A stretch of DNA of 64,000 nucleotides. Source: SAR202 cluster bacterium bin90. GTDB lineage: Bacteria > Chloroflexota > Dehalococcoidia > Lucifugimonadales > JADFKI01. Every line of letters begins with the position of its first letter. Positions within the stretch are counted from its first letter, which is position 1. Under the pieces are notes generated by a model. It had not been told where the DNA came from. It worked only from the letters and a program-made list of their open reading frames with translations, and did no database searches. The stretch is from contig MPND01000012.1 in NCBI GenBank assembly GCA_002238855.1, forward strand, positions 1-64,000, read 5' to 3'. Shown piece after piece: positions 1 through 64,000 of this stretch. The translations under genes were made by a program, and so were the position numbers.

Positions 1-214
1 TTGCCCTAACTGCCTGCATGCGAAAACTGCTCGTGACCCTCAACTCCATCCTCAAGCATCGCTCGCCCTGGTATGACGTGACTCTGAAGAAAACCCACAA
101 TACCTCTTGACTTTGAACACAGTTGCTTTTGGGAAAGGGTTTGGAAGAGGGGCAAAGACATCCTACAAATCTTGTCCATTGCCGTTAGCCCCCGCCAAGA
201 ATAGGAGCGCATAC

Positions 215-625
215 TTGACCCAAGAATTAAGATGGCGCTACCGTTTCGATAACTTCTCCCGCGCATATACGCTATTGCGCCAAGCGCTTGATGACGGTGT
301 AGAACCATTGAACGACCTGGAGCTTGAGGGTGTCATCCAAAGGTTCGAGTACACTTTCGAGCTATCTTGGAATGTCCTGAAGGACCGTCTGGAATACGAC
401 GGAGTTACTATAGCGCCCGTCACGCCTCGACAGGTTATCAGGGAGGCTTTTCAGGCAAAACTGATAGATGATTGCGACACTTGGATAGACATGCTCACCG
501 ACCGCAATCTGATGTCTCACACTTACGACTCAGAAAGGTTTCAGGCGGTTGTTAAGAACATCCACTCACGGTATCTTGCAATCTTGGACGCCCTTTACCA
601 ACGACTGATTCCGGAGATTCTGTAG
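215..625 (+). CDS. HEPN-domain nucleotidyltransferase-substrate-binding protein (HI0074-like)
   Basis: Contains RNLMSHTY (Rx4-6H HEPN motif); immediately upstream of an MNT gene; TTG start at 215 preceded by AGGAG at 203-207; the ORF track start at 107 is probably too long. Confidence 0.8.
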   Translation: MTQELRWRYRFDNFSRAYTLLRQALDDGVEPLNDLELEGVIQRFEYTFELSWNVLKDRLEYDGVTIAPVTPRQVIREAFQAKLIDDCDTWIDMLTDRNLMSHTYDSERFQAVVKNIHSRYLAILDALYQRLIPEIL

Positions 626-627
626 CA

Positions 628-942
628 GTGAGCCAACCTGATTTGACACCCTTTACGCTGGAGTCCCTCACTCGGGTGTTTGCGACATACCCTGAGTTGA
701 CGCAAGTTTTGCTCTACGGCTCACGCGCAACCGGCAAGGCAACTCCGCGCTCGGACATTGACCTTGCTACGGTGGGGATAGTCAATGACCATCGCCTCGG
801 CAGGCTCGCGCTCGACCTCGACGACCTACCCATTCCACAGAAATGCGACCTACAGGCATACGAAAGCATACGATATGCTCCATTCAGACGGCACATAGAC
901 ACCCACGGCATCACAATCTACGAAATACAGAGCAAACAATAA
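628..942 (+). CDS. Minimal nucleotidyltransferase (MNT) domain protein
   Basis: GSRATGKATPRSDIDLA matches the GSxxxGxxxxxSDxDL nucleotidyltransferase motif; GTG start 2 nt after the HEPN stop. Confidence 0.82.
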   Translation: MSQPDLTPFTLESLTRVFATYPELTQVLLYGSRATGKATPRSDIDLATVGIVNDHRLGRLALDLDDLPIPQKCDLQAYESIRYAPFRRHIDTHGITIYEIQSKQ

Positions 943-1121
943 AGTCCCTTCCCTCATCAAGGCTTCACAAGGAGAGGGCTAGAGTCTGCCCCTGAGCCTG
1001 TCGAAGGGGTGGATGTGAAATAGCAAATTCAAGCGCGCGAAGCATATCGGTTCTTTGAGCTGAACCCACGACACCCGAGCGCGAAAATCTTCCCCATACT
1101 ATCCATCGATGTTAGCCCCGG

Positions 1122-1835
1122 TCAGTCCCGATAGCGCAAACCTAGCTCAGCCTGCTCCAGCAACTGCCCGTCGCGTATCTCCTTCACCTCGTCCGCCATA
1201 GACAGCAATGTCGAGTCGTGCGTAGCGGAGACCACGCTGATGCCCTGCTTAATGACCATGTCCTTGAAGAGGCCGAATATCGCGTGTGCGTTGTTCGAGT
1301 CAAGCTCACCGGTCGGCTCGTCCGCCAGTATCAGGGATGGGCGTATCACGATGGCGCGCGCAATGGCGACCCGCTGCTGTTCCCCGCCCGAAAGCTCGTA
1401 GGGGCGGTGCCGCGAACGGGTCCACAGCCCAACGATGTCCAGCGCCTCTCTCGTGCGCTCTGCTCGCTCACCGGCGCTCATCCCTCTGATCCGCAGCGGA
1501 AGCTCCACATTCTCGAACGCCGACAGGAGCGGCAGCAATCCGAACGACTGGAATATGAAGCCAATGCGATGTCGCCGCAACTCCGTAAGTTCCTGCTCGT
1601 CCATTTCCGCGAGGTCTCGCTCCTCGAAAAGCACCTTGCCATCGCTCGGCCTGTCCAGCCCCGCCATGATATTCAGCAACGAGGTCTTGCCCGAACCCGA
1701 TCTGCCCACAACCGCGATGAACTGTCCCGGAAACACGTTGAGGTTGACGCCCCGCAGAGCATGCACCTCTTCCGAGTCCAGGTCATACCTGCGCTCTACA
1801 TCAACCGCCGCTAATAACCTTTGAACTCTGCTCAA
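1122..1835 (-). CDS. ABC transporter ATP-binding protein (MacB/LolD-like)
   Basis: Walker [11 protein letters not shown], signature [14 protein letters not shown], Walker [13 protein letters not shown]. Confidence 0.9.
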
Positions 1836-1884
1836 CTGCCAATTCCCCTCAAATCCTATCTATCCTGTACATCCTGTGAGTTCC

Positions 1885-2778
1885 CTACTGAACATCGTCA
1901 GGCGTCAGAGTAACCATCCCATCCACCGTGTCGATGCGCGCGCGCTCCCCGATCTTCAGCTTGTCGATGATGTCTCGCGGTATCTGCACTCTGCCACTGC
2001 CATCAACCAGGATGAACTCCTCCAGCGGTTGGTCGGTTGCGACCGCGCCAGACAGCCTCTGGAAAGTAACCCTGCGACGCACCTCGGTCGCCATCTTGCC
2101 GTCCCTTATCATGACGACACGTCCCACTTTGTACGCGATGTCCGGGTCGTGCGTGACGATAAGAATCGTAGTATCGAGCTCGCGGTTGATTTCTCCGAAC
2201 AGATCAAGGATTTCCGCAGCAGTATTGTCATCGAGCTCACCCGTTGGCTCGTCTGCCAGCAGCAGCGGCGGATGATTGGCAAGCGCAACCGCGATCGCTA
2301 CGCGCTGCTGCTCGCCCCCACTCAACTTCTCAGGCGTATGACCCATCCGATGCCCAAGACCGACAAGCTCCAGCAGCTCCTCGGCGCGCCTTCTGCGCTC
2401 TCGCGGCGATGTAAAGGTCAGCATCATCGGCAGTGCAACATTCTCCACCGCCGTCAGGTACGGGAACATGTTCCGGCTCGTCTGCTGCCAGATGAATCCT
2501 ACTTCGTCCCGCCTGTACAACTCCGTCTCGTTAGGCGTCATGCGCAGCAGGTCCTTGTCGCCCACACTGACGCGACCCGCCGAGGGTGAGTCGTAGCCCG
2601 CAAGGATGTTGAGCAGCGTACTCTTCCCGCTCCCGCTCGCTCCTACGATTGCCACCACCTCGTTGCGCTGCACTGTCAGGTCAAGGCCACGCAGCGCAAC
2701 CACCTCCAGGTCGGCAATCTTGTATATCTTGAACAGGTCTTCGCAGACGATGTACGCCTCCCTGTTCGCGTATGTCAT
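1885..2778 (-). CDS. ABC transporter ATP-binding protein with C-terminal AbrB/SpoVT-like domain
   Basis: Walker [37 protein letters not shown]-terminus EFILVDGSGRVQIPRDIIDKLKIGERARIDTVDGMVTLTPDD resembles the swapped-hairpin AbrB fold. Confidence 0.85.
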   Translation of the reverse strand: MTYANREAYIVCEDLFKIYKIADLEVVALRGLDLTVQRNEVVAIVGASGSGKSTLLNILAGYDSPSAGRVSVGDKDLLRMTPNETELYRRDEVGFIWQQTSRNMFPYLTAVENVALPMMLTFTSPRERRRRAEELLELVGLGHRMGHTPEKLSGGEQQRVAIAVALANHPPLLLADEPTGELDDNTAAEILDLFGEINRELDTTILIVTHDPDIAYKVGRVVMIRDGKMATEVRRRVTFQRLSGAVATDQPLEEFILVDGSGRVQIPRDIIDKLKIGERARIDTVDGMVTLTPDDVQ

Positions 2779-2820
2779 ATCTTTATCCCCTTCACACTAA
2801 TGTTTGACTTCGGCGTCAGC

Positions 2821-5800
2821 CTAAAGCTCGCCAAGCCTCAGTATTCTCTGCAGCGAAATCCGGCGTATGAACCAGATCATGCCCAGAATTATTGCCGTGA
2901 ACACCAGAATCATGAAGCCGTAGGTGATTGCCAGCGTGCCCCAATCTATCTCCAGCACGAACGGCGGCAACACCTGCGTCCCACGGTCATTGTGGCTGAG
3001 GAACGGCATAATGATTGCGCCGAGTCGCCGGCCCATCTCGGCGCCCAGCGCCATCCCCGCCCCGATGACGATTGCCTGCTCCAGCCATACCAGCGTAATC
3101 AGTTGCCGCATGGAGAAGCCAACGGTGCGCATTAGCCCGAACTGCATTTCGCGTTCACGGAACGACACATAGGAATGCACAAGGAACCCCAGGCAACTCA
3201 GGATAAGCACCGCTCCGAATGCCATGAAGAGCAATGCGCGCCAGCCTGCATGCACCAGCGGATCAACCGCCGCATCCTCCAGCGCCTCCACTCGGTCATG
3301 CACCGCCCTGCTCTGGAACGGCTCCCCTTCGTCACGCATTTCCGATACGAGCGCAGCCCTCTCGTTGCCGTTGGACGTTGTCTTAATCCACATCTCGTTG
3401 GGCTTCACCTCAGCGGATGTCGGTTCGAGGTTCGTATACCGCACAACCGACGCCACATCCGCAATGAGGTATCGCTTGCTCACCGTATTGAGCGTTGGGA
3501 AGTATTCGAACGAGTCTATGATGTGTATCGGCGTGCGGTGCCCCGATATTGAGACCGTAAACTCCTCTCCCACCTTGTGTCCCGTGTCCGCGAGGAACGA
3601 CTTGCTCGCCAGTACAGGCAGCGGACTCGCGGGCGGCCCGTGGTAAATGCCGCGTCCGGTAAGCGGCGGCCCCTCCGACCAGATGAACTGCGCCGCGTCC
3701 ATTAATGCAGGATTGTCCGTACTTGTGCTTACAGGCTGCAGGATGTCAGTGATGGACTCGCGAGCGCCCCGCAGGATGGTCCATTCGGACACCGTATCGA
3801 AGTCCTCCAGAACTGTGACCTTGTTCGTGCCGTCCCTGACCCAGATACTTTCGATGATGACATTGCCCGCTCGCAGCCTGCCGCGCGAGTTGGTGTCATG
3901 GATAGCCAGCGAAACCATCGTCAGAGGATGCACCGGCTGAAGCGGCACGAACCGCCTGAATGTAGTCCCTCGCTCCAGTCCGCGCTCAAGAGTCAGCCAG
4001 TCCCCGTTGCCGCCAAGCCGTCCCATCACATAAGTGAAATACCTGTCGTTGGCGTCCTTAATGCGCAGGGACAATGCAAGGCTCTCTCGCGGTCTGTCCG
4101 GCTTGACACGAATCCCGATGCCGCGCGAATTGTCGGGCAGGTCAATGCCAATCGGCTGGTTCTGTTGCTCCAGCTGGGTAAGCATTTCACCTATCGGACG
4201 ATCCGCAAAGTCGCCCCTGAACCAGCCAATGCGCCCCATAGTCTCGCCGTCCACGGCAACCATCGTATAGCTTTCGCCCAGCAGCTTGGACAGGTCCGAG
4301 CCGAACGCCTTGACAACCGGCGACACCTCCTCGACCAATGGAATCGCCTCGTAAGTCTCGACGAGAGACAGGCTCGTCCCCCGGTTATTCACGGTCAGCC
4401 CCTCCACACGGACATCCGCACCGGTAGCGTACTGCGCCTGCTCTTCGAAGCTGCGTTCCAATGTCCCGCCAAAGCTCGCCGCAAAAATACCAAGTCCCGC
4501 CATGAGTATGAGCAGCAACGACATCCGAGCATAGTGCGTGGGGTTGCGCGCCATCTGCCACATACCCATCGAGAAACCAACCGGCGCCCTTTGCGCAAAT
4601 GCGCTGAATGCCAGGAATATCACTCCGAGCGGCAGCGGCAGGAAGAAACTCGCCCCAGCCGACACGCTGACGACCAGCACACCGCCAACAATCCCGGGCG
4701 TTATAGCCGTGCCGGCGTTGCTATAGGCAAGGAACTCCAACACGGGCACAGCGACAGGACCAAGCATCAGCGCGACAACCACCGCCACCTGCGCCACCAG
4801 CCCTACGGCGCGCAGCCTGCCGTCCGAAAGCCGCTCCGTCACCCCATACAAGGCCACCATGACAGCGATTATCCCCAGGGAAATCCCGCGCGCCGCCCAG
4901 TCAGCGGCCTCACCGTCGCCGAACAGTATCGTCGCGGCTTGCACTGCCGCAACCACGCCAACAATGAGATGCATGAGGTTCGGCGATTCGCCGCTGATGT
5001 ACCGAATTGAAAGCGGGAACAGGCGCAGCAGCGCCACGGCGAACGCCACCAGTATCAGCGCAGGCACCGCTAGCAGGGCCTGGTTCACCGCTACGCTCCC
5101 GAACAGTCCCGTTGCCACAACAGAACCTTGATCGTGAAGCTGGCGGAACAGGAAAATGCTCACCACAAGGAGCATCACATCCAGATAGTACCGCTGATAG
5201 AAGGGCGGCCCGGTAGGACGCGCCGACTGCTGCCTATGCCGCGTCACGCCGATGCGAGAAGCGCGCACCGCGGGAATGAGCAGCGCTCCGAAGCTGAACA
5301 GCCCACCCAGGCCGCTCATCAGGTACGCGCCGCTGGTAATGAAGACATTCAGACGGCCGCCTCCGCTCAGTTCTGAGAACGCGGGCGTATATCCCATCAG
5401 GCTGATTATCGTGGCTGCGAGTATCGGGGCGACCGCAATAGCGATTATGGATATTGTCGCGCCCTCAAGTATGAACACCACAAGTATCTGACCCGAACTT
5501 GCGCCACGACTCCTCAGCAGCGCAAGCTCCCCGCGCTGCTGCTCCACGAGCAGAGAAGAAAGTGTAACCACGTAATACAGGATGACGACCGCTATCAGCA
5601 CCATCACCACGAACATTGGAATCTTGCTGAAGAACAGCCGCCTGTCGTACTCCACGAGCGTAGAGTCGAGCGCGGTTAGCTGTCGAAAGCCGAACAGATT
5701 CGTGGCAAGCTGAGTCCGCATCGACCGCACATGCAGGTGCGTGATGGTCGTGTTGCCCGCATTCAGACGCTCGCGGTCCGTATCGAGATGCCATGCGTAT

Positions 5801-6576
5801 GAGGCGTCCATGTCCGTGAATGAAGCGCCCAGTATATTGAAAAACATCTGCTCAGAGATGTACAGCGGCAGAGTCCGGAACGATCCTGATGTGACAGACT
5901 TGAACAGCGTGTCGTCCTGGTGCCAGAATTCCGAGTCAGGGTCGTTGCGCTCGAACAGTCCGGTGATGACGATGCTGGTATATGGCAGGCGGTCACGCCA
6001 GTATGGGACTGCGGAAATCCTGTCGCCAACGCCAACGCCAAACAACTCTGCGGCTGCGACAGGAACGATCGCCTCGAATAGCAGAGGCTCCGTCGAAGTT
6101 TGAAGAGGCTGTTCACTGGGGAACCTTCCCCCGGGCTGCAGAGTTATGTTGTCAGGCAGTCGCGGGTTGAATGTGAAGAAGGCGCGCGCGTCATCCTTGC
6201 CCGCGTTTTCCTCGTTCCCCGGCATTGTCAGGTAGAAGGTTGCGGACTTGGCGCTGCGCTGCACATCCTGAAACAGCCAGTCGAGACGGCCTTCGAACTG
6301 GTGGGTCATCGCGTTCGAGACCTTCTCAAACTCCTCGACGGTGGCAGGCCCCCGCTCCGCCTTCAGCAGTATGTCCAGGTCCAGAGGCTCAACCTTGTCC
6401 AGCGAGTTCTTCAGCGCAAGCTCGCGCAGCGCATCGAAGTAGATGACCGTTCCCGCCATTACTGTGGACGACAGCAACACGCCAATGACGACGGTAGAGA
6501 GTAGCCGCCAGTGCGACAGGCTACGCTTGGCTACCATCGGCCACGCTGCGACTATTGCGGATACTACTTGGCGCAT
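2821..6576 (-). CDS. Large FtsX-like ABC transporter permease
   Basis: 1251 aa, multiple TM clusters, FtsX-like ends, downstream partner of ABC ATPases. Confidence 0.8.
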   Translation of the reverse strand: MRQVVSAIVAAWPMVAKRSLSHWRLLSTVVIGVLLSSTVMAGTVIYFDALRELALKNSLDKVEPLDLDILLKAERGPATVEEFEKVSNAMTHQFEGRLDWLFQDVQRSAKSATFYLTMPGNEENAGKDDARAFFTFNPRLPDNITLQPGGRFPSEQPLQTSTEPLLFEAIVPVAAAELFGVGVGDRISAVPYWRDRLPYTSIVITGLFERNDPDSEFWHQDDTLFKSVTSGSFRTLPLYISEQMFFNILGASFTDMDASYAWHLDTDRERLNAGNTTITHLHVRSMRTQLATNLFGFRQLTALDSTLVEYDRRLFFSKIPMFVVMVLIAVVILYYVVTLSSLLVEQQRGELALLRSRGASSGQILVVFILEGATISIIAIAVAPILAATIISLMGYTPAFSELSGGGRLNVFITSGAYLMSGLGGLFSFGALLIPAVRASRIGVTRHRQQSARPTGPPFYQRYYLDVMLLVVSIFLFRQLHDQGSVVATGLFGSVAVNQALLAVPALILVAFAVALLRLFPLSIRYISGESPNLMHLIVGVVAAVQAATILFGDGEAADWAARGISLGIIAVMVALYGVTERLSDGRLRAVGLVAQVAVVVALMLGPVAVPVLEFLAYSNAGTAITPGIVGGVLVVSVSAGASFFLPLPLGVIFLAFSAFAQRAPVGFSMGMWQMARNPTHYARMSLLLILMAGLGIFAASFGGTLERSFEEQAQYATGADVRVEGLTVNNRGTSLSLVETYEAIPLVEEVSPVVKAFGSDLSKLLGESYTMVAVDGETMGRIGWFRGDFADRPIGEMLTQLEQQNQPIGIDLPDNSRGIGIRVKPDRPRESLALSLRIKDANDRYFTYVMGRLGGNGDWLTLERGLERGTTFRRFVPLQPVHPLTMVSLAIHDTNSRGRLRAGNVIIESIWVRDGTNKVTVLEDFDTVSEWTILRGARESITDILQPVSTSTDNPALMDAAQFIWSEGPPLTGRGIYHGPPASPLPVLASKSFLADTGHKVGEEFTVSISGHRTPIHIIDSFEYFPTLNTVSKRYLIADVASVVRYTNLEPTSAEVKPNEMWIKTTSNGNERAALVSEMRDEGEPFQSRAVHDRVEALEDAAVDPLVHAGWRALLFMAFGAVLILSCLGFLVHSYVSFREREMQFGLMRTVGFSMRQLITLVWLEQAIVIGAGMALGAEMGRRLGAIIMPFLSHNDRGTQVLPPFVLEIDWGTLAITYGFMILVFTAIILGMIWFIRRISLQRILRLGEL

Positions 6577-6719
6577 ATCAGATCTATCTGTGTTTCAGCC
6601 TGTCCATATTTGATGTGAGTCAGTCCCCTGAGTCAGTACCTTTTGATAAGGGACGGTCGGGTTGTGCCGGATTGTGTCGTACTATTGTTTCGTACTATTA
6701 TTGCTTGTAGAGAAACGCA

Positions 6720-9700
6720 TCACTCAAGTCTCGATATCGCGTGGAAGTCCAGGTTGCGCATACTCTGTGTGAGGCGATAAACCGAGAGTGCGAAAATGCC
6801 GATCAGAATGACATAAAGCGGCACGAGAGAACGCAAGTCTGTCTCCATGATAAATGGCGGCACGACCTGCCTTCCATTCTCGGTAACCGCAACCGATGAT
6901 ACCATAAGGTCGCTCATCAGCAGGCCCGCGCCGGTTCCCAATCCGATGCCCACTGCCACTATTATAAAGTGCTCGAGTATCAGCAAGCCCGCCATCTGCC
7001 GCGAGGAGAGCCCCACGGACTGCAGGAATCCCATCTCGTTCCGGCTCCGATTTGCGAAGGCAAGCATATAGGTCACATACCCAAGCCCGGCAGTAAACAC
7101 GATAATTGCCATCGCAAGCAGCACCATCGCCTGCCAGCCTGCGGTTATCAGCGGATCGAGTCTTATCTGCTCAAGCTGCGTCTCGCGGTCATGCACAAGG
7201 TCGCGACCGACAAGTCGCGTTACGACATCCCGCACCGAAGTTCCTGCCCCTGAAGCCTTTTCGATGAACATCTCGTTAGGCGTCGCCACCAGCGAAGGGC
7301 TTAGGATATTGATGTGCCGGATAAGAGTCTCGAGGTCGGCTACCAGGAAACCGGCGCCGGTCGGACTGAGCGTAGGGAAGAAGTCAACGCTGTCGCGCAG
7401 ATGCACCGGGATGAAGCGACCCTTCAGCTCCACGATTAGCGCATCGCCGACTCGCGCGCCGGATGTTCGCAGGAACGAACTGCTCGCAACCACGGGCACG
7501 TGACCTCCGCTTGGGCTCCTGTATATTCCACGCAACCCGTTGTCGGTGTCCTTCCCGAAGCTGAACAGGCCGGCGTTTGCGCCCTGATTCACATCTTCAT
7601 TCGTAAGGACGAGCGAATCTGACGAAATCGTGGAAGTTGCGAGTGGCAGCCAGGTTGAACGGGGGTCCTCGAAGTCCTCCAACACCTGCGTCGTGCCGTC
7701 TCTCTTTATCGCGTGCAGGTTATCAAGAAGAATGGAACCCGCTGTGCCAGCCGGGCCGAAGACCGGCTCGTATATCTGTATGGACGCCAACTGAACAGGC
7801 CGTTTCATCCTCTGCGGCACTTGCAGCGCGCGCGCATGCCACTCGGTAGGCCCCATGTTGCCCAGGGAAACGGTATCCAGGACGCCGTCCGCATCCTGCA
7901 ATACCAGCCACATGAACATATTCGGATATACTTCTGCGGGCTTCATCCAGAGTCCCACGCCGACCGCGTCATCCGGCAAAGTTATAGGCTCACTGACTGT
8001 GAGCGGCCTGAGAGCCCGCATGACCTCCGGCAATGTGCTGCGCGAAAAATCATCTCGATACCAGGAATGATAGTGGAAGTCGTCGGACTCGACTGCGAGC
8101 ATTCGGAACGTGTTGCCGGAATAGTTCGCGCCCAGTGTGCCCCGGTCCCTGAACGCCAGCGAGACGGCAGTTACACCGGGAATGGTCAGGTAGCGGTCCC
8201 GAAGCCCGTCAACGCTGCGCGCAATGAAACCGGGAATATTGGACACACGCATGTCCGCCGCCACATCGTAGAGAATGCGCTCCTGGTAGCTCCTGTTGAG
8301 CGTGCCTCCAACTGTCGTCGCCAGCACCGCAAGCCCCGTCACCATCACGAGAAGCAGCACCAGCCAGCTATACTGCAGTGGGTTGCGCGCCATGTGCCAC
8401 AGACTGAGCGACACCCACACTGGCGACCTGTCCGAAAGCAACACCAAGCCGTAGAATACCAGTTGCAGCGGCACTATCGCACCAAAGGCCAGGGTCGGGA
8501 TATTTGCCAGGGTCCCGTCAGTTGGTGGGTATAGGTAAATCAGCGCGGCTGTAAGCGCAATTTGCGCCGCCGTGCCATAAAGCCTTGAACGAACTCTCGA
8601 AGATCGCTGCGTCGCCCAATACGCTGCAGCCACCATTAGCGCTATCGCGGTCGGCGGAAGCACCCCCACATAGTCGCCCTGCCTCACGCCATCAGACGCC
8701 AGGGTGAGCGCAAGCGTAGCAGTTATGACCCAGACATAGAGATGCACGAGGGCAGGCGACTCTCCGCTGATGAAGCGCACAAACAAAGGGAAAAAGCGCA
8801 TGAATACCAGCGCAACAAGCGTAAGCAGCAGCACGGGAGCAAATAGCAGCGCCTCGTTTATTTCCACGCCACTGAATAGCCCTCCTGACACTATCTGCCC
8901 TCTGGCATTCAACTCCCAGAAGACCAACCCACCGATGATAAGCACCAAGACATCGAGATAGTAGCGCTGGAAGAACGGCACTTCGGGTGGGCGGGATGAG
9001 CGCAGCTTGTGAATGATGAGCCCCGTGCGCGCGCCTATTACACTTGGCACGACATATATGGCGAGGCTCAGCGCGCCCACCGCAGCAGCGACCAGGAACG
9101 GCGTCCAGCGCCAATTCACCGGCAGCAGGGAGCCGTTAGTTATCTCCGTGAAGTAAGGCAGCTTGCCCGAAACCGCAATTATGCCCATGGCAAGCAGCGG
9201 CGCTATAACGACCGCCACTGCAGTAATGACCAACCCCTCGATGGCATACAGGCGCACAAGCTGCGCCATGCTCACGCCTCGACTGCGCAGCAGCGCGACA
9301 TCGTCCTCCCTGCTCTGCACCAGGTACGAGACCATCATCGACATGTAGTAGAGCACTGTGATGACCGTGATGGTCAGCAGTAGCAAAAGCGGTATGCTCG
9401 TAAAGAAGCTGCGTCGCTCAAAGCGGTCTAGCAGAGAAGTGATACCCGTGAACACGGCGCTGCCCTGCATCTGGACCGCCATGCCGCCTTCAAGGTTATC
9501 TAGGCGCGCCCTCAACTCAACCGGCCATATCTTTTTCAGCGGCTCCTTATCAACGAAGATGTACCATGATGACGAAACCAGGCTGCCCGGATAGGCCTTG
9601 CCCATGCTGTCCAGCAGAGCCTGCCTCGTAACGAAGAGCGCGATGGGAGGCTCTTCAGGGTCCACTTCGATGCCCACATCCGGGATCTCTTCGAGCGGTG

Positions 9701-10367
9701 CGGGTTCCATGAACACATTGGCGTTCTGATGCCAGTAGTCCTCGTTCTCGTCACTGGGCTCAATGATGCCCACAATCTCCGCGATGATAGCCTGATCGCT
9801 CCCAAGCGACGGCCTCATTTCCAGCTTGTCGCCAACATTCAGGCCGAAAACGCTCGCAGGCGTGTCACCTAAGAGCACCTCCACATGCAGCCCGTCTTCC
9901 GTGTCAGTAACCGTGTCCGTAAACGCGCGCCCGGAAGTGAACTCGACATGATGTTCCACATTGGACAGGTACTGCAGGTATCCTCGCGACACGAGGTCAA
10001 TATCAGCGTTGGCAAGCGGTCGCCTCGGCGTTCCTATGAGAAGCGTAGTCCCCTTAAGAAAGCGTTCGCGGCTAACATAGAAGTCAGAGATGTTATCTTC
10101 GATCAGCCTGTTAATTTCGCTATCGGTAGCGTTGAGGCTCTCCTCGTTCAGCGGCACATTAGGAGCGAAGGCGAAGATGTTCAGGAATAGAATGGAGGAA
10201 CGGTCGATGGATGTGTTGAGCGTGAGGCGCGCCAGCGAGTTCAAATACACTGGGGCGCCCGCAACCAGAGTGGACGCTATTATTATGCCTGCGAAGATAC
10301 TTAGCAGGAGCTTCCAATCGGAGTTGAGACGCTTAAGGATGAAGCCGAAAGTCGAAAAAGAACGCAT
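6720..10367 (-). CDS. Large FtsX-like ABC transporter permease (paralog of 2821-6576)
   Basis: 1215 aa, same architecture and shared motifs (MARNP, LRSRG, ISGESP) with neighbour. Confidence 0.8.
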   Translation of the reverse strand: MRSFSTFGFILKRLNSDWKLLLSIFAGIIIASTLVAGAPVYLNSLARLTLNTSIDRSSILFLNIFAFAPNVPLNEESLNATDSEINRLIEDNISDFYVSRERFLKGTTLLIGTPRRPLANADIDLVSRGYLQYLSNVEHHVEFTSGRAFTDTVTDTEDGLHVEVLLGDTPASVFGLNVGDKLEMRPSLGSDQAIIAEIVGIIEPSDENEDYWHQNANVFMEPAPLEEIPDVGIEVDPEEPPIALFVTRQALLDSMGKAYPGSLVSSSWYIFVDKEPLKKIWPVELRARLDNLEGGMAVQMQGSAVFTGITSLLDRFERRSFFTSIPLLLLLTITVITVLYYMSMMVSYLVQSREDDVALLRSRGVSMAQLVRLYAIEGLVITAVAVVIAPLLAMGIIAVSGKLPYFTEITNGSLLPVNWRWTPFLVAAAVGALSLAIYVVPSVIGARTGLIIHKLRSSRPPEVPFFQRYYLDVLVLIIGGLVFWELNARGQIVSGGLFSGVEINEALLFAPVLLLTLVALVFMRFFPLFVRFISGESPALVHLYVWVITATLALTLASDGVRQGDYVGVLPPTAIALMVAAAYWATQRSSRVRSRLYGTAAQIALTAALIYLYPPTDGTLANIPTLAFGAIVPLQLVFYGLVLLSDRSPVWVSLSLWHMARNPLQYSWLVLLLVMVTGLAVLATTVGGTLNRSYQERILYDVAADMRVSNIPGFIARSVDGLRDRYLTIPGVTAVSLAFRDRGTLGANYSGNTFRMLAVESDDFHYHSWYRDDFSRSTLPEVMRALRPLTVSEPITLPDDAVGVGLWMKPAEVYPNMFMWLVLQDADGVLDTVSLGNMGPTEWHARALQVPQRMKRPVQLASIQIYEPVFGPAGTAGSILLDNLHAIKRDGTTQVLEDFEDPRSTWLPLATSTISSDSLVLTNEDVNQGANAGLFSFGKDTDNGLRGIYRSPSGGHVPVVASSSFLRTSGARVGDALIVELKGRFIPVHLRDSVDFFPTLSPTGAGFLVADLETLIRHINILSPSLVATPNEMFIEKASGAGTSVRDVVTRLVGRDLVHDRETQLEQIRLDPLITAGWQAMVLLAMAIIVFTAGLGYVTYMLAFANRSRNEMGFLQSVGLSSRQMAGLLILEHFIIVAVGIGLGTGAGLLMSDLMVSSVAVTENGRQVVPPFIMETDLRSLVPLYVILIGIFALSVYRLTQSMRNLDFHAISRLE

Positions 10368-10588
10368 TGACCGTATTGCTGGTAAACCACCATTTCGAAT
10401 GTAGGGCCGTCGCCTGTGAAAGGGCCAGTCCCATGGGCGGCAATGCCAGCAATCGACACCTTGAGGAGACAGTGTTCTTCAATGGCAGACACCCGCAACG
10501 CCATAGTAGCACATTACGGCGCATGAAGTGAGACGCGCCCGAAGACGCCATTTCAGCATGCTGCCCAGATTCTGGACAAGCCTGAATC

Positions 10589-11741
10589 CTACTCCAATGC
10601 CTGACCGAGGTCCGCCAGCAGGTCATCGACATTCTCGATGCCCACCGACACTCGCAGCAGGTTGTCCGGCGTCTGCGTATCGGGCCCCTCGACCGATGCG
10701 CGGTGCTCTATCAGGCTCTCAGTTCCGCCCAGGCTCGTCGCGCGCGTGAACAGCCGCAGCTTCGCCGCAATCTCCATCGCATCCTGCCTGCCACCCTCCA
10801 CCCTCCCCCCCCCCCCCCCCCGGAAGCGACACCCCCCCGCCGAAATCCGACATCTGCCTCTCAGCCACAGCGCGTTCCGCCGGCGCAGCCAGCCCCGGAT
10901 AGTGGACCGCTTCCACGCGGGGATGCTCGCTGAGGAATGATGCAACCGCACCCGCATTTTCACAGTGAGCGCGCATTCTCAGGTGCAGCGTCCGGATGCC
11001 CCGCAGCGTCAGCCAGCAGTCGAATGCCGATGGCACAGCCCCGTATGTCGCCTGCACCTGACGCACCTTGCCGAAGAACGCATCTTCACTCGCAGTTATG
11101 ACAGCACCGCCCATCACATCGCTATGCCCTGACAGGTACTTCGTGGTCGAGTGGACAACCATATCCACCCCCAGTTCGATCGGCAGCTGCAGCATCGGCG
11201 TCGCCCATGTGTTGTCGCAAACGCACAGCGCCCCCGATTCGTGCGCGATCTCTGCCGTGCGTCGTATGTCCGTAACCTTCAGCATCGGGTTCGACGGCGT
11301 CTCCACCCAGACGAAACGGGTATCAGGGCGCATCGCCTGTCGCACCTGCTCGGCATCGGTGACATCCGTGAAGGTAACCTGCAATCCCCAGCGCGCGAAC
11401 ACATCTCGCAGCAGCGCACGAGTACCGTGATAGCAATCATTGGGGGCCACCACATGATCACCCCTGGAAAGCGCCTGAAACACAGCCGCAGTCGCCGCCG
11501 ATCCCGACGAAAAAGCAGCGCACGCAGCACCGCCCTCAAGTGTCCTTAGGATTTCTTCGAGCTGCTGCCTGTTCGGATTCCCCGTCCGCGAATAGATGAA
11601 TCCGCCCGGATACTCTCCGTCAGGCGCACGCTCGAAGGTAGTGGAGGGTTGAATCGGCGCAAGTATCGCCCCCGACTCCGGGTCGATATGATGGCTCGCC
11701 CGCGCAGCAGCGGTCTCCCTGTTCACTCTGCCATGACTCAC
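10589..11741 (-). pseudogene. Cystathionine gamma-synthase / PLP-dependent trans-sulfuration enzyme, frame-disrupted at a 17-nt homopolymer
   Basis: N-terminal frame (10719-11741) has VHSTTKYLSGHSDVMGG (PLP Lys region); the C-terminal frame (from 10589) has RLFTRATSLGGTESLIEHRASVEGP...LLRVSVGIENVDDLLADL. Frames meet at poly-C 10805-10821 and a 7-C run at 10832-10838. Confidence 0.85.
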
Positions 11742-12013
11742 TGCGCCAGAAAATCGTACAGCGGCACCACACCGGTAGCCTTAGTGCCGTCGCTGAGTAT
11801 CTCATCAATGCGCATCATGGCGATGGAACTCAGCAGAGTATCTCCGCAGGTACCGCATACCTCCGCCGGCACATTATCGACAACCACTATCCGCTCATTG
11901 TGCCGCGCCGTATGCACGATAAACTGCTCTTCGTATTCGCCCTCACATCCCTGTATCGTGCAGTCCATATCCATACCCTTCAGTTGAGACACCCGAACGG
12001 TCTTGAAGTTCAT
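11738..12013 (-). CDS. YgiT-type zinc-finger protein (MqsA-like)
   Basis: VPAEVCGTCGDTLLSSIAMMRIDEIL; VPAxxCxxCG pattern plus upstream Cys. Confidence 0.65.
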   Translation of the reverse strand: MNFKTVRVSQLKGMDMDCTIQGCEGEYEEQFIVHTARHNERIVVVDNVPAEVCGTCGDTLLSSIAMMRIDEILSDGTKATGVVPLYDFLAQ

Positions 12014-12031
12014 TGGTTTGGAGCGTATATC

Positions 12032-12253
12032 TTAGGTGGCATACTGAACAATCTCCAGTTCCGTACCTGAATCCACTTCCTTTATTATGCTCTCCACACG
12101 CTCAATCACCGGATCGTCTATCAGGTATTGACCACAATTGCTGCATTGGTCAACTGGCATCTGCCTTACGATTACTATAGAGGTGCTGGACACCTTGAAA
12201 GGCATGTCCGTAACAACGGAAGCCGTCTTGCTGCCACATACCTGACACATCAT
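12032..12253 (-). CDS. YgiT-type zinc-finger protein, putative antitoxin
   Basis: CQVCG...MPVDQCSNCGQYLID; start overlaps the DUF4258 ORF stop by 4 nt (ATGA). Confidence 0.72.
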   Translation of the reverse strand: MMCQVCGSKTASVVTDMPFKVSSTSIVIVRQMPVDQCSNCGQYLIDDPVIERVESIIKEVDSGTELEIVQYAT

Positions 12254-12540
12254 ACGGTTCCCCTCCTTGTCCTCATATCGCTTTCCAATTCTACAAGGTT
12301 TGGAGAATAGGCTGTAACCACGCGAACATTATCACCTGCGACATCTGCCGCGAACAACACATGAATCACCAGACTCCTGGAACGCGAGTAAACAAGGTAG
12401 CTGGGGAGGTACTTGTCGTCAGGGTATTCTTCTATTATCTCAAACGCGTCCACGGAATCAATTATGGTTTGCCTGTCGATAGTTCTATCTAGCATCCGCA
12501 CGTCTGAGTGATACGTCCACCGCACCTTACGCTCATTCAC
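12250..12540 (-). CDS. DUF4258-like protein, putative toxin
   Basis: Small basic protein HSDVRMLDRTIDRQTIIDSVD...VVTAYSPNLVELESD; directly upstream of and overlapping YgiT-type ORF. Confidence 0.65.
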   Translation of the reverse strand: MNERKVRWTYHSDVRMLDRTIDRQTIIDSVDAFEIIEEYPDDKYLPSYLVYSRSRSLVIHVLFAADVAGDNVRVVTAYSPNLVELESDMRTRRGTV

Positions 12541-12598
12541 ACAGCGTTGAATGAACTCAAGCGGATGTTCACAGGCAGCATCTAGCCTTTATAATTCC

Positions 12599-13723
12599 TT
12601 ACAGCCCAATCCCCTCCGCCACCGTCTCCAGATGGAAGTCCGTGTCCCCGAACGCAAGCTCCGCAGCCTTCGCTCGCCGCGAGTACAGCTGCATGTTGTG
12701 CTCCTTGGTGAAGCCGATCGCACCGTGGCACTGGTGCCCAAGCGCGCAGATGCGTCTGTACGCGTCGCTCACCCAAGCCTTCGCCATCGCGACTTCCTGC
12801 GTCGCATCTTCGCCCTCTGACAATCTCCACGCCGCTTGGTAAGTGATGTAGCGCGAGCCTTCCACATCAGTCGCCATGTTCGCGCAATGGTGCTGGATCG
12901 CCTGGAACGAACCGATAGGCCTGCCGAACTGCGTCCTCTGCTTCGCGTACTCCACCGTCATGTCGAGCACCTGCTCGGCGCCGCCCACCATTTCGGCGCA
13001 CTTGCCGATTGCGCCCCATGCAAGCACCTTCTCGATCGTGTCCCAGCCGCCGTTGACTTCGCCAAGCACCGCTGAGGCAGGTACGCTGGCATTCTCGAAG
13101 GCCAGTTCAGACTGCCTGTCGGACGCGATCGTCTTCAGCAGCGTGTGATTGACGCCGTCAGTTCCCCGCGGTACCAGGAACAGCGTAACATCCCGCTCGC
13201 CCTCACCCGTGCGCGCCGCCACAACATAGGTGTCCGAAACATGCGCGTTCGGCACAAATAGCTTGACGCCGTTCAGCACCCAGCCGTCGCCGCTCTGTGT
13301 TGCGGTCATCTCCACGCCCTCGGCATCCCATCGCGCGCTAGGCTCAGTCAGCGCAAGCGTAACGATAAGCTGGCCCTCGCTGATCTGCGGTAGAAGTCCC
13401 TGCTTCTGCTCCTCGGAACCTGCATCCATTATCGCCATGCCACCCATCACAACCGTCGAAAAGAATGGCCCCGGCAGCAGCGCGCGACCCGTCTCTTCCA
13501 GCAGCACGGACAGGTCGAGGTAGCTTAGTCCCACCCCGCCATACTCTTCAGGAATGATCAGTCCCAGCCAGCCCTGCTCCGCGACCTTCTGCCACATCTC
13601 AGGCGTGTAGCCGCGCTCGTCCTCTTCCATCTCGCGCACATAAGTATCCGGGCACTCTGCCTGCAGGAACTCGCGCGCGCTGTTCCTGAGCATCTGCTGC
13701 GTTTCGTTCAGTCCAAGGTCCAT
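12599..13723 (-). CDS. Acyl-CoA dehydrogenase
   Basis: EEYGGVGLSYLDLSVLLEETGRALLPGPF, AFENASVPASAVLGE, QFGRPIGSFQAIQHHCANM. Confidence 0.9.
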   Translation of the reverse strand: MDLGLNETQQMLRNSAREFLQAECPDTYVREMEEDERGYTPEMWQKVAEQGWLGLIIPEEYGGVGLSYLDLSVLLEETGRALLPGPFFSTVVMGGMAIMDAGSEEQKQGLLPQISEGQLIVTLALTEPSARWDAEGVEMTATQSGDGWVLNGVKLFVPNAHVSDTYVVAARTGEGERDVTLFLVPRGTDGVNHTLLKTIASDRQSELAFENASVPASAVLGEVNGGWDTIEKVLAWGAIGKCAEMVGGAEQVLDMTVEYAKQRTQFGRPIGSFQAIQHHCANMATDVEGSRYITYQAAWRLSEGEDATQEVAMAKAWVSDAYRRICALGHQCHGAIGFTKEHNMQLYSRRAKAAELAFGDTDFHLETVAEGIGL

Positions 13724-13856
13724 TTATCGCGTTCCTCCGTATGTTGAGACGGCACTTCTAGGCCGCAGGTGTTGTTCGTTCTCTATGTACTTAATTCTGT
13801 GTGTTGGCTTCTGTGCATTAGAAGACATGCTGCAATTGCCAGGGAAACTGCTGAAC

Positions 13857-15026
13857 TTACCGCGGCAACTCCAGTCCCCTGGTCGCTATCACATTGCGAT
13901 TGATCTCCGACGTGCCCGCCGCGACCGTGCCGCCATGCGACCGCATCCAGCCGTTCTCTATCCGCCCCCGCAGCGGCGTCCAACTCGACTCAGGGTCAAG
14001 CTGACCGTACAGTCCCATCACCTGCATGCCCAGGCTATACAGCCGGATCATCATTTCCGTGCCGTATGCCTTGGTGATAGACGCCTCCATATTCGGAATC
14101 ATGTCCTGGCTCTGCATCCACGCCACGTTGTAGCACATCAGCCGGCAAGATTCGATCTGCACGGCCATATCCGCAATTCGCTGGCGCACTGAGACATCTT
14201 CAGACAGCGGCTTGCCGTTCCGCTCGTTCTCCTTGCAGAAGTTCACGATGTCCTCTAGCAGCCGCTTCGCCCTTGCCGGACGGTCAACTCCGGACCGTTC
14301 GAAGTCCAGCAGCGCAGCGCCCACATACCAGCCACGGTTCAGTTCGCCCACCAGGTTCTTTTTCGGCACACGCACATCCTCGAATGTTACGAGTGCGCGG
14401 TGAGCGTCCCACATCATCGGTATCTTCTCCACCGTGACGCCGGGTTGCTGCATTTCCGTCAGCAGGAAGCTGATGCCTCTGTGCTTGGGCGCGTCCGGTT
14501 CGGTGCGCGCCAGCATGAACATCCAGTCCGAGCCTGAATGCGCGCCGTTCCATATCTTCGACCCGTTGATTACGAAGTCGTCACCATCCTCGACCGCTCG
14601 CGTCTGAAGTGATGCCAGGTCCGAACCGCTGTCAGGTTCCGAGTATCCCTGCGACCAGTCTATGTCCGCCTGCGCTATGCGCGGCAGGAAGAACTGCTTC
14701 TGCTCCTCCGTGCCATACAGCATCAGAATGGGGCCGACCATGCGCACGCCGGAGTCGCCTGCCGGCACTCCCCTGTACGCCATCTCCTCGTTGAAGATCA
14801 TCTGTCGGATGTGAGGCGCTGCCTGCCCGCCGTATTCTTCGGGCCAGGCCATTGTCAGCCAGCCGTTGCCCGCAAGCTTCTTCTTGAACTCGCGAACCAG
14901 GCCGGCATCCTCCGGCTCTTCCGCGTCAACAGCGCGCTCTCGCCAGTCCCACGGCAACTCGCTTTCGACAAAATCGCCTACTTCCTCGCGAAAGGCATCG
15001 TCATCCGAGCTGAAACGGAAGTCCAT
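13857..15026 (-). CDS. Acyl-CoA dehydrogenase
   Basis: WPEEYGG, QGYSEPDSGSDLASLQTRAVEDGDDFVINGSKIW, AAGTSEINRNVIATRGL. Confidence 0.92.
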   Translation of the reverse strand: MDFRFSSDDDAFREEVGDFVESELPWDWRERAVDAEEPEDAGLVREFKKKLAGNGWLTMAWPEEYGGQAAPHIRQMIFNEEMAYRGVPAGDSGVRMVGPILMLYGTEEQKQFFLPRIAQADIDWSQGYSEPDSGSDLASLQTRAVEDGDDFVINGSKIWNGAHSGSDWMFMLARTEPDAPKHRGISFLLTEMQQPGVTVEKIPMMWDAHRALVTFEDVRVPKKNLVGELNRGWYVGAALLDFERSGVDRPARAKRLLEDIVNFCKENERNGKPLSEDVSVRQRIADMAVQIESCRLMCYNVAWMQSQDMIPNMEASITKAYGTEMMIRLYSLGMQVMGLYGQLDPESSWTPLRGRIENGWMRSHGGTVAAGTSEINRNVIATRGLELPR

Positions 15027-15093
15027 GTATTCACCTCACCGTAGCGTACTCTTTGGTATTGCCCCTTGGACGGGCACCGACTATGTGGATTGG

Positions 15094-16263
15094 CTATCTG
15101 GGCAATCCAAGTCCGCGCGTCGCGATAATGTTGCGCTGAATCTCCGATGTGCCCGCCGCGATCGTCGCGGAAACCGAAGTCATGTAACTCTGCTCGATTC
15201 GGCCCTGCATCGGCGCGTACTTCGATTCCGGCTCCAGTTGACCGTACAGCCCCAGAATTTCCATGCCCGCGCGCGCAACCGCTTGCTGCAACTCCGTGCC
15301 GAAGCTCTTGCCCATCGAGGACTCCTTGTTCGGCACAAGCCCCGCGCTCTGCATCCATGCAATCTGGTATGAAATCAGGCGGCTTATCTCGGTCTTGACC
15401 GTAAGGTCCGCGAGCTTTCGGCTGATCTTCGGATCATCAATCAGGCGCATACCGTTCCGAGTGGTATCCTTGCAGAACTGAACCAGCTCTTCAAGTGTCC
15501 GCTTCGTGCCGGCCGAATACTCCACTCCGGAGCGTTCAAAGTCCAGCAGAGTCGCGCCCACATACCAGCCGCGATTGAGTTCGCCGACAAGGTTCCTCTT
15601 CGGAACGCGCACATCGTCGAAGACGACCATGTTGAAACTATGGTTGTCCGCCATGTTTATGATCGGGCGAACTTCCACGCCCGGCTGCTTCATGTCCGCA
15701 AGCAAGAAGCTGATGCCGCGATGCTTGGGTGCATCCGGGTCGGTTCGCGTCAGCACCATCACATGGTCCGCGTGGTGCGCGTTGGAAGTCCATATCTTCG
15801 TGCCGTTGACGACAAAATCGTCACCGTCCTCGACCGCTCGTGTCTGAAGCGAAGCGAGGTCCGAGCCGGATTCAGGCTCCGAGTACCCCTGGCACCACTG
15901 CACCTCACCGCGCGCAATCGGCGGCAGGTACTCGCGCTTCTGCTCCTCCGTGCCATGGATCATTAGCGTCGGCGCAAGCATCTTCGTGCCAAACTGGTCC
16001 CGTCCGGGAGCGCGCTGGTAAGCCATCTCCTCGGCAAAGATAAGCTGCATCATGTGCGATGCGCCGCTTCCGCCGTACTCCTCAGGCCATGCCATCGTAA
16101 GCCAGCCCTTGTCCGCTAGCTTCTTCCGCATCTCCAGTTCGAAATCCCAGTCTTCGCCTTCCTCGTCCCCACCGCCCGTCCATCCGTCGGGAAGTTCTTT
16201 GCTCAGAAACTCGCGCAACTCGGCGCGAAAATTCTCTTCCTCAGCCGTGAATTTGAACTCCAT
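15094..16263 (-). CDS. Acyl-CoA dehydrogenase (close paralog of 13857-15026)
   Basis: WPEEYGG, QGYSEPESGSDLASLQTRAVEDGDDFVVNGTKIW, AAGTSEIQRNIIATRGL; same length (389 aa). Confidence 0.92.
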   Translation of the reverse strand: MEFKFTAEEENFRAELREFLSKELPDGWTGGGDEEGEDWDFELEMRKKLADKGWLTMAWPEEYGGSGASHMMQLIFAEEMAYQRAPGRDQFGTKMLAPTLMIHGTEEQKREYLPPIARGEVQWCQGYSEPESGSDLASLQTRAVEDGDDFVVNGTKIWTSNAHHADHVMVLTRTDPDAPKHRGISFLLADMKQPGVEVRPIINMADNHSFNMVVFDDVRVPKRNLVGELNRGWYVGATLLDFERSGVEYSAGTKRTLEELVQFCKDTTRNGMRLIDDPKISRKLADLTVKTEISRLISYQIAWMQSAGLVPNKESSMGKSFGTELQQAVARAGMEILGLYGQLEPESKYAPMQGRIEQSYMTSVSATIAAGTSEIQRNIIATRGLGLPR

Positions 16264-16356
16264 TAGACTGCCTCCGTTGATATTCTAGGTTCATCACTTG
16301 GCGTCGATCGGCACCGCTTGCATAGGCACCACACTTGTGGCTGACCCACTGACAGA

Positions 16357-16632
16357 CTACACGCTGCCAACAGACAGGCAGGTCACGGTGCGAACAATGC
16401 CGTTAATCGTATGAATGCGGCTCGTGACCATATCCCCGACCGAATTTAGGTCCGGCGCGACCACGACCGCGATTATGTCGTATGGACCGGTAACCGCATC
16501 GACCGTCTCGATGCCGTCGAGTGACCGCAGCGTATTCGCCACATCACGCGATTTACCCACTGAGGTCTCAATTAAAATATACGCCTTTGTTGACAATTCT
16601 CGCTCCTCCTGAATAGACGCCACGGTTCTCAT
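16357..16632 (-). CDS. Lrp/AsnC ligand-binding (RAM-like) domain protein, no HTH
   Basis: AYILIETSVGKSRDVANTLRSLDGIETVDAVTGPYDIIAVVVAPDLNSVGDMVTSRIHTINGIVRTVT. Confidence 0.78.
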   Translation of the reverse strand: MRTVASIQEERELSTKAYILIETSVGKSRDVANTLRSLDGIETVDAVTGPYDIIAVVVAPDLNSVGDMVTSRIHTINGIVRTVTCLSVGSV

Positions 16633-16757
16633 ATTCCTAGCCGATTGAGCTGCCTCACAAGAACCGTGCAGTCGCCAATTTCCGAGTAAATCGGTACGAA
16701 ATCACTCTGCATTTTATAGGGGCGCAAGAATGAGTGTCAAACAACACGCCCACAGCG

Positions 16758-16793
16758 AAAGACCCCGCCACTTACGGCGAGGTCTTTTCATAC
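16758..16793. terminator. Putative terminator hairpin
   Basis: gaaagaccccgccacttacggcgaggtcttttc: inverted repeat followed by T-rich tract. Confidence 0.5.
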
Positions 16794-16828
16794 TCTATTA
16801 CAAGCTGCCCATATCGTAGGCAGAGAAA

Positions 16829-17317
16829 TTAAAACCCGTCCCAACCGGGCAGCGCGGCCGATTGCCTGATCCACTCCACCATCTGTTCCTCGTCCAGCTT
16901 CCCCTCTCTGACATTTACCCAGCGAGCGTCCGGGTCTTTTCCCCCTTCTGGCGGCAAAGGACTGAGCGAACTGCCATTCAAGAAAGTAATCTTCACATAC
17001 TTCGCGAAACAGTGGACATTCAGGAACCACCCCAAGCCCTCAACACCGTACCAGGGCGAGTTCCACCTGACAGCCTTCTGCACACCGGGCACATTCTGCT
17101 CGACAATCTCGTCAAGCCGTCGCCCCAGTTCATACTTCCACTCCGGCATCGCCGCGATGTATGCTTGCACGGGAGCATCGCCATCCGCCTTCGCTATCTG
17201 CGGATTCCCACCCGATAGCAGCAGCACCGGATTCCCATGCACATCCGTCGCGGGCGTCCCATAAGACCTCTTCGTTGTCATCGCATTTCCTCCATTTTGC
17301 GATCCCCCACAACACAA
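16829..17317 (-). CDS. DUF1801-like (YdhG family) protein
   Basis: EWKYELGRRLDEIVEQNVPGVQKAVRWNSPWYGVEGLGWFLNVHCFAKYVKITFLNGSSL. Confidence 0.65.
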   Translation of the reverse strand: MCCGGSQNGGNAMTTKRSYGTPATDVHGNPVLLLSGGNPQIAKADGDAPVQAYIAAMPEWKYELGRRLDEIVEQNVPGVQKAVRWNSPWYGVEGLGWFLNVHCFAKYVKITFLNGSSLSPLPPEGGKDPDARWVNVREGKLDEEQMVEWIRQSAALPGWDGF

Positions 17318-17455
17318 TGCACAACCACCCCAAAATGTCAGTACATGCTACAAATCCCACCACTCCGCCGCTAGGCAGAATCAGGCACCCGCCATCCCGT
17401 TCTGAATCGCCCCGCGCCGAACAACGCACCGCCAGCCAACTCCCAGACAGATTGC

Positions 17456-18334
17456 TCACACCACAACCCTGATCTCCTGCTCGATCCGCGTATCCAGACG
17501 CATCCGCTTCGCCAGTACCCCTCTTACCAGCCAGGTAACTGAAGAAAGCTCTGTTCTCAGGCTCGGCGAATGCACCTGCCCTATCTTCAGCTGAAAGCGC
17601 CACTCCCGGGTCTCGCCGCGCCGCAGCTCTAAATCCGACTCCAGGATCACTGAGTCCTCGTGATAGTCCTCACCTACGTAGCCAAATACCTCCACCCTGA
17701 AGAGTTCAGCCCTCACCTCAGATAAGCTCATGTCCGTCAGCAACTCGGCCCGCAGGCTGCCTTCAACCGCGTCGGATGGACGAGCAATTCCCTCATTCAG
17801 AGTCAGCGTAAGAGCGCACTCTTCGTCTGCATCCTCGGCGACGACAGGGGAAGGCGATTCGTCTGCATCGGTCGCCGGGCATAAGACGGTGATCTCCTGC
17901 CTGTCATTGAAATCACGAGCGCCGGCCACATCCAGAGAAGTTCTGACCATCCAGGTGATGCCGACATCGTTCATATCCGAACTCGCACCGGCGGCCGTCG
18001 GCACCGCATCCGACGGCACCGTCCAGTCAACATCAAAAGAGCGAGGCAGCCCGCGCCGCAACCTAACATCGTCCATAATGACCTTCTCGTACCGGTTGCG
18101 GATGTGCGTCAAGCCGAGCTTCCGGGTACCGCTTCCGTATGATGACGTGCGCACATTGTCCACCCGGTCAACATAGCTCTCAACGCACAGTATCTCCACT
18201 CTCCCGCGCCGAACCTGAAACCCATCCCTCGGAACCAACGACACACGAACTTGCAAATCATCGCCGGGCCGAAACGCCGTCTCACTCAATTCCACCCGAA
18301 AGTCAGCCGCAGGCCGCCGAAAACGTGACAGCAT
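17456..18334 (-). CDS. Arrestin/Spo0M-like hypothetical protein
   Basis: ELSETAFRPGDDLQVRVSLVPRDGFQVRRGRVEILCVESY; beta-rich, Spo0M-like pattern. Weak. Confidence 0.4.
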   Translation of the reverse strand: MLSRFRRPAADFRVELSETAFRPGDDLQVRVSLVPRDGFQVRRGRVEILCVESYVDRVDNVRTSSYGSGTRKLGLTHIRNRYEKVIMDDVRLRRGLPRSFDVDWTVPSDAVPTAAGASSDMNDVGITWMVRTSLDVAGARDFNDRQEITVLCPATDADESPSPVVAEDADEECALTLTLNEGIARPSDAVEGSLRAELLTDMSLSEVRAELFRVEVFGYVGEDYHEDSVILESDLELRRGETREWRFQLKIGQVHSPSLRTELSSVTWLVRGVLAKRMRLDTRIEQEIRVVV

Positions 18335-18434
18335 CCCTTCACCTCTCGTAATCTAAGAATCTGGGCAATATCCCACATTTCCCCGCACAAACAGAAAGAC
18401 TCCGCAACATATAGCGGAGCCTCCCTATTGCCTG

Positions 18435-18695
18435 TTATAGACGGTCTATATCAGCTTCCGTCTCCACGAAGCCGATTTGCAAGTCTCCATTCGCCATATG
18501 ACGATACGCAACACACAACCCTTCGTCCTCGAACAGAATCATGTCAGACGCATGGCGGCGCTTGTACACCCCGTCAACTTCAGGATCGAATAGAATTGAA
18601 AATAATGTCGCCCAAGTAAGTATGCCATACTCTAGTAGCGCATTCTCGGCATTATTGGATAAAACCAGTTCCGGAACATGGCGGCCGCTAGTCAA
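18435..18695 (-). CDS. Small hypothetical protein
   Basis: 86 aa; overlaps the stop of the upstream 60-aa ORF by 8 nt. Confidence 0.5.
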   Translation of the reverse strand: MTSGRHVPELVLSNNAENALLEYGILTWATLFSILFDPEVDGVYKRRHASDMILFEDEGLCVAYRHMANGDLQIGFVETEADIDRL

Positions 18696-18870
18696 TATTC
18701 AACGCTCTTAGCCTACGCTTGATCTCATCAATCGGAATCCTGACACACTCACCACGCTCTATCTGCTCGAACCCCTCTTTTATCTTCGCCTGCACCGCAG
18801 GACTCTCCATTTTCTTAAATACCGCATCCCGTTCCTCTCTGGAAAGACGCCTCGGCTTCCATTCAGCCAT
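18688..18870 (-). CDS. Small hypothetical protein, paralog of 18883-19203 product
   Basis: Shares ESPAVQAKIKEGFxQIERGExVxIxxxEIKR with neighbour. Confidence 0.55.
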   Translation of the reverse strand: MAEWKPRRLSREERDAVFKKMESPAVQAKIKEGFEQIERGECVRIPIDEIKRRLRALNID

Positions 18871-18882
18871 GTGCAGCTCCTT

Positions 18883-19203
18883 TCAACCTACGTCACTAAT
18901 TGAGGAACCTGCCCTCGATGCAAGACCTATATTTCTTTTGATCTCTTCCATCGTGATTACGACATACTCCCCGCGCTCTATCTGATCGAACCCCTCTTTT
19001 ATCTTAGCTTGCACCGCCGGCGACTCGAACTTCTTGAACGCCGCGTCTAGCTCATCCTTGGAAAGGCGCTTCCTATGCCATACACTCATCTGACTTCCCT
19101 TCCATCCTGTGTCCACATATCTAACAGCGCAATAGACCGGCACTCCCAGCATGTCAACCTTGGAACGACAATACAACCCGACGTGCAGCCCCCGTCTATG
19201 CAA
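18883..19203 (-). CDS. Small hypothetical protein, paralog of 18688-18870 product
   Basis: FESPAVQAKIKEGFDQIERGEYVVITMEEIKR; real start probably at the internal Met of MSVWHRKRLSKDELD. Confidence 0.55.
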   Translation of the reverse strand: MHRRGLHVGLYCRSKVDMLGVPVYCAVRYVDTGWKGSQMSVWHRKRLSKDELDAAFKKFESPAVQAKIKEGFDQIERGEYVVITMEEIKRNIGLASRAGSSISDVG

Positions 19204-19265
19204 TCATAATAGCACGAGACGAAGGGACGAAGGCAAAACCTACCCATCCTCTCCATCGATGTCAG

Positions 19266-20501
19266 TTAACCTCGCAAAGGCCTGAAGAACGACCGCAAAT
19301 CCTCCACCAGCGCCTCCGGCTTCTCCAGCGCCGCGAAGTGCCCGCCGTCAGGCATCTCCGTCCACTGCTGCAGGTTGAACACCCGCTCCGCATACTCACG
19401 CGGCGGATACCCAATGTCCTTCGGGAACCGCGCCACAGCCGACGGCGGCGTGATCTTCTCGCCCTTCTCCAGCATCAGCGGCGCCCGCTGCGACTCGTAG
19501 TAAATCCGCACCGACGAGCTTATCGTCTGCGTAACCCAGTAGATCGTGATATTCGTCAGCAGCTCATCCTTCGTATAGACGCTCTCCACATCCCCATTGC
19601 AGTCCGACCACGCCCGGAACTTCTCCACAATCCACGCAGCCAGCCCCACCGGCGAGTCCATCAGCCCATACGATAGCGTCTGCGGCTTCGTCCCCTGAAT
19701 GTGCCCGTACGCCCCCTCGTCCTCGCGCCACTGCGCCCGCGCCCGCAAGAACTCCTCCTCCGCCTCGGTCAGCGGCGGCGTGTCCTCATCCAGGTGCGGA
19801 GTAGCCGACACCGCTGTCACATGTATCCCTATCATCCTGTCCGCATGCGAGTGCCCCAGCCGCGCCGTAACGCCCGCGCCCCAGTCCCCACCGTGCGCCC
19901 CGAACTTGTCATACCCCAGCACATCCATCAGGCTCACCCAGAAATCCCCAACCCGCGACACGCTCCACCCACGCTCCGTCGTCCTGTCAGAGAATCCGTA
20001 GCTCGGCATCGATGGCGCAATCACATCGAACGCATCCGCCGCATCCCCACCATGCGCCGCTGGATCAGCCAGCAGCGGTATGATCTTGTGCATCTCGAAG
20101 AACGTGCTAGGCCACCCGTGCGTTATCACCAGCGGTATCGGATTCGGCCCCTTGCCGCGCTCGTGGATGTAGTGGATGCTCATCCCCTCCACATCCGCCT
20201 TGAACTGCGAGAACCCGTTCAGCATCGCCTCCTGCTTCCGCCAGTCGAACTCGTTCAGCCAGTAGTCCGCAAGCTCCCGAACATACGCCATGTTCGAGCC
20301 ATAGTCCCAGTCGCTGTTAGGAATCTCATCCGGCCAGCGCGTATTCGCAATGCGCTGCCGCATGTCATCAAGAATCTCATCCGAAATATCAATCGTGAAA
20401 GGCTGTATCGCCATATTCGCATCTCCTCTTTTATAGTGTTCCCTCTCCCCGCGGGAGAGGGTTAGGGTGAGGGGAGAAGGAGAACAGACCATCCCCCTCA
20501 T
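19266..20501 (-). CDS. Epoxide hydrolase (alpha/beta hydrolase with EHN domain)
   Basis: FTIDISDEILDDMRQRIANTRWPDEIPNSDWDYGSNMAYVRELADYWLNEFDW; THGWPSTFFEM; GGDWGAGVT. Start likely at MAIQPF. Confidence 0.88.
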   Translation of the reverse strand: MRGMVCSPSPLTLTLSRGEREHYKRGDANMAIQPFTIDISDEILDDMRQRIANTRWPDEIPNSDWDYGSNMAYVRELADYWLNEFDWRKQEAMLNGFSQFKADVEGMSIHYIHERGKGPNPIPLVITHGWPSTFFEMHKIIPLLADPAAHGGDAADAFDVIAPSMPSYGFSDRTTERGWSVSRVGDFWVSLMDVLGYDKFGAHGGDWGAGVTARLGHSHADRMIGIHVTAVSATPHLDEDTPPLTEAEEEFLRARAQWREDEGAYGHIQGTKPQTLSYGLMDSPVGLAAWIVEKFRAWSDCNGDVESVYTKDELLTNITIYWVTQTISSSVRIYYESQRAPLMLEKGEKITPPSAVARFPKDIGYPPREYAERVFNLQQWTEMPDGGHFAALEKPEALVEDLRSFFRPLRG

Positions 20502-20569
20502 CCCGCCATTTCGCGCCCAAAACCCTACCCCATCCTCCTCATCCTGTCCATCCTGTTAGTCCACGTCCC

Positions 20570-22063
20570 TTAACCGCTGGCCGCCGCCCGCTGACGGCTG
20601 ACCGGCTTGCTCGGCTTCTTCGCCAGCAGGAACATCGCCCCGCCAATGAAGTTCAGGAATGCCAGCGACAGGAACGCGAAGTCGTAGCTCCCCTGCATGT
20701 CGTGCAGGATCGCCGGATATATCGGCGCACCCAGCAGCATGATGTTCATCGGCACCTGCGACATCCCCATGATCTTGCCGAAAGAGCTTCGCCCGAAATA
20801 CTCCCCGCGTATCGACGTGCTGATCGGATTGCGCCCCCCGAACCCGATCCCGAACATTATCGCAAACCCAAACACCACCACCAGACTTGGCAGTCCCAGC
20901 AGCACCGAAATCTCCGGCACGAACACCAACACCACCACCGCGCCCGCCTGTATCGAAGTGAACACGAAGTACGCGAACCGCTTCGAGATCATGTCGCCCA
21001 CATATCCGCCCACAATCTGGAATATCATCGACATCGCCGTATAGGTGGACACCACCCATCCCGCCATCGGCACCGACACCCCTTGGTCCCACAGCATCGG
21101 CGCAAGGTGCGCCATCATCGCAATCAGCACCATCGATGTGAACCCCTGCCCGAACGAAATCAGCCAGAATGTCGGCGTCCGCAGCGCGTCCCTCAGTGTG
21201 AAATCCCCGTCAGACGGCGGCACCCGGCGCGCAGCAGGTCTGCCAGTTCCGGCTGTGCCACCCGTTCCGGCAGTTCCAGTAGTATCCCGCGGCTCATCGC
21301 CATCCGGCAGCAGCCCGTAGTCTTCAGGCTTGTTGCGAATGAGCCTGCTGACCGGAATCACCATGATCAGCGTCACGATACCAAGCAGCATCGCGGTCAT
21401 CGACCATCCGAAGTTGTCCTGCTCCGGATCGACAGCCCACGCGATAGCCGGAATCAGCACCAGCGCACCCAGTCGCCCGATCGCGCTGGAATAGCCCATC
21501 GCCTTCGCCTTGTGGCGGGTAAACCAGTTATTCAGCATCGTGTTCATCGTCAGCCAGCCGCTCAGCCCCTGGCCAAGCGCCATTACCATGAACACGAGAT
21601 AAAACATCAGCGCTGGCTCGACAATCCGAACGAAGTCCGGAAGTATCTCGAACGGCAGGTCCCGGACAATCGGAATGTCCTTCGAGTCCCGCACCTGGCT
21701 CATCAATAGGAACCCCACACCCAGGATGCTCAACCCGATGAGCACCATCCGCCGCACGCCCAGCCTGTCCACCAGGTAACCCTCGATTGGCCCCAGGATG
21801 CCGCCCTCGATGCGCGTAAACGAGAACGCCAGTGAAAGCTGCGTCCGATTCCACCCAAACGCCGACTCCAGCGCCACGAACCACAGCCCCATCGCGTGGA
21901 ACAGCGGCACGCTCGTCGTCATATGAACGACGCCGCTGATCGGCACCAGCCACCAGCCATAGAACACGCCGCGCATCCGCGAACGAGCCTCTGCCGGGTT
22001 GAACGCACCCACGCCGAACGCCAAGAAATCCCCTCCTGCCGCAGCCGGAAACAGTCTCGCCAC
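20570..22063 (-). CDS. Major facilitator superfamily transporter
   Basis: ~12 TM protein, MFS-like; GYLVDRLGVRRM. Confidence 0.85.
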   Translation of the reverse strand: MARLFPAAAGGDFLAFGVGAFNPAEARSRMRGVFYGWWLVPISGVVHMTTSVPLFHAMGLWFVALESAFGWNRTQLSLAFSFTRIEGGILGPIEGYLVDRLGVRRMVLIGLSILGVGFLLMSQVRDSKDIPIVRDLPFEILPDFVRIVEPALMFYLVFMVMALGQGLSGWLTMNTMLNNWFTRHKAKAMGYSSAIGRLGALVLIPAIAWAVDPEQDNFGWSMTAMLLGIVTLIMVIPVSRLIRNKPEDYGLLPDGDEPRDTTGTAGTGGTAGTGRPAARRVPPSDGDFTLRDALRTPTFWLISFGQGFTSMVLIAMMAHLAPMLWDQGVSVPMAGWVVSTYTAMSMIFQIVGGYVGDMISKRFAYFVFTSIQAGAVVVLVFVPEISVLLGLPSLVVVFGFAIMFGIGFGGRNPISTSIRGEYFGRSSFGKIMGMSQVPMNIMLLGAPIYPAILHDMQGSYDFAFLSLAFLNFIGGAMFLLAKKPSKPVSRQRAAASG

Positions 22064-22123
22064 AGCCCCGCAATTCTACCACACCCCTTTCCCGCAACCT
22101 GCGTTCGCCCCCGGAGTAACCTC

Positions 22124-22153
22124 TTGACAATTCCAAACATTCGTGCGTATCAT
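22124..22153 (+). promoter_or_regulatory. Putative promoter TTGACA-N18-TATCAT for 22433-23488
   Basis: TTGACA 22124-22129, TATCAT 22148-22153; nearly identical spacer to the promoter upstream of the paralogous gene at 35048-36412. Confidence 0.6.
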
Positions 22154-22198
22154 AGATGCCAAGACTTGAAACATATATTCGATTAGCCGATCTAGTTG

Positions 22199-22316
22199 TT
22201 GTCATTCCAAAGCCTATTCTTTGTCATTCCGAACAGAGCGCCTCCATCATCTGTCATTCCGAGCGCAGCGCTTCCACCTACTGTCATTCCGAGCGGAGCT
22301 CAGCGGAGAGAGGAAT
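22199..22316. repeat. Four tandem 'TGTCATTCCGA(A/G)C' units
   Basis: gttgtcattccaaag / tttgtcattccgaacagagcgcc / tctgtcattccgagcgcagcgct / actgtcattccgagcggagctcagcg. Confidence 0.7.
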
Positions 22317-22432
22317 CCAAAATCCATGAAAACCGGACGGCGACATTAGACAAACCTTCCACTATGTGCCTTCTGTGCCCTTTGTGGCTATAGGACCTAT
22401 GACTCATAACTCATAACAGGTAACTCACACCA

Positions 22433-23488
22433 ATGTGCATCCAGGACGCCTTACAATCCAAGATATCCGAACTGACCAACAACGGTGACGACATCGCCAT
22501 GTTCCTCGCCGACATCCTGCACGGCGCGGACCCTACCGTCAAAGCCTCCCATCGGCTGGAGGCCGCCCGGTTGCTGAGCAGGTATGGATCACATGCAGAT
22601 GTAGCGGGAAAACTCGTCGTGTTAAATGCGGATTCTAGGGACGACAAAGGTCAGCATAAGTCCGCGCCGACTCTCAGGGACGTCGTCGGCTACCCCGCCG
22701 CGCGCTACATCCGCGCCCGCACCAACGACGGCGAAACCCTTATAAGCTCCCTTCGCGACATAATGGATGGCGGCGAATACAACCTTGACCCGTTCACGGG
22801 AGAGATCAAACCGACAGTAAAGCGGCACGAGAGGATCGCGGCAGCCAAGGAGCTTATGCGCCGCGCATTCGGCGAATCTTCGCCACCGCGTCGCGCCTCC
22901 GTCCCCTTCGATCGTGACGAAGAACTCGATCCTGCCGACCCAGCAAATGCCGACATCGCCAGGCTCATACGAGATCGCACCAACAACGGCATTGACGCCG
23001 CCGAACTGCTTATCCGAGTAGTCGAAAACGACGACGGCGAATGGCTATCAGGCCACCGGCTTGCCGCCGATAGGGAGCTGCTGCACCGCGCCTACGACCT
23101 GAACTTTGACGCCGTCACCTGGCAGGACATCGAAGCGTTCTTGCGCGCCAGCGAAGAATACAACGAACCTTCCAACATAGAGCGCACTCGCCGTCAGACC
23201 GACCTTGCCGCCATCATAGAAGAGTACGAGCAGGCCGAGCAGAACGGCGACGAAGACGCCATGCGCGCGGCAGAGGAGAAGTTCGAAGCATACTGCCGCT
23301 CCGCTGGCGATCCCGACGATGAGCCGGAAGAATACGCCGAGTACGGACCCTCCGACCCCGATCCGACGCCCGACAGCCCCCGCCCCAGGCGAGAGCCCAG
23401 GCGCAATCCGAAAAACCGGCGTCGCCCCGCCGCCGCCAACATTCACCCTCCCAAACTCACCATCCCGCTCCACAACCGCAGCCCCTGA
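22433..23488 (+). CDS. Hypothetical protein with repeated ~60-aa helical module; paralog of 35048-36412
   Basis: LTNNGDDIAMFLADILHG...KASHRLEAARLLSRYG versus LTNDGEVVAQFLVDTVQG...KACHQMEAAKLLNRYG. Confidence 0.7.
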   Translation: MCIQDALQSKISELTNNGDDIAMFLADILHGADPTVKASHRLEAARLLSRYGSHADVAGKLVVLNADSRDDKGQHKSAPTLRDVVGYPAARYIRARTNDGETLISSLRDIMDGGEYNLDPFTGEIKPTVKRHERIAAAKELMRRAFGESSPPRRASVPFDRDEELDPADPANADIARLIRDRTNNGIDAAELLIRVVENDDGEWLSGHRLAADRELLHRAYDLNFDAVTWQDIEAFLRASEEYNEPSNIERTRRQTDLAAIIEEYEQAEQNGDEDAMRAAEEKFEAYCRSAGDPDDEPEEYAEYGPSDPDPTPDSPRPRREPRRNPKNRRRPAAANIHPPKLTIPLHNRSP

Positions 23489-23496
23489 CCTCAAAG

Positions 23497-23538
23497 TCCC
23501 TTCCCCCTTGACGGGGGAAGGCTAGGATGGGGGTGAAA
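23497..23538. repeat. REP-like repeat family B
   Basis: tcccttcccccttgacgggggaaggctaggatgggggtga. Confidence 0.7.
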
Positions 23539-23654
23539 GTCTCCGCATCTAGCCCATCGGATAACCCGACGGAGCGAGACAACGGAACAGAAAGTCCTTC
23601 TCCCCACAACTCATTCCGTCATTCCTGCTCAGGCAGAAAACCAGACACCATAAA

Positions 23655-23690
23655 CCCCCTCTCCCCGCGGGAGAGGGTTGGGTGAGGGGA
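23655..23690. repeat. REP-like repeat family A
   Basis: cccctctccccgcgggagagggttgggtgagggg. Confidence 0.7.
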
Positions 23691-23936
23691 AAAGCCCCAA
23701 TTTCCCATACACTGAGGAAGAATCGCGCCCTTTCCAAGTCTGCCAACCGGCGGCAGACCCCCATCCCCTGACGCCCACCACACGCTTGCGCTACGACCAC
23801 GCCTGTATTATATTGAGCAAATAGGCTGCACCTCATTGCCGCCTGACACATTTCGCTCAAATTACAGGCATGCACAAAGGTTGTGCCTAAGGTTGTGCCT
23901 GATGTTGTATTTGAAAGAACAGCGCGGGAGGCGACG

Positions 23937-25034
23937 ATGACCACACTTCAGAACGAATCCCTGCAAGGCATCAAGGACTACGCCGACGACTACGATCTTG
24001 ACCTTTCGTGGTTGGACACGCGAGGCGAGTGGGGTATTAAGGCTGAACCCGACGCCAAGCGCGGCATGACCCTCTCCAGCATCGAAGTCGGCTCCTATGG
24101 CGAGGCCCCTGACACCACCGACAATATGACCGGCAGGCCCCGCGGCGCAGCCAAACGTCCCGACTCCTACCGCATCGGAGGCTACGGCGTCCGCACCAAG
24201 TCCGAAATCTGGCTCGACAACGCAGCGGCACTCTACGAAGAGTCACTGCAGCGCCAGTGGAGTTCAGCGACTGACATCCCTTGGCACACCATTACTCCCC
24301 TCCCCGACGACATCGAGCGCGCCCAGTGCCAGCTCGACACATTCCTAACCGAAGTCGAATTCGTCGCGGCAGACATCCCGGCTCGCTGGGTCGCAACCAC
24401 TAGTCCCGACTACTTCGAGCCGCGCATGTTCCTCCTCTCCCAGATCATGGACGAATCGCGCCACCTCGACGTCTTCCGCAAGCGCGCCCTCGCCAACGGC
24501 GGCGGCCTCATGCAGCGCCCCGACATCACCACCAGCGGCGTGGTCGGCAGCATAGACCTCTCCCGCGAGTTCACGGAAATGTCCTCTCGCCTGCACATCT
24601 CAGGCGAAGGCGCGGTCTTGACGCTCTTCCGCATGGGCGAGCTGATGTCATACAACGAAGCCGAAAAGCGCATCTACCGCCTCGCAGCGCAGGACGAGTC
24701 CCGCCACGTAGCATTCGGCGTGATGCACATGCGCTACCTCTCCGAGTCCGAGCCGGAGCGCCGCGAAGAAATCCACTGCTACCTCGACGAGGGTGAGCGC
24801 GGACTCCTCGCCGGCAACCAGAACCCGGCAGCCATCGACACCCCCAGCAGCGAGGCAATGGCAATCCTGCTAGGCGGAGGCACCAAGGGTTACGACGAAG
24901 GCGCGCGCAAGCTAATGGCTATCCGCCGGCGGCAGGTCCGCGAGTACGTCCAACGCATCCGCTCCGCAGGCTTCGGCGAACGCTTCGACAACGGCCGCGC
25001 CGACCCCCGCCTCATGGAAATCATGTGGACCTAA
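23937..25034 (+). CDS. Ferritin-like diiron protein with intact predicted metal ligands
   Basis: LTEVEFVAAD ... DESRHLDVF ... HISGEGAVL ... DESRHVAFG: two ExxH motifs and two helix Glu positions; ATG at 23937. Confidence 0.7.
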   Translation: MTTLQNESLQGIKDYADDYDLDLSWLDTRGEWGIKAEPDAKRGMTLSSIEVGSYGEAPDTTDNMTGRPRGAAKRPDSYRIGGYGVRTKSEIWLDNAAALYEESLQRQWSSATDIPWHTITPLPDDIERAQCQLDTFLTEVEFVAADIPARWVATTSPDYFEPRMFLLSQIMDESRHLDVFRKRALANGGGLMQRPDITTSGVVGSIDLSREFTEMSSRLHISGEGAVLTLFRMGELMSYNEAEKRIYRLAAQDESRHVAFGVMHMRYLSESEPERREEIHCYLDEGERGLLAGNQNPAAIDTPSSEAMAILLGGGTKGYDEGARKLMAIRRRQVREYVQRIRSAGFGERFDNGRADPRLMEIMWT

Positions 25035-25088
25035 CCCCGTTAACAATTCCTTACCCTCGGTGGATTCATAGCGGTAGGTGTAAACTAA

Positions 25089-25412
25089 GTGACAGTCGGC
25101 GCAAATAGAACAATAGCATTAATTCTTACGGCGATTGTACTGTATTTGTTTTTGGTCTATTTTGGGATAGGAATTGTAATTGCATTTCTATATGTGTTGT
25201 TTGCCTTATTGTCAGCGCCATCGATAGTGGTGGCTTATATAGAGGAATTGCTAGAGTTCTTGTCTTTTTTTATAGTCGCCGGTGTAATCTTTTGGCAGAA
25301 AGATAGGATATGCTCCCTACTTCGCACCGACTCATGGTTTGGAGCATCATCCAGAGCCAAGAAAATGGCAGACGAATCGGCAGAAAAAGAAATGACAAGC
25401 AAATCTGAGTAG
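25089..25412 (+). CDS. Small membrane protein, unknown function
   Basis: GTG start; strongly hydrophobic N-terminal half with charged C-tail; AT-richer than the surroundings. Confidence 0.5.
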   Translation: MTVGANRTIALILTAIVLYLFLVYFGIGIVIAFLYVLFALLSAPSIVVAYIEELLEFLSFFIVAGVIFWQKDRICSLLRTDSWFGASSRAKKMADESAEKEMTSKSE

Positions 25413-25424
25413 AAATAGGACACG

Positions 25425-26534
25425 ATGGCAGACAAAACCCAAGACCAAGACCAGACGTTGCAGGCATCCGCCGCCCGCGTAACCGAGCGCGAAGCCAGCG
25501 ACGATGATACCGAAGAAGTCGAAATCGCTCCGCCCAATCTGGCATGGATGAAGAACACCCTCCAGTGGGGCACACGCGCGAAGCCAACCAAGAACGGCCT
25601 GACCATTGACGCCCTCAACATCGGCGTTTACGGCGATGTCCCCGACTTCTGGGACGACCAGACCCGCAAGCCGAGAGGCGCATTCCCCGTTCCCGGCATC
25701 GCGCCGCTCGGCTTCGAAGTCCGCGAAAAGCGCGAACTCTGGGCTGACAACGCCGCCGATCTCTACGAAGAGGCAATCCAGCGTCGCTGGGCGCCCGCCA
25801 CCGACATCCCCTGGGACACAATCCAGCCCCTCCCCGACGATGTCGAGGCCGCGATGTGCCAGCTCTGCACCGAGCTTTCCCAAATCGCCAGCGTCGAGAT
25901 CGAAGTCATAGGCGGCTGGCAGCAAAAGCTCTCCTACGGCTTCCACGAGGTCAAGCTCTTCCTCGCCACCCAGATGTTCGACAACGCCCGCCACTTCGAG
26001 GCATTCCGCAAGCGCGCCCTCTCCAACGGCGGCGGGCTCGGCCTTGAAAGCAAGGGCGAAGTCAACCGCATGCTCCTCGAAAGCACTGGCGGCTGGCCCG
26101 AAACCGTAGTCATGCTCCACATGCTGCGCGGCACGTTCACCTTCACCCTCTACCGCTACGGTGAACTCTTCGCCCACAACCCCGCCGAGAAGGTGCTATT
26201 CGCCCGCTGCATGCAGGACAAGGCACGCCACCTCGCCTACGGCCTCGCTCACCTGCGCTACGCCACCTCGCACAACCCCGACAAGGCGATCGTCTTCGGA
26301 CGCCTTATGGGCATCGCAGAGCGCGTCTTCGAGCGCGAGCTCAACGACCCCGTGCTTAAGGAGGCGCTCGCCATCATCTTCGGCGGCGGCATCGAGGGCG
26401 CACGCAGCGGCATGCGCCAGTACGAGCGCATGATGGGCGACTTCGCCCGCCAGTACCTCGCCAACATGGAGCACATCGGCGTGCCCCGCGAAGCAAGCTT
26501 TTCGCCTACCCTGGCAAAGTTCATGGAGGCTTAG
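25425..26534 (+). CDS. Ferritin-like paralog with degenerate predicted diiron site
   Basis: Aligns with 23937-25034 product (LWADNAADLYEEAIQRRWAPATDIPWDTIQPLPDD) but DESRH becomes DNARH and DKARH. Confidence 0.75.
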   Translation: MADKTQDQDQTLQASAARVTEREASDDDTEEVEIAPPNLAWMKNTLQWGTRAKPTKNGLTIDALNIGVYGDVPDFWDDQTRKPRGAFPVPGIAPLGFEVREKRELWADNAADLYEEAIQRRWAPATDIPWDTIQPLPDDVEAAMCQLCTELSQIASVEIEVIGGWQQKLSYGFHEVKLFLATQMFDNARHFEAFRKRALSNGGGLGLESKGEVNRMLLESTGGWPETVVMLHMLRGTFTFTLYRYGELFAHNPAEKVLFARCMQDKARHLAYGLAHLRYATSHNPDKAIVFGRLMGIAERVFERELNDPVLKEALAIIFGGGIEGARSGMRQYERMMGDFARQYLANMEHIGVPREASFSPTLAKFMEA

Positions 26535-26537
26535 TCA

Positions 26538-26984
26538 GTGCCACAGTTTCCATCCGTAGAGTGGTTCGAGCAGGTACGCGAAATCTTCAACGGCGATGAG
26601 TCCTATCAGGAAGCGGGCGGCGGCATGTGCGACGCCACCATGGGCATCAAGGTCGCCGAGAACGCTTACATCGTCGTCTTCGAGGGCGACGAATGCTCCG
26701 AAGTCCGCGAAGTCCCCGAACCCGACCTCGCCGAGGCCGACTTCTACCTCGAAATGGCCTCCGAAGAGTGGCAGGACATGATCCGCAACATCAAGGACAA
26801 CGGCAGCGCAGACCTGGACCACACGCTAAACACGCTCGACATGGACAGATTCGAGGGCCTCGCGCTCACAATGAACGGCGACCAGTACCGGCAGGACTTC
26901 TTCTACCGCTTCAACCAGACCTTCCAGTACTTCTTCGACGCCTCAGCCCGCATCGACACCGAATTCACCCAAGACGCAGGATAG
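26538..26984 (+). CDS. SCP2-like (sterol carrier fold) small protein
   Basis: PSVEWFEQVREIFNGDESYQEAGGGMCDATMGIKVAENAYIVVFEGDEC; SCP2-like pattern. Confidence 0.6.
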   Translation: MPQFPSVEWFEQVREIFNGDESYQEAGGGMCDATMGIKVAENAYIVVFEGDECSEVREVPEPDLAEADFYLEMASEEWQDMIRNIKDNGSADLDHTLNTLDMDRFEGLALTMNGDQYRQDFFYRFNQTFQYFFDASARIDTEFTQDAG

Positions 26985-26989
26985 TAAGC

Positions 26990-27412
26990 ATGCCCGAATT
27001 CCCATCCATCGAGTGGTTTGAAGCTGTGCGCGACAGCGCCAACGCCGACTCCCAGTTCACATCCCAGGGTACCGTGAACTGCGTCATGGGCGCTAAGGTC
27101 GGCGATTCCGCATTCGCCTTGATTTTCGAGGGCTTCGAATGCGCCTCAGTCGAGGCAATCCCTGAAGGCGCACTGCGCGACCTCGATTTCTACATCGACC
27201 TGTCCCCTACCGAGTGGCGCGAACTGCTCGACAACATCTCCGCGAACGGCGGCTCAGACTCCGCCCACACCCTCAACACGCTCGATCTGACAATGCCAAC
27301 CGGCTGCGTAAAGTCCGACAACGAACTGCGCCGCGCCGCCTTCTTCCAGTACCACCTCTCCCTGCAGGCATTCTTCGACGCCTCGGCAAGTGTGGAAACG
27401 ACGTACGCCTGA
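26990..27412 (+). CDS. SCP2-like small protein (paralog of 26538-26984)
   Basis: MPEFPSIEWFEAVRD...VNCVMGAKVGDSAFALIFEGFEC...HTLNTLDL; ATG at 26990. Confidence 0.6.
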   Translation: MPEFPSIEWFEAVRDSANADSQFTSQGTVNCVMGAKVGDSAFALIFEGFECASVEAIPEGALRDLDFYIDLSPTEWRELLDNISANGGSDSAHTLNTLDLTMPTGCVKSDNELRRAAFFQYHLSLQAFFDASASVETTYA

Positions 27413-27441
27413 TAACCGCGCCCATAGCAGACGGACACAAT

Positions 27442-27726
27442 ATGCCCATTTACGAATACAGATGCGACGGCTGCAATCAGAAGTCAGACTTGCTTTGGCG
27501 CAATTTCTCGCCGCCTGATGCAATCGAGTGCAAGAGTTGCGGCACCGATGAAACGCACCGCATAATATCATCTGTCGCTCTGCGCAAGACCGTAAAGACC
27601 CAGATGTCGGAGCTGGACTCGAAGTACGACAGAATGCTCGACGCCGCCGACGCCAGCAACCCTCGCGCCGACCCCAACTACTACCTCAACAAAGCAACCC
27701 CGCTAAGTGAGGGCGTTCCTGATTAA
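27442..27726 (+). CDS. FmdB-like zinc ribbon protein
   Basis: MPIYEYRCDGCNQKSDLLWRNFSPPDAIECKSCGTDETHRIISSVALRK. Confidence 0.75.
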   Translation: MPIYEYRCDGCNQKSDLLWRNFSPPDAIECKSCGTDETHRIISSVALRKTVKTQMSELDSKYDRMLDAADASNPRADPNYYLNKATPLSEGVPD

Positions 27727-28139
27727 ACGGGCATCCTCAGCCTCGCCACGAGTTCTGCCACCCGCCTCTCCACCTCACCGCGGATAACCCGCACCTCGGA
27801 TATATCCTTGCCGGCAGGATCCGGCAGTCCCCAGTCCTCCACGTTTTGCAGCAGCAGTGCGGGGCACGCCTGCGCGTCCACCGCGCAGCCCATGGTGATG
27901 ACTCGTTGTGCCTGCCCCACAGCCTCATTTGTCATAAGGCGCGGCTTGGCTCTGCGGATGTCTATGCCCACTTCCCGCATTGCCTCTGCGACTATGTGGT
28001 GAACGCGCTTCGCAGGCTCCGTTCCGGCAGACTCAGCCCTTAACGAGATACCCGACTCTTCCGCCAATCTGTTGAAGAAAGCCTTCGCCATCTGGCTGCG
28101 CCCGGCATTGTGGACGCACACGAAGAGTATGTCGCTCAT
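27723..28139 (-). CDS. arsC: Arsenate reductase, low-molecular-weight phosphatase family
   Basis: ILFVCVHNAGRSQMAKAF active-site loop; MGCAVDAQACPALLLQNVEDWGLPDPAGKD. Confidence 0.88.
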   Translation of the reverse strand: MSDILFVCVHNAGRSQMAKAFFNRLAEESGISLRAESAGTEPAKRVHHIVAEAMREVGIDIRRAKPRLMTNEAVGQAQRVITMGCAVDAQACPALLLQNVEDWGLPDPAGKDISEVRVIRGEVERRVAELVARLRMPV

Positions 28140-29044
28140 TCCATGCCGTCCTGCGCACTTGATGCAGGTTCGTAGTCCGCAAGGGCCTCAGCGGAGCCGT
28201 TCCGCGGCAGACTGTCTTGATGCTCTGAGGGTAGCCCGGGCCTCAGCAGAAACTCATGCACCCCCGCTCCGATTGGCGCACCGACCAGCGGCCCCACGAT
28301 GTACGCCCAGAATCCGCCCGTCACTCCCGGTAAAACGATGCTTCCCCAGCCTGCGAAATATCCCACAATGCGAGGCCCGAAGTCCCGCACCGGATTCCAG
28401 CCCGCATGCGTCAGCGGCCCAAATACGCCTATCAATATAGCAACCGTCAGGCCAACAATGAGAGGCGCAAGAGCCTGGTTAGGCAGCGCGGCGTTTCGCC
28501 TGTCGAAGACGGAAAAGATAACGAATGCGAGAATTGCCGTCCCGAAGCCTTCGATAGCTGCGGCGGCTGGCGCAGACAGCAAGGAGCGCGCAGCCTCGTC
28601 TATGCCGAACAAGCCCGGATCCGGAAAGTGCTTGCTGAATATCATCCCCGAGTATTCGCTGCCAGCCGCGCCGCGCGTGAGGCCATTCACCCTTTCCAGG
28701 CGTTCAATTAAAGGCGCAAATATGACAAGAAGCGTCAGTCCGGCCAGCACAGCACCAAGAAGCTGTGCGCCCCAATAAGCGAACATTCTACCGAGCGGAA
28801 ACTCTCGCCGCCGAAAGATGGCGAATGCGAGGCTGATTGCGGGATTGAGATGAGCACCAGATATGGCGACGGTAGCGTAGATTCCAATGGTAACGCCAAA
28901 TCCGCCTATGAATCCGACAGGCCACAAGCCGAGTGCCCCGCCCGTGACCACATCAGTAGCCACCGCTCCTGCGCCGAACAGCACCAGTATGAATGTGCCT
29001 ATCGCCTCGGCCGTTAGAGCGCGTCCAAGTTGCATACAGTTCAT
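28136..29044 (-). CDS. MIP family aquaporin / glycerol facilitator
   Basis: SGAHLNPAIS and GWNPVRDFGPR (NPA and second NPx half-helix), EAIGTFILVLFGAGAVA. Confidence 0.88.
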   Translation of the reverse strand: MNCMQLGRALTAEAIGTFILVLFGAGAVATDVVTGGALGLWPVGFIGGFGVTIGIYATVAISGAHLNPAISLAFAIFRRREFPLGRMFAYWGAQLLGAVLAGLTLLVIFAPLIERLERVNGLTRGAAGSEYSGMIFSKHFPDPGLFGIDEAARSLLSAPAAAAIEGFGTAILAFVIFSVFDRRNAALPNQALAPLIVGLTVAILIGVFGPLTHAGWNPVRDFGPRIVGYFAGWGSIVLPGVTGGFWAYIVGPLVGAPIGAGVHEFLLRPGLPSEHQDSLPRNGSAEALADYEPASSAQDGME

Positions 29045-29156
29045 CTCAGTTCTTTGTGTAGTGCGCCGGCAGCGGCGATCACGCCGACCTGCTGGATGAA
29101 ATTATTCTAGGTCGTCGATTTTAACGGGACTTTAACATCGCGTTATGGGACAAGCA

Positions 29157-29186
29157 AAAGAGGCGGCTTGCGCGCCGCCTCTTTTC
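29157..29186. terminator. Bidirectional-type terminator hairpin
   Basis: aaaagaggcggcttgcgcgccgcctctttt. Confidence 0.8.
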
Positions 29187-29227
29187 ACTGTTGTCGTTGA
29201 TCTGTTGACCTTCTGGTCGTTGCCTGG

Positions 29228-30139
29228 TTAGATGGCGTAGGACTCGATCATGTTCTCCACCTTCCGGGAGAAGGACTTTTCATTGATGATATCGATGCGG
29301 TCCTGGAAGGAGGGCCTGTTGCTGTCCTTGTATATGACGCCAACCGGAACGCCACCTTGGTTGACAAGCTCGTGGGCGGCCTCATAGTCGCTGGGGTCGT
29401 GATGCTCCGGTATGTCCCACGCGAGCGGCGGGATTCCCTGCCGCACATTGCCCTTCAACTCCATGAATGTGTTGTTGTAGGTCGTGCAAGGAGACTGCAC
29501 ATGCACGATTGAGAAGCCTTCGTGGTCCATCGCGTCCGCAATGACGGCGCCCAAGTCCCTCACTTTAGTGGATACATGCGAGGCTATGTACGAGACACCG
29601 AGTGTCAGGTAGAGTGCGAGCGGGTCCAATTGAGCTTCAGGCTTGCCGTACGGCGTGGAACTGGTGACCTCTTCGAACTTGGTCGTGGGTGAACTCTGTC
29701 CCTTTGTAAGTCCGTAAACGGCGTTATCCATTATTACTACAGTCACATCGAGATTTCGCGCGGCCTGTGGCGCAATATGCTCATTCCCGATGCTCAGGAA
29801 GTCGCCGTCGCCCGCTATGACGATCACAATTTGGGCCGCGGGGCCCGCGCCGGCGCCCGCTACGACGATCACATTGAGGTCCGGACGGCCCATCTTGACG
29901 CCCAGCGCAATTGGAAGCGATCTTCCGTGAATGCCGTGGAGTCCGTATGGCTGTGGTCCTTCAAGCAGATGCACCATGTTGCCGGAGCAGCCAATGCCCG
30001 CAACAATAACATTGTTCTCGACGGGCAGTTCGGTCTCGACCCTGCGCTTGTCAATGGCGGCTTCCAGGGCACGTCTTACTCCGAAGTCACCGCAGCCTGG
30101 GCACCACTTGAAGTCATATTCCGGATTCTTGTCGCTCAT
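29228..30139 (-). CDS. 2-oxoacid:ferredoxin oxidoreductase beta subunit
   Basis: WCPGCGDFGV, GIGCSGN, GDGDFLSIGNEH, YGLTKGQSSPTT. Confidence 0.9.
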   Translation of the reverse strand: MSDKNPEYDFKWCPGCGDFGVRRALEAAIDKRRVETELPVENNVIVAGIGCSGNMVHLLEGPQPYGLHGIHGRSLPIALGVKMGRPDLNVIVVAGAGAGPAAQIVIVIAGDGDFLSIGNEHIAPQAARNLDVTVVIMDNAVYGLTKGQSSPTTKFEEVTSSTPYGKPEAQLDPLALYLTLGVSYIASHVSTKVRDLGAVIADAMDHEGFSIVHVQSPCTTYNNTFMELKGNVRQGIPPLAWDIPEHHDPSDYEAAHELVNQGGVPVGVIYKDSNRPSFQDRIDIINEKSFSRKVENMIESYAI

Positions 30140-31851
30140 ACTGTTATGCTCACTTTCTGCTCTTGTTCTAGGCGCTCAACAATTCGGCCTGCAAGCTCAC
30201 CAACCTTGAAGGGGAGCCCGGTGTACTGCGTGATTGACTCTGCATTCACACCCTGCGAACGCAGGACGCTTGAGAACTGGCCCAAGTAGTTGAGCTCGGG
30301 CACGAGCACCAAGTCCTTTTCACGCAGTTCTTCGAGAAGATCCACCGGCAAGGGATTGAGGAACATCGTGTAGTACCAGCCAATGTCCATGCCGCTGTCC
30401 AGGACGGATTCATAGGCACCCTGCGCCGGGCCCTTCGAACCGCCCCAGGGCATAAGCGCAATGCTGGCGTCCGTATTGCGGCTCTCGTAGTCTTCGTTCT
30501 CCAACAGCTTCAACTTGCTGAAACGTCGCTCTGTCATCTGGATGTGGCGCTCCGGAAGATGGGTCGTGTCACCCATGCCGTCATGCTCGCTGCCGTTTGC
30601 GACATAGCTGCCGGGGCCACCCGGTAGAGGCATCGGCGACAGCTCCCAACTGTCGTATCGCTGGTAGCCGTTGCTGCCAGTGTAAGTCTCGCGCTCTTCT
30701 ATCTCAAGATTGCTCAGGTCAGGCTTAGGTATGTTCTGCTTCCGCTCGGAGAGCATGTGCTCGCTGAGCATGATGACAGGTCCCTGGTAACGTTCCGCCC
30801 AGTTGAAAGCCATGGCCCCTGCGTAGAAGCACTCTTCAACTGTACCTGGAGCGATGATTGGCATACTGACATCACCATGTCCCGGAGTCAGAGCCATAAG
30901 CAGATCTGACTGTTCCGTCTTTGTGGGAAGTCCGGTCGAAGGTCCGCCGCGCTGCACATCAACGACCACCAGCGGAACTTCCGCCATCCACGCCAGCCCA
31001 AGTCCTTCGCCCATAAGGGACAGCCCCGGACCGGCAGTGGCCGTCATAGCCTTCTGTCCGCCGTAGCCTGCGCCCACAAGGGCGTTAATGGCCTCAATCT
31101 CGGAGCTCGCCTGATACACGAACTTGCCCTCGCCCGTGAGGTTGCGCTCCATCCAGAGAAGTATTGAAGTTGCGGGGGATATTGGGTATCCAATGTAAAA
31201 TCCGATACCGGCAGCGCATGCTCCGAGCGAGATTGCCTCGTTGCCGTTTACCAGAATCTGCTCTCCCTCCGGCATTATCGGCGGTGCTAGCTCTCCAAGA
31301 CTGAAGCCACTCTTCTCGGCCTCCTGCCTGCCAAGTGTCAGTGCAACGATGTTGGAGGAAATTATCTGCTCGTCGTTCGGTCGGCCCCTGGTGAATCGCG
31401 CCCTTACGAAATCCTCCAGAATGCTCTGCGACATGCTCACCAGGTGGGCAAGTGCGCCGAGCACAATCATGTTTTCGGCTCGTGCGTTTCCGGTTGACTT
31501 AGCAAGATCGGCGAATGGCATGCCGAAACTATTTGCTAGGTCATCAGGCTCGAAATCGCCCGAGTTGTAAATAATGACGCCGCTGTCGCTTACTTCGTCT
31601 CTGTGGTTCTGGTACGCCTCCTCATTGAAGCAAACCAGCACATCGATATTATCGCCCGAACTGAGGACGGGCGTAGTCGCGAGACGCGCCTGCGACATAA
31701 CGGGCCCTCCCATAATCTGGGATGGGAATGTGACGAATGTCTGCACATAGTAGCCCACATTGCTTGCGGCTTCCGCAAGCCCTTCGGACGAGGTAACCAT
31801 GCCTTGTCCGCCTTCTCCGGCAAATCGCACTACAAAATCGGTCTTTTGCAA
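30136..31851 (-). CDS. 2-oxoacid:ferredoxin oxidoreductase gamma-alpha fused subunit
   Basis: FAGEGGQGMVTSSEGLAEA (gamma domain) then GNEAISLGACAAGIGFYIGYPISPATSI (alpha). Confidence 0.9.
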   Translation of the reverse strand: MQKTDFVVRFAGEGGQGMVTSSEGLAEAASNVGYYVQTFVTFPSQIMGGPVMSQARLATTPVLSSGDNIDVLVCFNEEAYQNHRDEVSDSGVIIYNSGDFEPDDLANSFGMPFADLAKSTGNARAENMIVLGALAHLVSMSQSILEDFVRARFTRGRPNDEQIISSNIVALTLGRQEAEKSGFSLGELAPPIMPEGEQILVNGNEAISLGACAAGIGFYIGYPISPATSILLWMERNLTGEGKFVYQASSEIEAINALVGAGYGGQKAMTATAGPGLSLMGEGLGLAWMAEVPLVVVDVQRGGPSTGLPTKTEQSDLLMALTPGHGDVSMPIIAPGTVEECFYAGAMAFNWAERYQGPVIMLSEHMLSERKQNIPKPDLSNLEIEERETYTGSNGYQRYDSWELSPMPLPGGPGSYVANGSEHDGMGDTTHLPERHIQMTERRFSKLKLLENEDYESRNTDASIALMPWGGSKGPAQGAYESVLDSGMDIGWYYTMFLNPLPVDLLEELREKDLVLVPELNYLGQFSSVLRSQGVNAESITQYTGLPFKVGELAGRIVERLEQEQKVSITV

Positions 31852-32276
31852 GTTTATCCTCCTGGGGTCACCCCCGAAAACAGGCAGACGCGTATTCGTT
31901 AAAACAAATGTAAAAAGAAGGAATGCCCCAAGTCATTCGGCAAAAAGCCTGTATGATTTGGGCGCATTTCAAAATGGGAAGCTTGCGCCGCCTGATGTAG
32001 CTGTTCTGCTCGCATTTATAGGCTCATGTGAGCATTGAGAAACGGTGCCAAGTCCAACCTGAACTTGCGCTCTATATTTCACGCAGTGGACTATAAATAT
32101 ATCAGCAGATACTTTTCAATGTCAATTACGTGAAGGGCTGCACTAACCGCACAAAGGGCGTTCTTTCGGTAGATTCACTCCCTGCGCAGGTTTGAGATTA
32201 TCTTAGCATTAGTCTAAGACACATGACAGGAATACCGGCGCGTTGATTGCACTGCATCCCTTTTCTGATCGCCCCG

Positions 32277-32945
32277 CTATTCCTCGACGACGAGCTGAAA
32301 TGCAAAGGGACAGACGACTAGAAATATGGCATCGAATGCGATCAGGAACGGTATCCAGCGATCAAATGGGCTGCTTCCTTGAATGACACCTGTCGATGCC
32401 TCTACGGCAGCAACGACCGCAGGCACCAGCACTGGGAAGAACAACAGTGGCAGCATCACCTCACGGGAGCGGGTGTTAGACGCTATCGCCGAGAATAGAG
32501 TTCCAACAGTGGCGATGGCGAGCGTAGCAAGTATCGCAATAGGGATCAGCCCTGGAAGCAGAAGCGAAAAGTTGTATAGAACGGCAAAGACAGGGAATAC
32601 AGCTAATTCGACCAGCAGCATGAACAGGAAGGTGCCGAGCATCTTTCCGAAGAAAATGAGGTCGCGGCTTACCGGAACCAGCATCAGCGCTTGAAGACCG
32701 CCGCTCTCGCGCTCCAGCGCCATCGAGCGGTTCAACCCTAACACTCCGCCGAAGGTGAATGCAATCCAGAGGATTCCGGGCGCGACGAAAGCCACAGTCT
32801 GGGGCGTCGGCGTTATTGCAAAGTTGAATACGACGATGACCAGCAGCGCGAAGACCAACGCGCTTACAACGATGTCCTTCGTTCGCAATTCGAGGATGAC
32901 GTCTTTCCAGAGGATCGTCATGACTGCCAGCAATGATGTCCTCAT
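32277..32945 (-). CDS. ccmB: Heme exporter CcmB-like
   Basis: ILWKDVILELRTKDIVVSALVFALLVIVVFNFAI; partner of the CcmA-like ATPase. Confidence 0.8.
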   Translation of the reverse strand: MRTSLLAVMTILWKDVILELRTKDIVVSALVFALLVIVVFNFAITPTPQTVAFVAPGILWIAFTFGGVLGLNRSMALERESGGLQALMLVPVSRDLIFFGKMLGTFLFMLLVELAVFPVFAVLYNFSLLLPGLIPIAILATLAIATVGTLFSAIASNTRSREVMLPLLFFPVLVPAVVAAVEASTGVIQGSSPFDRWIPFLIAFDAIFLVVCPFAFQLVVEE

Positions 32946-33712
32946 GGGACCTGCCTCTCCTGAACAATGTCTGAGGCAAGTCGCTCATAGGCGTCTCTGG
33001 TGGCATAGGTATCCGCCACGCCGTCATGGGCGATGCGACCGCGCGACAGTATCGCAATGCGGTCGGCGAGCTCCACACCGCGCTCGAAGTTGTGGGTGGT
33101 CATCAGGATCGTGCGACCAAGCTGTCGTCCATCCGATATCAGCTCTTCCAGGAGAGCGAGCGCACGCTGGTCAAGGCCGCTTTCGGGTTCGTCCATGATG
33201 AGAACGCGGGGTGAGTGGAGGAGCGCGCGGGCGATGCTGAAGCGGCGGCGCATGCCGTGGGAGAGCGTGCCGACCCTGGCGTCAAGGCGGTCGGTGACGC
33301 CCATCTGCACTGCAACGAATTGGATGCGATCTTCGACGCGGTCCAGGGCGAACATCCTGGCGAAGAATCGCAGGTTCTCGGCGCCGGTGAGGCCGTCGTA
33401 GAGCAGCGGCTCATGGGTTACGACGCCGATGGCGCGGCGGACGCCGACACCGCGGCGGCGGGTGGACATGCCGGCGATGTGGATTTCGCCGGCGTCGGGC
33501 TTGGCGAGGGTGGCGAGCGCCTTGATGAGGGTAGTCTTGCCGGAACCGTTGGGGCCGAGCACGGTGAGGGTCTGACCCCAGGGGACCTGTAGGTCAAGGT
33601 CGCGAAGGACCTGGGTGCGACCGTAGGACTTGCTGAGTCCGTGAACTTCGATGGCGAGGTCTGTGGCGTCTGCGTCCTCGGGGGCGGTCTGCTGCGACGA
33701 TTGTCTTTTCAT
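32942..33712 (-). CDS. ccmA: Heme ABC exporter ATP-binding protein CcmA-like
   Basis: GPNGSGKTTLIKALATLAKPDAGEIHI, LSHGMRRRFSIARALLHSPRVLIMDEPESGLD. Confidence 0.82.
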   Translation of the reverse strand: MKRQSSQQTAPEDADATDLAIEVHGLSKSYGRTQVLRDLDLQVPWGQTLTVLGPNGSGKTTLIKALATLAKPDAGEIHIAGMSTRRRGVGVRRAIGVVTHEPLLYDGLTGAENLRFFARMFALDRVEDRIQFVAVQMGVTDRLDARVGTLSHGMRRRFSIARALLHSPRVLIMDEPESGLDQRALALLEELISDGRQLGRTILMTTHNFERGVELADRIAILSRGRIAHDGVADTYATRDAYERLASDIVQERQVP

Positions 33713-33727
33713 CGGGGGGACGGGCGG

Positions 33728-34873
33728 CTAGCTTGCCGCGAGGCGGCGGACGGCGGACTCGTCGATTTCGACGCCGAGGCCGGGGCCGGTCGGGACTGCG
33801 AGGAAGCCGTCCTGCTGGTCGAAGGGCTGGGCGGTGATGCCCTCGCGGATGCCGCTGGGGGTGCGGTCGAACTCCATGACTGGCTCCTGCTCGGCGGGGC
33901 GGGGGGCGTGGGGGGCGGGCGGCGAGGGGGGGATGGTGGGGGCGAGGTGGAGGCTGGCGGCGATCATGACGGGGGAGCCCCAGACGTGGGGGTTGACGAG
34001 GATGCCGTTGGCGTTGGCGGACATGCAGATGTTCCGCATTTCGGTGATGCCGCCGGCGTTGACGACGTCGGGCTGGGCAATGTCGTAGGCGCGGCGGGCG
34101 AAGAAGTCCTTGAACTCGTAGCGGGTGCGGAGGTTTTCGCCGCCGGCTACGGGCATGGGGACGGCTGCCTGGACCTGGAGGTAGGCGTCGACGTCCTTGG
34201 CGTTGACGGGCTCCTCGAACCAGGTGATGTCGAGGTCGGCGAGGAGATTGCCGATGCGGATTGCGGCGGCGGCGGGGTACGCCTGGTTGGCGTCGATCAT
34301 TAGGCGGATGTCGTCTCCGATGGCTTCGCGGAGGGCGGCTACGCGGCGGACGTCCTCGGCGATGGGGAGGCCGCCGACCTTGGTCTTCATGCCCTTGAAG
34401 CCGAGCTCGACGTACATGCGGGCCTCGTCCAACAGGCGGGTGGGGAACTCGCCTTCGGTGTAGTAGAGGCCGGTGGCATAGACGGCAACCTTGTCGCGGA
34501 TTCTGCCGCCGAGGAGGTCTGAGACGGAGAGGCCGGTTGCCTTGCCGGCGATGTCCCAGAGTGCGATGTCCACGGCGGAGATGGCGCTGCCGCCGAAGCC
34601 GCCGGCGTTGTTGCCGTTGTGCAGGCGGGAGTACATTGCCTGCCAGAGTGCGTTGCGGTTGAGCGGGTTGGCGCCGATGAGCAGGTCGCCGAAGTGCTGC
34701 TTTACGAAGGAGCCGCCTGCGCCGATGTAGCCTTCGCCCCAACCGGTGATGCCTTCGTCGGTCTCGATCTTGATGAGGTCAACGACGCGGGCGGATATCC
34801 AGCCGTTGGACCAGCCGAATGGCCGCTCCAGTGGGGACGATAGGTTGAAGCCTTCGATGTTGGTGATTCGCAT
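33728..34873 (-). CDS. Enolase-superfamily (mandelate racemase/muconate lactonizing-like) enzyme
   Basis: DIALWDIAGKATGLSVSDLLGGRIRDKVAVYA; MIDANQAY; WFEEPVNAKD; GGENLRTRYEFKDF. Confidence 0.9.
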   Translation of the reverse strand: MRITNIEGFNLSSPLERPFGWSNGWISARVVDLIKIETDEGITGWGEGYIGAGGSFVKQHFGDLLIGANPLNRNALWQAMYSRLHNGNNAGGFGGSAISAVDIALWDIAGKATGLSVSDLLGGRIRDKVAVYATGLYYTEGEFPTRLLDEARMYVELGFKGMKTKVGGLPIAEDVRRVAALREAIGDDIRLMIDANQAYPAAAAIRIGNLLADLDITWFEEPVNAKDVDAYLQVQAAVPMPVAGGENLRTRYEFKDFFARRAYDIAQPDVVNAGGITEMRNICMSANANGILVNPHVWGSPVMIAASLHLAPTIPPSPPAPHAPRPAEQEPVMEFDRTPSGIREGITAQPFDQQDGFLAVPTGPGLGVEIDESAVRRLAAS

Positions 34874-35006
34874 GCGGGACTCCTCGCAGGGTTGGCTGCG
34901 GGAAGTCTAGCGATGGGCGCTGGGTTCTGTCAATTATTTGGGGGTCTGCCTCCGGGGGCGGGATAGCCATAGAAGGCACAAAGGGGCACAGAGGAATGTG
35001 TCGGAG

Positions 35007-35040
35007 CCCCTCACCCAACCCTCTCCCGCGGGGAGAGGGG
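35007..35040. repeat. REP-like repeat family A
   Basis: cccctcacccaaccctctcccgcggggagagggg. Confidence 0.7.
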
Positions 35041-35047
35041 CTTTTGG

Positions 35048-36412
35048 CTAGGGGCTGCGGATTGCCGGACGGAGGAATGTGCCGGCGAGGGGATTGGGGA
35101 GGAGGGGGATACCTTCGGCTTCGGCGGCTTGTCTTATTTGCTTGAGGGCGATGGCGTAGTCGCGGTGTGCTGCTTCTGAGGGCGGCACGAAGGTGATTTC
35201 GCCTTCTTCGAATTCGCCGGATTCTATGAGCGAGTTGTAGTTGAAGATTGCCTGGTCTTCTGGGGTTAGGGGTTCGTAGTAGCAGTCGAGGTCGTCGGGG
35301 AGAACTGACATCGATGTACAGGATGGGGAGGATGTGTTGTCGTGTTTTACTTCATCGCTTCTTTGCTCTGTCGAAGGGCCAGAGGTGTTTTGACTTCCCC
35401 TCACCCTAACCCTCTCCCCAGGGGAGAGGGGACTTTTTCCGGGGGCAGAGGCAGATTTGAAGTCTGCGGCTTCTGCGCGGTCTTCTTGATCGCGGATGGC
35501 GTCGGCTATGGCTTGGTAGTCCTCGTGGTCGTAGTGATCGTATTCGTCGAGGAATGTAGGGAGGCCGGCTAGTTGCTTTTTCTGGCCTACGCTGAGGCGG
35601 GTGGACTGCTGGTCTTGCCAGTAGGCTTGCAGCATTTCGGGGGTGATTTTGTCGTAGTTGGTGTCCCAGCCGCGACGGATTATCTCGTGGGCTGCTGACA
35701 TCTTGTGGTGCCAGGTGTAGCCTTCCTCGGGGTCGAGGCTGGTGTCGCTCATTACTTCCAGTAGGAATCGGATGGCGTCTGTGCCGTGTTCGTTGTACTC
35801 GCGCATTCTCTTGGCGAGGTCGGTGTGCAGGGTGTCGTAGTCGTTGTTGTCTTCTACATCGTCGGCATAGACTTTGAGCTTGGGCTTTCTGCCCCAGTGT
35901 CCGTGACCGCGGCGCAGGATTTCTCTTGCGGCTGCCATGCGGTCTGTGTGCTTGATGCGGAGTTTCTTGGGTGTGAAGGGTTGGTCCCTTCGCGTCATTA
36001 CATGGGATAGGAACTCTGCGATGGTGTGGCCTTCGGCTGTTTCTTGCCTGATTAGGTGGGCGATGTCGTAGTTGAGGATGTCGAGGTGTGACACTGACAT
36101 CGATGTACAGGATGGGGAGGATGATTTATCCAAGTCACCCCCATCCCAACCTTCCCCCGTCGAGGGGGAAGGGGTGTCTTTCGCTGCTGCTAGTTCTTCG
36201 GGTGTGGGGATTAGGCCCCAGAATTGGGATTCTTCCTGCTCAGGCTGATCAGAGAGCCCGTAGCGGTTTAGAAGCTTGGCGGCTTCCATCTGATGGCAGG
36301 CCTTGGCGCCGGAAGTCTTGCCCTGTACGGTGTCGACTAGGAATTGTGCGACGACCTCACCGTCGTTGGTGAGGTTCCGAATGTGTTGTTGCAGTCTGCT
36401 CGGAGCGCACAT
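35048..36412 (-). CDS. Hypothetical protein with repeated ~60-aa module; paralog of 22433-23488
   Basis: Three related modules plus two in-frame repeat-derived insertions. Confidence 0.65.
   Translation of the reverse strand: MCAPSRLQQHIRNLTNDGEVVAQFLVDTVQGKTSGAKACHQMEAAKLLNRYGLSDQPEQEESQFWGLIPTPEELAAAKDTPSPSTGEGWDGGDLDKSSSPSCTSMSVSHLDILNYDIAHLIRQETAEGHTIAEFLSHVMTRRDQPFTPKKLRIKHTDRMAAAREILRRGHGHWGRKPKLKVYADDVEDNNDYDTLHTDLAKRMREYNEHGTDAIRFLLEVMSDTSLDPEEGYTWHHKMSAAHEIIRRGWDTNYDKITPEMLQAYWQDQQSTRLSVGQKKQLAGLPTFLDEYDHYDHEDYQAIADAIRDQEDRAEAADFKSASAPGKSPLSPGERVRVRGSQNTSGPSTEQRSDEVKHDNTSSPSCTSMSVLPDDLDCYYEPLTPEDQAIFNYNSLIESGEFEEGEITFVPPSEAAHRDYAIALKQIRQAAEAEGIPLLPNPLAGTFLRPAIRSP
35305..35333. repeat. 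Repeat family E inside CDS
   Basis: ctgacatcgatgtacaggatggggaggat; same as 36093-36121. Confidence 0.75.
35397..35431. repeat. REP-like repeat family A inside CDS
   Basis: cccctcaccctaaccctctccccaggggagagggg. Confidence 0.75.
36093..36121. repeat. Repeat family E inside CDS
   Basis: actgacatcgatgtacaggatggggagga. Confidence 0.75.
36136..36175. repeat. REP-like repeat family B inside CDS
   Basis: cacccccatcccaaccttcccccgtcgagggggaagggg. Confidence 0.75.
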
Positions 36413-36535
36413 TAGAAGTCCGCCAGTCTTTCAGTCTCTCGGTTGGTCGGTGTGACAAGAAACAGAAGGCGCAGGAATCACAAAGGTGATTGGCGCTGCG
36501 CCTCTTGAGAACGTTTGTATTATTAGATTGGGTCT

Positions 36536-36565
36536 ATGATACGCACGGATGTTTGGGGTTGTCAA
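36536..36565 (-). promoter_or_regulatory. Putative promoter TTGACA-N18-TATCAT for 35048-36412
   Basis: Reverse complement: TTGACAaccccaaacatccgtgcgTATCAT; matches 22124-22153. Confidence 0.6.
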
Positions 36566-37125
36566 GGGGGTAGCCACAAAAGGCACAAAGGTCACAAAAG
36601 GAGATTTGAGAGTTGCAGTCTGTGTGAAGTAGCTCTGATTATAGGTGGGTCGCTGTTGCCTGATGCCTGGAGGTCTGGCGGTGGCAGCACGGAGGAGAGG
36701 ACGCGGCACATTTCAGAAGTGGTGGTCTATTGCGGATTATGGAGTACGACAATCCCGCATTTCTTGGATTCGAGGGCGCTGTGACCGAGGTTTACGAGCC
36801 GGGCGGAGGGGAACCGGGGTTGCTGCCGGACGGGGATGGCGGGTAGGTGCGCGGCACCGGTGTTGCGCATTACGATGTGCAGATTGATATGCTGAATGCG
36901 CCTTTGCGAGGGATTGCTGAGGATGATCTTGAGTTAGCTTGAGAGGGTGGCTGGGGAGAATGGGCGGCGGCGGCGGGCGTCTTTCGCAATTGGACTTGGA
37001 GGTGAGTTCGGCAGTCAGAAGAATTCCTTTCTTATAGCCTTGACTTCTTCGACATGCTAACTTTGATACCTGATGTGATATGTACAGACTTACATAGTGA
37101 TCTCAGGATTCTTCATCGTGGAGTA

Positions 37126-38511
37126 ATGATCTTGACAAGTTTATATGGGGCACTGGAGGTTCTTGAGCACGAACCTTTCGCCAACGACAAGCTGGGTCGC
37201 AAAGAGCCAATAGAGACTCTGACCAATGTAATCAACAACATCGGCAGCCCATTCATTTTGAGTGTCGACGCGCCTTGGGGATCTGGGAAAACAACATTCT
37301 TGAAGATGTGGGAGAAACATCTTCAGAATTTAGGATATGCAGTCGTAGATTTTAACGCGTGGGAAACCGATTATTCAGATGACCCTTTTCTAGCGCTATC
37401 CGGTGAAATCTCAACACAATTGGCTGACGAAGATGAGACCACTACCACCAAGGACCTCCTAAGAGACCTTAAATGTATTGCGAAAGACGTCGCAATCAGA
37501 CGTGTGCCTAATATTCTGAGCACGTTAGCTGCCTTGGGAACAACGGCCACCGGCGCGCCATTTGCCAGCGAATTCACCAGTGACCTAGTAAGAGGAGCAG
37601 CAGAACGACTCTTGCGGTCGCATCAGGAGACACAAGATTCGATTCACGCTTTCCAGACAAGATTGGCGGGCTTAGCAAAAGAGGTTTCAAGAGCCAGGAA
37701 CGGTCGGCCGATCATTGTGATGATAGACGAATTGGATCGCTGTCGGCCGACATATGCAATTGAGTTGCTAGAGAACGCAAAGCACATATTCAACGTCAAT
37801 AACGTCGTATTCGTACTGTCGATGAATCAAAAACAGTTGGCAGAGTCGGTCAAAGCCATTTATGGGCCTGGCTTCGAAGCGCAACTATATCTAGAAAGAT
37901 TCTTCGACATGTCATTCAACTTGCCTTACTTAGACAGGAAGAATTTTATAAGGAACGCTATTGAGTCAACACAGATACGCGGGCGGCTCAAGGCAGGCTA
38001 CATAGAAGATGTAATCACAGCTTTCTTTAATGATTCAACTCTGAATCTTAGAAGCATCGCTAAAGCCATACTCCACTTAAACTTAGTTGTCGCCTCACTA
38101 GAAGATGGAGAACGATTTGAAGTAGAAGTAGCCGCGCTATTGTTCATGTTCCGGTCCATCAGCCACGACTCGTATCAACGATTTCTCCAGGGTGGGTTAA
38201 GTGACGAACAGACTTCTAGTTTCCTATTCTCCAAATTAAACAGTGAGAGACTTCTGAATACGCCCGAGCATGCTGTCTACCAGGCAATTATGTTGCCAGC
38301 AAATCAACGAATCAAAGGGCGACGTTATCCCCCTGGCGATGTGGTCGAACGTATAACAAGCGGGATTAGGAATCTGACATTCGAGCAGAGAGAGCGATTG
38401 AGTCGTTGTGCATGCGCGCTGGACACGGAGAATACCAAATGGGAATCGGCAGACCTTGAAGGACTAATTCGCAGAATAGAACTCCTAACTGGAGAGAATT
38501 CTCCAAAATAA
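37126..38511 (+). CDS. KAP-family P-loop NTPase
   Basis: DAPWGSGKTTFLKMWEKHL (Walker A), IIVMIDELDRCRPTYAIELLENAKHIF (Walker B/KAP motif), FDMSFNLPYLDRKNFI. The ORF track starts at 37054; ATG at 37126 is a likely start. Confidence 0.82.
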   Translation: MILTSLYGALEVLEHEPFANDKLGRKEPIETLTNVINNIGSPFILSVDAPWGSGKTTFLKMWEKHLQNLGYAVVDFNAWETDYSDDPFLALSGEISTQLADEDETTTTKDLLRDLKCIAKDVAIRRVPNILSTLAALGTTATGAPFASEFTSDLVRGAAERLLRSHQETQDSIHAFQTRLAGLAKEVSRARNGRPIIVMIDELDRCRPTYAIELLENAKHIFNVNNVVFVLSMNQKQLAESVKAIYGPGFEAQLYLERFFDMSFNLPYLDRKNFIRNAIESTQIRGRLKAGYIEDVITAFFNDSTLNLRSIAKAILHLNLVVASLEDGERFEVEVAALLFMFRSISHDSYQRFLQGGLSDEQTSSFLFSKLNSERLLNTPEHAVYQAIMLPANQRIKGRRYPPGDVVERITSGIRNLTFEQRERLSRCACALDTENTKWESADLEGLIRRIELLTGENSPK

Positions 38512-38610
38512 GCGTGACCCTTACGTGGATCCCTTTATGAAGCGTCTCTGGTGCGGGTGACCTAGCCGCTGAGGGTAGCTTCGGCGTGGAAGATGCGGGT
38601 GCGGCGTTCG

Positions 38611-38656
38611 TTTCACCTCCATCCCATCCTTCCCCCGTCGAGGGGGGAAGGGGTGT
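38611..38656. repeat. REP-like repeat family B
   Basis: tttcacctccatcccatccttcccccgtcgaggggggaaggggtgt. Confidence 0.7.
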
Positions 38657-38664
38657 CATAGGCT

Positions 38665-38698
38665 CCCCTCACCCAACCCTCTCCCGCGCGGAAAGGGG
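38665..38698. repeat. REP-like repeat family A
   Basis: cccctcacccaaccctctcccgcgcggaaagggg. Confidence 0.65.
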
Positions 38699-38700
38699 AC

Positions 38701-38730
38701 CTGGATTCCTGCCTTCGCAGGAATGACGGG
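38701..38730. repeat. REP-like repeat family C
   Basis: ctggattcctgccttcgcaggaatgacggg. Confidence 0.75.
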
Positions 38731-38810
38731 TGAATTGCGGGGAGAAGGGCTTTTATTAGGGCCGGATGACTGCCTGCGGGGGGATGAGGATTGGTTTGAA
38801 GAGAAAGAAA

Positions 38811-38844
38811 AATCTCCCCGTCCTTTTGAGGGAGCGGGGAGATT
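38811..38844 (-). terminator. Rho-independent terminator for the small-peptide cluster
   Basis: Minus strand: aatctccccg ... cggggagatt followed by tttttctttctc. Confidence 0.75.
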
Positions 38845-38855
38845 GTTATTCGGTT

Positions 38856-39071
38856 TTAGCCGAAGATAATGCAGGGGAGGCCTACCCACCAACAGTCTTC
38901 GGGACTGCCCTGGGCGGTGCGGGTGGTGTCGTTGCCGCCGTCGGCGAATGCGGTGTCGCTCTGGACGGCGACGAGGGTTGCGAGGGCGAGGGTGATGACG
39001 AGCAGCGGGACTATCATCCACCTGAATGCGCCTGCTATACGGAAGTGCGGGTTTATGAACTTGCCTAGCAT
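38856..39071 (-). CDS. Small secreted/membrane peptide (71 aa) ending CWWVGLPCIIFG
   Basis: MLGKFINPHFRIAGAFRWMIVPLLVITLALATLVAVQSDTAFADGG...: signal-peptide-like; upstream aaaggaat. Confidence 0.6.
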   Translation of the reverse strand: MLGKFINPHFRIAGAFRWMIVPLLVITLALATLVAVQSDTAFADGGNDTTRTAQGSPEDCWWVGLPCIIFG

Positions 39072-39157
39072 TTTGATTCCTTTATTCGCGCGTGTTACTG
39101 AGGGTTGAATTGGCGATTGTGTTGCCGGCTGCTGCGGTTGCGGTTGGTAGAACCGGA

Positions 39158-39379
39158 CTACGCAGCGCATTGCAGTGTTGATGCTGCCGCCAGGTCGAGA
39201 TAGATTTCGGTTCGCGGCGTTCGCGGTGCTTTCGCGTTGACAGCGGAGGCTGCGAGCGCCTTGCGGTTGTGAATGGCTGCCAGTGCTTCGTTGGAGAGGG
39301 CTGCGTTGAGGAGCGAGACGTTCGTCCAACTGGAGCCTCCGATCAAGCCGGAGTGCGAGTTTATGATTTTGCTGGTCAT
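39158..39379 (-). CDS. Small peptide (73 aa), N-terminus similar to 38856-39071 product
   Basis: MTSKIINSHSGLIGGSSW versus MLGKFINPHFRIAGAFRW; upstream gaaaggaacgacc. Confidence 0.45.
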   Translation of the reverse strand: MTSKIINSHSGLIGGSSWTNVSLLNAALSNEALAAIHNRKALAASAVNAKAPRTPRTEIYLDLAAASTLQCAA

Positions 39380-39434
39380 GGTCGTTCCTTTCGGTGGTTG
39401 ATGCGCTGACGGAGTAGGCGTATGCACTGCCGCT

Positions 39435-39563
39435 CTAGGTTGCTGCAAGTGCGGCGACGAAGAGGGCGATAAGCAGGAGCTGAACGGCGAGATGCCTGGC
39501 TGTGCTCTGTCCGTCGATGAGTCCGGCTGTTATGTTGCGGGTTATGGGTGTGATCGGTCCCAT
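39435..39563 (-). CDS. Small membrane peptide (42 aa), not in the ORF track
   Basis: MGPITPITRNITAGLIDGQSTARHLAVQLLLIALFVAALAAT; strong SD aaggagg upstream. Confidence 0.5.
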   Translation of the reverse strand: MGPITPITRNITAGLIDGQSTARHLAVQLLLIALFVAALAAT

Positions 39564-39662
39564 GGTGTGCCTCCTTAACATTGCCTGTCTCCTAAAGCGT
39601 TGGGTTGGTTGTGATGTTGTCGCTTTCTGTCGTGAGCGAACTGTGTCGGTTGGCTGCGCCTG

Positions 39663-39974
39663 TTAGCAGGGTATGCCGGGTAGCAGGCACTGGGCTGTGC
39701 TGGTGCCGCCGTCGTCGATAGGACCGGAGGCGGGATTGGAGTTGGCGATAGAGTTATTCTCGAAGGGGCAGTCGTCAGGATCGCCCTGCGGTGCCTGAAT
39801 CTGCTCGGTCGCCGGTGTGCCGCCGGTGTCTGCGGAGGCGGTTGCGGGCTGGAACGCCACGAGAGCGGAGACGAGGATGGTGACGAGCAGGAGCTGGACT
39901 GCGAGGAGCCTGAATGCGCCGAACATTCCGGGGAGCCTGCGTGCGAGTGTGTGATTTCTGGTGGTTGCGTTCAT
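39663..39974 (-). CDS. Small secreted peptide (103 aa) ending CLLPGIPC
   Basis: MNATTRNHTLARRLPGMFGAFRLLAVQLLLVTILVSALVAFQPATASADTGG...AQCLLPGIPC; SD aggagg upstream. Confidence 0.6.
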   Translation of the reverse strand: MNATTRNHTLARRLPGMFGAFRLLAVQLLLVTILVSALVAFQPATASADTGGTPATEQIQAPQGDPDDCPFENNSIANSNPASGPIDDGGTSTAQCLLPGIPC

Positions 39975-40241
39975 CGTTGTTCCTCCTGTGTTGGTGATAT
40001 GATGGCTGCCTTATGAACCTCTGCGTTTATATTAAAACACCTAAATATAAATGTCAAGATATATAAGTAATGGTTTTATAAAGAGATTTTGCGAGTATGG
40101 ACGAGGTTGGCGGAGGTGGGGATGGCAGTGGGTGGGAGCGCGGCTGCGGGCGGGGGAATTGGGTGCAAGGGGCGGAGGGTGAATGATATGATTATGGGTG
40201 GAAATTTAGGGATTCAGACATTTCAGGAGGATTTGCGAACG

Positions 40242-41036
40242 ATGACGAAGTATGCGCGGTATGAGCATGATGGCGGCGTGTCGTATGGGATTGTGGAGGG
40301 GAACGATGTGCATGAGATTTCGGCGGCGCCGTACGAGGAATACGAGCGGACGGGGCATTCGGTTGGGCTGGGCGATGTGCGGCTGCTGGCGCCGGTGATG
40401 CCGGGGAAGATTATCGCTATCGGGCGGAATTATGTGAGCCACCTGGCGCATTCGGCGTCGCTGGTGGGTGGGGACATCGATCTGCCGAAGGTGCCGGAGC
40501 CGTTCTTCAAGACGCCGTCGTCGGTGGTGGGGCCGAATGATCCGATCGTGCTGCCGCGAGAGGTGACGGAGGAGGGCGTGCTTGTGGAGGAGGAGGCTGA
40601 GCTGACGCTGGTGATCGGGAAGAGGTGCCGTCGGGCGACGCAGGAGGATGCGCTGGACTATGTGCTGGGCGTGACTTGCGGGAATGATGTGAGCGCGCGG
40701 AACTGGCAGCGGGGCGACCTGTCGTGGTGGCGCGCGAAGTCGAGCGATACGTTCAGCCCGATCGGGCCGTATGTGGTGACGGGGCTGGACCCGGACAACC
40801 TGCTGCTGACTGGGCGTGTGAACGGCGAGGTGATCCAGCAGTCGGGGACGGACGACCTGGCGCATAACTGCAGGCGGATCATCGAGTTCGTGAGCAGCGT
40901 GGTTACGCTGGAGCCGGGTGATGTGATCATGACGGGGACTCCGGGGGAGCCGGGGGAGATCAAGCGCGGCGATGTGGTTGAGGTGGAGCTTGAGGGTGTG
41001 GGGACGCTGAGCAATCCGGTGATTGCGGAGGAGTAG
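40242..41036 (+). CDS. Fumarylacetoacetate hydrolase family protein
   Basis: IIAIGRNYVSHLAHSA, EEAELTLVIGKRCR, VTCGNDVSARNWQ, DVIMTGTPGEPGEIKRGDVVEVELEGVGTLSNPV; ATG at 40242. Confidence 0.9.
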   Translation: MTKYARYEHDGGVSYGIVEGNDVHEISAAPYEEYERTGHSVGLGDVRLLAPVMPGKIIAIGRNYVSHLAHSASLVGGDIDLPKVPEPFFKTPSSVVGPNDPIVLPREVTEEGVLVEEEAELTLVIGKRCRRATQEDALDYVLGVTCGNDVSARNWQRGDLSWWRAKSSDTFSPIGPYVVTGLDPDNLLLTGRVNGEVIQQSGTDDLAHNCRRIIEFVSSVVTLEPGDVIMTGTPGEPGEIKRGDVVEVELEGVGTLSNPVIAEE

Positions 41037-41097
41037 GACTTACATCGTTGGACGGGACGGGATGCCGTCTTTGTCCTGAGTGAAGCTTACATGGGAG

Positions 41098-41125
41098 CGC
41101 CCGCCAGTGAATTGCTGGCGGGCGT
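41098..41125. terminator. Terminator hairpin between convergent genes
   Basis: gcgcccgccagtgaattgctggcgggcgttctg. Confidence 0.65.
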
Positions 41126-41150
41126 TCTGCTGTTGGGGGTGCGGTTGGGG

Positions 41151-42059
41151 TTAGCCGAGGACGTTGCCGATGGTTAGCCAGTAGAAGACTATGTATGTGC
41201 CGGCGATTAGCATTAGCCAGGTGCCGATGGGCTGCATGTAGGGCATGACTTTGCGCATGCCGCCGACCATCGCGCCCTTGAAGAGGGCTATGCCGAGCGT
41301 GAGGGTGATGATGACTGCGCCCATGCCGAGGGCGTAGAGGATGAACTGTGCGAAGGCTGCCCAGATGTTGGCGGATGCGAAGGAAGAGCCGATGACGGCG
41401 AGGAATATGGGGAGGGTGCAGCTGAGGGATGCGAGGCCGTACGCGAGGCCAAAGATGAAGTAGCCGCGTATGTTTGCCTGGCCGGGGTTGCCGAATTTTT
41501 CTGCCATCTGCTGGGCGAGGGCGGTGTAGAGCTTGCCGCCGCCGAGGAGCCATGCGCCTGCGAGCGTGAGCAGGATGCCGACGCCGAGGCCGATCCAGGG
41601 GAGGATGCTGCCGACTACGGAGCGCGCGCCGAGTCCGATGACCGCGCCTGCGACCGCGAATAGCAGTATGAAGCCGACCGTAACAGAGCCGCCGATGAGG
41701 AGCGCCTTGCCGATGTGCGATATGAATGAGGAGTCGTCTTCGTCACCGACGCCGAGGTATAGGCCCATGTATGCGGGGAGCATTGCGAAGCCGCAGGGGT
41801 TGAAGGCGGCTGCGAGTCCCGCGCCGAACGCGAAGCCGAGCGGGGCGATGATGCCGAGTCCGCCGATCTGACCGGCGGCGCCGCCGGAGAGGGATTCGAC
41901 GAAGAAGTTGATGCTGTCTATATCGCTGTCGCCGCGGACGATGAGGGCGCCGATGACGGCTATGGCGAGCGCGATGGTTGCGGCTGCGACGGGCAGGAGG
42001 ACTGTGCGGGCGAATCCGGGTGAAGGTTGGCTGTCGGTGTAGGCGGTAGTCTCGTTCAT
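41151..42059 (-). CDS. CcdA/DsbD-like cytochrome c biogenesis membrane protein
   Basis: GLAAAFNPCGFAMLPAYMGLYLG; second half SLSCTLPIFLAVIG (paired Cys). Confidence 0.85.
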   Translation of the reverse strand: MNETTAYTDSQPSPGFARTVLLPVAAATIALAIAVIGALIVRGDSDIDSINFFVESLSGGAAGQIGGLGIIAPLGFAFGAGLAAAFNPCGFAMLPAYMGLYLGVGDEDDSSFISHIGKALLIGGSVTVGFILLFAVAGAVIGLGARSVVGSILPWIGLGVGILLTLAGAWLLGGGKLYTALAQQMAEKFGNPGQANIRGYFIFGLAYGLASLSCTLPIFLAVIGSSFASANIWAAFAQFILYALGMGAVIITLTLGIALFKGAMVGGMRKVMPYMQPIGTWLMLIAGTYIVFYWLTIGNVLG

Positions 42060-42470
42060 GTGCTTGCCTCGCGGTGGTTCTGTGGGTCAGTTCTTTGGGG
42101 TTCAGTCTATAAGGGTAACTTCATTATATTGGATGCAGGATAGGTGGATGGGATTTTGGTGTTGTTAGCAGCGGTCTGGTATGAATTTGCTTCCGATGAA
42201 AAGTTCATCTTTGTTGCGATCTCTGAATATGCGGGCGGACGGGCTACCTCGCGTCAGCGGGGAAGCCTGGTAGGAGAGGAATGAATCGGAAATGGGCTTG
42301 TAACTTGGGATTTCATTTGCAGGTTATCGTAGTGAAGAGTTGGGAACGCTCAGGCCGAATTAGGGCGTGTTGACAGGTCAAGCCTCAAAGCGGTCCGGCG
42401 GAAGTTCAGCATCGAATTATGCGCTATCCAGAATGGGCTATCCAGCGTACATTTATCCCGCGCCACCCCT

Positions 42471-42500
42471 CTGGATTCCTGCCTCCGCAGGAATGACGGG
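42471..42500. repeat. REP-like repeat family C
   Basis: ctggattcctgcctccgcaggaatgacggg. Confidence 0.75.
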
Positions 42501-42720
42501 CTGAAGACCGCGGATTTCTACAGAACCTTGTACGCTTGCAAGGCTATCAACTGTTTCTGTCATTTCGAGCGCCACAAGAAATCTGAAGGGCCGCGCCCGT
42601 AGCATGCCTTGCTTTGCCACAACGATTTTAGACCCTTCACTCCGTTCAGGGTGACAACAAAAACGCTGAGAGGGTGGCAACCAAAAGACGCTAAGCATGT
42701 ACAGGTCTGCGAAGCGTCGA

Positions 42721-43938
42721 TTATTCCAGGATGTCGTTGACGAGGGAGAGGCCTTGTTTGAGGCGGTCGCGCCAGTCGGGGCGGGGGTGGCGGATGGTGT
42801 TGGTGCAGACTCTAAAGAGGCAGACCGCTTCGCGGAGGGCGAGGTCGCGGCTGTTCCAACGGAGGCGGTCGAGTGATGCTGTGAGAAAGATGGAGTGGTA
42901 GGCGGCTTTTGCGCGCGATTCACGGGGCTTGCCGAAGTGGGTGGTGTATCGCAGGTGGGCGAGGAAGTTGCCGATGTCAAGCATGGGATCGCCGGGGCCG
43001 GTTTCCTCGAAGTCAACGAGGGATATGCGGCCATCGGGGAGGATGAGCATCTGGTCGTCGTAGAAGTCATTGTGGGCTGTGTGGGTTGGCGTCCAGGCCT
43101 TTACGAACGGGTCGAGCGAACGGGTGGCGTCCATGAGAATCGCCTGTCCGTCAGAGTCGTCTTCAAGCGCCTTGACGAATGCGCGCTTCGCCCTGCGGTA
43201 CGCCCCTGCGAGGTTGAAGGGGCGGGTGTCCACGTGCTGGAAGGGGACGCTCCAGAGCTTTTCAAGGCCATCGAGGAGCGTTTCAGGGGACGGCTGGTGA
43301 CCGCGCCGTATGTAGCGCCGCAGGTTTCTGCCGGGTATCTCTGACATCCACAGCACGCCGCCTTCCTGCCAGCTGCCGGCAATTCGGGGCGCGACGAAGC
43401 CCGAATGCTGTGTGAGTTTTGCCGCCTTTAGCAGCGGCTCCATGACTTCGGGGCGCATCACGCGGGCGTAGAACCTGACACGGCCGAGGCGATGGCGCAG
43501 GACTGCGCGGTTGCCGGGCCTGTACCTGACCATGTCCACACGGATGCGCCGCGCCGGAACTGCGAGGACATGCCTGTTGACCAGTTTCAGGGCAGATTCG
43601 ACTGAGGCGGCTTCGCTTAGTCCGGGAAGGTTAGGGTCGTCGGGGTAGCTGTACACAGCGGCGTCCCTGTCGCGGCGGATCTCGAATGCGAACTGCTCGT
43701 CGGGCATGAATTCGTCGGGGTGCCACTCGGCGACATAGCTTACTATTGCCCGCCTTCCGGGGTCGTGGCTGATCTGCCGGATTCTGATGCGGTATGGGCT
43801 GTCAGGCCGTTCGCCGAAGCGCGAGCAGTATTCCCGCCAGACATGGTTACCGTCGAAGAGGCGGGGGAATCCCGGCAGGTCGCCGTCTTCAAGGGTGAAC
43901 TGCGGGTAAATCGGTATGACTGTAGCGGTGGAGAGCAT
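42721..43938 (-). CDS. Aminoglycoside phosphotransferase (APH)-like kinase
   Basis: HTAHNDFYDDQMLILPDGRISLVDFEETGPGDPMLDIGNFLAHL (HxDxxxxN-like and DxE motifs). Confidence 0.8.
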   Translation of the reverse strand: MLSTATVIPIYPQFTLEDGDLPGFPRLFDGNHVWREYCSRFGERPDSPYRIRIRQISHDPGRRAIVSYVAEWHPDEFMPDEQFAFEIRRDRDAAVYSYPDDPNLPGLSEAASVESALKLVNRHVLAVPARRIRVDMVRYRPGNRAVLRHRLGRVRFYARVMRPEVMEPLLKAAKLTQHSGFVAPRIAGSWQEGGVLWMSEIPGRNLRRYIRRGHQPSPETLLDGLEKLWSVPFQHVDTRPFNLAGAYRRAKRAFVKALEDDSDGQAILMDATRSLDPFVKAWTPTHTAHNDFYDDQMLILPDGRISLVDFEETGPGDPMLDIGNFLAHLRYTTHFGKPRESRAKAAYHSIFLTASLDRLRWNSRDLALREAVCLFRVCTNTIRHPRPDWRDRLKQGLSLVNDILE

Positions 43939-43944
43939 CGTTGC

Positions 43945-45465
43945 CTAGCTTGCGACGCTGATACTTTCGTCGCTGTCATCGTCTGAATCGCTGATGTCGC
44001 TGGGCGTCGGGGTGTCTATGCCGTCTGAGTCGGTCCCGTCGTTGTCGGTGGTGTCAATACCATCGCCGTCGGTCGTGTCTATGCCGTCGTTGTCAGTCGT
44101 GTCGATTCCGTCGCCGTCGGTCGTGTCTATGCCGTCGTTGTCAGTAGTGTCAACGCCGTCGCCGTCGGTCGTGTCTATGCCGTCGTTGTCCGTGGTGTCA
44201 ACGCCGTCGCCGTCGGTTGTGTCTATGCCATCGTTGTCGGTGGTGTCAACGCCGTCGCCGTCGGTGGTGTCTATGCCATCGTTGTCGGTGGTGTCGACAC
44301 CGTCATTGTCGGTTGTGTCTATGCCGTCGTCGTCCGTGGTTGGGTTGCCAATACTCCTCTGAGGCTCGGGAGTGGGCGTGGCTGTCGGCGTGGCTGTGGC
44401 CGTCGGTGTGGGAGTTGCTGTCGGAGTTGGTGTTGGTGTCGCTGTTGGGTTGCCAATACTCCTCTGAGGATCGGGAGTCGGCGTGGCAGTGGGTGTGGCC
44501 GTCGGAGTCGGCGTGGCAGTAGGGGTCCCGCCGAGGCTCGCTTCAGGTGGGGTGTCGATGCCGTCGCTATCCGTGCCATCGCCGTCGGTCGTGTCTATGC
44601 CGTCGTTGTCCGTGGTGTCAACGCCATCGCCGTCGGTTGTATCTATGCCGTCGTTGTCCGTGGTGTCTATGCCATCGCCGTCGGTCGTGTCTATGCCGTC
44701 GTTATCCGTGGTGTCAACGCCGTCGCCGTCGGTCGTGTCTATGCCGTCGTTATCCGTGGTGTCAACGCCATCGCCGTCGCTGTCCGTGCCGTCGTTGTCA
44801 GCGGTGTCGACGCCGTCGCCGTCGGTCGTGTCTCTGCAGTCGTCGGCCGTGGTGTCAACGCCGTCGCCGTCGGTCGTGTCTATGCCGTCGTTATCCGTGG
44901 TGTCAACGCCGTCGTTGTCGGTGGGAGTAGGTGTATCCACACCGTCGCTGTCCGTGCCGTCGTAGTCCGTGTAAGGTGTGTCAATGCCGTCGCTGTCTGT
45001 GCCGTCGTGATCGGTGTCTGCTTCGGAATCATAGCCGTCATTGTCGGTGGCGGGAGTGCTGAAGCCGTCGTAGTCGGTGTAGGGAGTGTCAATGCCGTCA
45101 GAGTCGGTGCCGTCGTGGTCGGTATTGGGATCGGTGTCGTAGCCGTCGTTGTCAGTGGTAACTACGAGCGAGTCGTCGGTTTCGGAGGGGGCGCCAGCGG
45201 AGTCGGTTGCCGTCGCGGTTGCCGTCATGTCTCCGGTGGCAGTTGCCGTTGCCGTAAGGGTTATGCCGTCGTCGTCATCGTCATCATCGTCGTCGTCATC
45301 GGAATTTTCGTCGTCCTGGGCTGCGGATGGCATGCGCGATGTCAATGCGGCTTGCCAGGACGAGTCGTCGTTTAGGCCGATTGCAGCGCCACTCCAGGCC
45401 ACTGCAAGTGCGATTATCAGGACTAATGAGGCGAAGGCACCGAGAATTCTCTTCATTTCCTTCAC
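43945..45465 (-). CDS. Secreted Asp-rich repeat protein (DNDGIDTTDGDGVDTT repeats)
   Basis: N-terminal hydrophobic signal, poly-Asp, then two blocks of 8/16-aa Asp-Gly repeats separated by TPTPTATP linkers. Confidence 0.75.
   Translation of the reverse strand: MKEMKRILGAFASLVLIIALAVAWSGAAIGLNDDSSWQAALTSRMPSAAQDDENSDDDDDDDDDDDGITLTATATATGDMTATATATDSAGAPSETDDSLVVTTDNDGYDTDPNTDHDGTDSDGIDTPYTDYDGFSTPATDNDGYDSEADTDHDGTDSDGIDTPYTDYDGTDSDGVDTPTPTDNDGVDTTDNDGIDTTDGDGVDTTADDCRDTTDGDGVDTADNDGTDSDGDGVDTTDNDGIDTTDGDGVDTTDNDGIDTTDGDGIDTTDNDGIDTTDGDGVDTTDNDGIDTTDGDGTDSDGIDTPPEASLGGTPTATPTPTATPTATPTPDPQRSIGNPTATPTPTPTATPTPTATATPTATPTPEPQRSIGNPTTDDDGIDTTDNDGVDTTDNDGIDTTDGDGVDTTDNDGIDTTDGDGVDTTDNDGIDTTDGDGVDTTDNDGIDTTDGDGIDTTDNDGIDTTDGDGIDTTDNDGTDSDGIDTPTPSDISDSDDDSDESISVAS
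44030..44335. repeat. 24/48-nt coding minisatellite, block 1
   Basis: gtcgttgtcagtcgtgtcgattccgtcgccgtcggtcgtgtctatgcc repeated. Confidence 0.85.
44560..44935. repeat. 24/48-nt coding minisatellite, block 2
   Basis: Same unit as block 1, with variant units. Confidence 0.85.
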
Positions 45466-46021
45466 TATCCTTTCTGCGGTACGGGGACCAGGGCTGATCT
45501 CATTGATATGGAGATTACTTCAAGCCCATGCAGGACTCCGAGATACGAGAGTCGAATCAGCTTCAGGCTGGTCGCAGGGAGTCTTCTGTGAAGTGCCGCT
45601 CATGCCCGTGTTCGGGATGAATGATGAGGGTTTAGGGCAGTTCGATTCAGTGGGAACCGCAACCTTGCGTCAATAATTGCACCAGTCAATAGACTTGTCC
45701 AGAGTGAATTCAGAAATAATCTCACGCGATAGAGTTTGTGTTTGATCCCCGAAGGCGCACACTTCGGCAATGTTCAGGTTCCTACTTGACATACTCGTTA
45801 ATGAGACTGCGTTCGTGTTAAGGGAACAATTCAAGGGTGAAATATCGTTCCATGCGGTTGGGGACGATTCGGGAGGCGCAGAGAATGGAGACGCGGGAAC
45901 GTCAGAGTGTTGTCAGGGGGCGGGCGAATGCCATATCCTGATTGCCTGTCAGGGACGGCATGACTGCTAGGCACGGCATGGGTGCTGACGACAGCGTGAT
46001 ATTGACCGGGATTGGGGCATT

Positions 46022-46639
46022 ATGACTACGTATTCGGTGAGCCGGGCGACAGAAGACATAGGAATGGGTGAGGTGGAGGCGATGCCGCTGATGGGGGTGG
46101 AGCTGCCGTCGCGCTTCGAGAACTTTCAGCCGTCGAGGGAGTCGGGGCTGGACAACGAGACGATGGCAGAGCACGGGTTTCCGGGTAGCGACGCCGAGCG
46201 GTTCCGTACGATGGGTCGCATCGGCGGATTCATGCGGGAGTTCGTGTCCGTGGTGCCGTCGTTCGGTACGGACGGCGTGGATTTCATGGCGGCTACGGTG
46301 GCGCACTTGTTCGATACGCCGGAATCAGTACATGAGTGGATGCATGATGTGTTCCTGAAGGACTTCGAGACGAATGTGGGAGCGGACATTGGGAATAACC
46401 AGAGGCTGCTGGGCTCGGAGCGGCTGGAGCCGAGCGGGTTTTACGACGAGGCGGTTGCGCTGAAGGCGCTGCACGAGGATAACGGCAGGCTGATTTCGGT
46501 GACAATCGTGGACTTCAGGGTGGGGAGAGTGCTTGGCGTGGCGTTCGTGGGTACGCTGGGCGACCATGTGCGGATTGAGGAGGCAACGGAGCTTGGGGTA
46601 GCACTGGAGCAGCGGATCGTGAGCGTGGCGCTGGGGTAG
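46022..46639 (+). CDS. Hypothetical protein (205 aa)
   Basis: Long ORF flanked by opposite-strand genes; no family recognised. Confidence 0.5.
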   Translation: MTTYSVSRATEDIGMGEVEAMPLMGVELPSRFENFQPSRESGLDNETMAEHGFPGSDAERFRTMGRIGGFMREFVSVVPSFGTDGVDFMAATVAHLFDTPESVHEWMHDVFLKDFETNVGADIGNNQRLLGSERLEPSGFYDEAVALKALHEDNGRLISVTIVDFRVGRVLGVAFVGTLGDHVRIEEATELGVALEQRIVSVALG

Positions 46640-46665
46640 GATGGGCTGAGGATAAGAGCCAGCCG

Positions 46666-48408
46666 CTAGTCGGCGGGGGTGGCTATGTGGCCGATGGGCT
46701 GGACCTGAACTGTGATCAGGTCGAGGCTGTGGTATTTGTGGTGCCTGACTGATGATGCGTAGTGCCGGAGCAGGCGGAAGGAGATTTCGCGGTCGTCTTC
46801 GATTTCTGTCTGCTCGGTGAGGTAGGTGAGGCTGTCCTCAAGGTTTTCTTCGTAGGCGGCGGCGGAAAATTCCAACTCGGCAACTCCGTCGGTGATTGTG
46901 GCTCTGATGGCCAGAGTTTTCTGCGAGTCGGCGAGTGCGTCGTCCTGAAGCAGACAGGCGAGTGTCTCTTCTCCGGCGGAGCATAGCCGGTCTGCTGAAG
47001 ATTCGTCCCATCCGGCGGCTTGGGCGAAACCACGAAGGAAGTCGTTGATTTGAGGGAGGGAGGCGTAGTCCAGGTTGGTCCTGAATCTTCTGGGACGATT
47101 GCGGGTGATGCCGATGAATATAGTCAGGATGATCGCGATTGCACCGCCCACGACCATGCCGTTGCCGAGCAGCGTCTCCCAGGCACCTGTGAGCAGGTCG
47201 GGCAGTATGAGTCTGTACTCGAAGCCCACGCCTACCCAGAAAGATACGCCGAGTATCACTGCTTTTTGCTGGTCGATGCCTTCCTTGAAAACGGCTCTCA
47301 GTCCTTCGACGAAGACGAGACCGATGAGGACGGTGATGTACGCACCCACGACGGGGGCGGGTATCGCGAGCAGAGCAGCGGCGATTTTGGGGAGGAAGGC
47401 GGCTATGACGAGGATTACTCCTGCGTAGATACCTACTCGCCGTGCCGCTACACCGGTTAGGGCTATGAGCGGGATGCTGGAGGAGTAGGTGGTGTTGGGC
47501 ACGGTTCCGGCAAGACCGGACAGCAGGTTGCCAAGCCCATCGGCGTTGAGCGCTCCCTGTATTACGCGGAAATCGGTTGCGCGTGCCCGGCGTCGAGAGA
47601 CCTCCTGCACGGCCACGCCGTCCCCTATGGTTTCCATAGAACTGACGATGGCGACGAGCGCGAATGTTGCCAGAAGCGCCCAGGTGTCGGCGGTGATATT
47701 AGTGTCAAAGCCTGGCCATGCGAGTGTCGGGATTCCAACCCATGAGGCTTCGGCGACGCTCCCGAAGTCGTAGAGTCCGAAGAAGGTTGAGGCAACGCAA
47801 CCAGCGGCTACTCCGATGAGTGGCGCCCAGAGCTGCCACGCGAGGGGAGCGCGGAGTGAAATGGGCAGGATTACGACAAGTGTTACTCCGGCGACGATGG
47901 GAGCAGCCATGGAAGTGGTGTTCTCAGGAACGTTGCCAATCATGTCAAAGATGATGGGCACCGCCATAGCCGCGAGCAGCATAATGACGACGCCGGACAC
48001 AAGCGGGGTTATGACGCGGCGAAGTAGGGAGAGGCGCCAAGCCAGAAGGAAGTAGAAGACGGATGAAAGGACGATCAGAGTCGCCATCAGCGAGGGGCCG
48101 CCACTTTCCAGCGCGAGTATGCAGACGATGAGGAAAGTGCTGGAAGTGCCCATAAAGAGCATATTGCCGGAGCCGAAGCGCCCGAGCCGCATGGACTGCA
48201 GGACAGTTATTGCTCCGCTGATGATCATGGCTGAGACTACCGCCCAGGTCAGGTAGCTCTCAGACTGGTTGGCGGAACGGAGGATTATGGCGACTATGAC
48301 GACGATTGGCGGCAGAAGGGTTAGTGTTGCCTGAAAGCCGAGTCCGGCGGAGAGCAGGTGCGGAGGCTTTTCTTCGGGCTCGTAACGGATGTTTTCGTTG
48401 ATGCGCAT
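46666..48408 (-). CDS. NCS2 xanthine/uracil permease-like with C-terminal cytosolic domain
   Basis: NCS2-like TM core (GLGNLLSGLAGTVPNTTYSSSIPLIALTGVAARRVG) then ~140-aa soluble domain. Confidence 0.82.
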   Translation of the reverse strand: MRINENIRYEPEEKPPHLLSAGLGFQATLTLLPPIVVIVAIILRSANQSESYLTWAVVSAMIISGAITVLQSMRLGRFGSGNMLFMGTSSTFLIVCILALESGGPSLMATLIVLSSVFYFLLAWRLSLLRRVITPLVSGVVIMLLAAMAVPIIFDMIGNVPENTTSMAAPIVAGVTLVVILPISLRAPLAWQLWAPLIGVAAGCVASTFFGLYDFGSVAEASWVGIPTLAWPGFDTNITADTWALLATFALVAIVSSMETIGDGVAVQEVSRRRARATDFRVIQGALNADGLGNLLSGLAGTVPNTTYSSSIPLIALTGVAARRVGIYAGVILVIAAFLPKIAAALLAIPAPVVGAYITVLIGLVFVEGLRAVFKEGIDQQKAVILGVSFWVGVGFEYRLILPDLLTGAWETLLGNGMVVGGAIAIILTIFIGITRNRPRRFRTNLDYASLPQINDFLRGFAQAAGWDESSADRLCSAGEETLACLLQDDALADSQKTLAIRATITDGVAELEFSAAAYEENLEDSLTYLTEQTEIEDDREISFRLLRHYASSVRHHKYHSLDLITVQVQPIGHIATPAD

Positions 48409-48584
48409 CAGGGGTAGCGGCTCCGAGCGGGACGGTGGGCTTGTTGTGGTTCGTGCATATACGGCGAGCTATTTTACCATGTTCAAAATGCCTTGAATTT
48501 GGGCCTTGAAACCATGCCTTAGAATTACTAATTCGAGCGCAGAGTTTCAGCCTCCTAATAGTTCTTGAAACGCGTTCAAAAGGG

Positions 48585-48614
48585 TTGACACTTTTGGAAT
48601 CGTTGTGATAGTTT
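48585..48614 (+). promoter_or_regulatory. Candidate promoter upstream of the ACIII operon
   Basis: TTGACA at 48585-48590 with a weak -10-like tagttt/gatagt 16-18 nt downstream. Confidence 0.35.
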
Positions 48615-48747
48615 TCACCAGTGTTTGCTATGGTAGGCGCTGTACCCTAGAAACCCCGATAAGGGGTAGGCTGCGGGACGAGGCGCAAAGGCTACCGACA
48701 TGGCCTTCTTAAGCAAAGAGAAGGCGTAGTAAAGAGGGAACGATCTC

Positions 48748-49038
48748 ATGGAACCAGCCCCTCTTGGCGCAGTGCATTGGAGCGAACTGGGCAGCATGCT
48801 GTTCGCACTGTGGATGGTGGTTATATTCATAGTGCTGTTCGCGGCGAATATGCTTGTGGGGCATAATCTGCTCCCGACGTTCATCGCATCAAGGCATGTG
48901 CCCGAGTCACTTCAGAAGGCAAGATTGCTGTTTTATGCGTTTGCGATCGTGTGCTTCGCGATTGCGATGTATTTCCTTTACAGCACGATTGTGCAGGGCG
49001 ATGTCCTGAACAGTTTCTGGGCGGACTTTTGGATATAG
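48748..49038 (+). CDS. Small two-TM protein at the head of the ACIII locus
   Basis: MLFALWMVVIFIVLFAANMLVG...LLFYAFAIVCFAIAMYFLYST. Confidence 0.6.
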   Translation: MEPAPLGAVHWSELGSMLFALWMVVIFIVLFAANMLVGHNLLPTFIASRHVPESLQKARLLFYAFAIVCFAIAMYFLYSTIVQGDVLNSFWADFWI

Positions 49039-49082
49039 AGGAATGGCGCCGGCCGGGAGCCTGAAAGGGCTTTTCGGGGCAC

Positions 49083-49110
49083 CGGATTCCTGCCTACGCG
49101 GGAATCACGA
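49083..49110. repeat. REP-like repeat family C (variant)
   Basis: cggattcctgcctacgcgggaatcacga. Confidence 0.6.
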
Positions 49111-49141
49111 CAATATTGGATAACAGCTAGGTTGATTTGAT

Positions 49142-49747
49142 TTGATACCAGGCGATTTTCAGATTTCCAAGCCGACGCGCAGGCAGGCAATCAAGCACGG
49201 GATACTGGGCGTCATCACACTGGGCGTTCTCGTCGTGGTCGCGTTGGCACTGACCTTCATACTTTCGGCGTGGCTGGGGAGACCGGTGGTCTTCGGATAT
49301 TCCGAGGGCCCGGACCAGCCGATCGCCTTCCCGCATCCGACACACGTGGAAGACCTTGGGATGGACTGCACCTTCTGCCACCGCAATGTGACGGAGGGGG
49401 CTGCCGCGACGATACCTTCCGCGGGGCTGTGCATGACTTGTCACGAGGTGGTCGGCGACGAGCTGGAGGAGATCGAAAAGCTGCGTGAGATGTATGAGGA
49501 CGGACGCCCGATAGACTGGGTGCGCGTACACAGGGTGCCGGACCATGTTCACTTCGTGCATGAGGCGCATATCAGGTTCTTCACGGAGCGCGACGGCGTT
49601 GAGGAGACGGCGGTGTGCGCGACGTGTCACGGCGATGTCGGCTCTATGGAGAAGGTTGAGCAGGTGCGCGACCTGAAGATGGGCGACTGCGTGAACTGCC
49701 ACCGGGACTACGGTGCGCCGACGGACTGCACGGCCTGCCATTACTAG
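49142..49747 (+). CDS. actA: Pentaheme cytochrome c, ActA-like
   Basis: Five CxxCH motifs: CTFCH, CMTCH, CATCH, CVNCH, CTACH; N-terminal TM. Confidence 0.85.
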   Translation: MIPGDFQISKPTRRQAIKHGILGVITLGVLVVVALALTFILSAWLGRPVVFGYSEGPDQPIAFPHPTHVEDLGMDCTFCHRNVTEGAAATIPSAGLCMTCHEVVGDELEEIEKLREMYEDGRPIDWVRVHRVPDHVHFVHEAHIRFFTERDGVEETAVCATCHGDVGSMEKVEQVRDLKMGDCVNCHRDYGAPTDCTACHY

Positions 49748-49760
49748 GATTGGCTGTTGA

Positions 49761-49790
49761 CTGGATTCCTGCCTTCGCAGGAATGACGGG
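49761..49790. repeat. REP-like repeat family C
   Basis: ctggattcctgccttcgcaggaatgacggg (same as 38701-38730). Confidence 0.75.
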
Positions 49791-49863
49791 TAGGAATACA
49801 GGGTTAACGAGATTATTATGGGCACTGCTGAAGGCGGGCACCCCTGAAGGCTGACAAGAGAAG

Positions 49864-52128
49864 ATGGCTTTAACGCGAAGACAATTCCTGACACTAGCCG
49901 GCGGGTCGGCGGCGGGAGCAATTCTGTTCCAGGCTTGCGGCGTGCCGGAGGATGAGCTTCTGGTACAGGCGCCGGTGGAGATGCCGGAGGACCTGGTAAC
50001 GGGGCGCGACAACTGGTATGCGACGCTGTGCCGCCAGTGCGGTACGAGCGAAGGCATCGTTGTGCGCGTGATGGAAGGTCGCGCGAAGAAGGTCGAAGGG
50101 AATGTAGATTACCCGATCAATCGCGGGGCGCACAGCGCGCGCTGCGAGGGCGGATTGCAGGCGCTGTATCACCCGGACAGGATTCGAGGGCCGATGGTGC
50201 GCTCCGGCGAGCGCGGGGCGAAGCAGTTCCGCGAGATAAGCTGGGAGGACGCAATCGGGCGTCTGGTGTTTGCGCTGGAGAACATTGCGAATTCGGGGCA
50301 GCAGTCGTCGGTGGTGATGGCTACGGACCCGGTGAACGCGCACATGGCGATGGTGGTGGACACATTCGCTTCAGCATACGGCGCGAGGCGAATGACTTAT
50401 GCGCCGCTAGAGCAGACTACGGTCAAGTCCGCCGTGAAGCAGGTGTTCGGCCAGGATATGATGCCGGACTTTGACATTGGCAACGCGGGCGCGGTGCTAT
50501 CGTTTGGGGCGGACTTCCTTAATACGTGGGTTTCGCCTGTGCGATACGGTCGCGGCTATGGCGAGTTCCGCGACGACGAGCATGACAGAGGAACATTCAT
50601 ACATGTGGACTCGCGATTCTCGATGAGCGCGGCGAATGCGGATACCTGGGTGTATGTGAAGCCGGGCATGGAGGGCGTTCTTGCGCTGAGCATCGCGCAG
50701 GTCATCATTGCTGACGGGCTTGGGGATGCGGCGGCGGCGGACGCACTGACATCGGCATTCGACATCAACGCGTACGCTCCTGAGGCGGTGGCGGCACAGA
50801 CGGGTGTGAGCGCGGATAAGATCCGACAGGTTGCGCATGATTTCGCTACGCATCAGCCTGCGGTCGCTTTCGGCGGCGGTTCGGCGGCGGCGCATACGAA
50901 CGGCATGTTCAACATGGCTGCAATCTACTCGCTGAATTACCTGGTGGGCAGCGTGCAGCACGAAGGCGGGATTGTGTTCAATCCCGGCGCGGCTGTTGAC
51001 GGGATTCCATCTGCGAAGAGCGGCACGCCGTTCTCGCAGTGGCACCGACTTGCGGACGAGATGTCGCGCGGCGAGATACAGATGCTGATGGTGCGCGGCG
51101 CGGACCCGATTTACGGTCTGCCTGATGCGGTGGGCTTCGAGCGCGCCGCCTATAATGTGCCATTCATCGTGAGTTTCTCGGATGTGATGGATGACACGAC
51201 TGCGGTCTCTGACCTGGTGCTGCCGCAGCACAACTACCTTGAGGACTGGGGCAGCGATGTGCCTGACCCGGGGCCGGGGTACCAAGTTATAGGATTCCAG
51301 CAGCCCGCGGTGAGGCCGTTCTTCGAGCCTCGCGGCGATCAGCTTGGGACGCGCAACTTCGCGGATGTGCTGATGGCTACGGCGCAGGGGCTTGAGCTCG
51401 ATCTCGGGCTGCCGGGTGAGACTTACCGGGAGATACTGCAAGACGGGGCGATGAAGCTTTACGAGTCGGGCAATGGCTCGGTCAAGGCTGCGAGCTTCAA
51501 TGGCTTCTGGAACGGCGTGCTTCAGCGCGGCGGCTGGTGGGACACATCGGCGCGTGCTGGTGGAAGCGCTCCTTCGCCATCGCCACTGGTGGACGCTGCC
51601 GATCCTACATTCTCGGCGGGCGAGTTCCACCTGATTCCGTTCGAGACCACAGGACTTGGGGACGGTAGTGGGGCGGCGATTCCGTGGATGCAGGCGACGC
51701 CTGACCCGCTTTCGACAGCCGTGTGGCAGACCTGGGTTGAGATCAACCACAGGGTTGCCGAGGAGCGCGGAATCAGCGAGGGCGATGTCATCAGCATTGA
51801 GTCGGAGTTTGGGCGCATAGAGGCTCTGGCGTATCCCAGCCCCGCAGTGCCGCCGGACACGGTGTGTGTGCCGTTCGGACAGGGGCATGCGTCGGGCGGA
51901 CGGTATGCCGAGAGACGCGGCGCGAATGTTTACTCCATCCTGTCGCCGAATATTGACGGCGAGACGGGTGCGCTGGCGTGGGGGTCAACGAAGGTGAATA
52001 TATCCAATACGGGCGAGTGGATTCGCCTGCCGAAGTTCGAGAATACGGTTACGGAGTTCCCGCGTGACGAGCACGAGCATGTGATCAAGCTGACGCCGAT
52101 AGACGGCAGCGGCGGGGGCGGACATTAA
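49864..52128 (+). CDS. Molybdopterin-oxidoreductase-like subunit, ActB N-terminal part
   Basis: TAT-like RRQFLTLAGGSAAGAILFQACG; CRQCGTSEGIVVRVMEGRAKKVEGNVDYPINRGAHSARCEGGLQALYHPDRI. Confidence 0.85.
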   Translation: MALTRRQFLTLAGGSAAGAILFQACGVPEDELLVQAPVEMPEDLVTGRDNWYATLCRQCGTSEGIVVRVMEGRAKKVEGNVDYPINRGAHSARCEGGLQALYHPDRIRGPMVRSGERGAKQFREISWEDAIGRLVFALENIANSGQQSSVVMATDPVNAHMAMVVDTFASAYGARRMTYAPLEQTTVKSAVKQVFGQDMMPDFDIGNAGAVLSFGADFLNTWVSPVRYGRGYGEFRDDEHDRGTFIHVDSRFSMSAANADTWVYVKPGMEGVLALSIAQVIIADGLGDAAAADALTSAFDINAYAPEAVAAQTGVSADKIRQVAHDFATHQPAVAFGGGSAAAHTNGMFNMAAIYSLNYLVGSVQHEGGIVFNPGAAVDGIPSAKSGTPFSQWHRLADEMSRGEIQMLMVRGADPIYGLPDAVGFERAAYNVPFIVSFSDVMDDTTAVSDLVLPQHNYLEDWGSDVPDPGPGYQVIGFQQPAVRPFFEPRGDQLGTRNFADVLMATAQGLELDLGLPGETYREILQDGAMKLYESGNGSVKAASFNGFWNGVLQRGGWWDTSARAGGSAPSPSPLVDAADPTFSAGEFHLIPFETTGLGDGSGAAIPWMQATPDPLSTAVWQTWVEINHRVAEERGISEGDVISIESEFGRIEALAYPSPAVPPDTVCVPFGQGHASGGRYAERRGANVYSILSPNIDGETGALAWGSTKVNISNTGEWIRLPKFENTVTEFPRDEHEHVIKLTPIDGSGGGGH

Positions 52129-52199
52129 GTAGCGGTCAGCCGTCAGCAATCAGCGGTCAGGTTGGCAGGATATATGGGATTGATAGGATGTTGGGGGCT

Positions 52200-52240
52200 T
52201 TCACTCCCATCCTAGCCTTTCCCCATCAAGGGGGAAGGGA
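52200..52240. repeat. REP-like repeat family B
   Basis: ttcactcccatcctagcctttccccatcaagggggaaggga. Confidence 0.7.
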
Positions 52241-52255
52241 CCAGAGGAGCAGAGC

Positions 52256-53005
52256 ATGGCGGAAACACAGTGGGGCATGGTGGTTGACATAGACAAGTGT
52301 ACGGGCTGTCAAGCCTGCGTTGTCGCCTGCCAGTCCGAGAATAATGTGCCGATAAACGAGGAAGCGCACTTCAACCAGCGTCGCGCAATCGAGTGGATTC
52401 GCGTGGAGCGGTACTGGGAGGGCGAGTTCCCGAATGTGAAGGCTCGGTTCATTCCGCTGTTCTGCCAGCAGTGCGGCGATGCGCCGTGCGAGCCGGTCTG
52501 CCCCGTGTACGCGACTTACCACAACAGCGAAGGTCTGAATGTTCAGGTTTACAATCGCTGCATCGGGACTAGATTCTGCGCGAACAACTGCCCGTACCAG
52601 GTGAGGTTCTTCAATTTCTGGGAGCCTGCGTGGCCTGAGACGCTCAAGAACCAGCTGAACCCTGATGTTACGGTTCGCAGCCGAGGCATCATGGAGAAGT
52701 GTACTTTCTGTGTGCAGCGCATCCGGCGCAGTTCGCGGGAGGCTGACAAGGAAGGCACGGATCTCGAGGATGGAGACAGGGCGCTGAGTCCGGCGTGCGT
52801 GAATGCATGCCCGACTGAGGCGCTGATGTTCGGTAACCTGAACGACCCTGAGTCGAAGGTTGCGAAGAAGGCGGAGAAGGAACTTCGAGAGACGACTCCT
52901 GCGCGCAAGGGCGGCAGGGGCTATGAGTTGCTGGACGAATTCGGAACGCATCCGAAGGTTGTTTATCTGAAGAAGTATGATAAAGACGCCGGGGTAGCGC
53001 ATTAG
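52256..53005 (+). CDS. 4Fe-4S ferredoxin-type subunit, ActB C-terminal part
   Basis: DKCTGCQACVVACQSENN, CQQCGDAPCEPVCPV, CIGTRFCANNCPY, CTFCVQRI. Confidence 0.88.
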   Translation: MAETQWGMVVDIDKCTGCQACVVACQSENNVPINEEAHFNQRRAIEWIRVERYWEGEFPNVKARFIPLFCQQCGDAPCEPVCPVYATYHNSEGLNVQVYNRCIGTRFCANNCPYQVRFFNFWEPAWPETLKNQLNPDVTVRSRGIMEKCTFCVQRIRRSSREADKEGTDLEDGDRALSPACVNACPTEALMFGNLNDPESKVAKKAEKELRETTPARKGGRGYELLDEFGTHPKVVYLKKYDKDAGVAH

Positions 53006-53006
53006 T

Positions 53007-54566
53007 ATGGTTAGTCATAACGACGCCGCAACAGGCGGCGCGGGGCAAAACGGCGCGGGCGGTCACCATCATGGGCCGCGTGAGGGGCTTTATGTGCCTT
53101 TCACAACGCAATCCGAGGTTGTGCGTGACCTGATAGGCAAGCACGACAAGCCGAGCGACAAGTGGTGGAGCGGCGTGGCGGCGGGCGGTATCCTGCTCAC
53201 TCTGGGCATCATCGGGTTTGCGATACGGATGACTGACGGGGTTGGCGACCGCATCGTGTGGGGTTACTTCGCGATGATGTTCGCGTTCGTGTTGACGGCG
53301 GCGCAGGCCGCACCGATGGTGGCGATAGCGCCGCGAATTGCCAATGGCCACTGGCGGCGTCCGATTTCGCGCGCCGCGGAGATATGGACGGCGGTCGGGT
53401 TGTTCAACATGTTGCTGTTCATCCCGATGCTGTGGATATTGCCGCCGCTCTCGGAAGGACGGCGCACGCTCTGGTTCGGTCAGTCGGAAGAGTGGAGTGT
53501 TTTCAGCACACTTTTCCACCTGCCCGCTTATGACTACATGCCGCACATAATGGCGACGCTTGCAATGCTGGCGCTGGTGGTAACGGGCGTGATGCTGCTG
53601 TGGCTATCGGCGACGCCGGACCTCGCGCTGATACGGGACAATGGGCCTGACGGGTGGCGGAAGCGCTGGGCGACCAAGCTATCCAAGAACTGGATTGGCT
53701 CGACAGCGCAGTGGAATATGCTGCATCACAGAATGGGCATACTGGGCGCGTTCTACTTCATGATGCTGATATTCGTGCATTTCCTCATATCGGTTGACTT
53801 CCTGATGGCGCTGGTGCCGGGTTGGATCGATTCGCTGTTCCCGATCACTCACGCGGCGAACGCGCTTCAGGCGGGCGTGGCGACCGTCATTCTGACGATG
53901 ATAGTACTGCGGCAGTGGGGCGGCTACAAGGAATACATCACCCTGGAGCAGTTCTGGGGCGTAAGCAAGCTGCTGTTCGCACTGTCACTGCTGTGGTTCT
54001 GGTTCTGGTTCTCCAGCTTCAACGTGCTCTGGTATGGCAAGAAGCCGAATGAGCAGGGCGCGCTCGAACTGATAATGGTTGGGCCGTACCTGCCGGTGTT
54101 CATCGGGGTGTTCGTCCTGTGCTTCGCGGCGCCGCTGTTCGTGATGATGTGGAACGTGGTACGCAAGAGCATCTGGGGGCCCACGATAATGGCGGTCTCA
54201 GTGCTTCTTGGGACATTGCTCGACAGGCTTCGGCTGTATGTGTCGGCGTATTCGGTACAGGTCGAGAGGATAATAGACGACAATTTGACGCATCATTACA
54301 TTCATTTGGACGAATCGGGCAGGCTGCCGCTGGCATTGCGTGATGCCTACATTCCGTTCATGGAAGACAGTCCGGTCGGCAAGATGTGGTTTATACCCGA
54401 AATCATGATAGTTGCGGGTGTAATCGGGGGCAGTGTTCTGGTGTACCTGCTGTTCGCGCGGCTGATACCGCCGATGAACATCTGGGAACAGAAGGAGCTG
54501 ATGCTGTACAAGGTGCACAAGACGTACCATAGGACGCAGGTGTTCGTGCTTGGGAAGCCGAGGTAA
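53007..54566 (+). CDS. NrfD/PsrC-like integral membrane subunit (ActC/ActF type)
   Basis: Multiple TM helices, 2 nt after the FeS subunit; NrfD-like core. Confidence 0.7.
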   Translation: MVSHNDAATGGAGQNGAGGHHHGPREGLYVPFTTQSEVVRDLIGKHDKPSDKWWSGVAAGGILLTLGIIGFAIRMTDGVGDRIVWGYFAMMFAFVLTAAQAAPMVAIAPRIANGHWRRPISRAAEIWTAVGLFNMLLFIPMLWILPPLSEGRRTLWFGQSEEWSVFSTLFHLPAYDYMPHIMATLAMLALVVTGVMLLWLSATPDLALIRDNGPDGWRKRWATKLSKNWIGSTAQWNMLHHRMGILGAFYFMMLIFVHFLISVDFLMALVPGWIDSLFPITHAANALQAGVATVILTMIVLRQWGGYKEYITLEQFWGVSKLLFALSLLWFWFWFSSFNVLWYGKKPNEQGALELIMVGPYLPVFIGVFVLCFAAPLFVMMWNVVRKSIWGPTIMAVSVLLGTLLDRLRLYVSAYSVQVERIIDDNLTHHYIHLDESGRLPLALRDAYIPFMEDSPVGKMWFIPEIMIVAGVIGGSVLVYLLFARLIPPMNIWEQKELMLYKVHKTYHRTQVFVLGKPR

Positions 54567-54599
54567 TATCTGATTTAGATGGAAGGGGATTGAGAGACT

Positions 54600-54640
54600 T
54601 TCACCCCAATCCTAACCTTCCCCCATCAAGCGGGATTGGA
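54600..54640. repeat. REP-like repeat family B
   Basis: ttcaccccaatcctaaccttcccccatcaagcgggattgga. Confidence 0.65.
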
Positions 54641-54649
54641 CTGAAATGA

Positions 54650-54679
54650 CTGGATTCCTGCTTTCGCAGGAATGACGAA
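54650..54679. repeat. REP-like repeat family C
   Basis: ctggattcctgctttcgcaggaatgacgaa. Confidence 0.7.
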
Positions 54680-54693
54680 GTAACGGGCGGCAG

Positions 54694-56079
54694 ATGCAAG
54701 AGCTAATATATAAGAATCAAAGGGAAGTGAACCGCGACCTGCTGGCGGGCGTCCTCGGACTGCCCAAGTGGTGGTGGGCCGTGGTCGGTTTCCTGCTGCT
54801 CGTCATCATTGCGGGTTTGATCGCATACGCCTATGAAGTCAACAAGGGCGTGGGCGTTGCGGGGCTGAACCGTCCGGTGCTTTGGGGCGCGTACATAACG
54901 AACTTCGTGTTCTGGATCGGAATCAGCCACGCGGGAATTATGATTTCGGCTATTCTGCGTCTGACGCAGGCGGAGTGGCGGCGTCCGGTTACGCGCGCCG
55001 CTGAGGTCATGACGCTGTTCTCGCTGGTTGCGGCGCTGTCGAACATCATGTTCCACGTAGGCCGTCCGTGGCGCCTGTTCTGGGTGTATCCATACGACTT
55101 CTCGCGCGGCATTTTCATGAATGTGCGCTCTCCGTTCGTATGGGACCCAAGCGCGGTCATGACCTACCTCATCGGAAGTTCGCTGTTCGTGTTCGTGGCG
55201 CTGATACCTGACCTTGCGGTAGTGCGCGACCGGGCGACGGGCAAGTACGCGCCGAAGATATACGCGATCCTGTGCCTGGGCTGGCGTGGAACGCCTCGCC
55301 AGTGGAGGTTGCAGGCAATCGCGGGCATACTGCTGTCTGCGCTGGTGCTGCCGGTGTTCGTGTCGGTGCATAGCATCGTGTCGTGGGACTTCGCAGTCGC
55401 CATCGGCGTGGAGGGCTGGCACTCGACGATATTCGCACCGTACTTCATCATCGGCGCTATCCACTCCGGCGTGTCGGCTGTTGCGATGATAATGGCGCTG
55501 GTAGTGTGGATGTGGAAGGTCGATGAATACATCAGGCCCGACCACTTCGACGCGATAGGCAGGCTGCTCATCGTTGTGGCGACAACATGGTTCTTCTTCT
55601 TCTTCATCGAGTGGGTGTTCGCGCTGTACACGCTGGAGCCGCCGGAGCTGGCATTGCGCGAGCTTCAGATATTCGGGGCGGACAACCCGTATTCGTGGCT
55701 GTTCCTGGTGTTCCTGCTGACATCGTTCTTCATACCGGTGCCGATGTGGCTGTTCAAGAGCGTGCGGCGCAGCCCAATGTGGATGTTCATCACGACCGTA
55801 CTGGTTAACATCGGAATGTGGCTGGAGCGCTTCCTGATTATCATCCCCGGTCTTGCGCGGCGGACGCCGTTCACCTTCGACTGGGGCAGCTACCATCCGA
55901 GCATCATCGAGATATTGATTGTGGCGGAGACGTTTGCCTTCGTATCGCTGGGCATGGTGATATTCGCCAAGGTGTTCCCGCTGATACCGCTCTTCGATGT
56001 GAAGGAGGGCATGGTGTTCCGGGATGAGATTAAGATTGGCCGGCGAAGCGTGCCGGCGAGCATAAGGGAGACGCCGTAG
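54694..56079 (+). CDS. NrfD/PsrC-like integral membrane subunit (ActC/ActF type)
   Basis: YITNFVFWIGISHAGIMISAILRLTQAEWRRPVTRAAEVMTLFS; HSIVSWDFAVAIGVEGWHSTIFAPYFIIGAIHSG. Confidence 0.85.
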   Translation: MQELIYKNQREVNRDLLAGVLGLPKWWWAVVGFLLLVIIAGLIAYAYEVNKGVGVAGLNRPVLWGAYITNFVFWIGISHAGIMISAILRLTQAEWRRPVTRAAEVMTLFSLVAALSNIMFHVGRPWRLFWVYPYDFSRGIFMNVRSPFVWDPSAVMTYLIGSSLFVFVALIPDLAVVRDRATGKYAPKIYAILCLGWRGTPRQWRLQAIAGILLSALVLPVFVSVHSIVSWDFAVAIGVEGWHSTIFAPYFIIGAIHSGVSAVAMIMALVVWMWKVDEYIRPDHFDAIGRLLIVVATTWFFFFFIEWVFALYTLEPPELALRELQIFGADNPYSWLFLVFLLTSFFIPVPMWLFKSVRRSPMWMFITTVLVNIGMWLERFLIIIPGLARRTPFTFDWGSYHPSIIEILIVAETFAFVSLGMVIFAKVFPLIPLFDVKEGMVFRDEIKIGRRSVPASIRETP

Positions 56080-56117
56080 AGTAGTCGGTCAGTTTGTCAG
56101 TATTCCAGTTAGCCGGT

Positions 56118-56145
56118 GTGGATTCCTGTTTTCGCAGGAATGACA
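56118..56145. repeat. REP-like repeat family C (variant)
   Basis: gtggattcctgttttcgcaggaatgaca. Confidence 0.65.
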
Positions 56146-56257
56146 AAGGAAAAGGCAGTACAACGGGACGGGGCTAACGGGATGGATAGGTTGGGATGGG
56201 TGGTTCGACAGGCTCACCACGAGCGGATCAAATAGGATAAGTCTGAAGAGGCAAGAT

Positions 56258-56776
56258 ATGGCAAAGAGAAGTGTGTTGGGACTGTTCCCGGAAGAGCAGG
56301 TTGACACAGCTGCGGACGCGATGGAAGCGTTGGCGTCTGCGGGGTACAACGACAGCGAGTACGAGGTGCTGACGGGGACGCCGTACCCTGAGGGGACTTT
56401 CGGCGAGGCGGAGCCCGTGCATAAGCTGTTTCGCTGGCCGTTGATGGGCGCAGCGTGCGGCTTCGTGGTCGGTTTGCTGGTTACGGCAGGATCACAGCTT
56501 GCATATCCCCTAGTTACAGGCGGAAAGCCAATACTGTCCGTGCCGCCTATGGCAATCATCATGTATGAGGGCACGATGCTGGGGGCGATTATCTTCGCGG
56601 TCATCGGCATCATCATCGAATCGCGGCTGCCGCGCATATTTATGGGAGCGTACGACACGAAGATTACCGAAGGGTACATCGGCGTGACGGTAACGGCAGA
56701 CGAGAGTCGTATGGCGGACGCCGAGAAGGTGCTGAGGGATTCGGGAGCAGAGGACATAAAGCGCGGCTGGGAGTAG
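56258..56776 (+). CDS. actD: ActD-like membrane subunit (DUF3341-like)
   Basis: Position in operon; soluble N-terminus with AADAMEALASAGYNDSEYEVLTGTPYPEG then two TM segments. Confidence 0.7.
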   Translation: MAKRSVLGLFPEEQVDTAADAMEALASAGYNDSEYEVLTGTPYPEGTFGEAEPVHKLFRWPLMGAACGFVVGLLVTAGSQLAYPLVTGGKPILSVPPMAIIMYEGTMLGAIIFAVIGIIIESRLPRIFMGAYDTKITEGYIGVTVTADESRMADAEKVLRDSGAEDIKRGWE

Positions 56777-56810
56777 CGGAAGGGTCTATCCGATTCGGAT
56801 GAGATAACAG

Positions 56811-56851
56811 TTTCAACCCAATCCTAACCTTCCCTTCTGAAGGGGGAAGGT
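56811..56851. repeat. REP-like repeat family B
   Basis: tttcaacccaatcctaaccttcccttctgaagggggaaggt. Confidence 0.65.
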
Positions 56852-56895
56852 ACAAAAGAGAAACGCTACGGAATTGACAACGCAGGAATGATTGA

Positions 56896-57621
56896 ATGGT
56901 AATCAAGTCGAAGGGCGTTCGCCAGAACAGAGCTTACGGGCTTGCAGCGCGTATTGCGCTGATGCTGGTCGCCGGGCTGCTGGTGCTTGCTTCGCTGGGG
57001 TGCTACAACATCAGAACGGGTCGTGTAGATGTAGGCGGCTCGATTAACTTCAAGCTGCCGGCGTTCAATCAGACGGGGCCGCATGCGGTGGACATATTCA
57101 CGGAGATGCACTTCCAGCCGTCCTACCGGACGCAGGAGGGGCCGCGAATCCTGCCGCCGCCGGACTCGGTGCCGATAACGGGCAGGGAGATCGAGTACAA
57201 GAGCACGGAAGAGTACCAGGCGCTTGAAATACCATCGGCTATTGCTTCTGATTCCGGAGCGCTTAGCAGAGCGCGGGAGACCTACGACACGAACTGCCTA
57301 GTGTGCCATGGCTCAAACCTAAGGGGTGAAGACGGCGACGCGCGGATACTGCCTTACCTGGCAACTGCGACGGGAGCGAAGCCGCGCAACCTCGTGAATG
57401 TGAAGATGAGCAGCGACGGCGAGCAGATTATAGGCGCGGCGAGTGACGGCACAACGGACGGCGACATCTACGCGTGGATTGCATACGGGGGACAGGCCGG
57501 ATTCGCGTCCGCGCTGCGCGACAGGCCGACGACCTCGTGGATGCCACAGTTCATCAACTTGCTGAGCGAGGAGGAGCGGTGGGAGCTGGTGATGCTCATC
57601 AGGGCGGAGCAGGCGAGGTAG
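56896..57621 (+). CDS. actE: Mono-heme cytochrome c lipoprotein, ActE-like
   Basis: LVLASLGCYN lipobox-like; YDTNCLVCHGSNLRGEDGDARILPYLATATGAKPRNL. Confidence 0.78.
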   Translation: MVIKSKGVRQNRAYGLAARIALMLVAGLLVLASLGCYNIRTGRVDVGGSINFKLPAFNQTGPHAVDIFTEMHFQPSYRTQEGPRILPPPDSVPITGREIEYKSTEEYQALEIPSAIASDSGALSRARETYDTNCLVCHGSNLRGEDGDARILPYLATATGAKPRNLVNVKMSSDGEQIIGAASDGTTDGDIYAWIAYGGQAGFASALRDRPTTSWMPQFINLLSEEERWELVMLIRAEQAR

Positions 57622-57656
57622 CCGGGCTTAGCTTCAACTTATTTTGACACACGAGT

Positions 57657-57689
57657 CCCCTTCTCCGGATATTGGAGAAGGGGATTTTG
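57657..57689 (+). terminator. Rho-independent terminator after the ACIII operon
   Basis: ccccttctccggatattggagaaggggattttgatttt. Confidence 0.75.
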
Positions 57690-57995
57690 ATTTTGGCAAC
57701 GGTGCTGTGTATCGCTCCGTGCGGACAATCGGAGCGGGCACAATTGCCGCTCACTTTATCGCTTCCACCTTGATGGGGAAAGAGCCGGCTCCTGCAAAGG
57801 CACAAGGGCTAAACCCTGCGCTCGCGAAAGCGGGTGATGGGGGGGCTGAGAAGTGTATTATGCCCAGCCCCAGGTCAATGCCATCAAATTGACAGGCTTT
57901 TCTTACGCAATTACCATTGTAAGGTAATGGGATATTATCCGACATACCGTTAATTTCCCTTATCTTTGTTACGACATGTTCCAGAATCGGAGAGT

Positions 57996-58430
57996 ATGAA
58001 TAGAGAGGGCTTTTGGGGTATATTGCAGTCAAGGCGCGGCTCATACCTGCGCGCTTATCTTCTATGGATAGCGTACTTTCTGGTGTGCGCCTTCCTCGAA
58101 GACTGGTGGTACGCTGAACCCGCCAACCCGCCCTTCTGGAAGTTATCGCTGGACATAGCCGACAGCATGTTCGCTCCGGTGGCGATTGGGATTCCCGCAT
58201 CCATTTTCATGGTAGAAGTGGTATGGGATGGAGCGAAGATACTGAAGAAGAAAGGGGAGAATCTGATGGGGATGATTTTCAAGAATTTTGAGAATAAGTG
58301 GATTATGAAGGGGCGCAAACAGGGACGTGAGCAGGGGCGCGAACAGGAATACAGGCGCATAACTGAGGAACTCCGCAGGCAGGGCATAGACTACACGCCG
58401 CAGCCCCCGGGTCCAAAGAGCGACGATTAG
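57996..58430 (+). CDS. Small membrane protein, unknown
   Basis: Two hydrophobic segments, basic coiled C-terminus KGRKQGREQGREQEYRRITEELRRQG; ATG at 57996. Confidence 0.5.
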   Translation: MNREGFWGILQSRRGSYLRAYLLWIAYFLVCAFLEDWWYAEPANPPFWKLSLDIADSMFAPVAIGIPASIFMVEVVWDGAKILKKKGENLMGMIFKNFENKWIMKGRKQGREQGREQEYRRITEELRRQGIDYTPQPPGPKSDD

Positions 58431-58473
58431 TGTCAAACAATTACCACATTGACTCAATGAAGAAGGACGGTTA

Positions 58474-59760
58474 ATGACGAGCCACAGCCTGGAAACAGCG
58501 TATACGATAGACACTTCGAGCATCAAGTTCGGGCCGGGTGTTACGCGCGAGGTCGGATATGAGATGAACCGGCTGGGTGCTCGGCGGGTGATGGTGGTTA
58601 CGGACCCGCGGATGGCGAGCAGCGAGGCGGTTGCGGTTACGCTTGAGTCGCTGCGGGACGAGGGGATCGACGCGGTGCTGTTCGACAGGGTGAGCGTGGA
58701 GCCTACTGATGTGTCGTTCAAGGAGGCGATTGACTTTGCTACGGCAGAGTCGTTCGACGGGTTTGTTGCGGTTGGCGGAGGTTCGAGCATAGACACGGCG
58801 AAGGCTGCGAATTTGTACGCGACCTGGCCCGCTGACTTCCTGGCGTATGTGAACGCGCCGATTGGCGAGGGTAGGCCGGTGCCGGGGCCGCTGAAGCCGC
58901 TTATTGCGATACCGACCACATCGGGGACGGGAAGCGAGACGACGGGAGTTGCGATATTCGATTTCCTGGAGATGGAGGCGAAGACTGGAATCGCACACAG
59001 GGCGCTGCGTCCGGTGATGGGCATAGTGGATCCCCTGCACTCGCGGACTCTGCCGAGCCAGGTGGTGGCTTGCAGCGGGTTCGATGTGCTTTGTCACGGG
59101 CTGGAGTCGTACACGGCGCTGCCGTTTGCGGAGCGCGATGCGCCTGAGAATCCCGGGCTGCGCCCGTCGTATCAAGGGGCGAACCCGATAAGCGATGTCT
59201 GGTCAACGCGCGCCATCGAGATGGTGGCGGGGAATATGGTGCGGGCATACGACGATGCGGAGGACATCGAGGCGCGGAGCCAGATGATGCTGGCAGCGAC
59301 ATTTGCGGGAGTGGGGTTCGGCAATGCGGGATGCCACCTGCCGCACGGAATGTCTTATCCGGTGTCGGGGATGGTAAAGGAGTTCTGCCCGGACGGGTAT
59401 CCGCAGGACGCGCCATTGGTGCCGCACGGGATGTCGGTGATACTGAATGCGCCGGCGGTGTTCAGATTTACGGCGCCTACGAACCCTGAGCGTCATCTTT
59501 ACGCGGCGCGGCTGATGGGTCAGGATGTGCGAGGGGCAAGCCCTGAGGACGCGGGCGAGCTGCTGGCGGATGCGATTGTGGGGCTGATGCAGCGCGTGAA
59601 TGTGCCGAACGGACTGTCTGAGATCGGATACTCGGAAGATGACCTGGGCAAGCTGGTTGAGGGGACGCTGCCGCAGCATCGTGTGGTGAAGCTATCTCCG
59701 CGTCCGGCGGGCGCCGAGGAGCTTCGAGGGTTATTCAGGGATTCGATGACATTGTGGTAA
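58474..59760 (+). CDS. Iron-containing alcohol dehydrogenase
   Basis: IKFGPGVTREVGYEMNRLGARRVMVVTDP, VGGGSSIDTAKAANL, AIPTTSGTGSE, CHLPHGMSYPVSG. Confidence 0.92.
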   Translation: MTSHSLETAYTIDTSSIKFGPGVTREVGYEMNRLGARRVMVVTDPRMASSEAVAVTLESLRDEGIDAVLFDRVSVEPTDVSFKEAIDFATAESFDGFVAVGGGSSIDTAKAANLYATWPADFLAYVNAPIGEGRPVPGPLKPLIAIPTTSGTGSETTGVAIFDFLEMEAKTGIAHRALRPVMGIVDPLHSRTLPSQVVACSGFDVLCHGLESYTALPFAERDAPENPGLRPSYQGANPISDVWSTRAIEMVAGNMVRAYDDAEDIEARSQMMLAATFAGVGFGNAGCHLPHGMSYPVSGMVKEFCPDGYPQDAPLVPHGMSVILNAPAVFRFTAPTNPERHLYAARLMGQDVRGASPEDAGELLADAIVGLMQRVNVPNGLSEIGYSEDDLGKLVEGTLPQHRVVKLSPRPAGAEELRGLFRDSMTLW

Positions 59761-59842
59761 GGGTTGGGACTTAAACCGCATTTAGTCGTGCCTGCGCGTG
59801 TGGATGGTAGTCCTTCCTAGCGATCTTGCCTAAATAGCTCAA

Positions 59843-59860
59843 TTGACATTGATACGTCAA
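59843..59860. promoter_or_regulatory. Imperfect inverted repeat upstream of greA-like gene
   Basis: TTGACattgataCGTCAA. Confidence 0.25.
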
Positions 59861-59907
59861 ATTGAATAAGATAAAAGGCAGGAAGTATGCGTAAGGAGGC
59901 CTGAACG

Positions 59908-60756
59908 TTGACTTCGGAAGCGGCAGATACCACCACTATACAGGAAGCCTTGGACATGTATGTCCGGAGCCTCAAATCTGGCAGCAGGTCCAAGGGTAAG
60001 TCCAGCAGCGCCAAGCCAATCGATCACAAAGCCCTCTACGAATTCGTCAAGTACTTCCCCCCAACGGCTTGTCTTCAGAAACTCACGCCTTCCGATATCG
60101 GCCAGTACGCTGAGAAGGTGAACGGCACGGGAACGACTCCCGGTGCAACTGCTCAACTTCAGGCGGTGAAGGACTTCCTCGCATACGCCAAGAAGAATGA
60201 GGGGCTGACTGAAGAGAACCTTGCGCGGTATGTTCGGATACGCAAGGCGCGATCCAGGGCGGGCGCAACCGTCGTTTCCACCGAATCCCAGACTATCGAA
60301 CTGACATCTGAGGGGCACGCCCAACTGGTGTCGCAGCGAGAGAGGCTTGTTCAGGAGAGCGAGTCTCTGGTTGAGGAGATTCGCAGGGCACGAGCCGACG
60401 GAGATGTTACCGAGAACTCCCCACTTGACGCCGCCCGCGAGGAACAGGGCCGAGTGGAGGCGCGAATCCAGGAGATTACATCGACGCTGGATAAGTCCGT
60501 CATCATAGTAGAGGGACAAACCCGCGACAGAAAAGTGGTGAAAATCGGCGCGCGCGTCGAGGTGAAGGACCTGAATAGCAGTCGGGACCCGAAGATCTAT
60601 ACGCTTGTGAACAGGACGGAAGCCAATCCCCTGGACTATCGAATATCCGACGATTCGCCGATGGGCAAGGCACTGCTAGGCAAGCGTGTCGGGCAGAAAT
60701 TGCAGGTCGATACGCCGCGAGGGAAGCAGAGTTACGAGGTCGTCAGTATCGCGTAG
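59908..60756 (+). CDS. GreA/GreB-family transcript cleavage factor with extra N-terminal domain
   Basis: LTSEGHAQLVSQRERLVQESESLVEEIRRARADGDVTENSPLDAAREEQGRVEARIQEI; C-terminal GreA domain SDDSPMGKALLGKRVGQKL; aaggagg SD, TTG start. Confidence 0.88.
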   Translation: MTSEAADTTTIQEALDMYVRSLKSGSRSKGKSSSAKPIDHKALYEFVKYFPPTACLQKLTPSDIGQYAEKVNGTGTTPGATAQLQAVKDFLAYAKKNEGLTEENLARYVRIRKARSRAGATVVSTESQTIELTSEGHAQLVSQRERLVQESESLVEEIRRARADGDVTENSPLDAAREEQGRVEARIQEITSTLDKSVIIVEGQTRDRKVVKIGARVEVKDLNSSRDPKIYTLVNRTEANPLDYRISDDSPMGKALLGKRVGQKLQVDTPRGKQSYEVVSIA

Positions 60757-60940
60757 CGCAGGCCTCTTGCAGGGCCGATTATGCCATCCGGATGCCTGCC
60801 GCCGGAGTTTCAGGACGCTTTGAGTGTTCCCCTACCCTACCCCGCCAGTTTCACCCGCTTGTTCCTGCCCATTCGCACGCCCGTTATTTGATAACATTGC
60901 GCTGTCAACATTCCGCATGGAAAATTTCGCAAAGTATCTT

Positions 60941-61000
60941 CTTGCCTAACATTGGCTTGCCTGACATCATATTGCCTGACATCATATTGCCTGGCGCTGG
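60941..61000 (+). repeat. Short imperfect tandem repeat (TTGCCTGACATCATA)x~4
   Basis: cttgcctaacattggcttgcctgacatcatattgcctgacatcatattgcctggcgc. Confidence 0.7.
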
Positions 61001-61022
61001 GGCCGAATTGGAGTAGTGTTCT

Positions 61023-62384
61023 TTGACAACTAACGCATCGACAACCAATGCATCTTACGGCAAACTCTGGGTTTCGGTAGCGCTGCTTGGGGGTGTGGGC
61101 ATTCCCGGCGTGATAATCCGGTTTGCGGGACTTCACCTAGACCCGGCGCTGGAATCGCTGATATTCGGGGTGGGTATCATCGGGGCGGCGTTCCTGCTGT
61201 CGTGGGCGGCGGAGGTAGCACAGCTGGATGTGTCGGCGTCGTTCGCGATTGCGATTCTCGCGCTTATCGCGGTGATGCCGGAGTACATGGTGGAGGCGGT
61301 GCTCGCCTGGGACGCGGGCGAGGCGTTCAAACAGGTTGCGGTTATAGAGGGGGCGGTGCCGAAGGAGATGTCGCTTGCTGCCGCGAATGTCACTGGCGCT
61401 AACAGGCTGCTAATCGGGATTGGCTGGTCGGCAGTCATAATCATATTCTGGCTGAAGCGGCGCGCGGGGTTCGACATGCGTGGCCTGCTGAGGCTGGAAC
61501 TGCCGATGCTGGTGGCCGCCACCCTGTTGACGATAGTCGTAGCGTTCAGCAAGTCGATACCGATATGGCTTGCCGCGGTATTCATTGGGGCGTACATCTT
61601 CTACCTATGGAGAAGTTCAACGCAGGAGTCTGAGGAGCCGGACCTGCTGGGGGCGGCGGCGATTATAGCCGCGTTCAAGCCTCTGTACAGGCGGCTGTGG
61701 GTAGTGGCACTGTTCATTTACAGTGCAACAATTATCCTGATAGCGGCGGAGCCGTTTGTGCACGGACTTCGGGCGACTGGCGAGGCGCTGGGCATCAGTG
61801 AGTTCCTGCTGATACAGTGGCTTGCGCCGCTGGCGTCGGAGTCGCCGGAGATAATCGTGGCGGTGCTATTCGCGCTGCGGTCGAACCCGAACGACGGCTT
61901 GACAACGCTAATATCTTCGCAGGTGAACCAGCTCACATTGCTGGTGGGCAGCATTGTGGTGGTGTTCAGCATTTCGGCGGGGCAGCCGCTGAGCTTCCAG
62001 CTCGACTATTTCGAGGGCGGGTTCATCGAGAGGCTGAGTCAGCCATTTGGGTTGCAGTCGAGCGAGTTCCTGCTGACGGCGGCGGCTTCGGCATTTGGGC
62101 TTCTGCTGATTTCCACGCGCATCATCAAGGTATGGCATGGACTTGCGCTGTTCGGCATTTTCGGGGCGTACATGTTGACGCTGCTGTTTTTCCCGGGCAT
62201 ATTCGGCGGCGGGCATGATGTGGAGAACGTGCCGCTGCGCATGTGGGCGTCCGCGATAGTCTTTGGGCTTGCGGCGTTGCTGGTGGTATTCAACTGGCGG
62301 CGCGTGATTTATGTGTTCAAAGGGGTGCCGCACCCGGATGGGGATGCCGAGGGGATGCCCGGCGACCGGTCGGACTCTCCCTGA
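61023..62384 (+). CDS. Na+/Ca2+ exchanger family (CaCA) membrane protein
   Basis: AIAILALIAVMPEYMVEAVLAWDAG ... NVTGANRLLIGIGW ... LAPLASESPEIIVAVLFALR alpha repeats. Confidence 0.85.
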   Translation: MTTNASTTNASYGKLWVSVALLGGVGIPGVIIRFAGLHLDPALESLIFGVGIIGAAFLLSWAAEVAQLDVSASFAIAILALIAVMPEYMVEAVLAWDAGEAFKQVAVIEGAVPKEMSLAAANVTGANRLLIGIGWSAVIIIFWLKRRAGFDMRGLLRLELPMLVAATLLTIVVAFSKSIPIWLAAVFIGAYIFYLWRSSTQESEEPDLLGAAAIIAAFKPLYRRLWVVALFIYSATIILIAAEPFVHGLRATGEALGISEFLLIQWLAPLASESPEIIVAVLFALRSNPNDGLTTLISSQVNQLTLLVGSIVVVFSISAGQPLSFQLDYFEGGFIERLSQPFGLQSSEFLLTAAASAFGLLLISTRIIKVWHGLALFGIFGAYMLTLLFFPGIFGGGHDVENVPLRMWASAIVFGLAALLVVFNWRRVIYVFKGVPHPDGDAEGMPGDRSDSP

Positions 62385-62451
62385 TGCGATGTTGGTCTGG
62401 TATTTGGTATGATCCTGGCATGCGCCTTTTCTCTGACATGGAGAGATTGAT

Positions 62452-63009
62452 ATGACGACTACGAAAGAGAAACTGCTGACTGCCGATGACTTGCTGGAAT
62501 TGCATAGCAAGGGCGTTCGAGGGGAATTGATACGGGGGGTGCTTGCAAAAACTATGGCGACTGGGGTTAACCATGGCAAGACTGCTGTGAATTTGACCAT
62601 CCTGCTAGGGAACTTCGTCAAACCTCAAGGGCTGGGGACTCTGGTGGCTTCTGATACCGGTATCCTGCTAGACGACGTGCGCCACACCGTTCGTGAACCC
62701 GACATTGCCTATTTCCCCGCAGAGAAGATGCCTCTTGATGCCGATATCCCCGGATACTCTAACGTTATCCCTGACTTAGTAGTTGAAGTTGCTTCTCCAA
62801 ATGATACGGTGCAGAGCATTTACGATAAGGCGCACATGTGGCGGTATTATGGAGTGGGTATAGTCTGGGTCGCCTATCCAGACTGGCGTGAAGTAGAAGT
62901 GTACTCGGCGGGTGGTTCGGTCGTTACTCTGGCTGAGAACGATGCGCTCGACGGCGGCGCTGTTCTGCCGGGCTTTTCGTGCAGGGTAAGTGAGATATTC
63001 GACAACTGA
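62452..63009 (+). CDS. Uma2 family (DUF820) putative endonuclease
   Basis: LTADDLLELHSKGVRGELIRGVL...REPDIAYFPAEKM...PDLVVEVASPNDTVQSIYDKAHMWRYYGVGIVWVAYPDWREVEVY. Confidence 0.88.
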   Translation: MTTTKEKLLTADDLLELHSKGVRGELIRGVLAKTMATGVNHGKTAVNLTILLGNFVKPQGLGTLVASDTGILLDDVRHTVREPDIAYFPAEKMPLDADIPGYSNVIPDLVVEVASPNDTVQSIYDKAHMWRYYGVGIVWVAYPDWREVEVYSAGGSVVTLAENDALDGGAVLPGFSCRVSEIFDN

Positions 63010-63056
63010 TAATTCTGATTTGACACTCCGCTAACGCGGACAGATTTCTTTGAATA

Positions 63057-63097
63057 TGCCTGCTGAAAGCGTTATGCTTTAAAGCAGGCATTTTTTT
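63057..63097 (+). terminator. Rho-independent terminator after Uma2 gene
   Basis: tgcctgctgaaagcgttatgctttaaagcaggcattttttt. Confidence 0.85.
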
Positions 63098-63132
63098 GCT
63101 GTCTATACAGGCACTTGGAGAGTATTAGCACA

Positions 63133-64000
63133 ATGGCAACACAGGCGATGGAAGCGGACACGAGGGAGCTCGTCGAGGAGCTGCGGCGCAGTGTTACGGG
63201 CGAGGTGCGCTTCGACAAGATGACTCGCATGCTGTACAGCACTGATGCGAGTATCTACCAGATCGAGCCTGTTGGTGTGGTGCTACCGAAGAGTGCGGAT
63301 GATGTCATCGCAGTGCTGGAGACGGCTCACCGGTACAACCTGCCAGTGCTGCCGCGTGGCGGTGGGACTAGCCTTGCGGGGCAGACCGTGGCGAATGCTA
63401 TCGTGATGGACTTTTCGCGGCATATGCGGGATGTGCTGGAGGTGAACGAGGAGGAGGGCTGGGTGCGAACTCAGCCGGGCATCATTCTTGACGAGCTGAA
63501 CCACAAGATCAATTCGAGCGGGATGTTTTTCACGCCGGACCCTAGCACTAGCAGCAGGGGCAATGTGGGCGGCGCGCTGGGTAACAATTCGTGCGGGGCG
63601 CACTCCATCATGTGGGGGAAGACGGTTGACAATGTGGAGTCGCTGGATGTGGTGCTGTCGAACGGCGACCGGGCGCACTTCGGGGCGCTGGACGGGGCGC
63701 AGCTGGAAGCGAGGATGCGCGGTGAGAACCTCGAAGGTGACATATACCGCAAGGTGTTCGGGATAGGCGAGGCGCACCGCAACGAGATACTGGCGCGCTA
63801 CCCGAAGATTCAGAGGCGCGTGTCGGGCTACAACCTGGACGAATTCGTGGGCGGCAGCGACTTCAATATGGCGCGGTTTGTGGTGGGGTCGGAGGGGACG
63901 CTGGTTACGATCACGGAGGCGAAGCTGAAGCTGGTGAGGAAGCCGAAGCTGAGGGCGCTGTCTGTGATCCACTTCCATGACCTGATCGAGTCCATGGAGG
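63133..64000 (+). CDS. FAD-linked oxidase (GlcD-like), truncated by window end
   Basis: Open frame from ATG 63133 (MATQAMEADTRELVEELRRSVTGEVRFDKMTRMLYSTDASIYQIEPVGVVLPKSADDVIAVLETAHRYNLPVLPRGGGTSLAGQ) to the edge. Confidence 0.88.
   Translation, partial: MATQAMEADTRELVEELRRSVTGEVRFDKMTRMLYSTDASIYQIEPVGVVLPKSADDVIAVLETAHRYNLPVLPRGGGTSLAGQTVANAIVMDFSRHMRDVLEVNEEEGWVRTQPGIILDELNHKINSSGMFFTPDPSTSSRGNVGGALGNNSCGAHSIMWGKTVDNVESLDVVLSNGDRAHFGALDGAQLEARMRGENLEGDIYRKVFGIGEAHRNEILARYPKIQRRVSGYNLDEFVGGSDFNMARFVVGSEGTLVTITEAKLKLVRKPKLRALSVIHFHDLIESME

Follow-up and report, generated by a model that had tools for sequence, protein, structure and literature searches.

A ferritin-like protein with a predicted dimetal site, its carboxylate-less sister and a linked small protein in a SAR202 cluster bacterium

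Results

Gene content of the locus

The window analysed here is a stretch of 64,000 nucleotides from SAR202 cluster bacterium bin90 (contig MPND01000012.1). The genes that concern us lie together on its forward strand:

23937..25034 (+), gene A: ferritin-like/R2-like protein, 365 aa, with a complete predicted dimetal ligand set
25089..25412 (+), open reading frame of 107 aa between A and B, probably outside the system
25425..26534 (+), gene B: 369 aa, paralogous to A, with substitutions at all four carboxylate ligand positions
26538..26984 (+), gene C1: conserved partner of ~148 aa (FPSVEWF family), linked to B, tentative SCP2-like fold
26990..27412 (+), gene C2: a further C gene, sharing about 40% identity with C1, found in the window genus and in relatives from its order
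27442..27726 (+), gene D: FmdB-type zinc-ribbon protein, 94 aa, with two CxxC knuckles

The sequence-only reading of this DNA had singled out A and B as adjacent paralogous open reading frames. Both are present, they align in a single block of 326 residues (37% identical, E 2e-74), and the four motif pairs quoted in that reading are all exact; the window genome holds no copies of A or B beyond these two. Gene C, which is tightly linked to B, and gene D are parts that the reading had not covered. The 107-aa frame was considered as a member of the system and rejected because it is not conserved: in the near relatives L118, L003 and L005 the space between A and B is shorter and lacks it, and the homologous stretch in L011 has an in-frame TGA. 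D scored 19.5 bits against NCBIfam TIGR02605 (E 8e-4), below the curated cut-off of 31.3, and is linked to A-B in the window's own lineage and in families f18, f41 and f147.

Neighbouring genes in related loci encode a P450, a luciferase-like monooxygenase, an SDR, a CoA transferase III, an enoyl-CoA hydratase, a thiolase and an MFS protein, which is a setting of organic-compound oxidation; no reductase gene was found among the conserved neighbours of A-B loci. By eye, the reverse strand of the window carries a low-molecular-weight arsenate-reductase-like gene beside an aquaporin-like gene (27723-29044), resembling arsenic detoxification pairs, and, downstream of the operon, the alpha and beta subunits of a 2-oxoacid:ferredoxin oxidoreductase (29228-31851). 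Among close relatives, 0.9-1.8 kb of additional sequence separates A from B or C1 from C2 (L120:8083-9881 and L122:6910-7844). One assembly (G659, contigs C4 and C5) holds identical A-B-C-C-D stretches near two contig ends (L003 and L004; CATQHF010000005.1 and 000004.1), either a recent duplication or an assembly overlap.

An intact ligand set in A

Gene A has a predicted R2-type ligand set (E141, E173, H176, E224, E254 and H257). To follow these positions we used a ligand table of 108 family members from fetched loci, 57 with the pattern EEHEEH and 51 without; the set was intact in 57/57 A-type relatives. The helix-1 ligand is best placed at E141, the second Glu of LTEVEF, as it is invariant in all intact homologues, even distant lone relatives; at E139, by contrast, certain homologues with an intact set have Gln or Val. 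When the A-family profile was compared with the VlmB homologue 6d9f, the DExRH motifs and the helix-3 Glu were in register, as were the ligand motifs in part against R2lox, and this register against solved structures supports the predicted assignment.

A profile of A homologues matched 6d9f/8wvr with an E-value of 1.2e-10 and R2lox structures with ~1e-5, but a profile of B homologues matched nothing convincing. Neither protein gave a Pfam match at E<=1; Ribonuc_red_sm was weakly matched by 8/23 A homologues (best 1.4e-4). Against NCBIfam NF006200 (R2-like ligand-binding oxidase), A gave an E-value of 1.5e-7 and B one of 1e-4, both far under the cut-off. The AlphaFold2 model of A had a pLDDT of 62.6, with core helices mostly at 70-90 and ~100 unreliable N-terminal residues; in Foldseek this model of moderate confidence matched R2lox, VlmB, MMO alpha and PaaAC at probability 1.00 (E about 0.002-0.03). 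Judged by predicted ligands and modelled four-helix bundle, A would belong to the ferritin-like dimetal carboxylate superfamily. With no Pfam family for A, B or C, and with NCBIfam matches far below cut-off, the system goes without a name in standard annotation.

Could A and B be the heteromeric R2 subunit of a class I ribonucleotide reductase (RNR)? Yeast Rnr2/Rnr4 is a known precedent for such an intact/degenerate pair, A is R2-like by profile, and the whole genome has no recognisable NrdB or Ribonuc_red_sm match. Yet no NrdA was noticed near any A-B pair, A/B are missing from most genomes of the class (see below), and their linkage is to C, not to RNR. The radical Tyr position (H176+4) is an invariant Phe180, although class Ic R2 proteins also have Phe there. 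With the genome's only RNR large subunit on another contig, F180 at the radical position and no Ribonuc_red_sm match for A or B, we rejected this identity as highly improbable.

Loss of the carboxylates in B

The residues of B aligned to the A ligands are A155, N187, H190, G236, K266 and H269. All four carboxylates have gone (E141->A155, E173->N187, E224->G236, E254->K266) and the counterparts of both A histidines, H190 and H269, are retained, exactly as had been read from the sequence. Of the two Glu behind the "Q/A" entry for the first motif, the ligand is the second, which became A155. A complete set was found in 0/51 B-type relatives, so the restoration of carboxylates in most B homologues, which would have pointed to recent decay or error, did not occur. 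B thus lacks the metal ligand set of the ferritin-like dimetal carboxylate superfamily. No intermediates between intact and degenerate sets were seen among the 108 family members, and the split of 57 intact against 51 degenerate homologues is far from chance.

The residues at the six former ligand positions vary by B lineage (ANHGKH, AAMNRM, GSIGIK, AVQNVQ, NAHDKH, GAKKSH), and conservation of the N/G/K substitutions, a possibility that the sequence-only reading had raised, did not hold. Several lineages have lost both histidines, for example those with AAMNRM, GSIGIK and AVQNVQ. A B-wide replacement metal site was looked for across the 51 B proteins, and no shared residue set emerged. Because the substituted residues vary between lineages and the histidines are lost in some, a substitute metal site in B is unlikely, which disfavours the suggestion that B is differently metallated. 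An active B that binds another metal or cofactor at the altered site would fit with the H190 and H269 kept in the window lineage, and with the one Glu or Asp that some B proteins retain at ligand positions; without a six-position residue set common to B proteins, and with both histidines lost in several lineages, we consider it improbable.

Both genes are under purifying selection, with dN/dS of 0.07-0.29 for B and 0.03-0.18 for A. The absence of all four carboxylates might also be read as a decaying duplicate or an assembly error. This explanation, to which we give a negligible probability, is refuted by conservation: the same state recurs in 51 relatives from many independent assemblies, in full-length reading frames with the dN/dS values just given, and on these grounds a recent pseudogene was rejected. 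B also has conserved residues of its own where A differs (S170, G172, K177 and E192), and these could be an interface. In families f32, f73 and f79 (L155, L156, L015-L041), the open frames that hold B-type proteins run to about 400-625 aa; their upstream portion may be an N-terminal extension or just open frame.

Duplication and co-divergence of A and B

In our tree, 50 B proteins grouped together (SH-aLRT 99), as did 52 A proteins (95), and the two clades were sisters; four intact relatives that stand alone, and the pair from G030, lay outside both on long branches. The sister clades indicate that A and B arose by a single ancient duplication, that B lost the site and that both lines then diversified in parallel. 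In 41/41 assembled neighbouring pairs, which were partly drawn from loci picked because adjacency was visible, B lay after A on a shared strand, and the gap was mostly -68 to 265 bp. Several genomes contain more than one A-B pair (three in G020; two each in G060, G212, G025 and G056), from which it follows that the genes duplicate as a pair. The A and B distance matrices correlate (mirror-tree r = 0.89; the highest value among 2000 permutations was 0.34), a co-divergence that also reflects shared vertical descent, and partner swaps between paralogous pairs of one genome (G020, G060, G025, G056) always reduced r. B evolves about 1.6 times as fast as A. Natural A-B fusions, which would have been proof of interaction, were absent from the first loci examined.

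Linkage and fold of C

Family C proteins, of about 140 aa, had no convincing match in Pfam or NCBIfam. C adjoins B in 29/29 top-scoring B loci and sits after it in most of the large fetched loci, so that its linkage to B is tighter than that of A. A class-wide profile search for C gave 115 genomes, of which 110 also have A (present in 116); the Fisher p for this co-occurrence, about 1e-81, ignores the relatedness of the genomes. In families f36 and f49, C is present elsewhere in the genome and stands alone (L251:8042-8476, L252:8221-8661, L253:7018-7587, L256:2537-3070). A similar ORF of ~160 aa (MPDREGALKAREFLFLCEDLAL...) adjoins C in L252 and L253.

The AlphaFold2 model of C is of high confidence (pLDDT 93). 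Its most coherent Foldseek matches were the SCP2 proteins UbiJ and AF1534 (probability 0.90-0.98, TM <=0.62, E 0.05-0.27), and the Pfam SCP2 model was matched by 1/21 C members (E 0.1). Sequence proof failed, as the hhalign profile-profile score of C against SCP2 sequences was no better than shuffles. On its modelled fold, C may tentatively be called SCP2-like.

Distribution and limits of the pairing

Among 393 genomes of the class, relatives were found in 117 with B as the query and in 116 with A, and about 70% of the genomes lack A/B. The carriers are sponge- and ocean-type Chloroflexota bacteria, and the window's named relatives are Dehalococcoidia MAGs. Contig contamination is unlikely, because the genus mates G656, G658 and G659 carry the same pair, with B about 90% identical. 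A phage or plasmid origin of the pair was rejected: there was no phage match, viral contigs hold just distant ferritin-like relatives, and the plasmid collection gave two distant matches alone, at about 25% identity. In another class of the phylum, two loci (L134 and L135, from G521 and G535) have an A-B-D-C operon; their A and B both nest in the tree beside family f41 of the window's class, and this suggests that the whole module may have moved by horizontal transfer.

Adjacency is not universal. Among the 29 highest-scoring A matches, a selection blind to adjacency, 13 had B within 1.5 kb and 16 had no adjacent B, and A lay within 1.5 kb of B in 8 of the 29 top B matches. The two genes are usually apart in the genome in the f32, f73 and f79 lineages, and lie on separate contigs in G245, G279 and G254. 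In three loci (L258, L259 and L260) an intact A-type gene stands directly before, or overlaps, C with no B; this may be the same system in homodimeric form, and A may act alone in places. A-B is therefore not obligate everywhere, and the obligate heterodimer of the sequence-only reading was too strong a claim. Its proposal of a non-catalytic partner, possibly in a heterodimer, is by comparison well supported, if indirectly, by the duplication, gene order, co-divergence, selection and lack of a replacement site. The co-occurrence of intact and degenerate copies that it looked to was also borne out, as nearly every checked genome with B has A; the exception, G234, is 76% complete.

These data bear on a further explanation, in which B has taken on a separate function, as a new enzyme or as a binding protein together with C, and has given up contact with A, their adjacency being a relic of tandem duplication. 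B is indeed always beside C in f32, f73 and f79, where it is unlinked from A, and its faster evolution and own conserved residues would agree with a separate role. Yet A-B order and adjacency have been kept in many distant lineages, the pairs were duplicated together with each B tracking its own A, and, among the genomes checked, B hardly ever occurs without A. We regard an independent B as unlikely, though it is the alternative to which we give most weight.

Discussion

We consider it probable that these genes encode an uncharacterised heteromeric oxygenase or oxidase, with A as its catalytic dimetal subunit, B as a structural partner free of metal and C as a substrate or docking component. 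A and B would be two subunits of a dimetal (Fe/Fe or Mn/Fe) enzyme whose O2 chemistry would be carried out by A, the bearer of the only metal site. B, born of one ancient duplication of A, would be structural, forming a heterodimer with A and docking C. C is small and probably binds a hydrophobic ligand; it may offer up a lipid-like substrate or control entry to A. In the lineages that have it, D may donate electrons in the manner of a rubredoxin or serve in assembly.

If true, this would constitute an extra case of dimetal oxygenases recruiting a metal-dead sister subunit, and the deep record of paired duplications would allow the co-evolution of the dead subunit to be followed. It would also add a candidate oxygenase for marine and sponge-associated Chloroflexota. 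SAR202 bacteria have been proposed to oxidise recalcitrant compounds such as sterols via flavin enzymes and P450 (PMC5395668, PMC6946804), and the words "ferritin" and "diiron" are absent from the main texts of both papers. No relevant account of an R2-like heterodimer, or of a ferritin-like enzyme from SAR202, came out of our searches of the open-licence literature. As far as these searches reach, this type of arrangement is known, while the A/B family, with a duplication of its own and a link to C, is undescribed there.

Comparison with known systems

R2lox, a family with a Mn/Fe cofactor, is both the nearest curated family of A by sequence and the top fold match of A. Its ligands (E69, E102, H105, E167, E202 and H205) surround a site at which a long-chain fatty acid is bound (PMC6060897), and A has the same ligand order, E, ExxH, E, ExxH. 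However, A scored 31 bits against the R2lox model, where the cut-off is 194, which places it outside the family, and the Val-Tyr cross-link of R2lox (V72, Y162) is absent, the corresponding residues by register from E69/E167 being A144 and L219. To our knowledge, no degenerate partner has been described for R2lox. The best PDB profile match of A is with the VlmB azoxy synthase and AurF-type N-oxygenases, with the ligand motifs in the same register, but identity in the structure match is just about 17% and A itself has no Pfam match to AurF; we know of no metal-less partner or C-like protein in that family.

Bacterial multicomponent monooxygenases combine an intact alpha subunit with a ligand-less beta paralogue and a small accessory protein. 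A/B likewise include a metal-less paralogous subunit, but the resemblance is in working only: MMO has weak profile similarity to A (E 0.2), A and B are smaller, neither matches the Phenol_Hydrox-type alpha/beta Pfam models, C was not identifiable as a coupling protein and no linked reductase was seen. Since A has its closest relative in B, and B in A, their duplication appears separate from that of MMO. In PaaA/PaaC, a catalytic diiron subunit and a same-fold structural subunit form a heterodimer, bridged by the small PaaB (PMC4498308). PaaA/PaaC/PaaB are thus like A/B/C in having a metal subunit, a metal-less sister of the same fold and a small third protein. A and B nonetheless gave no match to the PaaA_PaaC Pfam family and stand outside it, no PaaB or PaaE-like reductase was seen in the loci read, and B is closer to A (37% identity) than PaaC is to PaaA (17%). 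By the tests made, A and B appear to belong to none of the R2lox, VlmB/AurF, PaaA/PaaC and MMO families.

For C, the nearest fold is that of SCP2 (UbiJ), although the SCP2 profile comparison did not place it in that family. UbiJ has been proposed to hold lipid intermediates for hydroxylases (PMC9499169). By analogy, the fatty acid of R2lox and the lipid role of UbiJ suggest that a hydrophobic substrate may be brought by C to A, with B as the scaffold. More tentatively, and with rather more doubt than confidence, A-B-C(-D) might represent an undescribed class of multicomponent dimetal oxygenase, separate from the methane/toluene monooxygenases and the PaaA-type epoxidase, in which a metal-free sister would scaffold an SCP2-like carrier, and the dimetal site would receive from this carrier hydrophobic substrates resembling sterols, hopanoids or fatty acids. 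Such an enzyme could aid the oxidation of recalcitrant organic matter by Dehalococcoidia/SAR202-type bacteria.
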